A stretch of DNA of 32,577 nt from an uncultured bacterium (GTDB lineage: Bacteria; Verrucomicrobiota; Kiritimatiellia; RFP12; UBA1067). Below the pieces are notes generated by a model. It ran no database searches and was not told the origin of the DNA. It worked only from the letters and a program-made list of their open reading frames with translations. A program made the position numbers and the translations under genes. Location: contig CADCGZ010000027.1 of NCBI GenBank assembly GCA_902801025.1, positions 1-32,577 of the forward strand, read 5' to 3'. Each line of letters begins with the position of its first letter. The stretch's first letter is position 1. Positions 1 to 32,577 of the stretch are shown here, one piece after another.

Positions 1-1128
1 GCCGCGGCCGAGGAGCACGCCAAGGCGAAGACGCGCTTTCTCGCGATGATGTCGCACGAGCTTCGGACGCCTCTCAATGCCGTTATCGGCTTTGCCGAGT
101 TCCTCTCGCGCAAGGACGTCGACAGCGACAGGAGGCAGGAGTACACGGACGGCATACTCATGAGCGCGAACGCGCTCCTCGACCTCATCAACGACATCCT
201 CGACCTCTCCAAGCTCGAGGCCGGCGCGACGGACATGCGTGCAGGGGAGTGCGACATCAAGAAGCTTCTTGACGAGCTCCCCGCCATATTCGGCTACCGC
301 ATCAGGCGGCACGGCGTAAAGCTCGTCGTCTCGATAGAGGGCGACAGAATCCCCGTGGTCGGGCTTTCCCAGCAGGGCATGCGGCAGATACTCATCAACC
401 TCGTCGGCAACGCGGCGAAGTTCACGAAGTCGGGGTCGATAACGGTCAAGGCCGCGTGGCGTTCCGAGACGAGGACGCTGCACATCGAGGTCGCGGACAC
501 CGGATGCGGCATCTCTGACGAGAAGATGGCGAAGCTGTTCGATCCCTTCGTGCAGGACATTGCAAGCCGCATGGAGCGGACCGTGAACGACACGAAGGGC
601 ACGGGGCTCGGGCTTCCGATCGTGAAGCGCATGGTGGACAACGCGCGCGGCACCGTGACGGCAAGGAGTTGCCTCGGGAAGGGAACTGAATTCTGCATCG
701 ACATACCGGATCTCGCGGTGGTGAGGCACTCCGAGACCGTTTCCAAGCCGTCTGAGCCCGTACTCCCCGCCGTGCCCGCGAAAGTGCTCGTGGTGGACGA
801 CATGGAGACCAACCGCAGGATACTCAGGATACACCTGAAGAATCTCGATATCGCCGAGGTCCGCACAGCGGAGAACGGTGAGGACGCGATGGCGATCATG
901 GCCGACTGGACGCCCGACGTCGTGCTTACCGACATGTGGATGCCGAAGATGGACGGTGCCCAGCTTGCCGAGGCAATGCGCAAGGACGGTCGTCTCGCCG
1001 ATATTCCGATCGTCGCCGTTACCGCCGACGTGGACGTGGGGTCCACCTTCGACATCAGTCTCTTCTCGAAAGTGCTCGCCAAGCCCGTTACTACGGAAAA
1101 ACTCCAGGGGCTTTTCGGGGAGATATAG
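1..1128 (+). CDS. Hybrid sensor histidine kinase, C-terminal part (5' truncated by window)
   Basis: This is the C-terminal 375 residues of a hybrid histidine kinase; the frame is open to base 1, so the sensor part lies outside the window. The HisKA H-box SHELRTPLNAVIGF has the phospho-accepting His at fragment residue 19. The HATPase domain follows, with N-box LINLVGNAAKF, G1 box DTGCGISDEKMAKLFDPF and G2 box GTGLGLPIVKRMV. A C-terminal receiver domain starts KVLVVDD, has its phospho-acceptor Asp at fragment residue 311 (DMWMPKMDG) and the conserved Lys in AKPVT. The ATP-binding and phosphotransfer residues are all present, so it is likely active in a phosphorelay. No HPt domain or dedicated output domain follows, so its partner must be elsewhere. 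It converges on the Ser/Thr kinase gene on the other strand, with 16 nt between the stops. Confidence 0.93.
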   Translation, partial: AAAEEHAKAKTRFLAMMSHELRTPLNAVIGFAEFLSRKDVDSDRRQEYTDGILMSANALLDLINDILDLSKLEAGATDMRAGECDIKKLLDELPAIFGYRIRRHGVKLVVSIEGDRIPVVGLSQQGMRQILINLVGNAAKFTKSGSITVKAAWRSETRTLHIEVADTGCGISDEKMAKLFDPFVQDIASRMERTVNDTKGTGLGLPIVKRMVDNARGTVTARSCLGKGTEFCIDIPDLAVVRHSETVSKPSEPVLPAVPAKVLVVDDMETNRRILRIHLKNLDIAEVRTAENGEDAMAIMADWTPDVVLTDMWMPKMDGAQLAEAMRKDGRLADIPIVAVTADVDVGSTFDISLFSKVLAKPVTTEKLQGLFGEI

Positions 1129-1133
1129 CGGAA

Positions 1134-1161
1134 TCGGCTCGGACTTATTTCTTCGAGCCGA
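1134..1161. terminator. Inverted repeat between convergent genes, possible bidirectional terminator
   Basis: TCGGCTCG at 1134-1141 is the perfect reverse complement of CGAGCCGA at 1154-1161, with a 12-nt loop. It lies at the junction of two convergent genes and overlaps the last codons of the minus-strand kinase. There is no clear U-tract on either strand, so the terminator role is inferred from position and stem strength. Confidence 0.45.
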
Positions 1162-2155
1162 AGAGACGCGAGAAAATAGACGGCTTCGACTCTTCCTGCT
1201 TTTTGGGCGGGGGCGTCTGTGCGCCGGCGTCCGGCAGGATGAGCCCGTCGACATTCGCGCGCGAAAGCAAGTCGGCTACGACGCTTGTCGAAGTGGGGCG
1301 GTCCTCCGGCTTTGGAGCGCACATAAGCGAGAGGACGTACGCCACCGAAGTAGACACTTCTGGGCGCATCTTGCGCACATCGGGAAGCGGTTCGCCCTTT
1401 ATGGCCTTTGTGAGAAGCCCCATCAAAGTGCTGCCGGCGTTTGGCTTTCTGCCGGTAAGCATCTCGTATAGCACGACGCCGAGCGAGTATATGTCGGCGC
1501 GTGCGTCGATGTGGTGGGAGTCCATCATCTGCTCGGGGGCCATGTAGGCAGGCGTGCCGAGGATGTGGCCTTTCATGGTAAGAGTTGAGGTCTGGGTGTC
1601 GCTGATGAACTTCGCGATGCCGAGGTCGGCCAGCTTGGGGACGCCGTCCGCGGTGAACAGGATGTTGTCCGGCTTGATGTCGCGGTGTATCACGCCGTTG
1701 CGGTGTGCGAGTGCGAGGGCGTATGCAATCTGGGAGACGTAGGAAATCGCCTGTTCTATAGGAAGTGCGCCTTCTTTGTTGATCATGTCCTTGAGACTTC
1801 CGCCGGGCATGTATTCCATCAGCATGTAGCAGAGTCCCTTTTCCGGCTCTTCGCCTGCGTCGCGCACCTCCACGAGATTGCGGTGGCGGATCGTCATCGC
1901 GAACACGGCTTCATTGAGGAAGCGGCGCTTCGTGTCCGTGTTGCGCCGTGCAAACTCGGGATGCAGGATCTTGAGCGCGTAGTTTGTCTCATCGGGGGCC
2001 TGCGCGAGGTAGACCTGGCCCATTGCGCCAGATCCGAGCGCGCGCACGATCGTGCAGTCGCCGAATCTGTCGCCAATCTCAAGCACCGGGTCTCCGTGGC
2101 GTATTGGCTCCTTCCCCTCGTTGCCCGGCTGGTCGTTCTCTTGCTGTTGGTTCAT
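1145..2155 (-). CDS. Eukaryotic-type Ser/Thr protein kinase (soluble)
   Basis: Hanks-type kinase of about 336 aa. The glycine loop is LGSGAMGQVYLAQ, the ATP-anchoring Lys is in NYALKIL, the catalytic loop is VIHRDIKPDNIL, the metal motif is DLG rather than DFG (KLADLGIAKF), and the activation-segment end is GTPAYMAPEQ. All catalytic residues are present. The kinase domain fills residues of about 30-295. It is followed by a short proline/lysine-rich tail with no membrane segment, so the protein is probably cytosolic. The ATG at 2155 (MNQQQEND) is chosen; an in-frame TTG at 2167 would add four residues. A promoter just upstream places the transcript start near 2184, compatible with either. It lies downstream of a second kinase on the same strand. 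The substrate cannot be inferred. Confidence 0.9.
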   Translation of the reverse strand: MNQQQENDQPGNEGKEPIRHGDPVLEIGDRFGDCTIVRALGSGAMGQVYLAQAPDETNYALKILHPEFARRNTDTKRRFLNEAVFAMTIRHRNLVEVRDAGEEPEKGLCYMLMEYMPGGSLKDMINKEGALPIEQAISYVSQIAYALALAHRNGVIHRDIKPDNILFTADGVPKLADLGIAKFISDTQTSTLTMKGHILGTPAYMAPEQMMDSHHIDARADIYSLGVVLYEMLTGRKPNAGSTLMGLLTKAIKGEPLPDVRKMRPEVSTSVAYVLSLMCAPKPEDRPTSTSVVADLLSRANVDGLILPDAGAQTPPPKKQEESKPSIFSRLFGSKK

Positions 2156-2190
2156 CTGATACAACAAGGTGTTTTATCTGATGTGGGAAT

Positions 2191-2220
2191 ATAATACCAC
2201 ATTTCCCCGCGCAAACGCAA
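2191..2220 (-). promoter_or_regulatory. Promoter of the soluble Ser/Thr kinase
   Basis: Read on the minus strand: TTGCGT at 2220-2215, an 18-bp spacer, then TATTAT at 2196-2191 preceded by TGG (extended -10). The predicted transcript start is about 28 nt before the ATG at 2155. Confidence 0.5.
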
Positions 2221-2258
2221 GAGTTGCGGCGGCCCGCAATGGGGCGCTTCGGCGGAGT

Positions 2259-3329
2259 CTACGGAATCACTAGCAGTAAGATGGCGGCGGTCGCGGCAAT
2301 TGCCGCGGCAATCGCGATGGCGAGCCACGGGAGCTTGGAGCGGCGGGCGGGTGCGGGGCCGTCGTCTGCGGCGGCAACGTTTCCGTATTTGGCGAGAAGG
2401 GCGTCCATCGACTCTTCGGTCTCCTCAGCAGCCGCCTTCCTGCCGCTGTTGATTTTCGCCGTGTGTCCGCATTTCGCGAACTCTTCGATCACGGCGTCGG
2501 CCGACTGTAGCCGCTCTTCGGCCTTCTTTGTGCACATGCGGCGCAGAATGTCGGCCGTCTCGGCGGAGACGGAAGGGGCCAGCGTGCGGACATCGGGAAT
2601 CTCTTTCGGGTCCATGACCTCCATCATTATCTCGACAGGCGATTTCCCGGTCCACGGCGTGCGCCCAGCAAGCATCTCGAACAGCATGATGCCGAGACTG
2701 TACACGTCGGCGCTCGGGCTGACTGCGCTTGAGTCGGCCGCCTGCTCGGGGGCTATGTAACTAGGCGTGCCGAACACGGTGTTTGCCATCGTGACAAGAG
2801 AGTCGAGGCGTTCCGTGGCCTTTGCGATCCCGAAGTCGAGCAGCATCGCCGAGCCGTCTCGCGTGATGATGATATTCTCCGGCTTGAGGTCGCGGTGCAC
2901 CATGCCGAAGCGCCCGGCGAGGGCGAGGACGTCGCAGACCTGAAGGATGGCGTCCACTGCCTGGCTTTCCTCCATGGGGCCGCCGAGCGCGATTGCCGTG
3001 CGCAGCGTATCGCCCTCAACGTAGTCCATCACGAGGTAGTAGAGCCCGCGTTCTGTGTCGTAGCCGGCGTCATGCACTTCCGCAAGATTTGGATGTTTTA
3101 TGCGGCTTGCGAGCTTCGCCTCGCGCACGAATCGCTTCGCACGTTCGTTCCTTCCTTCCCCGGGGCCGGCATCCATCGTCTTTAAGGCGAAGAGGGTGTC
3201 GAGAAACTCATGGCGGACGAGCCACACCGTCCCCGATGCGCCGCTGCCAAGGACTTTTTCCACTACATAGCCCTTGAAGACGTCGCCTGGATTGAACAGC
3301 GGATCTGTCATTGTCATCGTGCGCCCCAT
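2259..3329 (-). CDS. Eukaryotic-type Ser/Thr protein kinase with C-terminal membrane anchor
   Basis: Hanks-type kinase of about 356 aa. The glycine loop is [13 protein letters not shown], the Lys is in LFALKTM, the catalytic loop is [13 protein letters not shown], the metal motif is MLLDFGIAK, and the activation-segment end is [11 protein letters not shown]. After the kinase domain comes a charged linker and a single C-terminal hydrophobic helix ([20 protein letters not shown]), followed only by VIP. It is therefore a tail-anchored membrane kinase with the catalytic domain in the cytoplasm and no PASTA or other external sensor. Start candidates are GTG 3335, ATG 3329, ATG 3317 and ATG 3311; 3329 is taken because a weak purine stretch (AGTGGA) precedes it, but 3317 is equally plausible. 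It may form a pair with the soluble kinase downstream. Confidence 0.9.
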
Positions 3330-3351
3330 TTCCACTTGATTCGTTAAAAAT

Positions 3352-3381
3352 ATGATACCATAATCCCTGCTTGTCGTGCAA
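3352..3381 (-). promoter_or_regulatory. Promoter of the membrane-anchored Ser/Thr kinase
   Basis: On the minus strand: TTGCAC, an 18-bp spacer, then TATCAT (3357-3352) preceded by ATGG. It lies about 23 bp before the chosen start and is divergent from the dtd promoter. Confidence 0.5.
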
Positions 3382-3404
3382 TAGGCGCGGTGGTGCGTTT
3401 ATGG

Positions 3405-3410
3405 TATAAT
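3405..3410 (+). promoter_or_regulatory. -10 element (TATAAT) of the dtd transcript
   Basis: A perfect TATAAT preceded by TGG (extended -10). No good -35 is visible 16-18 bp upstream. Only 7 nt separate the hexamer from an ATG at 3418, so transcription would start at or next to that codon. Confidence 0.55.
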
Positions 3411-3417
3411 GTGTTGC

Positions 3418-3468
3418 ATGATTTCCTACGAAACTGGTTCTATGCGCCGCGCGGCGCCTTGCAGATAG
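3418..3468 (+). CDS. Possible leaderless 16-codon upstream ORF before dtd
   Basis: A 16-residue ORF, MISYETGSMRRAAPCR, starts 7 nt after a perfect TATAAT and stops (TAG 3466-3468) one base before the dtd ATG at 3470. It contains a perfect 14-bp palindrome, GCGCCGCGCGGCGC (3444-3457), which could fold in the RNA. The geometry fits leaderless initiation followed by translational coupling into dtd. There is no homology evidence, so treat it as a candidate regulatory leader peptide. Confidence 0.3.
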   Translation: MISYETGSMRRAAPCR

Positions 3469-3469
3469 C

Positions 3470-3913
3470 ATGAAGGCACTTGTCCAGCGTGTTACAGAGG
3501 CGAGCGTGACGATTGACGGCGAGGTTGTCGCCGAGATCGGCAAGGGGTATCTAATACTCTTCGGTGTAACGTACGACGACACCGAGGCGAAGGTAGATCG
3601 CCTTGTCCAGCGCGTCGTCAAACTGAGGATATTCGAGGACGAGAGCGGCAAGACGAACAAGTCCATCGAGGATGTCGCCGGTTCCATCATCGTCGTTTCG
3701 CAGTTCACGCTCTACGCCGACACCGACCACGGCAACCGCCCCGGCTTTTCCGCCGCCGCGCGTCCCGATCTTGCCGTGCCGCTCTATGAGCGCTTTGTGG
3801 CTGGCCTTCGTGCGGCGCTCGGTCCTGATCGCGTCGGCACAGGCCGCTTTGGCGCCGACATGAAGGTGCGTCTTCTCAACGACGGCCCGTTCACCGTCGA
3901 GCTTGTGGCTTGA
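3470..3913 (+). CDS. dtd: D-aminoacyl-tRNA deacylase
   Basis: 147 aa, the normal length of the DTD family. The enzyme hydrolyses D-amino acids (and glycine mischarged on tRNA-Ala) from tRNA in the cytosol. The N-terminus MKALVQRVTEASVTI, the active-site motif SQFTLYAD with Thr80 at the position known from the E. coli enzyme, and the cross-subunit motif near the C-terminus (here NDGPFT, with Phe where Val is usual) identify it. The dimer places the two conserved motifs together. The ATG at 3470 gives exactly the family N-terminus. It is divergent from the membrane kinase and runs towards rnfC, whose -35 box overlaps the dtd stop. Confidence 0.96.
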   Translation: MKALVQRVTEASVTIDGEVVAEIGKGYLILFGVTYDDTEAKVDRLVQRVVKLRIFEDESGKTNKSIEDVAGSIIVVSQFTLYADTDHGNRPGFSAAARPDLAVPLYERFVAGLRAALGPDRVGTGRFGADMKVRLLNDGPFTVELVA

Positions 3914-3939
3914 TGGTTTTGATGTGGATTTGCTATAAT
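3910..3939 (+). promoter_or_regulatory. Promoter of the rnfC-rnfD-HIT-rsmB operon
   Basis: TTGATG (3910-3915), an 18-bp spacer, then a perfect TATAAT (3934-3939) preceded by TGC (extended -10). The -35 box overlaps the end of dtd. The next ATG (3946) is only 6 nt after the -10. Confidence 0.6.
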
Positions 3940-3945
3940 ACCGAC

Positions 3946-3981
3946 ATGGTTCGCTCCTTTGCGGCTGGAAGGGAATACTAG
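3946..3981 (+). CDS. Possible leaderless 11-residue upstream ORF overlapping the rnfC start
   Basis: ATG 3946 lies 6 nt after TATAAT and opens an ORF of 11 residues (MVRSFAAGREY). Its TAG stop at 3979-3981 shares a base with the GTG start of rnfC (TAGTG). Same geometry as the leader before dtd: leaderless initiation, then stop-start coupling. No peptide homology is claimed. Confidence 0.3.
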   Translation: MVRSFAAGREY

Positions 3982-4280
3982 TGAAGACTGTAAAATCACC
4001 TTTTCATTTCAAAGGCGGGGTTCACCCCGACTATAACAAGGAACTGGCGCGCGACAAGGCGATAGAGAAGCTTCCGCTTCCCGCCGAGCTCGTAGTCTCA
4101 ATGTCGCAGCACCTCGGCGCGCCGGCGAAGTGCCTCGTCAAGGTCGGCGACTTCGTGAAGCGCGGCCAGCTCATCGGCGAGAAGAACGGCTTTATCTCGG
4201 TGTGCGTTCGCGCACCGGCCGATGGCAAGGTCAAGGCCGTCGAGACCTGCGGGTGGCAAAGCCGATGCGGTGATCCTTGA
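3981..4280 (+). CDS. rnfC: Ion-translocating oxidoreductase subunit RnfC, N-terminal piece of a frameshifted gene
   Basis: A 99-codon reading frame starting at GTG 3981 carries the RnfC N-terminus: FHFKGGVHP, then the barrel-sandwich region GAPAKCLVKVGDFVKRGQLIGE and VRAPADGKVKAVE. After residue of about 88 the frame leaves the family sequence and hits a stop at 4278-4280. The correct continuation (GGKADAVILD) is in the +1 frame from about 4251. Removing one G from the GGG at 4251-4253 joins the two pieces perfectly. RnfC is the NADH-side subunit of the Rnf complex, which couples ferredoxin/NAD redox to Na+ or H+ transport at the inner membrane. Assembly error, true mutation or recoding cannot be told apart here. 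Confidence 0.85.
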   Translation: MKTVKSPFHFKGGVHPDYNKELARDKAIEKLPLPAELVVSMSQHLGAPAKCLVKVGDFVKRGQLIGEKNGFISVCVRAPADGKVKAVETCGWQSRCGDP

Positions 4281-5361
4281 TACGACGGAGGTGGAAGAGG
4301 GGAATGGGGAACCGGTAACGGGGAACGTATCCCCCGAGCGAAGCGAGCCGCGCGAGCGGTCGCTAGAGGGGTGGGAACGGGCTCCGATTCTTCCTCCACT
4401 CGATTGGACGGTTGCGACGCGTGAAGAACTCTTGAAGCGTGTTGAGGAAGCGGGGATATGCGGTATGGGCGGCGCAGGCTTCCCGACGTCCGTAAAACTC
4501 AACCCTCCGCCCGGGAAGCGCTGCGAATATCTCGTCCTCAATGGCGCGGAGTGCGAGCCATATCTGACCGCCGATTTCCGCGTGATGCTCGAGCGCGCCG
4601 ACCGCATACGCCTCGGCGTCGAGATCATGCGCAAGATCCTCGGTGGCCCTGCCGTGAGGATCGCTATTGAGGCGAACAAGCCCGAGGCGATTGCCGCGAT
4701 GGAGAAGGCGTTTGCCGACATCGAGGGCAACGTCGAGATCGTTGTCCTTCCCGTTCTCTATCCGCAGGGCAGCGAAAAGCACCAGATCTTCGCGACAGTC
4801 GGGCGCGTCGTTCCCGAGCCACCTGCGCTCCCGATAGACGTCGGGTGCGTCGTCGAGAACGTCGGCACTGTCGCCGCGATTGCCGACGCCGTTGAGAAGG
4901 GCGAGCCGCTTCTTGAGCGCGTCACTACAGTTTCCGGCGATGCAGTTGTCGAGCCCAAGAACATCCTTGCGCCGAGCGGGACTAAGTACGCCGACCTCGT
5001 CGCGTTCTGCGGCGGCGAGAAGGTTGCTCCCGCGAAGGTGATCTCCGGCGGCACGATGATGGGCTTCGCCGTCTCGACGCTCGAGATCGGTACGACCAAG
5101 ACGACGTCGGGCTTGCTCTTGCTTTCCAAGAAGAAGGTCTTCCAGTATGCGTCGGGTGCATGCATCAACTGTGGGCGGTGCCTCAGGGCATGTCCGATGG
5201 GGCTCAACCCGGCGCTCATCTCGAAGGCGGTAGACGCGAACGACATCAAGGCCGCAGAGGATGCGAGCGTGATGGACTGCATCGAGTGCGGCGCGTGCAG
5301 CTTCGGCTGCCCCGCCTACCGCACGATCACCGCAAAGGCCCAGGCAGCGGCGGCAAAGTAA
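4222..5361 (+). CDS. rnfC: Ion-translocating oxidoreductase subunit RnfC, C-terminal piece of a frameshifted gene
   Basis: This frame carries the rest of RnfC. The true family sequence starts at about 4249; the ATG at 4222 is only the first in-frame start and the first 9-10 codons are not RnfC-like. After GGKADAVILDTTEVEE come about 22 extra residues coded by a small repeat element (4297-4379). Then follow the FMN/NADH-type domain (REELLKRVEEAGICGMGGAGFP; LNGAECEPYLTADFRVMLE), an SLBB-like region, and two [4Fe-4S] motifs, CINCGRCLRACPMGLNP and CIECGACSFGCPAYR. All iron-ligand cysteines are intact, which argues against long decay. rnfD follows 9 nt downstream. Functional only if the frameshift is an error, is recoded, or the two pieces assemble. 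Confidence 0.88.
   Translation: MARSRPSRPAGGKADAVILDTTEVEEGNGEPVTGNVSPERSEPRERSLEGWERAPILPPLDWTVATREELLKRVEEAGICGMGGAGFPTSVKLNPPPGKRCEYLVLNGAECEPYLTADFRVMLERADRIRLGVEIMRKILGGPAVRIAIEANKPEAIAAMEKAFADIEGNVEIVVLPVLYPQGSEKHQIFATVGRVVPEPPALPIDVGCVVENVGTVAAIADAVEKGEPLLERVTTVSGDAVVEPKNILAPSGTKYADLVAFCGGEKVAPAKVISGGTMMGFAVSTLEIGTTKTTSGLLLLSKKKVFQYASGACINCGRCLRACPMGLNPALISKAVDANDIKAAEDASVMDCIECGACSFGCPAYRTITAKAQAAAAK
4297..4379 (+). repeat. Small hairpin repeat element inside rnfC
   Basis: A G-run rich stretch (GGGGAATGGGGAACCGG, GGGGAACG) plus a hairpin lies inside the rnfC coding frame. The hairpin is AGCGA (4342-4346), bulged G, CCGC (4348-4351), tetraloop GCGA, GCGG (4356-4359), TCGCT (4360-4364). 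The flanks are similar: AGAGGGGAATGGGGAAC near 4296 and AGAGGGGTGGGAAC near 4365, like a target duplication. It codes about 22 residues absent from ordinary RnfC. Such G-run/hairpin repeats are usually intergenic. Confidence 0.55.
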
Positions 5362-5370
5362 GGAGTCGAC

Positions 5371-6372
5371 ATGAAGCCCAAAGATACAGCAGAGCACTAC
5401 ATTCTTTCCAGCTCGCCCCACGCGCATGCCAACGCGAGCGTGAGGCGCATAATGCTCGACGTCATAATCGCGCTTCTCCCGACGACCGCGATGGGAATCT
5501 ACTTCTTCGGCATGCCGGCCGTGTGGACGATCGCGGTATGCGTCTCAACGTGTATCGTGACGGAAGCGCTCTGCCGCATGGCGATGAAGCGCGACAACAC
5601 TATCGGCGACCTCTCGGCGGTGCTGACAGGTCTTCTTCTCGCGCTGAACCTACCCGCGGGAATCCCGCTTTGGATGGCAGTCGTCGGTTCGATCTTCGCC
5701 ATCGCCATCGCGAAGCAGGTGTTTGGCGGGCTCGGCATGAATCCGTTCAACCCCGCGCTTGCCGCGCGTGCGTTCATGCTTATTTCCTTTACAGGCCCGA
5801 TGACCACTTGGCTCAAGCCGTTCTGGTGGAAGACTCCCGAGGCCGCGACGACTGCGACACCTCTCGCGGTGATGAAGACCTGGTTCGTCGCCGAGGCGAC
5901 GGCGTCTGCGTCTCCCCACGGGCTCTGCAACGCCGCGTGCAAGGGCGTTCCCTCGCTCTGCGACATGCTTGTCGGCAACATGCCCGGCTGCATCGGCGAA
6001 GTGTCGGCTGCTGCGCTTGCGATCGGTGCGGCGTATCTGCTGTGGCGCAAGGTGATAACATGGCACATTCCTGTCGCGTTCATTGCGACCGTCTTCGTCT
6101 ATTCGCTGATTGCGGGCGGAGCCCCTGCGATGATGCAGGTGCTGACTGGCGGCGTGATGATCGGCGCGTGCTTCATGGCGACGGACTATGTGACTAGCCC
6201 GATCACCGCGAAGGGCAAGTTGATCTTCGGTTTTGGCTGCGGACTTCTCTGCATGCTTATTCGCCAGTTCGGTTCCTATCCGGAGGGCTGCTCGTTCGCG
6301 ATTCTCATCATGAACGCGCTCTGCCCGCTCGTCAACCGCTGGACCCAGCCCAAGCCCTTTGGAGCAAAGTGA
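5371..6372 (+). CDS. rnfD: Ion-translocating oxidoreductase subunit RnfD (membrane, flavinylated)
   Basis: 333 aa of the NQR2/RnfD family, an integral inner-membrane subunit of the Rnf complex. The start ATG follows a good SD (AAGGAG). The N-terminus HYILSSSPHAHANASVRRIM is typical, followed by repeated hydrophobic helices, the conserved QVFGGLGMNPFNPALAARAF and the C-terminal ATDYVTSPIT region. The TTATPLA motif (Thr near residue 168) matches the site where FMN is linked to RnfD. It is preceded by rnfC and followed with a TGATG overlap by a HIT-family gene, so the usual rnfG, rnfE, rnfA and rnfB are not here; they may lie elsewhere in the genome. Confidence 0.95.
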   Translation: MKPKDTAEHYILSSSPHAHANASVRRIMLDVIIALLPTTAMGIYFFGMPAVWTIAVCVSTCIVTEALCRMAMKRDNTIGDLSAVLTGLLLALNLPAGIPLWMAVVGSIFAIAIAKQVFGGLGMNPFNPALAARAFMLISFTGPMTTWLKPFWWKTPEAATTATPLAVMKTWFVAEATASASPHGLCNAACKGVPSLCDMLVGNMPGCIGEVSAAALAIGAAYLLWRKVITWHIPVAFIATVFVYSLIAGGAPAMMQVLTGGVMIGACFMATDYVTSPITAKGKLIFGFGCGLLCMLIRQFGSYPEGCSFAILIMNALCPLVNRWTQPKPFGAK

Positions 6373-6773
6373 TGAAGAACAACTGCATTTTCTGCGCGAT
6401 AGCAGCAGGCGAGATCCCGAGCTTCAAGGTCTACGAGGACGACGTGGTTCTTGCCTACCTCGACATCAATCCCTTCTCGAAGGGTCACGTCCTCGTGATT
6501 CCGAAGGAGCATACGGAAGGTCTTCTCGACACTCCCGACGCGACGCTCGCCGCCGTCGTCGCGCGAGTCAAGAAGGTCGCGGCGCACATCAAGGACGCGC
6601 TTCCCTGCGACGGCTTCAACATTCTCCAGAACAACGGCGAGGCCGCCGGCCAGACGGTGAAGCACGTCCATTTCCACATCGTGCCTCGTTATGGCATGGA
6701 GCCCATCTCGTTTGAGAACCACAAGGGCGACATGGACGAGCTTAAGGCGCTCGCCGAGCGCATTCGGCTCTAA
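6372..6773 (+). CDS. HIT-family nucleotide-binding hydrolase (HinT-like)
   Basis: 133 aa, a normal length for HIT proteins. The N-terminus CIFCAIAAGEIPSFKVYEDD, the segment HVLVIPKEH, and the histidine-triad motif HVHFHIVPR place it in the HIT superfamily. HinT-type members hydrolyse purine nucleoside phosphoramidates and aminoacyl adenylates in the cytosol. The start ATG at 6372 overlaps the rnfD stop (TGATG), and its stop overlaps the next start (TAATG), so the three genes are translationally coupled. The real substrate cannot be told from sequence. Confidence 0.93.
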   Translation: MKNNCIFCAIAAGEIPSFKVYEDDVVLAYLDINPFSKGHVLVIPKEHTEGLLDTPDATLAAVVARVKKVAAHIKDALPCDGFNILQNNGEAAGQTVKHVHFHIVPRYGMEPISFENHKGDMDELKALAERIRL

Positions 6774-7921
6774 TGGCAAACGCCCGCAGATCGGCGGCTT
6801 TCATTGTTGCTCGGTGGATTGCGACGAAGGACTTTCCCTCGTCGATGCTGCCGCAGGACCGCGACCGCGCCTTTGTGCAGGATCTCGTCTACACGACGAT
6901 ACGCCGCATCAGGCCCTTGAGGAAGATTCTCGGCTTGCTGATGAAGCAGTGGCCAAAGGGCGAGCTCGAGGCGCTTCTCTACGTGGGCGCGGCGCAGATA
7001 CTCTACATGCCCGACGTTCCCGATTTCGCCGCGGTGAGCGAGACGGTTGACGCGGCGAAGGGGTGCGAGAACCCCTCGATTGCGAAGGTCGTGAACGGCG
7101 TTCTTAGAAACGTCATCCGCCGCCGCGAGGAATTCGAGAAGATGGTCGCCGACGCCACGCTCGAGGAACGCGAGAGCTTTCCGACTGCGCTCGTCAGGCG
7201 CTGGGAACGTCGCTTCGGCGCCGAGAACGCCGCGCGGCTCTGCGCTTGGCACAATACGCCCGCCGAGACTTTTATCGCGAGGCGCGACGGCAGTTTCGTG
7301 AAGCTTGAGCGCGGACAGCGCGTCGAGGACGTTCCTGGCTACGCCGATGGCGACTTCATTGTGCAGGATCCCGGCACTCGCCTCGCGATTGAACTTCTTG
7401 ACCCCAGGCCCGACGAACGAATTCTCGACGCCTGCGCGGCACCTGGCGGCAAAACAGTCCAGATTGCGTGGCGTGGTGCTTCCGTCGTTGCCTGCGAGGT
7501 GAACCCGAAGCGCCGCCGTCGGCTCGAGGAGAATCTTGCACGACTGAAGCTTGGCGTCGAAGTCATCCCAGAACTTCCTGCGTCGCAGACATTTGACAAG
7601 GTGCTTGTCGACGCGCCTTGCTCGAACACGGGTGTCCTTCGCCGCCGCCCCGACGCGCGGTGGAACTGGAACGGGGAGAAACTCGCCGCACTCGTGAAGC
7701 TCCAGTCCGAGATTCTTGATGCCTGTGCATCGCGAGTCGCCCCGGGTGGCGTGCTCGTCTATTCCACATGCTCGAACGAGCCCGAGGAAAACGAAGCGCA
7801 AGTCGCCGCGTTCCTTGCGCGGCATCCTGACTTCTCGCTTGAAGAGTCGCGCGAGTCGATTCCTTTCGAGAGCGAAACCGACGGCGCATTCGCCGCGCGC
7901 CTCAGGCGGACCCCTGCATGA
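6773..7921 (+). CDS. rsmB: RsmB/Sun-family 16S rRNA m5C methyltransferase
   Basis: 382 aa. The N-terminal 130 or so residues are a NusB-like RNA-binding helical domain (IVARWIATKDFPSS; QDLVYTTIRRIRPLRKIL; ALLYVGAAQILYMPDVPDFAAVSETV, split here as parts). The C-terminal SAM-dependent methyltransferase domain has motif I LDACAAPGGKTVQIAW, motif IV VDAPCSNTGVLRRRPDARWN with the release cysteine, and motif VI VYSTCSNEPEENE with the catalytic cysteine. The enzyme methylates a cytosine (C967 in E. coli) of 16S rRNA using SAM. It is a little shorter than the usual 430 aa. The exact target is by family inference. It is the last gene of the operon and is followed by a short terminator-like hairpin. 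Confidence 0.9.
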   Translation: MANARRSAAFIVARWIATKDFPSSMLPQDRDRAFVQDLVYTTIRRIRPLRKILGLLMKQWPKGELEALLYVGAAQILYMPDVPDFAAVSETVDAAKGCENPSIAKVVNGVLRNVIRRREEFEKMVADATLEERESFPTALVRRWERRFGAENAARLCAWHNTPAETFIARRDGSFVKLERGQRVEDVPGYADGDFIVQDPGTRLAIELLDPRPDERILDACAAPGGKTVQIAWRGASVVACEVNPKRRRRLEENLARLKLGVEVIPELPASQTFDKVLVDAPCSNTGVLRRRPDARWNWNGEKLAALVKLQSEILDACASRVAPGGVLVYSTCSNEPEENEAQVAAFLARHPDFSLEESRESIPFESETDGAFAARLRRTPA

Positions 7922-7939
7922 CGCGATTGCCGCGTTTTT
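7921..7939 (+). terminator. Short intrinsic terminator after the rsmB-like gene
   Basis: ACGCG-ATTGC-CGCGT hairpin followed by TTTTT (7935-7939). The stem is only 5 bp. The next promoter hexamer starts two bases later. Confidence 0.45.
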
Positions 7940-7941
7940 GA

Positions 7942-7947
7942 TATAAT
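7942..7947 (+). promoter_or_regulatory. -10 element (TATAAT) of the GH88-pfp operon
   Basis: A perfect TATAAT, preceded by TTTTTGA, 36 nt before the GH88 start. A Shine-Dalgarno GGAAGGA lies between. No convincing -35 is visible. Confidence 0.5.
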
Positions 7948-7983
7948 GCCCACTGCATTCAATCTACAACGGAAGGAACGTTT

Positions 7984-9213
7984 ATGCTGACAGCTTGTAT
8001 CTTCGCGGCAATTCTCGCCTCGCCTGGAGAGGTCGAGCTTGCCGAAAAGCTTCCCGCCATCTTCGAGAAAAGCGCCGCGCACTACCGCGCGATTGACGCC
8101 GCAGCGACGCCGCTGATGAATTCTGGCGACGCCGCCAAAGAGAAGAAGCCGTTCGGCGAGCGCCGTGTCCCTCACGGTTGGGATGCGAAGAACGGCAAGC
8201 CCGACATGCGCTCCATCTACTGGTGGACCTCCGGCCACTTCCCCGGATCTCTCTGGTATCTCTACCAGGCGACGGGCGACGAGTTCTTCAAAGAGAGGGC
8301 AATCGTCTGGACTGAGTCCATCGCGCCGAACTCGAAGGTTTCCGACAACCACGATGTCGGCTTTATCATGTACTGCTCGTTCGGCAACGCCCGTCGTCTT
8401 CTCAGGACTGACAAGTACGATGCGTTGCTTCTCGAGACGGCATCGTCGCTCTCGAAACGCTTCAACCCCGACCTTGGACTCATCAGGAGCTGGGGCGACG
8501 TCGCCGAGAAGAAAGACTTCCTCGTCATTCCCGACAACATGATGAACCTCGAGCTTCTCGAGTGGGCGGCGAAGAACGGCGGCGACAAGCGGTTTGACGA
8601 AATCGCGCGTTCGCACGCTACTAAGACGATGGCGCACCATTTCCGCGCGGACGGCGGCACCTACCATGTCCTTAACTATGACCAGCGTCCTGGCTTTCAT
8701 AGCGCGGTGCAGGAAATCCGCCGCGGGCAGGGGCTATCGTGCGAGACGGCGTGGAGCCGCGGGCAGTCGTGGGCGATCTATGGCTACACGATGATGTACC
8801 GCGAGACGAAGGATCCCGCCTATCTCGCCTTTGCCCAGAAGGTCTCTGACTTTGCGATCAACCATCCGAACATGCCTGAAGACGGCGTTCCCTACTGGGA
8901 CTTCGGCGCGCCCGGCGAGGAGCGCGACTCCTCCGCCGCGTCGGTAATGGCGTCGGGACTTCTCGAGCTTTCGACTTTTGTCGGCGGCGAGAAGGGCGCG
9001 AAGTACCGCGCGTTCGCGGTGAAGCAGCTCCTTTCGCTTTGCTCCGAAGCCTATTTCGCAAAGCCCGGCGAGAACGGAGACTGGCTTCTCAAGCACGGTG
9101 TCGGCCACAAGCCAGCCGGTGGCGAGATTGACGTCCCCCTCGACTACGGCGACTACTACTTCCTCGAGGCGCTTCTGCGCTTCCGCCGCCTCGCCGGCGG
9201 CTTCGCCCTCTAA
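7984..9213 (+). CDS. GH88-family unsaturated glucuronyl hydrolase
   Basis: 409 aa with the (alpha/alpha)6-barrel sequence of GH88. These enzymes remove the unsaturated uronic acid left at the non-reducing end of oligosaccharides after polysaccharide lyase action. Supporting motifs: YWWTSGHFPGSLWYLYQATG, SDNHDVGFIMYCSFGNA (first catalytic Asp), VIPDNMMNLELLEWAA (second Asp region), ETAWSRGQSWAIYGY and DYGDYYFLEALLR near the C-terminus. The N-terminus MLTACIFAAILAS is short and hydrophobic, so export is possible but uncertain. Start ATG 7984 has the SD GGAAGGA. It is followed 13 nt later by pfp. It suggests use of glycosaminoglycan, ulvan, pectin or another uronate-rich glycan. Confidence 0.92.
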   Translation: MLTACIFAAILASPGEVELAEKLPAIFEKSAAHYRAIDAAATPLMNSGDAAKEKKPFGERRVPHGWDAKNGKPDMRSIYWWTSGHFPGSLWYLYQATGDEFFKERAIVWTESIAPNSKVSDNHDVGFIMYCSFGNARRLLRTDKYDALLLETASSLSKRFNPDLGLIRSWGDVAEKKDFLVIPDNMMNLELLEWAAKNGGDKRFDEIARSHATKTMAHHFRADGGTYHVLNYDQRPGFHSAVQEIRRGQGLSCETAWSRGQSWAIYGYTMMYRETKDPAYLAFAQKVSDFAINHPNMPEDGVPYWDFGAPGEERDSSAASVMASGLLELSTFVGGEKGAKYRAFAVKQLLSLCSEAYFAKPGENGDWLLKHGVGHKPAGGEIDVPLDYGDYYFLEALLRFRRLAGGFAL

Positions 9214-9226
9214 TGATTTCTACGCT

Positions 9227-10414
9227 ATGAAAAAAAAGATGAACATGGTCATCGCCCAGTCGGGCGGCCCCTCGATGGTAATCAACCAGTCGCTCGTAGG
9301 CGCGGTGCTCGAAGCCCGCAAGTCGGCGAAAATAGGCAAGATCCTCGGTGCAAGGCACGGCATCCTCGGCATCCTCGGAAGCGACTACATCGACTTAAGG
9401 AAACCTTCCGCGAAGAAGCTCGAAGCGATTGCGGAGACGCCTTCTTCCGCGCTCGGCAGCTGCCGCAAGAAACCGGATGCCGCCGACTGCCGCGCTATTT
9501 TCGAGGCGTTTAGGAAGCTGAACGTCGGATACTTCTTCTACATCGGCGGCAACGATTCCGCAGACGCCGCGCGCATCGTCGCCGAGGAGGCCGAGAAGGA
9601 GGGCTATCCGCTTGTCGTCTACCACATCCCGAAGACGATCGACAACGACCTGCGCTCTTGCGACCACACTCCCGGCTTCGGCTCTGCGGCTCGGTTCGTC
9701 GCGAGCGCGATTCGCGGCGACGACCTCGACAACAGGGCTCTTGGCGGCGTCAAGATCGACATCATAATGGGCCGCGACGCCGGCTTTCTTACCGCGGCGT
9801 CTGCGCTTGCCCGCGTCCGTCCCGACGACGGCCCGCACCTCATCTATCTCCCCGAGGTCCCGTTTAGCGAGGCGAAGTTCATAAAGGACGTCAAAGCGGC
9901 GCTCAAGAAGTTCGGCCGCTGCGTCTGCGCCGTATCCGAGGGAATCCGCGGCAAGGACGGCATTCCGATTGGCGCAAAGCTTGGCTCCGGCGAGAAGGAC
10001 AGCCATGGAAATGTGCAGATGTCGGGAACTGGCGCGCTTGGCGATGCGCTTGCTCGCGTCCTCAAGGAGAAGGCGAAGGTGAAGCGCGTCCGCGCCGACA
10101 CATTTGGCTATCTCCAGCGCTCCTTCCCTGGGATTGCCTCGAAGGTCGACCAGGCCGAGGGCCGCGCAGCAGGCGCGGCGGCGGTAAAGGCGGCGCTTAA
10201 GGGCGTGCTCTCGAAGGGCACGATTGCGATTGTCCGCGAAGAGTCGAAGAAGTACCGCGTGGCGTTTGCGCCGGTGCCGATTCAGAACGCGGCGAAGTAC
10301 ACGCGTTCGGTGCCGAAGGAGTACATAGCGAAGAACGGCCACGACGTGACTGAGGCGTTCCTCGCGTACGCCCGCCCGATCGTCGGCGACCTTCCGCCTT
10401 GCGAGATATTCTAA
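9227..10414 (+). CDS. pfp: Diphosphate-dependent (PPi) 6-phosphofructokinase
   Basis: 395 aa, PFK family of the PPi-using long type. It interconverts fructose 6-phosphate and fructose 1,6-bisphosphate with PPi as phosphoryl donor in the cytosol. Motifs: AQSGGPSMVINQSLVGAV at the N-terminus, FFYIGGNDSADAARIV (GGND where ATP-dependent enzymes have GGDG), catalytic PKTIDNDL, GFGSAARFVASAIRGD, MGRDAGFLTAASALAR, and AVSEGIRGKDG. The ATG at 9227 is chosen because the family N-terminus MNMVIAQSGG follows; earlier in-frame starts would overlap the GH88 gene. A five-codon ORF (MISTL) links the GH88 stop to this start through TAATG and ATGA overlaps, suggesting coupling. Confidence 0.93.
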   Translation: MKKKMNMVIAQSGGPSMVINQSLVGAVLEARKSAKIGKILGARHGILGILGSDYIDLRKPSAKKLEAIAETPSSALGSCRKKPDAADCRAIFEAFRKLNVGYFFYIGGNDSADAARIVAEEAEKEGYPLVVYHIPKTIDNDLRSCDHTPGFGSAARFVASAIRGDDLDNRALGGVKIDIIMGRDAGFLTAASALARVRPDDGPHLIYLPEVPFSEAKFIKDVKAALKKFGRCVCAVSEGIRGKDGIPIGAKLGSGEKDSHGNVQMSGTGALGDALARVLKEKAKVKRVRADTFGYLQRSFPGIASKVDQAEGRAAGAAAVKAALKGVLSKGTIAIVREESKKYRVAFAPVPIQNAAKYTRSVPKEYIAKNGHDVTEAFLAYARPIVGDLPPCEIF

Positions 10415-10417
10415 AGG

Positions 10418-10433
10418 TTCGGCGGCGGCCGAA
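10418..10433 (+). terminator. Hairpin after pfp, weak terminator candidate
   Basis: TTCGGC-GGCG-GCCGAA, a perfect 6-bp stem with 4-nt loop, 3 nt after the pfp stop and between convergent genes. No U-tract follows. Nothing else is seen in 10434-10530. Confidence 0.35.
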
Positions 10434-10530
10434 GGCTCCTCCTCGTGGACCCTCGGCGAATACGCCGTATCCACTCGCTCGGACCTTCGCTCCACCGCCT
10501 CGCTTTTGCCCACTGGCAAGATGGCGCTCG

Positions 10531-13152
10531 TCACCAGCGCAGGCGGCCGAAGAGATTTCCCCTGACGGGATCGAGGTTGAGCCGCCAGTCGCCGGACGGG
10601 AGTTGTCTTTCCGGCCAAAGCGGCGTGTTGCCGTTCATTATCTGAAGCCATTCGGGGCGGCGAAGACTTCGGCGGCGCTCGCCGTGTCCGCCCCAGCCAG
10701 CGGACGAGAGCACGAATCTGACGTGCGCTCTGCCGTCGGCGACTTCGGCGTGGCATTCCGCGATTTCGTGCGAAGGCGTCACAACATTGTGGAATTCGTA
10801 GGGCCGCGCGCCGGTTTCGTCGACTTCTAATGACCGGTACCATGTGACTCCGGCGGCGTCGAGCGTGTTGACGCGCAGGCGCATCCCTCTGCGGAAATCA
10901 AGCTCGATCTCTAAGTCGCCGCCGTCCGTCTCGCGGGCGCGGAATTTGACGCCGCCAGCGGCGTTTGTCCATTCGTCGCCGAGCTTGCAGACAGGCGCGG
11001 TGCGTTCAAACTCCGATTCAGGATAGGGTTCGCCGCGGGCGAGCGCCGCGTCGATTTCCGCGAGGCGCGCCTTCGTCTTCGCGAGCTCGCCGAGCCGCCA
11101 TTCGAGTTTCGCGGGATGGTACTGGTGCGCCTCGGCCTCGGAATGGAATCCGAGCCGCGAGTCCGCCTTCGCGAGCGGCAGCAGCTCGCGCGTCACCGCC
11201 TCCTCGCGCGCGACGGCCTCGCCCATGCGCCGCACGGACGCGCGCGCCGCCGCCGCGTTGCCGAACACGCGGCTTTCGTAGAGCGCCCTCGCGCGTTCGC
11301 GGTAGAATTCGAAGATGTCGCTGCCGCTCTGGAACTGGAGCGCGAGCGCCTTCATCACGCCGATGTCGCGCATCCGCTCGAAGTCTCCGCTCCAGCGCGA
11401 CGCAAGCACCTCGAGTGCATCCGCGCCGTCCGGCGTGCGCACGCGAGCGTTCTTCGCCATGTGTTCCGCGAGAATCGACGCCTCCTCGATCGTGTGATTC
11501 TCGAGACACTCGCCGATCGCGTCGCCGCTTGGCGGATCATGCGGCTTCCAGGTGCGGGCGAGCGGCGCGAGCGCGACGTCGGGAATGAGCGGCCACGCGG
11601 GGCCCGCGTGGAACGGACCGTAGTACTGCATGTCGTTGGAGAGCGGATAATCCGCGTAGGCGTCGGAGAGCTGCTGCCAGACGGACGCGACGAGCGCGGC
11701 GTCCTTCCCCCAGTACGGCGCGGCGAGTTTGCGCAGGAACGTCGCCTCGTCGTCGGCGAACGAGTCGAACGAGAGTTCGCCCGCCGCCTTGTTCATGATT
11801 CCCGGATAGTTGCCGAAGTACCAGCACTGGAGCACGGTCGACACGCCCATTTCGCGCATGGCCTTGTACTTGCGGTAGAGAAGCCCCGGCACAGGCACAA
11901 AAGGCACCGTGGCGACTTCGTGGGAATTGCCGACCTGGATCTTCGCGCCAATCGGTGCTCCGGCCTGCCGACCTGCTTCGGCTACTTGGCGGAAGCCCTC
12001 TGCGGGGCCAACGTAGGAGAGCCAGTAGTCACCGCCGTTGCGGAGGCGTCCGAGCTGCTCCTTGACTGCACCAGACTCGAAGTTGTAGGCGAGCGTCACG
12101 CCGTCTGGGAGGTGTCGCGCGACTTCGGCGTTCCAGGCGCCGCGCTCGGGACGCACCTGCGGCTGGTAGAACCAGCTGATGTACTCGGCATCCGAACCCG
12201 CGGCGCGTATGCCGCGCATTATCGCGCTCGCCGTCTCCCAGTGGATTTGCCACGGCTCAAGCCCCGCGCAGCGAGGGCAGTTTCCGTTGAAGCTCCCTGT
12301 CAGCGGGTCGAATCTCGAGAGGCACGTCGTCTCCCGTTCGCCGTAGGAGATCATCATGATGCCGCCGAGCCGCGGAACTTGCGTGAAGATGTCCTTCACC
12401 GACTCTTCTATGTAGCGTTGTGCTGCCGGCTGTAGCGGACACATCAAGGACTCGCCTGCAACCGTGCACCCGAAGAGCTCCGGATGCTCCTTGAGGAGTG
12501 GATCGTCCTTGCCGCAGCGGCGCGGCTCGATGCAGAAGATCCACGTCTTGATGCCGTACTTGAGGCAACGGTCCACCGTCCTGCGCAGTTTCGCGAGGCG
12601 GCGCATTGCGTCGGGCGAGCGCTTCGTGAACGAGGTCTCCGCGAGATCGCGCCACTCCACCGTGAGCCACAGTCCGTTGATTCCCTCGTGCGCGAGGCGG
12701 TCGAGATAGGGCTCGGGGTAGTAGTCGACATCGTCCATCAACTCGTCGTGGTTGAGGGGCGGACGCTTGATCGGGCCGAAGAAGCAGCGTGCGATGCGGT
12801 TGCGCACCCAGGGCTTGCGGACGCAGGGAGCGAGATCGCCGGCGCGTACGCGGTCCTGGTAGTAGTAGACGGCGCGGCGAAGGCCCTCGTCGTCCTCCGT
12901 CGTGATCGTAACCTTGCCGTCCGCGCCAATGTCGATCCTGTAGCTTTCGCGTCCTTCAACGGGCGCCCGCACGAACTTGACGTCGTTCGTCGACGCGGGC
13001 GGCAGGGCCTCGGGCTTCGCCAACTCCTCGCGGAACGTCCATTCCTCCATCCTCGGATAGGGCGGCGGCTCGGAAAATGGTGCCGCGAGAGAAGTCATCG
13101 CTATCGCAGCCGCCGCAATGTGCGCCACGGTTATCAAAGTCATACTCCGCAT
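10531..13152 (-). CDS. Large secreted glycoside-hydrolase-like protein (GH20/alpha-glucuronidase-like)
   Basis: About 873 aa. An N-terminal signal peptide (hydrophobic stretch ITVAHIAAAAIAMTSLAAP) is followed by a small alpha/beta domain (YRIDIGADGKVTITTEDDEG, LRRAVYYYQDRVR), like domain 2 of GH20 and the N-terminal domain of alpha-glucuronidases. Then comes a TIM-barrel-like region: EGINGLWLTVEWRDL, CLKYGIKTWIFCIEPRRCG, GGIMMISYGERETTCLSRFD, a CPRC motif and YWLSYVGPAEGFRQ. The C-terminal third is helical, then a beta-rich domain ending GNLFGRLRW. The exact family and substrate are not recognised. Three in-frame ATGs (13158, 13152, 13143) exist; TATAAT directly abuts 13158, so 13152 or 13143 is more likely used. 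It is divergent from the cassette that drives the giant beta-helix gene. Confidence 0.8.
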   Translation of the reverse strand: MRSMTLITVAHIAAAAIAMTSLAAPFSEPPPYPRMEEWTFREELAKPEALPPASTNDVKFVRAPVEGRESYRIDIGADGKVTITTEDDEGLRRAVYYYQDRVRAGDLAPCVRKPWVRNRIARCFFGPIKRPPLNHDELMDDVDYYPEPYLDRLAHEGINGLWLTVEWRDLAETSFTKRSPDAMRRLAKLRRTVDRCLKYGIKTWIFCIEPRRCGKDDPLLKEHPELFGCTVAGESLMCPLQPAAQRYIEESVKDIFTQVPRLGGIMMISYGERETTCLSRFDPLTGSFNGNCPRCAGLEPWQIHWETASAIMRGIRAAGSDAEYISWFYQPQVRPERGAWNAEVARHLPDGVTLAYNFESGAVKEQLGRLRNGGDYWLSYVGPAEGFRQVAEAGRQAGAPIGAKIQVGNSHEVATVPFVPVPGLLYRKYKAMREMGVSTVLQCWYFGNYPGIMNKAAGELSFDSFADDEATFLRKLAAPYWGKDAALVASVWQQLSDAYADYPLSNDMQYYGPFHAGPAWPLIPDVALAPLARTWKPHDPPSGDAIGECLENHTIEEASILAEHMAKNARVRTPDGADALEVLASRWSGDFERMRDIGVMKALALQFQSGSDIFEFYRERARALYESRVFGNAAAARASVRRMGEAVAREEAVTRELLPLAKADSRLGFHSEAEAHQYHPAKLEWRLGELAKTKARLAEIDAALARGEPYPESEFERTAPVCKLGDEWTNAAGGVKFRARETDGGDLEIELDFRRGMRLRVNTLDAAGVTWYRSLEVDETGARPYEFHNVVTPSHEIAECHAEVADGRAHVRFVLSSAGWGGHGERRRSLRRPEWLQIMNGNTPLWPERQLPSGDWRLNLDPVRGNLFGRLRW

Positions 13153-13158
13153 GGCCAT

Positions 13159-13187
13159 ATTATACCACTTCCGCTTCCGGTTGTCGC
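13159..13187 (-). promoter_or_regulatory. Promoter of the large GH-like gene, sharing its -35 with the divergent promoter
   Basis: Minus strand: GCGACA (13187-13182), a 17-bp spacer, then a perfect TATAAT (13164-13159). The ATG at 13152 is 6 nt downstream of the -10. The -35 box overlaps the plus-strand -35 TTGTCG (13181-13186). Confidence 0.5.
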
Positions 13188-13254
13188 AGATGGCGGATTA
13201 TGATATAATACCAGCTAAATGGAACTGTCGCGTATTTTCCTTGCTTGTAGTCTG
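13169..13254 (+). repeat. Promoter-leader cassette, copy 1
   Basis: 86 bp that match 19209-19294 with only six mismatches (93%). It contains -35 TTGTCG (13181-13186), a 17-bp spacer, -10 TATAAT (13204-13209), then ATG 13219, 9 nt later, and the first 12 codons of an ORF (MELSRIFLACSL). Similarity ends sharply after the twelfth codon. Confidence 0.9.
13181..13209 (+). promoter_or_regulatory. Promoter of the small ORF and giant beta-helix gene
   Basis: TTGTCG (13181-13186), a 17-bp spacer, and perfect TATAAT (13204-13209). Predicted transcript start is close to the ATG at 13219. Confidence 0.65.
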
Positions 13255-13464
13255 ACCCTCTTAACCCTCAACGAACGCGCCCGGGAACTGCTTTCCAACG
13301 CCGACACGCGCCTGGCCGTCGAAGGTCGCCGCGCCCTCGCGTGGCTCGCCGACATCGACGCCTCCCCCTCCGCCCCCGCCACCGTCCGCCTCGACGCCAT
13401 CGCCTGGCTCGAACGCCTCCGCGCCATTCTCACCCCCTCGAAACCCAACAAAGAGCACCCATGA
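13219..13464 (+). CDS. 81-aa protein of unknown function, coupled to the giant beta-helix gene
   Basis: Not recognised. The ORF starts 9 nt after TATAAT. Its first 12 codons belong to the duplicated cassette and give a hydrophobic N-terminus (MELSRIFLACSLTLLTL). The rest is predicted helical (RARELLSNADTRLAV, LDAIAWLERLRAIL) with a Ser/Pro-rich middle. Third codon positions are almost all C or G, as in the neighbouring genes, which supports real coding. Its TGA overlaps the ATG of the 1843-aa protein (ATGA at 13461-13464), so translation is probably coupled. It could be a membrane-bound partner or chaperone of the giant protein, or a remnant gene fused to the leader; neither is proven. Confidence 0.6.
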   Translation: MELSRIFLACSLTLLTLNERARELLSNADTRLAVEGRRALAWLADIDASPSAPATVRLDAIAWLERLRAILTPSKPNKEHP

Positions 13465-16400
13465 AAAGACAAATCGCCATTGCTGCAACCGCACTTCTCG
13501 GCGCGACCGCCTCTTCGTTCGCCATGCCGCAAAAGGCGGCGGACATCACCGTGTCCGGCTACACCGGCTCGGGCACGCTTGAGAACTTCCCCGTCCTCGT
13601 GCGCCTCGCCGAATACGACGCGGAGACCGGCAAGGGCATTCAGGGCTTCTCCTACGCAGATTGCGCCACAGGCGGCTTGGACATCTCCTTTGAGGACGCA
13701 GGTGGAAACCTCCTAGCCCACGAGATCGACACCTGGAATCCGAAGGGCGAGTCGCTCGTCTGGGTGCGAGTGCCGTCCGTCTCGGGTACCGACACCTCCT
13801 TCACCTTCCGCTGGAACGACGCCAACCCGCCGTCCGTCACGGCCTCCGACGTCTGGAGCGCGGGTTACATTGGCGTCTGGCACTTTTCGGAGGAGGGCGG
13901 TGACGCCACGGACGCCACGGGACATGGCCTCACCGGCGTCGAGACCGGGTCGAGCTCCCTTGCGCCGGCCTCCAAGGTCGGCGGCGCGCGCGCCGTCGCC
14001 AGCGGCGCCCTGCAGGTGCCGGACTACGAAGCGACCTATGGGGGCGCGACGGTCTTCTCCGCCTCCGGCTGGTTCTACTGCCCGGGCGTGAAGGCCGGCT
14101 ACCTCGCGGTCTTGAACAAGAAGACGACGGCCGGCGCAGCCTGGAACTCCGCCTCCGGATGGTACCTGGAGATGAACAACAGCCTGACCTCCATCGGCCT
14201 CATCTGCTCCTCCAGCACCAAGTACACCTGCAACATCCCCAACATCACGCAGGGATGGAACTACTTCCACGTCGTCAGCTCGGGGTCGAACGTCAAACTC
14301 TACCTCAACGGCAGCACCACGCCGGGCTTCAACAAGGACCACGCGCTCAAGGCGGCCGGCGTCCCGCTATACCTGATGCCGACGGTCGGCTATGCCGACG
14401 AGTTCCGCGTCCGCGGCGTCGCGAACAGCGCCGACTGGACGGCGGCCGAATACCAGACGGTCGCCGTCGCGGACTACCTCACCTACGGAAGCGCTTATTC
14501 CCCGGACGGGGTTCTCGACATCGCCGGCTCGCCCGACGCCATTGGATCGCCGACACCGGCCTACGGCAAGCACACCGGCCTCACCGCCGACGCCGAGCTC
14601 CCCGTCGCCTGCCCGGTGTGGACGAATGAAACCGGTACCGCCGTCTATTCCTGCACGGGCTGGAAGCTCTACAACGGCGAAGGCGAAGTCGTCGATTCCG
14701 GCCCGGAGAGCGCCTTCACCTACGCCCACCCGACGCCCGCCGCCTACCGCCGCCTCGAATGGCAGTGGGCGAAGAGCGCCAAGGTGCCTTCCAGCACCGG
14801 CGGGACAGTCTCCGGCACGCTCGTATATGCGCCCGGCGACACCGTGACGCTCACAGCGACCCCCGCCGAGGGCTACACCTTCTTCCGCTGGACGGGCGAC
14901 ATCGGCAATGCCGACCCCGCCGAGCCCACCGTCACCTTCACGGCCGCCTCCGCCGAACCCGTCGCGGCCCTCTTCGGCCCCCAGCTCGTCGTCGCGGCGG
15001 ACGGCTCGGGCGACTACACCTCGCTCAACGCGGCCGTCGCCGCCGCGCCGGACAACGCGACGATCCTCGTTCGCGACGGCATCTACGTCAACGAGACCAC
15101 CGGCTTCCTCGCCATCGACAAGTCCATCAAGGTGGTGTCCGAAAACGGCGCGCAGCACGCCTGCTTCCGAGGCCCCAACGATCCGAGCGGCACGACCATC
15201 AAGTCGCTCAGCAAGGGCATCAACCTTAACAATGACCTCGCCATACTCAAGGGACTGACGCTGCGCAACTTCGGGTGCGACGGCAGGCAGACGCCGCAGG
15301 GACTCGGCCTCTACCTCCAGAAGGGTCTCGTCGAGTACTGCACGATTTCGAACACGCTCCCGAACCACGGCGCGTCGGCGCTCCACATGACGGGCGGTGA
15401 GACGCGCCACAGCCTCATCGCCTACAACCGCAGCAACAACAATCAGAACGCGCCAGGCGCCGGCGTCTATCTTGAAGGCGGGACAATCACGAACTGCGTG
15501 ATTCGCGGCAACAGGGCGTGGAAAAACCATGGCGGCGGCATCTACGTGGACGGCGCGACGGCACGTGCGACCGGTTGCGTCATCGACGGGAATGTCTGCG
15601 ACTTCGACGACAACAACCCTCGCCACGGCGGCGGCGTCTATCTTAGGGATGGGATTGTCGAGAACTGCGTCGTCACGAACAACACGGCCGCCATCGCGGC
15701 TGGCGTCTGCCAGACGGGCGGCACACTCCGCGACTGCCTCGTCAAGGACAACCACAGCACTGGCAGCTACGGCGGCGTCTATTCGACCGGAGGCGCAATC
15801 GCGGGCTGCGTCATCGCAGACAACACGGCGAATATTTCAGGCGGCAGGTCCCTCAGCAAGACCGCAGGTTCCATCACCGGCACGACCGTCATCGAGAACC
15901 TGCACGCCATCCCCGGCTCGGCCATCGTCTCCGTTGATCCGTCCGTGACCATCGCGGACTGCGAATTCCAATGCCCGAACATTTCCGGCGCGGACGAAGT
16001 CAACGCTTCGCTCTTCTATGCGACGGGCGACTGCTTCGTCGAGGCGAGCCGCGTCGTCGGCATGGCCCCGCTCGCCGTAGCCTTCACGGCGCACTGCCTC
16101 GGCGACGCCTCGGCGGCGGCCTGGGAGTTCGGCGACGGCGCGACCGGTTCCGGCGCGACGGCCTCGCACACCTTCACCACGGCCGGCATCCACACCGTGG
16201 CGCTGACCGTCGGCTTGGAGTCGGCAACGCTCGAAATCCACGTCCTGCCCGTGGACACATACGTCTCCACGACCGGCTCCGACCAGTTCCCGTACGACAC
16301 CTGGGAGAAGGCCGCGCACGACCTTCAGAGCGCCATCGACGCCACCTACAGCGACGATGAACTGGCCGGAACCGTCCACGTTGCCGCCGGGACCTACCAG

Positions 16401-18992
16401 TACACCGGCGTGAACCGCAACGGCTCCAACATCCCGTGGGTAAGGGTCGCGAAGCCGGTCTCGATTATCGGCCCCGATGAGGGTCGGGCCATTTTCGACG
16501 GCCTAAACAACACAAGGGGCATGTATCTCTTCCACCCCCAGACCTCCGTCCGCAATCTGACATTCTACCGATGCCGGAACGGACAGAACGGCGGGCCGTA
16601 CATCGGCGGGGCGCTCTATATGACGGGTGGCGTCGTCTCCAACTGCACCGTCATCGCGTGTCACGGCAACTACGACGGCGCCGTGACGGCCGAGGGCGGA
16701 TGGATTCAGGACTGCTACTTCGGCACCAACAGCTGCAACGCCTCCGGAGACGATCGGCGCGCATCGGGACTCCAGATCTACGGCGCGGTGACGGCGTCCG
16801 GATGCGTCTTTGAAAAGAATTCCGGCGGCTACGGCGGCGGCGCCTACATGAACCACGCCTCGGCGGTCATCTCCAACTGCGTCTTCCGGGCAAATTCGGC
16901 CGAAAGTTGCGGTGGTGGTGCTGTGACAATTGATGCCGGACTTCTCACGCATTGCGTCATCACCAACAACACTTCGAAGGGCGCGGGCGGCGGTCTCCAG
17001 ATGAGAAACAGCTCATCCTACGTCCGCAACTGTGTCGTCGCATTCAACAAATCGACCAACACTGGTTCAAGCTATGGCGTCAGCATCGGCAAGGCCGGCG
17101 GCGGCGGTGTGTCGATGACAGGCGGAACCATTGAGAACTGCACCTTCTACGGCAACACCTCCTCGTCGCAAACGCGGTGCGACGAACTCTCGATGGGCGG
17201 CGGCACAGTCCGCAACTGCATCTTCATCGGCACGGACACCAGCGCCGCCTTCGACGTCCGCAAATCAGGCGGCACGGCGACCTACTGCTTCTTCCGCACG
17301 AGCGTCGACGGCACGGGCAACAACGATCCCGCGACCGCCTCAGACGCCAAACTCAAGAATCCGACGACCGGCGACTTCTCGCTTCTCTTCGGCTCGCCCT
17401 GCATCGACGCCGGCATGGAGATCGCCGCCGTCGCGACGGACATCCTCGGCGAGGCGCGCCCGGCGGACGGCGACAAAGACGGCACGGCCGTCTGGGACAT
17501 CGGCGCCTACGAGATGGACTTCGCCGGGCAGATGGTCGCTTCCTTCGAGGCCGACGTGACGGACGGCCACGGCGAGACGACCGTTACCTTCACCGCCGCG
17601 GTCGATGGCGGCACCGCGCCATACACCTACCGCTGGACGGTCGGCGGCACGACCTACGAGACGAGCGTCAATACTTTCACGTACACCTTCTCGTTTGGCG
17701 CCTATGACGTTTCGCTCGACGTGGAGGATGCGACCGGCGCGACGGCGGAGACGGTTGTGCGCCCGGCGCTCGTCACCATCAAGTCGCCCGTAGTATACGT
17801 TTCCACGACTGGAACCGGCGTCTGGCCCTACGACACCTGGGAGAAGGCGACGGCCGACTGGACGCTCGCCGTTGGCGCCGTCCATGCGACGGACGCCGAA
17901 CCAGGAAAAATCTTTGTCGCCGACGGCACCTATACGCGCCACGACACAGACAACTTCACGGTGAACCTCGCGCTCCCGATTCTGTTCTGCGGGACGAACG
18001 CCACGTGCGGTGCGATCTTCGATGGCGAAAACACCTACCACAAAATCATGTGCGTGAACAATGCCAAGGCCAAGGTCGCCAACTTGAAGTTCATCAACGT
18101 CAAAGGGAGATACGGCGACGATTCGGGCGGGCTATGGCTCTACGGCGGCATGGTCTCAAACTGCATCTTCTCCGTCGGAAGCGCCGATGGCGCGGGGATG
18201 GTGCGGCAAATGGGCGGGCTCGTCTGCGACACGACGATCGAGAACAGCTATGCGGGCACCCATTCTGGCGGCGACCGCTTTGGCGGCGGACTCTACATGT
18301 TGGGCGGAACGGCGGAACGCATAACTATTCAGGGTTGCAGGGACGGCACGGCTGGCGCGGTGCGACTCAACGGCGCGAGCGCCATCCTGCGCAATTCCGT
18401 CATTCAGGGGAACTATTCCGAGACCGGTGGGGCCGTCCTGCTCGACGATGGTCTTGTCGAGAACTGCATCATATCCAACAACACGGGCAAGTCGATCGCA
18501 GGCAGTCTCGTCACCTTCGCGGCGGGGCCTGGTGCGACGGTGCGCGGTGGGACGCTCCGCAACTGCCTTGTTGTGGATAACCGCATGACGAGTGCTAACG
18601 GCAGCGGAGGGGCCTTGCATGTGGTTTCCGGTGCGGCCTACAACAACACCGTCTGGGGAAACACGCTTTATTCGGGCGCGACAAACGACATCGGCCAGAC
18701 GGGTGGCACGGTGGCCAATTCAATCGCCGGTGTCTTCGCGCCTTCCGGCGGCACGCAAACTGGCAATTACGTCGGCTTCGGGCCTGGATTCGCCAATCTC
18801 TCCGTTGGCGACTTCTCGCTCACGGGCGATTCGCCATGCCTTGATATCGGCGATTGGACGTTCTGGGGCGAGACGAGAGGCGCGGCGAAGGCCGCGAAAG
18901 ACATGGCCGGGAATTCACGACTTTGCGGTCACTCGGTCGACGCCGGGTGCTACGAATGCGCAGCGCGAGGGTTTATCCTGTGCGTCCGTTAA
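13461..18992 (+). CDS. Giant secreted triple beta-helix protein with DUF2341, LamG and PKD domains
   Basis: 1843 aa. The ATG at 13461 gives a clear signal peptide (MKRQIAIAATALLGATASSF). Domains in order: DUF2341-like about 33-120; LamG/concanavalin-like about 137-340; an InlB-type repeat near 433-508 (TVTLTATPAEGYTFFRWTG); right-handed beta-helix 1 about 509-847; PKD 1 about 850-930 (AWEFGDGATGSG, HTFTTAGIHTVALTV); beta-helix 2 from 934; choice-of-anchor-Q segment about 1307-1352 (WDIGAYE); PKD 2 about 1353-1443; beta-helix 3 from 1446; final anchor-Q segment (DMAGNSRLCGHSVDAGCYE) plus an 11-residue tail. Helices 2 and 3 both open with YVSTTG....PYDTWEKA, an internal duplication. Probably an exported surface adhesin or glycan-binding protein; lyase activity cannot be excluded, as no catalytic residues are identified. 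Confidence 0.88.
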   Translation: MKRQIAIAATALLGATASSFAMPQKAADITVSGYTGSGTLENFPVLVRLAEYDAETGKGIQGFSYADCATGGLDISFEDAGGNLLAHEIDTWNPKGESLVWVRVPSVSGTDTSFTFRWNDANPPSVTASDVWSAGYIGVWHFSEEGGDATDATGHGLTGVETGSSSLAPASKVGGARAVASGALQVPDYEATYGGATVFSASGWFYCPGVKAGYLAVLNKKTTAGAAWNSASGWYLEMNNSLTSIGLICSSSTKYTCNIPNITQGWNYFHVVSSGSNVKLYLNGSTTPGFNKDHALKAAGVPLYLMPTVGYADEFRVRGVANSADWTAAEYQTVAVADYLTYGSAYSPDGVLDIAGSPDAIGSPTPAYGKHTGLTADAELPVACPVWTNETGTAVYSCTGWKLYNGEGEVVDSGPESAFTYAHPTPAAYRRLEWQWAKSAKVPSSTGGTVSGTLVYAPGDTVTLTATPAEGYTFFRWTGDIGNADPAEPTVTFTAASAEPVAALFGPQLVVAADGSGDYTSLNAAVAAAPDNATILVRDGIYVNETTGFLAIDKSIKVVSENGAQHACFRGPNDPSGTTIKSLSKGINLNNDLAILKGLTLRNFGCDGRQTPQGLGLYLQKGLVEYCTISNTLPNHGASALHMTGGETRHSLIAYNRSNNNQNAPGAGVYLEGGTITNCVIRGNRAWKNHGGGIYVDGATARATGCVIDGNVCDFDDNNPRHGGGVYLRDGIVENCVVTNNTAAIAAGVCQTGGTLRDCLVKDNHSTGSYGGVYSTGGAIAGCVIADNTANISGGRSLSKTAGSITGTTVIENLHAIPGSAIVSVDPSVTIADCEFQCPNISGADEVNASLFYATGDCFVEASRVVGMAPLAVAFTAHCLGDASAAAWEFGDGATGSGATASHTFTTAGIHTVALTVGLESATLEIHVLPVDTYVSTTGSDQFPYDTWEKAAHDLQSAIDATYSDDELAGTVHVAAGTYQYTGVNRNGSNIPWVRVAKPVSIIGPDEGRAIFDGLNNTRGMYLFHPQTSVRNLTFYRCRNGQNGGPYIGGALYMTGGVVSNCTVIACHGNYDGAVTAEGGWIQDCYFGTNSCNASGDDRRASGLQIYGAVTASGCVFEKNSGGYGGGAYMNHASAVISNCVFRANSAESCGGGAVTIDAGLLTHCVITNNTSKGAGGGLQMRNSSSYVRNCVVAFNKSTNTGSSYGVSIGKAGGGGVSMTGGTIENCTFYGNTSSSQTRCDELSMGGGTVRNCIFIGTDTSAAFDVRKSGGTATYCFFRTSVDGTGNNDPATASDAKLKNPTTGDFSLLFGSPCIDAGMEIAAVATDILGEARPADGDKDGTAVWDIGAYEMDFAGQMVASFEADVTDGHGETTVTFTAAVDGGTAPYTYRWTVGGTTYETSVNTFTYTFSFGAYDVSLDVEDATGATAETVVRPALVTIKSPVVYVSTTGTGVWPYDTWEKATADWTLAVGAVHATDAEPGKIFVADGTYTRHDTDNFTVNLALPILFCGTNATCGAIFDGENTYHKIMCVNNAKAKVANLKFINVKGRYGDDSGGLWLYGGMVSNCIFSVGSADGAGMVRQMGGLVCDTTIENSYAGTHSGGDRFGGGLYMLGGTAERITIQGCRDGTAGAVRLNGASAILRNSVIQGNYSETGGAVLLDDGLVENCIISNNTGKSIAGSLVTFAAGPGATVRGGTLRNCLVVDNRMTSANGSGGALHVVSGAAYNNTVWGNTLYSGATNDIGQTGGTVANSIAGVFAPSGGTQTGNYVGFGPGFANLSVGDFSLTGDSPCLDIGDWTFWGETRGAAKAAKDMAGNSRLCGHSVDAGCYECAARGFILCVR
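16260..18750 (+). repeat. Internal duplication of beta-helix modules 2 and 3
   Basis: Residues 934-951 (YVSTTGSDQFPYDTWEKA) and 1446-1463 (YVSTTGTGVWPYDTWEKA) open two beta-helix modules about 512 residues apart. Each is preceded by a PKD domain and each ends in an anchor-Q-like segment. Inside the helices, short turns with GG(V/A)Y, N(C/S)V(I/V) and NN(T/S) repeat about every 25-30 residues. Confidence 0.75.
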
Positions 18993-19208
18993 GATCGCAC
19001 TTACCTCATGCAAGTCGGGATCGCGTGTTTGCGGGCCGCGACAGCACGGGTGAATACACGGCGGGAATGCGATTGTTCCAAAACGGAGACTTCACGACGC
19101 GGAGCAACGAGGTAGAAACTGCGTATCAACGCGACAACACGCTAAAGAGCGACAGACAAGCTTTCTTTTTACGTGTTTGATAATTGCCGACACGATCTAC
19201 ATTTCCGT
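18993..19208. other. Intergenic region without a supported gene
   Basis: About 216 bp between the giant gene and cassette copy 2. Base composition is visibly richer in A/T than the genes around it. A short open stretch reads TAGMRLFQNGDFTTRSNEVE in the frame of 19061, but has no start signal and no recognised family; it may be the tail of a lost gene. No terminator with a U-tract is seen. Confidence 0.4.
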
Positions 19209-19294
19209 TTCCGCTTCCGGTTGTCGCAGATGGTGGATTATGATAAAATACCAGTCAAATGGGACTGTCGCGTATTTTCCTTGCTTGTGGTCTG
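19209..19294 (+). repeat. Promoter-leader cassette, copy 2
   Basis: Matches 13169-13254 at 80 of 86 positions. -35 TTGTCG (19221-19226), 17-bp spacer, -10 TAAAAT (19244-19249), ATG 19259 and the leader MGLSRIFLACGL. Here the leader continues as a full signal peptide. Confidence 0.9.
19221..19249 (+). promoter_or_regulatory. Promoter of the remnant-GH5-regulator-sensor operon
   Basis: TTGTCG, 17-bp spacer, TAAAAT (one change from copy 1). No clear terminator or strong promoter is seen before the genes that follow, so it may drive 19259 to 25180. Confidence 0.55.
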
Positions 19295-19655
19295 GCGGCC
19301 GTATCGCTTGCGGCCTCTGCAGTCACAGTTTCGGGTCCAGGCACCTGCACAGTGATGTTGACTGGTGGCGGCGAATGCCGACGCCGATTCCGACGGGCTT
19401 CCGAACTGGGCAGAGTATGTGTGTGGTACGAGCCCGACGGATCCAGCAGAAAAGCTTGTCGCATTCATAACGATGGTGAACGGAGAGCCGGTTGTTACGT
19501 ATTCTCCTGGAGACTCGCAGATTGCGGATGGCTTCAAGGCGGTTATCAAGGGCACGACCGAGCTTTCCGCCGCACTGTCTACATGGGAAGTCGTGACGGA
19601 GACGCGTACATCCACTTGTCGCTTCTTCCGAGTTGAAATCGTTCCCGAAAACTAA
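19259..19655 (+). pseudogene. Frameshifted remnant of a secreted protein with a calcium-binding type-3 motif
   Basis: ATG 19259 begins a good signal peptide (MGLSRIFLACGLAAVSLAAS, then AVTVSG). About 35 codons in, at 19362-19378, the meaningful frame shifts by +1. From there the other frame reads NADADSDGLPNWAEYVCGT, a thrombospondin type-3-like calcium-binding motif, then SPTDPAEKLVAFITMV, a small beta domain and the ending TCRFFRVEIVPEN. This C-terminal block is typical of the ends of large secreted PVC-group proteins. The gene therefore seems to have lost its central part and its frame. It could still act as a leader for the GH5-like gene, 18 nt downstream. A sequencing error at the shift would turn it into a short 132-residue protein. 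Confidence 0.7.
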
Positions 19656-19673
19656 AGAGAGAGCGTAAAAGCC

Positions 19674-22427
19674 ATGAAAGAACTTTCGCTTGCATTATTC
19701 ATTGCATGCGCGTCCGGCCTGTGCTGGGCAATCACCGCAGACCTTGCCGTTTCGAATGGCGGCGGGTTTTCCTTTTCGCCCAATTCCGGAAGCCATTTTG
19801 AACCCGCGTTGTTCGACGCTGGCTGGGGGCGCTGTCGCGCCTTCGGCGGATGGAGCGACGAAAATGGCGACGCGGACGGACCTTGGACACGTGCTTTTGA
19901 GATCGTCGGCAAAGACGCGGCGCCGGTTGTGCGGGGGAAGGTGACGTATGTCCTTCGCCGCGATGCCTCGGCCGGCGAACCCGTGGCGCACTTCACTTGG
20001 GAGTTTTCCGCTGCCAAGGACTTTGAGGGGAAGGAATTCTGCCTCGCATGGACGCTTCCTTGCGAACAGTATGCCGCCAACGCCTCGGCGGGAAAGGTCG
20101 TCTTCGGTGACAAGACAGTGGAGCTGCCGCAAAAATATGGCGTTACGCACTTGGGCAACGCAACTTGCGACACGCTGGAGATCGCCGCTCCGGCTGGTGT
20201 GCCCCTTCGCATAAAGCTCGACAGGCCGACATGGTGCATGGTGCAGGACGACCGCCAGTGGAATACCCCGTGTTTCTCGCTGCGGATGGTAATCGGCGCC
20301 GGCAAGCTCAAGGCCGGCGAAAGGCGGACTTTTTCGATGACAATGCGCGGCGTCTCGTCCTTTGTCCGCGACGGCAAATACACCGTGCGGGCAAGCGACG
20401 ACTGGGTGCCTGTCAATGACACGACGGCCGTCAAGGCCGGCTCCGCGCTCGACTTTTCCGCCGCAGGGTGGATCGACGCGCCCGCCGGGAAGCACGGACG
20501 CGTCGTTCGCAAGGGCGATCATTTCGAGTTCGCCGGGATGCCCGGCGTAAAGCAGCGCTTCTACGGCGTCAACCTCTGCTTCTCCGCGAACTACATGAGC
20601 GCGGCCGACGCCGAAGAGCTTGCGACGCGTCTTTCGCGCCTCGGCTACAACGCGCTGCGCATACACCACTACGAGCGCGAACTATGCGACCGGAAGGACG
20701 GCACGACGATCCGCCCCGAGAAGATGGCCGAGCTCGACAACCTCCTGAACGCCTGCATCCGCCACGGCATATACCTGACGACAGACCTCTTCGTCTCGCG
20801 GAACGTCCCCTGGCGTTCCTGCGGCATTGACCGCGACGGCGTAGTTCAGATGAAGGAATACAAGGAGCTTGTGCTCTTCCACGATGGCGCCTTCAGGAAC
20901 TATCTCGACTTTTCGCGCCAGCTTCTCAACCATGTCAACCCCGAGACCGGTCGCCGTTGGGCCGACGAGCCGGCCTTCGCGTTCCTCGCGCTCGTAAACG
21001 AAGGGAATCCCGGCAACTACGGCTATGGCTTCATGAAGAACTTGCCAGAGGCGAAGACGGCATGGGAGAAGTGGCTTGCCGCGCACAAGGCGAAAGAGTC
21101 CAAGACGTATGCCAATATCACGGACAAGGTGCCGGACAACTGCTGGGAGAACTCGCCGCAGAATTGCGTGTACGCGCTCTTCCTTACCGATATAGAAATC
21201 GACTTTGCCAAGCGAATGACGGCTTTCATCCGCGAGGAGATCAAGTCGCAGGTGCTCCTCACCGACCTTTCCTGCTGGAAGAACGCGATTGAGTACCAGC
21301 TCGTCCGCACGCACTACGACTATGTAGACGACCATTTCTACGTGGATCACCCCAAGTTTCTCGAGAAGGACTGGCAGCTGCCGAGCAGCTGTCCGAACTC
21401 AAATCCCGTCCGCGGGGAGAACGCCGGCTTCGAGGCGGTCGCCAAGCATCGACTCCTCGACCGTCCGTTCACGCTCACCGAATTCAACTACTCGGGCCCC
21501 GGCCAGTTCCGCGGCGTCGGCGGCATGATGCTCGGCGCGCAGGCCGCGCTTCAGGAATACGACGGCATCTGGCGCTTCGCCTGGAGCCATAACGCCGAGG
21601 GCCTTCTCAAGCCGCAGTCGATCCACTACTTCGACGTAGCAAAGGATCCGCTTCAGCGTGCGACCGAGCGCGCCGTAACGATGCTATACTTGCGAGGCGA
21701 CATGAAGCCGCTTAAGCGCATGCACGCGGTCGTCTTCCCCGAGAAGGCGCTCCGCAGCGACTTCAGCTGCGGCCCCCAGGCGGACATCAAGGACATGTGG
21801 TTCGGGTGGCACGCCCGCTTCGGCACACTCATCGCCGACGCGCTCCCGGCGGGAGCGACTTCGGGCGGGCTCTTCCCGGATATTTATTCGCGCACGTCTG
21901 ACGACTATCGACGCTGGGCCGAAGGATCGCGTCCCGGCGACGGGCAGGTGATCATCGACCGCGAGGAGGGGTTCTTTGGCGTCGATACGCCGCGGACCAC
22001 CGGTTTCTTCGCTGAGGCGGGCGAGCGCACTGTCGGGCCTCTTACTGCGAAGTTCGACGGGAAAGCGCCGGCCGCAGTCTGGGTGAGCGCACTGGACGAT
22101 GCGCCGATCGCCTCGTCAAAGCGGCTTCTGCTTACGCATGTCGCGGACGTTCAGGACGAGGGAACGGTCTATGCTGACGGCACGAAGAAGGTGCTTCTCA
22201 AGTGGGGCCGTCTCCCGCACCTCATGCGCCGGAGCGCGGCGGAGGTGACGATTGTGTTTGAGGACGCGAAGACCTGCACCGTCTACGCGCTTTCGTCGGA
22301 CGGCTCGCGCCGCGGCGAAGTGCCGGTCATCCAGAAGGGCGGGAAGGTCTCCTTCGTTGCGAACACAGCCCGCGATCCCGCCGAAGCGACCTGCTACTAC
22401 GAAATCATAAGGATTTGGTACAATTAA
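19674..22427 (+). CDS. Secreted GH5-like (clan A) glycoside hydrolase
   Basis: 917 aa with signal peptide MKELSLALFIACASGLCWA. An N-terminal beta-rich domain (about 20-285) precedes a TIM barrel (about 300-690): FYGVNLCFSANYMSAADAEE, RLSRLGYNALRIHHYERELC, LNACIRHGIYLTTDLFVSR. Candidate acid/base Glu443 lies in LALVNEGNPGNYG and candidate nucleophile Glu603 in FTLTEFNYSGPG, about 160 residues apart as expected for clan A retaining enzymes. A beta-sandwich follows at the C-terminus (VWVSALDDAPIASSKRLLLT). The ATG at 19674 follows an AAAGAGAGAG purine run. It is placed between the remnant gene and the regulator and shares their operon. Substrate unknown. Confidence 0.83.
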   Translation: MKELSLALFIACASGLCWAITADLAVSNGGGFSFSPNSGSHFEPALFDAGWGRCRAFGGWSDENGDADGPWTRAFEIVGKDAAPVVRGKVTYVLRRDASAGEPVAHFTWEFSAAKDFEGKEFCLAWTLPCEQYAANASAGKVVFGDKTVELPQKYGVTHLGNATCDTLEIAAPAGVPLRIKLDRPTWCMVQDDRQWNTPCFSLRMVIGAGKLKAGERRTFSMTMRGVSSFVRDGKYTVRASDDWVPVNDTTAVKAGSALDFSAAGWIDAPAGKHGRVVRKGDHFEFAGMPGVKQRFYGVNLCFSANYMSAADAEELATRLSRLGYNALRIHHYERELCDRKDGTTIRPEKMAELDNLLNACIRHGIYLTTDLFVSRNVPWRSCGIDRDGVVQMKEYKELVLFHDGAFRNYLDFSRQLLNHVNPETGRRWADEPAFAFLALVNEGNPGNYGYGFMKNLPEAKTAWEKWLAAHKAKESKTYANITDKVPDNCWENSPQNCVYALFLTDIEIDFAKRMTAFIREEIKSQVLLTDLSCWKNAIEYQLVRTHYDYVDDHFYVDHPKFLEKDWQLPSSCPNSNPVRGENAGFEAVAKHRLLDRPFTLTEFNYSGPGQFRGVGGMMLGAQAALQEYDGIWRFAWSHNAEGLLKPQSIHYFDVAKDPLQRATERAVTMLYLRGDMKPLKRMHAVVFPEKALRSDFSCGPQADIKDMWFGWHARFGTLIADALPAGATSGGLFPDIYSRTSDDYRRWAEGSRPGDGQVIIDREEGFFGVDTPRTTGFFAEAGERTVGPLTAKFDGKAPAAVWVSALDDAPIASSKRLLLTHVADVQDEGTVYADGTKKVLLKWGRLPHLMRRSAAEVTIVFEDAKTCTVYALSSDGSRRGEVPVIQKGGKVSFVANTARDPAEATCYYEIIRIWYN

Positions 22428-22444
22428 GAAAAAGGGGACGAAGG

Positions 22445-23077
22445 ATGAAGAAGATCAAGGTACTTCTTGTCGATGATCATGCGGTAGTGCGAATGGGCCT
22501 CAAGTATGCGCTTTCGCTCTTCAAGGACATTGAACTCGCCGGCGAGCTGTCGGATGGGGAACGCGCGGCGGAACTCATGAAAAGCTCGGGCGCGGATGTC
22601 GCCCTGCTTGACATCAGGATGCCGGGCAAGGACGGCCTAGCCGCCCTCGGCGAGATGCTTGCGGCAGATCCTTCCGCAAAGGTTGTAATGCTCACTACGA
22701 GCTCAATGGAGGAAGACGTATATGCCGCGCTGAACGCCGGTGCGAAGGGATACGTCCTAAAGGACCGCAATCCGGAGAACATCGTCAAGGCAGTGCGTAC
22801 CGTCGCGGAGGGCGGAACCTTTATCCCCGACGACATCAAGGCGATCTACAAGGCGAGGAGCGAGGAGCCGGAGCTTACGCCCACGGAGCGCGAGGCAGTT
22901 GGACTGCTCGTCCAGGGGCTCAGCAACAAGGCCATAGCCGAAAAGGTCGGGATATCCGAAGACGGCGTGAAGGTACGCCTCAAGCATGCCTACGAGAAGC
23001 TCGGCGTAAATGACCGCGCTGGCGCGATATCCGTCGCCATCAGGCGCGGCATAGCCCGTCCCGCCGGTGTGGTGTAG
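22445..23077 (+). CDS. NarL/LuxR-family response regulator
   Basis: 210 aa. The receiver domain has the acidic pocket VLLVDDHAVVRMGL, phospho-acceptor Asp56 in LLDIRMPGKDG, the conserved Thr/Ser in LTTSS and the Lys in GYVLKD. The C-terminal LuxR-type helix-turn-helix is LTPTEREAVGLLVQGLSNKA followed by IAEKVGISEDGVKVRLKHAYEKLGV (given in two parts). ATG 22445 is chosen: it follows GGGGACGAAGG and gives the usual MKKIKVLLVDD start; an in-frame TTG at 22415 overlaps the GH5-like gene. The sensor kinase follows after 21 nt. It is the most likely regulator of the surface genes on either side. Confidence 0.95.
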   Translation: MKKIKVLLVDDHAVVRMGLKYALSLFKDIELAGELSDGERAAELMKSSGADVALLDIRMPGKDGLAALGEMLAADPSAKVVMLTTSSMEEDVYAALNAGAKGYVLKDRNPENIVKAVRTVAEGGTFIPDDIKAIYKARSEEPELTPTEREAVGLLVQGLSNKAIAEKVGISEDGVKVRLKHAYEKLGVNDRAGAISVAIRRGIARPAGVV

Positions 23078-23098
23078 TTTGCGTCCGCTCGGCGAAAA

Positions 23099-25180
23099 AT
23101 GAAATGCGGTCTGTCAGTCCTGTGCGCGGCGCTTGCCGCTTCGGCCTTCGCGCTTCCGCGCGTGAAGATCTCGGATGTCCTCGCCATGGACGCAGACGAG
23201 ATCGCCGCATGCGGGAAGTGCGAGCTTGAAGTGCAGGTGACGTTCAACATACCCTGGGTGGAGAATGCGTTTGTGGCCACCGATGTTGGCGATGTCGACG
23301 GGCATGCGCTCTATTTCGCGACGTTCACGGAACCTCAGCCCGGCAAGTTCGACATGGTCGAGCCCGGCGACATAGTGAGGGTCGTCGGCGCTCCGGATCC
23401 GATGCTGCTTGAGCCCGGAATAGACGTGGAGAGCGTGAAGTTCGTTTCGCACGCCGACCTCCCCCCGCCGCGTCCCCGGTCTGTTCTTGGAATAAAGGCG
23501 GGGCACTTCAACAACTGCCGTGTGCATGTGCGCGGCGTCGGCATGTCGGCGGCATACGGCACCGCGGTCGGGAAACCGGCGTTTCTCCTGTGGCTTTCGA
23601 CTTCGGACGGAGAGGTCCGTGTGCGCGTTCGCGCAGACGACCTGTCGCCTGCGGCGTTCCGCGACGCGGATGTCGAGGTGGACGGCGTGGTCGTCCCGGT
23701 GTTCAATCCGCGCCACGAGTTCATAGGCGCGGAGATAGAGGCGCTCGACGCGAAGTCCATCTCTGTGGTGAAGTCGCCGCCGGAGGACCCGTTCTCCGTG
23801 CCCGAGTGCGACACATGGTCGCTGCTCGCATGGAGCCCGCGCGGACGCAGGCTGCACGCCTGCCGCGTCATGGGCGAGGTCACGTGCATCTACACGGAAG
23901 ACGGTGCGTTTTCCGTCCAGCGCGGAAAGGCGTCCGCGAGGGTGTTCGCGGACGGCGAGCCTCCGGCGGTGGGCGACATTGTGGAGGCTGTCGGCTTCCC
24001 GGCGATACGGGACGAGTGCGGCGCGCTCGTGGGTGCGCTTTGGCGGCGCACGGATGCGGAAGTCGAGCCGGCGGAAGTGCACCGCCTCTCGCTCGCGCCG
24101 GGGTCGCTGTTCGACCTCGGCGGGTTCATGGCCGACAACGACCTGCAGTTCCGCCTCGTCGAGCTCGTGGGACGCGTCGAAGACGTGCGCCTGGAGCATG
24201 GCCCGGGCGGGCGTCTCATCATTGACGTCGACGGGCAGAACGTGGACGTGATGCTCCCGCCGTCCGTAGCGGCCGAGCTTCCCTGGGGGATTGAGGACCG
24301 TCCGATCGTGCGTGTCCGCGGCGTTCTTGACGCGCGTGTCTCGCAGGGGGACGCATTGAACAGGCTGTTCAGCTTCGAGGGGTTCCACCTCCGCACCAGG
24401 TGCGCTGACGACATCGAGCTCGTCCCCGACTGGCAGTGGGGCGCGAGGAGGGCGCTCGGCTTCGCGTGGGCCGCGCTCCTCACGGTGCTCGCCGCGTTCG
24501 GCGCTTTCGCGGCAGTCGTCGCCTTCCGCCGTCACCGTGCGCACGTCGGCGCCGAGGCGATAGCGGCCGACAGGCGGCGCATCGCCGCGGAGCTGCACGA
24601 CACGATATCCCAGCACATATCCGGCGCGAAGCTGTGGGTGTACTCCGCGAAGATGGCCGCGGGCGACACGCTTGCGCCTGGCGCGGCAGATGCGCTCGTG
24701 ATGGCGGAGAACGTCCTTGAGGCGACGCGGCGCGAGATACGCGATGCAATCATGGACCTCCAGAGCGACGAGTTCGTATCTCAGTCGCCGGAGTCGCTTC
24801 TGCGGCGCATCTGCCGCGACGCGTCGGTTCCGGGTAAGACGCGGGTTCGCAGCTTTCTGCGCGGTCTCCCGGTGGACCTCCCGATCCGCGTGAAGCGCGA
24901 CCTCCTTGCCATCGCGTCCGAGGCGATCGGAAACGCCGTGCGGCACGGCGGGGCGGCGAACGTCATCGTCGTGAGCGAAGGCGACGGCGCGGGCGCGTTT
25001 ACGCTGGATGTCCTCAACGACGGCGCGCCGTTCTCGGCGGACGCCGCGCCGGGTCCGGAGAAGGGGCACTTCGGAATCTCCAACATGCGCGAGCGCGCGG
25101 CGCGCTCCGGCATGACGCTGACGTTCGGCGAAAAGCGCGGCTACGTCGCGGTCACGCTCGAGCGCCGGGCCGGGTCCTGA
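23099..25180 (+). CDS. Membrane sensor histidine kinase (HisKA_3) with large exported beta-domain sensor
   Basis: 693 aa. The signal peptide MKCGLSVLCAALAASAFA sends about 430 residues to the periplasm. They contain repeated OB-fold-like units, each with a pattern of short strands and a turn such as PAVGDIVEAVGFPA or VEPGDIVRVVGAP. One membrane helix (about 449-474, FAWAALLTVLAAFGAFAAVV) leads to a NarX/DesK-type kinase: H-box RRRIAAELHDTISQHISG (His500), N-box SEAIGNAVRHGG, and G-box GHFGISNMRERAARSGM. It is the cognate partner of the NarL-type regulator just upstream. The sensor domain probably binds an extracellular ligand, perhaps a glycan fragment given the neighbours (inference). Confidence 0.92.
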   Translation: MKCGLSVLCAALAASAFALPRVKISDVLAMDADEIAACGKCELEVQVTFNIPWVENAFVATDVGDVDGHALYFATFTEPQPGKFDMVEPGDIVRVVGAPDPMLLEPGIDVESVKFVSHADLPPPRPRSVLGIKAGHFNNCRVHVRGVGMSAAYGTAVGKPAFLLWLSTSDGEVRVRVRADDLSPAAFRDADVEVDGVVVPVFNPRHEFIGAEIEALDAKSISVVKSPPEDPFSVPECDTWSLLAWSPRGRRLHACRVMGEVTCIYTEDGAFSVQRGKASARVFADGEPPAVGDIVEAVGFPAIRDECGALVGALWRRTDAEVEPAEVHRLSLAPGSLFDLGGFMADNDLQFRLVELVGRVEDVRLEHGPGGRLIIDVDGQNVDVMLPPSVAAELPWGIEDRPIVRVRGVLDARVSQGDALNRLFSFEGFHLRTRCADDIELVPDWQWGARRALGFAWAALLTVLAAFGAFAAVVAFRRHRAHVGAEAIAADRRRIAAELHDTISQHISGAKLWVYSAKMAAGDTLAPGAADALVMAENVLEATRREIRDAIMDLQSDEFVSQSPESLLRRICRDASVPGKTRVRSFLRGLPVDLPIRVKRDLLAIASEAIGNAVRHGGAANVIVVSEGDGAGAFTLDVLNDGAPFSADAAPGPEKGHFGISNMRERAARSGMTLTFGEKRGYVAVTLERRAGS

Positions 25181-25343
25181 TCCGTCGTGCTCGTCTGCCG
25201 CAAGGCGCTCGCGCGTCGTCCCTCCCCGGCTGAGCTGCCCCTGATGAGGATTCAAGGCGGCACTACACTTTCGTGTATTGTCCCGTTGTGGGCGGTTTGG
25301 TAGAATTGCGACATAAAAGAAAATTGCAAAGGAGCCGAAAGCA
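25181..25343 (+). promoter_or_regulatory. Intergenic control region of the 897-aa secreted protein: operator candidate and promoter
   Basis: TACAC-TTTC-GTGTA (25264-25277) is a palindrome directly abutting -35 TTGTCC (25278-25283). A 17-bp spacer and -10 TAGAAT (25301-25306) follow. A strong Shine-Dalgarno (AAAGGAG) precedes the ATG at 25344. The same arrangement stands before the 1262-aa enzyme. No gene or terminator is seen in 25181-25260. Confidence 0.65.
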
Positions 25344-28037
25344 ATGAAAAAGCCGCAGATTGAATGTCTCGAATCGCCTTCCACGCCGCTATCTTCGCAC
25401 AATCGCAGCGGTGCGATTCTTGCAGCTTTTCTCGCCGCGCTGTCCGCGCTGAACTGCAGCATGGCCCGCGCGGAGGTTTTGGTCTACCAAGGATTTCACC
25501 AGGGCGACTGGCCAGGCATAACTGACACGGCAAGTCAGCAGATTAACCACAGCAGCGCCAAAACGTCCGGCGATTACTCGACCGGTTTCGACAAAAACTC
25601 TTCCTGGCAGGTGTCTGACAATACGACGCAGATTTCCGTCAGTGGGACCAATTACGGGCTTTCGCTGCCTGACATTATGACGCAGAAGGGTTTCACGACG
25701 TGCGGCGGCGCCGCCCAGTTCAATCTGGGCATGAACAGCAGCGAACAGCGAGGGGGGTATCATGCGTTCACTGCCGACACACTCAAGGTTTCGTCTGGGA
25801 CGCTCTATGTCCGCGCTCTTTTGCGTCTGACGGAGCCTGCGGCAGCGAAACTGATTTCCGTAGAAACGCCGGCCGGTAATGTCAACGGGTCGTATTTCGG
25901 TTTCGGACTTCTCGGTAAGACGTCGGCCAATCGTTATGCCCCGACGCAGACTTCCAACACGTCCTCCTGCACATTCCTGATGTGGAAGAACAAGGCCGGG
26001 GATTATATCCTCTCGCTCTGCCTCATCGATGCATCTGGCGTTCTGACGCACTATCCGCTTGTCACGGGTTTCACGATGGGCGAGACATATCTCTGCTATG
26101 CGGAAATAAGCGTTGGAGCCGGAGCGGACGGACAGGAGCGTGTCCGGGGCGGCGCGGTAGCGTCGACCGACTTCGCGGGCGCCGCTGCTTGGGCAGCGCT
26201 GGGCGGATCGTCTGACGCGGTAGAAGTTCAGCTTATCACGGATTCGTCCTATCCGAAGGCAATGGCAATCGCGGGTCCCTACGGAACGCACAATGGCGTG
26301 TTTCGCGCGGACGAGTTCGTCGTCGGCACTTCTTTGTCCGACATTCTGCCCGTCGGAGGCGTCTTCTCCGTCGCGGCAAGCGGCGTTCAGACGGTCGGGA
26401 CGGATTCCTTCGAGACGGAATGGATTCTCGTTGCGGACGAAGGCGTAACGGCGGATGCCGGTCTCGTCTGGAGTACGGACGAAACGTTCGCGACCGCGAC
26501 GACGAATTCGCTCGGCACGGGACTTTCTGCAGATACCCGCACGGCGACGCTCTCGGGCCTCGAACCCGACACGACGTATTGGTGGAAGATCGTTGCCGAA
26601 GGAAACGGCGCCGAAGAGGCGGAATCGGCTGTCGCTTCCTTCACGACGAAGGGCGCGCCGGTTCTGGGCACGGCAACGGCCACGGCGGACGGCGAGACGG
26701 CATCTTTCTCGGTCGCGCTCGCGACGGCCGCGATGGAAAACACGCTCGCGACATCCGTATCGGTTTTCTACGGCACGGACGGCGAAACATGGACGGAACT
26801 TCCGCTCGGGTCGGCTTCCGAAGCGCAGACCTTCTCCGGTACGGTGCAAAGCCTCGGCTATGGTGTGACCTGCCAGTGGTATGCCCAGGCAACGGCGACC
26901 TTGGCGGGCGGGCGCGTCCTTTCCGCGCAGACGGATGTCGCGTCGTTCACGACGCTCTACAACGGCGATATGTATGTCGACGCTGCGGCGCAGAGCGCGA
27001 CGGCGCCATATTCGACGCCAGCGACCGCCACGCCGAGCATAGCCACGGCGCTCGCCCTCGCGACGGACGGTGCGACGATTCACGTCGCGCCGGGGCTGTA
27101 CAAGATTTCAACTCCGCTGAACGTGACATCTGCCGTGCGGATTCTCGGCGACGATATGGCACCTTCGCGTGTCGTCGTGTCGAACACGGCGGGCGTGGCG
27201 TGGGGGAACACAAATCACCGATGCGTCACGCTCAACCATCAGGATGCCGTCGTGTCGGGCATCACGTTCGAGAACGGCAAGGATTACGGCGACGGCGGAA
27301 ACGTGCGCATCGACGCGAACGGCGGAATGGTGACGAACTGCGTCATCCGCAACGGCTTCACGCGCGAAGACAATACCTCGGCTGGCGCGAACGTCGCGAT
27401 TGTCGGACCCGGCAAGGTGACGCACTGCAAGATCTTCGGCGGCTGGGAGAACAACTGCAACGGATGCACAAAGACGTCATCCGTATACCTGGACGCCTCC
27501 GACGCGCGCATCGAGAACTGCCTGATTGATGGGTTCCTTGGATCCGATGTCCCATCCCAGCCCACCAAGAACTCCTGCGGAATCTACATCGCGAACGGCG
27601 TCGCCGCAAACTGCACGGTTATGAACTGCACGTCGCCTTACACCGAGGCAGCCGGCGTCGCGGGCATCCTGATTTCGTCCGACAGCGGCCGGGCCGTCAA
27701 CTGCGTTTCGGTCGCGAACGTGGACAGCAACGGAACCGTGCGCGCGTTCCTGGCGTCGCAAGTTTCGCGTGCGGTGAACTGCGCGTTCGACGCGATCGAA
27801 GGAGAAGCGGCCATACCCGACGGCATGGTGAACCCCGTCGTCGGAACGGCGGCGTCGTTCTTCAAGGACTACGCGAACGGCGACTACACGCCGGCCGGGC
27901 CGCTTGTGAACAAGGGCGCGAACTACGAAGGCATGGCGTCCGTCGACCTTGCGGGCAACCCGCGCAAAATCGGCAGCAAGATCGACATCGGCTGTTACGA
28001 GGCGAGCTCTTCCGCACTCATGATAGTCGTGCGCTGA
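25344..28037 (+). CDS. Secreted FnIII/beta-helix protein with choice-of-anchor-Q end
   Basis: 897 aa. The N-terminal signal is long, with its hydrophobic core at about 23-40 (AILAAFLAALSALNCS) and likely cleavage after ARA. Residues of about 44-330 are a LamG-like beta region (VLVYQGFHQGDW; FTADTLKVSSGTLYVRALLR). Two FnIII-like domains follow, about 338-436 (LSGLEPDTTYWWKIVAEG) and 437-540. A right-handed beta-helix covers about 541-845 (TIHVAPGLYKISTPLNVTSA, then repeated NCV(I/M) turns). The C-terminus has the anchor-Q motif DLAGNPRKIGSKIDIGCYE and an 11-residue tail ASSSALMIVVR. Same architecture style and ending as the giant protein. Likely surface-exposed; role in adhesion or glycan binding is inferred. 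Confidence 0.85.
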   Translation: MKKPQIECLESPSTPLSSHNRSGAILAAFLAALSALNCSMARAEVLVYQGFHQGDWPGITDTASQQINHSSAKTSGDYSTGFDKNSSWQVSDNTTQISVSGTNYGLSLPDIMTQKGFTTCGGAAQFNLGMNSSEQRGGYHAFTADTLKVSSGTLYVRALLRLTEPAAAKLISVETPAGNVNGSYFGFGLLGKTSANRYAPTQTSNTSSCTFLMWKNKAGDYILSLCLIDASGVLTHYPLVTGFTMGETYLCYAEISVGAGADGQERVRGGAVASTDFAGAAAWAALGGSSDAVEVQLITDSSYPKAMAIAGPYGTHNGVFRADEFVVGTSLSDILPVGGVFSVAASGVQTVGTDSFETEWILVADEGVTADAGLVWSTDETFATATTNSLGTGLSADTRTATLSGLEPDTTYWWKIVAEGNGAEEAESAVASFTTKGAPVLGTATATADGETASFSVALATAAMENTLATSVSVFYGTDGETWTELPLGSASEAQTFSGTVQSLGYGVTCQWYAQATATLAGGRVLSAQTDVASFTTLYNGDMYVDAAAQSATAPYSTPATATPSIATALALATDGATIHVAPGLYKISTPLNVTSAVRILGDDMAPSRVVVSNTAGVAWGNTNHRCVTLNHQDAVVSGITFENGKDYGDGGNVRIDANGGMVTNCVIRNGFTREDNTSAGANVAIVGPGKVTHCKIFGGWENNCNGCTKTSSVYLDASDARIENCLIDGFLGSDVPSQPTKNSCGIYIANGVAANCTVMNCTSPYTEAAGVAGILISSDSGRAVNCVSVANVDSNGTVRAFLASQVSRAVNCAFDAIEGEAAIPDGMVNPVVGTAASFFKDYANGDYTPAGPLVNKGANYEGMASVDLAGNPRKIGSKIDIGCYEASSSALMIVVR

Positions 28038-28054
28038 TGCCCCTGGAGCGGCGC

Positions 28055-28097
28055 TACACTTCTGTGTATTGTTGCTTCGCTGCGCTTTTGGTAAAAT
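28055..28097 (+). promoter_or_regulatory. Operator candidate and promoter of the 1262-aa glycosidase
   Basis: TACAC-TTCT-GTGTA (28055-28068) directly abuts -35 TTGTTG (28069-28074); a 17-bp spacer and -10 TAAAAT (28092-28097) follow. Palindrome, spacing and order match those at 25264-25306. The stretch GGTAAAATCGCGCCTGT also resembles the tRNA-Met promoter near 32064. Confidence 0.65.
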
Positions 28098-28126
28098 CGC
28101 GCCTGTCAATTGCCTAACAGGGGTGG

Positions 28127-28209
28127 ATAACTCTCTGCGAACTCTGCGTCTCTGCGCCTCTGCGTTGAAAAAAGAATTAAACAATCTACACGATCTACAT
28201 GTTCTACAC
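28127..28209 (+). repeat. Degenerate tandem-repeat leader in the 5' UTR
   Basis: Four CTCTGCG units at 8-9-nt spacing (within about 28131-28165) and three TCTACA units at 9-nt spacing (about 28183-28208), in a transcript leader of about 130 nt. Sequence of this kind recurs as spacer repeats in several bacterial groups. The in-frame translation of this stretch is not expected to be used. Confidence 0.5.
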
Positions 28210-28236
28210 GGCTTAAAACAAACAAAGGAAAAAGCA

Positions 28237-31200
28237 ATGAAGAAACTGGTTTCCGCATTGATTGTCGCAGGCACGGCGCTTGCACTTCATGCTGCAGTTC
28301 ACGAAGACGACTGGCTCAAGGTCGAGACGCCGGACAAGGTTGTTCCCGATTCCGGCTTTCAGGTGAAGGTCACGCTCAAGAAGGACCTCGGACCCAGCGA
28401 GAACGTGACCGTCGCGATGCACACGTTCAAGACCGACGGCGGCTGGATGGGCACCGGCGAGTGGCGTCCGCCGCAGACGATGAAGAAGGGCGAGACGAAG
28501 GTGTTCTCCTTCACCGCGAAGGGGAGCGACAAGGTCGGACACTTCGGCCCGCTCGCGTTCATCGCCCCCAACGGCGACTGGGGCAAGGCGACGCACAAGA
28601 TCTTCTGCGGCAAGATAACCTGGGCGATGTCCGGCGCGGAGGCCGCGAAGCGGAAGGCTGAGGCGGAGGCGAAGGCCGCGCGCGCGAAACCGCCCGCCGG
28701 AATCACCTACAAGAAGAGCTGGATCGTCCCGCGCGGATGCTTCAAGCCCGGCACCGACGAGCCGGTGAAGGAGATCCGCGAGGGCGAGCCGTTCGATGTC
28801 GTGGCCGACTACTACCTCGACCCTTCCGAATACTGGAACAACAAATGCCACGTCGTCGTCTTCGGTTGCGGCCCGTGGATCGACAACCCCGACGGCGTCC
28901 ATGAAAAGAGCAGCCACCATGTCAACTATCCGGGGGCGGGCTGGGGTTTCCGCGAGGTGAAGCCCGGCAAGGGCACGGTCCGCGTCACGCAGAAGATCAA
29001 GAAGTTCTTCCGCTACAACTCGCTCTTCTTCCACGTCCGCTTCCGCGGCGGCGACGACAAGGACTTCCCGTGGACGAAGACGTGCGGGGCTCCGAAGATG
29101 GTCCGCCCGATCAACGGGCTCGACATCGTCGCGCCTACGGCCGGCGGCCTTTTCGTCGCAGGCCGCGAGAAGCCTGTCGTCGACCTCATCGCCGGCTCGG
29201 ACGCGAAGGCCGGCTCTCCCGTCACCATCAAGATCCTCGCCCTCGACGCTGTCGGCAAGCTCGAGGAAGTCGGCTCTGTCTCGGCTACGATGCCTGATCC
29301 CGGCAAGACGGCCAAGGTCGATCTCTCGAGCGCCATCGGCAAGCGGCTCGGCTGCTTCCTCGCGGAAGGGCGCTCGGGCGACAAGTCGGTCGACGCGTTC
29401 TTCGGCGTCATTCCCGATGTCGACAAGGCGCTTGGCGGAAGGCGCGCGCCCTTCGGCGCGACGGACCTCCATACCGACCTCGAATGCGAGACGGCCGCGA
29501 AGCTCGGCTTCTCCGTGAACCGCATGTTCATCGGCTGGGGCTCGCTCGTCCCGAGGCGTGGCGAATACAGGTTCGACGGACTCTCCGCGCAGATGGACCG
29601 TCAGGAGAAGCACGGCATCAAGCCGTGGCTTATGCTCATCGGCGCACCCGAGTGGGTGCTCCCGCCGAACGTCCACTCGCCCGGCTTCGAGCCGTATCCG
29701 TTCGACGAGGCCGGCTGGCGCGAGTCTATCCGCGCGATCTCTCAGCGGTTCGGAAAGCGCGTCTTCGGCATCGAATGGCTCAACGAGATCACCCCCGGAA
29801 ACAAGAGCTCGAACCCTGCCGCCGACTACAGCCGCTTCTGCGAGATCGGCACAGAGGAGCTCAGGAAGGTGAACCCGAAGGCGCACTCGATGCTTGCGGG
29901 CGGACTCTGGCCGCGCAACTTCCGTCTCGATGTCCTCGGCGCGGGAATCGGCAAGCACGTCGACATCCTCCCGATTCACTACGGCGAGTACGAAAGCGCC
30001 GCGGAGGCGATTGCCGACGCCGCTGCAGGCGGCATCAAGACCGTCTGGAACGACGAGTCCGCCGCGGGCATGTCGGTGTGGGGAATGGACGGGCGCGAGG
30101 CGCTCGAGAGAAGCGTCCTCCAGTCGCGCAACGTGCTGCGCGTATGGCCGGCGCAGCTCGTCGCCGGCGTGAAGGGCATAATCTACTTCGGCGGCGAGGC
30201 GAACCCCGCCGGAAACTGGAAGTACCTCCTCGACGACTATACGCCGCGCCCAGTAGCCGCCACGCTCGCCGTCATGTCCGCGAAGCTCGGCAACGCCCGC
30301 CCAGTCGGCGCCTACTATGCCGAACCAGGCGCGCGCGTCATCGTGTTCGAGCGGAAGGACGGCACGGCGCTTGCCGTAGTCGGCTCCGCGAACGGCGACG
30401 AGAAGTCCGCGCCTGTCGAGGTGAATATCCCCGCGACTCCCGGCTCCACCATCGTCAGTACCGACCACCAGGGCAACGAGAGAACCATCGCCGCCAAGGG
30501 CGACACTATTTCCATAAAGGCCGGCGCGATGCCGTTGATCTACGAGGGGCTGCCGCTTACGCCTCTCGCCGTCCGCTGCACGCTCACGCTCGAGGGGCAG
30601 GGCCCGCTCACGCCGAAGCCCTCAGTGAGCTTCGTGAAAGGCGCCGCGCCACAGGTGCGCGTCTCGGTGCGCAATCCGCTGCGCACGCCCGTCGAGGGAG
30701 TAGTTGGTGTCGCGGTCGTTCCCGGCGGGAAGTCGGGCAAGGCGTTCAGCCTTGCGCCCGGCGAGAGCGCACACTTCATCCTCGACCTTCCGTCCGAGAC
30801 GTTCCCCTCCGGCTCCGCGAAAGGCGTGGCGCGCGTCGCCTGGAAGCTCGGAGGCGGCAAGGAGAACGTCATGGCGCAGACCGACTTCGCTGTTGATGTC
30901 ATCGATCCCGCGACGCTTGGCAACCTCCTCTTGAACGGCGGATTCGAGGCGAAAGGCGGGTCGAAGGAGTCGTGGAACGGCGGCGGCAGGATCGTGAAGC
31001 TGGACGGCTCCCGTCCGGGCGAGGACGGAAACGCTCTTTCGCTTGACCACGGCAAGGGCTGGATTCAGCTATTCCAGCGCGCCGACAATCCGTCGCCGGG
31101 CCGCAAGCTCCTCTATACCGCGTGGATGCGCACGGACAACATGAACGCGGGCTCGAACGCGTCGCTCGTCAACAGCAACGGCTCCTCGCGCAACCTCTAC

Positions 31201-32025
31201 ATGCCGGACGTCTTCACCGCGCCGAAGGATACGCACGGTGCGTGGCAGTTCATGGTCAAGGTGCTCAACTCGAAGCCGGACGACGTCAAGGTGCAGGTGC
31301 AACCCGTCGCGAGCGGCGAAAATGGCGGTGCGCTCTACGACAACATCCGCCTCACGCTTCACGACGGCACCGACTGGGCGACGGAGGCGCATCGCGCCGC
31401 GAAGGCGCGGAAGATCGACGGCGACCTCTCCGACTGGGATTTCGTCGATCCGATTCCGCTTCTCTGTGCGAACCAGATCGCGTCCGAAGGCGGCTACAAG
31501 TGGACGCCCAACAACCTCTCCGGCATCGCGCAGCTCGCGTGGGACGATGAAGCGCTCTACATGGCGGTGCGCGTGCGCGACGACGTCCACAGTGCGCAGA
31601 CGGGGGAGAACACGCTTAGGGGCGACGCACTGCAGATAGGGCTACATCCCGCAAACCGCCTCGCCGGAACGGACAGCGCCGCGATCGAGTGGTGGGTCTC
31701 CGCGGCGAATCCGGGCAGCGGCTCGGGGAAGCACACGGTCTACCGCCCCGCCGCGCATGCCGCGGGCCTCGCGAGCGGACAGCTCGCGAAGGACTCGTCC
31801 GTATACGAGATTGCCGTCGTGCGCAAGGGCAACGACACCTGCTACGAGTTCCGCATCCCGTGGCGCGACGCGGGCGGAATCCGTCCGCAGCCCGGTACGC
31901 GTCTCGGGCTTTCGCTCAGGCTTACCGACACCGATTCCGGCGCGGCGCGCGGCGCGGCGGCATGGGGCCGCGGCCTTGAATCGTGGACGCCTTCCGCGTT
32001 TGGCTCGCTCGTCCTTCTGCCGTAA
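28237..32025 (+). CDS. Secreted multidomain TIM-barrel glycoside hydrolase with CBM-like C-terminus
   Basis: 1262 aa from ATG 28237 (preceded by AAAGGAAAAAG; signal peptide MKKLVSALIVAGTALALHAA). Three beta-sandwich domains (about 22-400) precede a clan-A-like TIM barrel, about 400-720: GFSVNRMFIGWGSLVPRRGE, KPWLMLIGAPEWVLPP. Acid/base candidate Glu517 lies in GIEWLNEITPGN and nucleophile candidate Glu607 in TVWNDESAAG. Next come beta domains, a CBM4/9-like domain starting LLLNGGFEAKGG, and a CBM9-like domain (KIDGDLSDWDF; LAWDDEALYMAVRVRDD; YEFRIPWRDAGG). Frame stays open upstream into the 5' UTR, but signal peptide and SD decide the start. GH39/GH42-like families are possible; substrate unknown. 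Confidence 0.86.
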   Translation: MKKLVSALIVAGTALALHAAVHEDDWLKVETPDKVVPDSGFQVKVTLKKDLGPSENVTVAMHTFKTDGGWMGTGEWRPPQTMKKGETKVFSFTAKGSDKVGHFGPLAFIAPNGDWGKATHKIFCGKITWAMSGAEAAKRKAEAEAKAARAKPPAGITYKKSWIVPRGCFKPGTDEPVKEIREGEPFDVVADYYLDPSEYWNNKCHVVVFGCGPWIDNPDGVHEKSSHHVNYPGAGWGFREVKPGKGTVRVTQKIKKFFRYNSLFFHVRFRGGDDKDFPWTKTCGAPKMVRPINGLDIVAPTAGGLFVAGREKPVVDLIAGSDAKAGSPVTIKILALDAVGKLEEVGSVSATMPDPGKTAKVDLSSAIGKRLGCFLAEGRSGDKSVDAFFGVIPDVDKALGGRRAPFGATDLHTDLECETAAKLGFSVNRMFIGWGSLVPRRGEYRFDGLSAQMDRQEKHGIKPWLMLIGAPEWVLPPNVHSPGFEPYPFDEAGWRESIRAISQRFGKRVFGIEWLNEITPGNKSSNPAADYSRFCEIGTEELRKVNPKAHSMLAGGLWPRNFRLDVLGAGIGKHVDILPIHYGEYESAAEAIADAAAGGIKTVWNDESAAGMSVWGMDGREALERSVLQSRNVLRVWPAQLVAGVKGIIYFGGEANPAGNWKYLLDDYTPRPVAATLAVMSAKLGNARPVGAYYAEPGARVIVFERKDGTALAVVGSANGDEKSAPVEVNIPATPGSTIVSTDHQGNERTIAAKGDTISIKAGAMPLIYEGLPLTPLAVRCTLTLEGQGPLTPKPSVSFVKGAAPQVRVSVRNPLRTPVEGVVGVAVVPGGKSGKAFSLAPGESAHFILDLPSETFPSGSAKGVARVAWKLGGGKENVMAQTDFAVDVIDPATLGNLLLNGGFEAKGGSKESWNGGGRIVKLDGSRPGEDGNALSLDHGKGWIQLFQRADNPSPGRKLLYTAWMRTDNMNAGSNASLVNSNGSSRNLYMPDVFTAPKDTHGAWQFMVKVLNSKPDDVKVQVQPVASGENGGALYDNIRLTLHDGTDWATEAHRAAKARKIDGDLSDWDFVDPIPLLCANQIASEGGYKWTPNNLSGIAQLAWDDEALYMAVRVRDDVHSAQTGENTLRGDALQIGLHPANRLAGTDSAAIEWWVSAANPGSGSGKHTVYRPAAHAAGLASGQLAKDSSVYEIAVVRKGNDTCYEFRIPWRDAGGIRPQPGTRLGLSLRLTDTDSGAARGAAAWGRGLESWTPSAFGSLVLLP

Positions 32026-32041
32026 AAACGGCAAATCGCCC

Positions 32042-32071
32042 TTGACGGCAGGCGCGTGGTTTTGGTAAACT
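32042..32071 (+). promoter_or_regulatory. Promoter of tRNA-Met
   Basis: TTGACG (32042-32047), 18-bp spacer, TAAACT (32066-32071). A perfect 9-bp inverted repeat, CAGGCGCGT (32049-32057) and ACGCGCCTG (32072-32080), brackets the -10. Confidence 0.6.
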
Positions 32072-32098
32072 ACGCGCCTGTTGTCGTCCAAGACACAT

Positions 32099-32174
32099 GG
32101 CGAGGTAGCTCAGTCGGTAGAGCAAAGGACTCATAAGCCTTGGGTCGAGGGTTCGAACCCCTCCTTCGCCACCA
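32099..32174 (+). tRNA. tRNA-Met (CAU), elongator type; tRNA-Ile2 not excluded
   Basis: 76 nt with encoded CCA. Acceptor GGCGAGG pairs with CTTCGCC (one G-U). D-arm GCTC/GAGC, anticodon stem AAGGA/GCCTT with an A31-G39 mismatch, loop CTCATAA giving anticodon CAU. T-arm GAGGG/CCCTC with TTCGAAC loop. Acceptor position 1-72 is a normal G-C pair, so it is not the initiator tRNA. A CAU tRNA could instead be the lysidine-modified Ile2 species; sequence alone does not decide. Confidence 0.93.
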
Positions 32175-32193
32175 TTCCCCTAAAAATACCCCC

Positions 32194-32223
32194 TTGCGCC
32201 TGTCGGCGCGTTTTTGATATACT
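32194..32223 (+). promoter_or_regulatory. Promoter of tRNA-Thr and tuf
   Basis: TTGCGC (32194-32199), 18-bp spacer, TATACT (32218-32223). The -35 lies within the terminator hairpin of the preceding tRNA. Confidence 0.5.
32196..32215 (+). terminator. Intrinsic terminator between the two tRNA genes
   Basis: GCGCC-TGTC-GGCGC hairpin followed by GTTTTT. It overlaps the promoter of the next tRNA. Confidence 0.65.
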
Positions 32224-32249
32224 ATGCGAGTTTTCGCTCCAGACGGGAG

Positions 32250-32325
32250 GCCACTTTAGCTCAGTAGGTAGAGCACATCCTTGGTAAGGATGAGGTCGGC
32301 GGTTCGATTCCGCTAGGTGGCTCCA
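32250..32325 (+). tRNA. tRNA-Thr (GGU)
   Basis: 76 nt with encoded CCA. Acceptor GCCACTT/AGGTGGC, D-arm GCTC/GAGC, anticodon stem CATCC/GGATG, loop TTGGTAA giving anticodon GGU, T-arm GGCGG/CCGCT. Lies 48 nt before tuf, the same tRNA-Thr/tuf neighbourhood seen in many bacteria, probably one transcript. Confidence 0.96.
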
Positions 32326-32373
32326 TTATGGGGCGAGGGCAAAAGAAGAACAACTACTCACAGGAGTTAAAAA

Positions 32374-32577
32374 ATGGCTAAGGAAACATTCGATCGCGGC
32401 GGAAAGCCGCACGTGAACGTCGGCACCATCGGCCACGTCGACCACGGCAAAACCACGCTTACGGCCGCTATTACGCATGTCCAGGCTCTCAAGGGCCTCT
32501 GCGAGGAGATCAAGTACGACCAGGTCGCCAAGGCGTCCGAGTCCGCTGGCCGCCGCGACGCGACCAAGATTCTCACG
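32374..32577 (+). CDS. tuf: Translation elongation factor Tu, N-terminal part (cut by window end)
   Basis: 68 codons of EF-Tu, the GTPase that brings aminoacyl-tRNA to the ribosome. ATG 32374 follows the [27 protein letters not shown] is followed by the P-loop [11 protein letters not shown]. The switch I region reads [15 protein letters not shown], where most bacteria have a sequence ending KARGITI; the last Thr aligns with the Mg2+-binding Thr61 of E. coli. Divergent switch I sequences of this type are, from memory, known in planctomycete/verrucomicrobial EF-Tu, which supports a PVC origin. The rest lies outside the window. Confidence 0.95.

Follow-up and report, generated by a model that had tools for sequence, protein, structure and literature searches.

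The locus and its two promoters

On the forward strand of the window (here, the whole stretch of DNA that was analysed, 32,577 nucleotides), a gene for a secreted protein with a weak GH5 match below the cut-off (19674..22427) overlaps the open reading frame of a NarL/FixJ-type response regulator (22445..23077) and probably forms one operon with it; a sensor histidine kinase (23099..25180) follows, and then come two genes for secreted proteins, target gene 1 (25344..28037) and target gene 2 (28237..32025). The regulator and the sensor lie where a first-pass annotation of this DNA had placed them.

The regulator consists of a receiver (Pfam Response_reg, 86 bits) and a GerE helix-turn-helix domain (49.6 bits) with the recognition helix ISEDGVKVRLKHAYEKL. 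Its best solved relative is NarL (1a04); in the alignment with NarL the phospho-acceptor aspartate is present (ALLDIRMPG) and conserved in the aligned relatives, and the recognition helix retains NarL's VKV..K pattern. With the NCBIfam NarL model the protein scores 151 bits, below the equivalog cut-off of 250. The sensor kinase has an N-terminal signal, beta-barrel (OB-like) sensor domains, one transmembrane segment and a HisKA_3 kinase part (38.3 bits; cut-off 24), in which the phospho-acceptor histidine, H500, is invariant in 23 relatives. In an AlphaFold model built from 23 relatives (mean pLDDT 81), the all-beta N-terminal half forms successive barrels, one long helix crosses the membrane, and the kinase part matches VraS and DesK; structure comparison of this model matches the beta part to OB-fold proteins, HIN domains and RPA among them, and OB-like is the best description of the sensor part, with uncertain domain boundaries.

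Target gene 1 encodes a secreted FnIII-like/right-handed beta-helix protein with a choice-of-anchor Q-like C-terminus and a ...LMIVVR tail at the stop; the FnIII and beta-helix matches are weak, and the anchor Q match, at 23.9 bits, is just below the cut-off of 25. Compared with its counterparts in related species (L028, L032, L033), the promoter, the N-terminus (MKKPQIECL...) and the C-terminal anchor are kept, while what follows the signal peptide is different, which looks like an exchange of the middle part. Target gene 2 encodes a 1262-aa secreted glycosidase-like protein with a C-terminal CBM9-like domain (Pfam, 37.7 bits) and a putative TIM-barrel part, proposed from the NE and E motifs of the translation. 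Its start is the ATG at 28237; the TTG picked by the ORF caller lies inside the promoter and is wrong. The leader of gene 2 holds heptamer-like repeats (ctctgcgtctctgcgcctctgcg and tctacacgatctacatgttctacacgg, 28130-28215), and the leader of gene 1 is short and unlike it.

Each target gene is preceded by an inverted repeat of the form 5-4-5. Operator 1 (25264..25277, TACACTTTCGTGTA) reads TACAC-TTTC-GTGTA and abuts the -35 element TTGTCC (25278..25283), from which the -10 element TAGAAT (25301..25306), with an extended -10 TGG in front, is separated by 17 bp. Similarly, operator 2 (28055..28068, TACACTTCTGTGTA) reads TACAC-TTCT-GTGTA and abuts the -35 element TTGTTG (28069..28074), followed after 17 bp by the -10 element TAAAAT (28092..28097), also with TGG in front. 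Read directly from the sequence, both copies of the palindrome, TTGNNN, 17 bp and TANAAT stand at the positions first claimed for them. Both -35 hexamers are poor. The palindrome-to--10 distance is 30.5 bp, which puts the palindrome centre at about -42.5 when the -10 is set at -12 to -7 (the transcription start being inferred). Only two exact palindromes occur within the window, and matches with one or two mismatches are at about chance level; a search of the window for an operator of the regulator's own operon found none. An RNA stem-loop reading of the repeat was dropped because the repeat sits upstream of the promoter.

Distribution of the operator in the genome and the genus

The assembly searched comprises 3.50 Mb in 195 contigs and is 82.6% complete. 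The exact TACACN4GTGTA occurs at two places in all 3.50 Mb, both in the window, and the longer form CTACACTTNNGTGTATTGT, with up to 3 mismatches, gives one further weak match. From base composition about 1.4 such sites would be expected, and reversing the pattern as a control likewise yields 2 places; the raw number of palindromes is thus no higher than chance and was dropped as evidence. The placement is a different matter. The pattern TTG-N17-TGGTANAAT occurs 25 times in the genome and TTG-N18-TGGTANAAT 39 times, while reversal gives 0 and 1 matches, respectively; these 64 matches against 1 mark it as an ordinary extended -10 promoter form in this genome, and its being so common helps promoter prediction in the lineage. 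Both window palindromes directly precede a TTG-N17-TGGTANAAT promoter. With 25 such promoters, about 1e-5 coincidences of palindrome and promoter are expected and two were found, so the placement is far beyond chance. Among 55 promoters fetched as loci, only the two in the window match the palindrome and the 53 others lack it; the window promoters agree with operator 1 at 14/14 and 12/14 letters, the other promoters at no more than 6/14 at that position. Random positions genome-wide, which the first-pass annotation had named as evidence against a regulon, are thus not what the motif scan shows.

Within the genus, TACACN4GTGTATTG has 18 copies in 8 of 61 genomes (reversed control, 1). Close orthologues of the kinase, with 78-99% identity, are present in exactly these 8 site-bearing genomes, the best match elsewhere being 45%. 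Such agreement between site and kinase would arise by chance with a probability of about 3e-10 if genomes were independent, a figure that is weakened by shared ancestry, of which the comparison over 61 genomes takes no account. The aligned sites read CTACACTTYCGTGTATTG, then TTTTGGTARAAT at a constant distance; conservation covers the arms, the -10 and the TTG, which all but a few orthologous sites keep, while the spacer and the flanks vary. The genes downstream of orthologous sites encode secreted LamG, beta-helix, CBM9 or other large proteins. One genome, G048, holds about 8 sites within 33 kb and a further one, C33, on a contig separate from the kinase. In G053 and G054, whose regulators are 69% identical to that of the window, no TACAC site was found on the short contigs concerned, and the G053 locus has no adjacent secreted gene either. 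A family-wide search gave 4 further matches to TACACCGGCGTGTATTG in other genera, all four with the same centre; these possibly lie in coding sequence and were set aside.

A wider family of paralogous pairs

The kinase search returned up to about 20 related matches per genus genome, not all of them full-length; many of the full-length copies adjoin a regulator and a large secreted protein. Outside the genus, the kinase family is present in 9 of 21 genomes sampled from other genera, and none of these has more than 6 matches. Read by inspection, the promoters of the neighbouring secreted proteins suggested other palindromes at the same place. At paralogous loci as a whole, 5-4-5 palindromes peak 31-32 bp before the -10; in the discovery set, an offset profile over de-duplicated promoters, the peak is at 31 bp (7 vs. 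0.94 background, P=5.6e-5). For a held-out set of 40 further loci, the test was fixed before their retrieval, and 20 palindromes were found at offsets 30-32 against 4.6 expected (P=8e-8); among 16 loci of the family's other genera there were 7 against 1.0 expected (P=8e-5), and control promoters from the window's own genome gave 1 against 0.7 expected, no excess. Examples of paralogous operators are TACCCAGGTGGGTA, TATCCTTTAGGATA, CCTACATTTGTAGG, CGCCCGAACGGGCG and TGCACCAAAGTGCA, with a half-site of roughly YRYMC. These operators were missed by strict scans for palindrome plus TTG and -10 because their -35 lies 1-2 bp further, and they were recovered by relaxed offset profiling. Many paralogous loci have no operator by the automated criterion, partly since contigs are short. 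A weight matrix of the window-type sites found no match in the paralogous loci, which indicates that the window-type sequence is specific to the window regulator. The undescribed regulon proposed in the first-pass annotation is well supported as far as the regulatory site is concerned; that the pair belongs to a large regulator-operator family was missed there.

The sequence of the palindrome tracks the recognition helix weakly. In Mantel tests of half-site distance against recognition-helix distance, r=0.31 for all 27 loci (P=2e-5), 0.21 for held-out loci (P=0.035) and 0.17 for helix identity below 70% (P=0.033), so that the association is weak once near-identical helices are removed; the discovery-set operators were partly picked by eye and the held-out ones by rule, and rows whose symmetry is doubtful, or which lie in the same promoter, were left as the rule produced them. 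L198 and L212 have near-identical helices (HVGRDCIKAHLK) and the same TACCC arms before different genes. The window and L229, in turn, have TACAC arms in common despite unrelated helices, and the helix-operator code is therefore not one-to-one; specificity may also come from the palindrome centre, from the 1-bp shift to the -35, or from insulation at the kinase. L229 (G012:C193:4000-19046) has four TACACN4GTGTA operators 30-32 bp before -10s and a different regulator with the helix NVSENTVRKATSTIFSKLGV; its genome also holds the window-type system, and cross-talk between the two is possible.

Other observations were made at these loci. In three loci of other genera (L256, L262, L266), TAGCCN4GGCTA or a close form stands 31-32 bp before the -10 of genes of 678-687 aa; these are kinase-sized putative sensor kinases, hinting at autoregulation there, unlike in the window. 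At L080 (G053:C28), a gene at 9024-9950, RhaT-like by eye and resembling rhamnose transporters, lies directly upstream of a 42% kinase relative. In addition, large secreted proteins end in a tail of the form G-[FL]-x-three hydrophobics-R/K/Q at the stop, e.g., GFVIVIR, GLMIIVR and ALMIVVR. It was found in the window (28020-28037), in L085 (11000-11030), in L088, L090, L091, L093-L096 and L098, and also in L184, L186, L187, L193, L199 and L200. In the paralogous loci it ends 16 of 272 complete genes, nearly all of them large and secreted-looking and many beside a kinase-regulator pair; for six tailed proteins scanned, NCBIfam names no such C-terminal signal.

Proposed mechanism and its meaning

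The reading that we favour, with a probability of about 0.7, is that the NarL-type regulator activates the neighbouring secreted-protein genes from a private operator. Through its extracytoplasmic stack of OB-like barrels, the sensor kinase (23099-25180) would detect a ligand outside the cell, for which a plant-glycan fragment is the likeliest candidate, and would phosphorylate the regulator (22445-23077), a dimer of which would bind TACAC-N4-GTGTA at about -42.5, against a poor -35 hexamer. Once bound, the regulator would activate RNA polymerase on what is in other respects an ordinary extended -10 promoter and so switch on the secreted beta-helix protein and the CBM9 glycosidase-like protein. 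The window pair would be one of the paralogous sensor-regulator pairs in a rumen/gut genus of Kiritimatiellae, many of them with a 5-4-5 palindrome of their own. Beside the established sites, geometry, conservation, phylogenetic co-occurrence, positional enrichment and weak operator-helix association, we infer direct binding, activation, control by phosphorylation and the ligand.

The first-pass annotation had left the palindrome as an activator or repressor site. That it is a regulatory site is well supported by placement, spacing, co-occurrence and the paralogous counterparts; the palindrome alone cannot separate the two roles, and it is the centre at -42.5 that favours an activator. Repression of both promoters by the neighbouring regulator, with RNA polymerase blocked at the -35, is unlikely: the palindrome does abut the -35 with zero gap, and E. 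coli NarL is known to repress from sites near the start (PMC4549865), but the centre at about -42.5, which leaves the -35 to -10 region clear, the poor -35 hexamers and the strictly kept -10 spacing are all typical of class II-type activation and not of blocking. In E. coli, the NarL sites from which napF and yeaR are activated have been reported at -40 to -49 and -38 to -47, respectively (PMC4549865), and a single NarL site lying 32 bp before the -10 has been reported to suffice for induction (PMC9314961). The E. coli system (napF, yeaR, ogt1052) resembles the window in its NarL-family regulator with receiver and GerE domains, its HisKA_3-type kinase, and an inverted repeat centred near -42 to -44 with outer TAC...GTA half-site bases. 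However, the E. coli sites are nitrate-responsive 7-2-7 repeats (TACYYMT, outer arms 6 bp apart), whereas those of the window are 5-4-5 with arms 2 bp closer and have only the outer TAC/GTA in common with the heptamers (PMC4549865).

Somewhat less probable still is recognition of the palindrome by another DNA-binding protein encoded elsewhere, with the two-component system a mere neighbour. A 5-4-5 palindrome would suit several repressor and activator families, and neighbours need not be regulators; nevertheless, across 61 genomes the site is present in all those with the close kinase orthologue and in no others, and the corresponding position in paralogous pairs is taken by different palindromes, which vary with the adjacent regulator. 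It is very improbable that the shared motif has no regulator of its own and is just a promoter segment that was copied, or a promoter element of general use: some G048 promoters have a spacer sequence in common, so that promoter duplication probably occurred there, and promoters of the extended -10 form are common in this genome, but in G010, G041 and G048 (C33) the same palindrome stands amid different flanks and spacers and before a different downstream gene, the 53 other promoters lack it, and unrelated palindromes occupy the same place in paralogous loci.

As for the signal, the coupling to glycan sensing in the earlier idea is plausible from the CBM9 and glycosidase-like targets and from one paralogous locus, the ligand and its binding being predictions. 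In that locus, L085, the palindrome CCCGTTCGGG stands before a tailed secreted protein and before a GH10-GH43 xylanase, which adjoins a GH115-esterase gene; this is a glucuronoxylan set by enzyme content, and it makes glycan control likely for the kinase-regulator family. As a class, a local two-component regulator of a glycan locus fits the gene neighbourhood and is the predicted role. The hybrid two-component systems (HTCS) of Bacteroides polysaccharide utilization loci are comparable, with many paralogous membrane sensors per genome, each adjoining its own glycan locus under predicted control and having regulator-specific DNA motifs (PMC3878776). In contrast to the present pairs, in which the kinase and the GerE-type regulator are encoded by two genes and the operators are short inverted repeats, an HTCS combines kinase and AraC-type regulator in one fused protein, and its operators are long direct repeats. 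In Pontiella agarivorans (Kiritimatiellota), from the same phylum, HisKA_3-type kinases stand beside glycan genes, and kinase and regulator genes lie near glycosidases and sulfatases, a report of neighbourhood alone, not of operators or regulons (PMC10880615).

Control of this kind is thus already known, both as NarL-type regulation and, from the Bacteroides HTCS (PMC3878776), as locus-private two-component systems; judged by the literature searched, the present variant is new. Our literature search found no paper on gene control in rumen Kiritimatiellae, uncultured bacteria in which it is essentially undescribed. We put at about even odds the broader proposal that one genus has up to about 20 paralogous systems per genome, each regulator co-diverged with its own fixed-position 5-4-5 operator, as largely orthogonal NarL-type pairs that are each private to local secreted glycan-active proteins. 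The fixed operator position makes regulons readable from sequence, tying a sensor to its target enzymes and thence to the likely glycan. The many paralogous pairs are a natural data set on how DNA specificity changes within one response-regulator family while cross-talk is limited, and the palindromes that related genomes have of their own suggest that individual sets of plant-fibre genes are each wired to a private switch.
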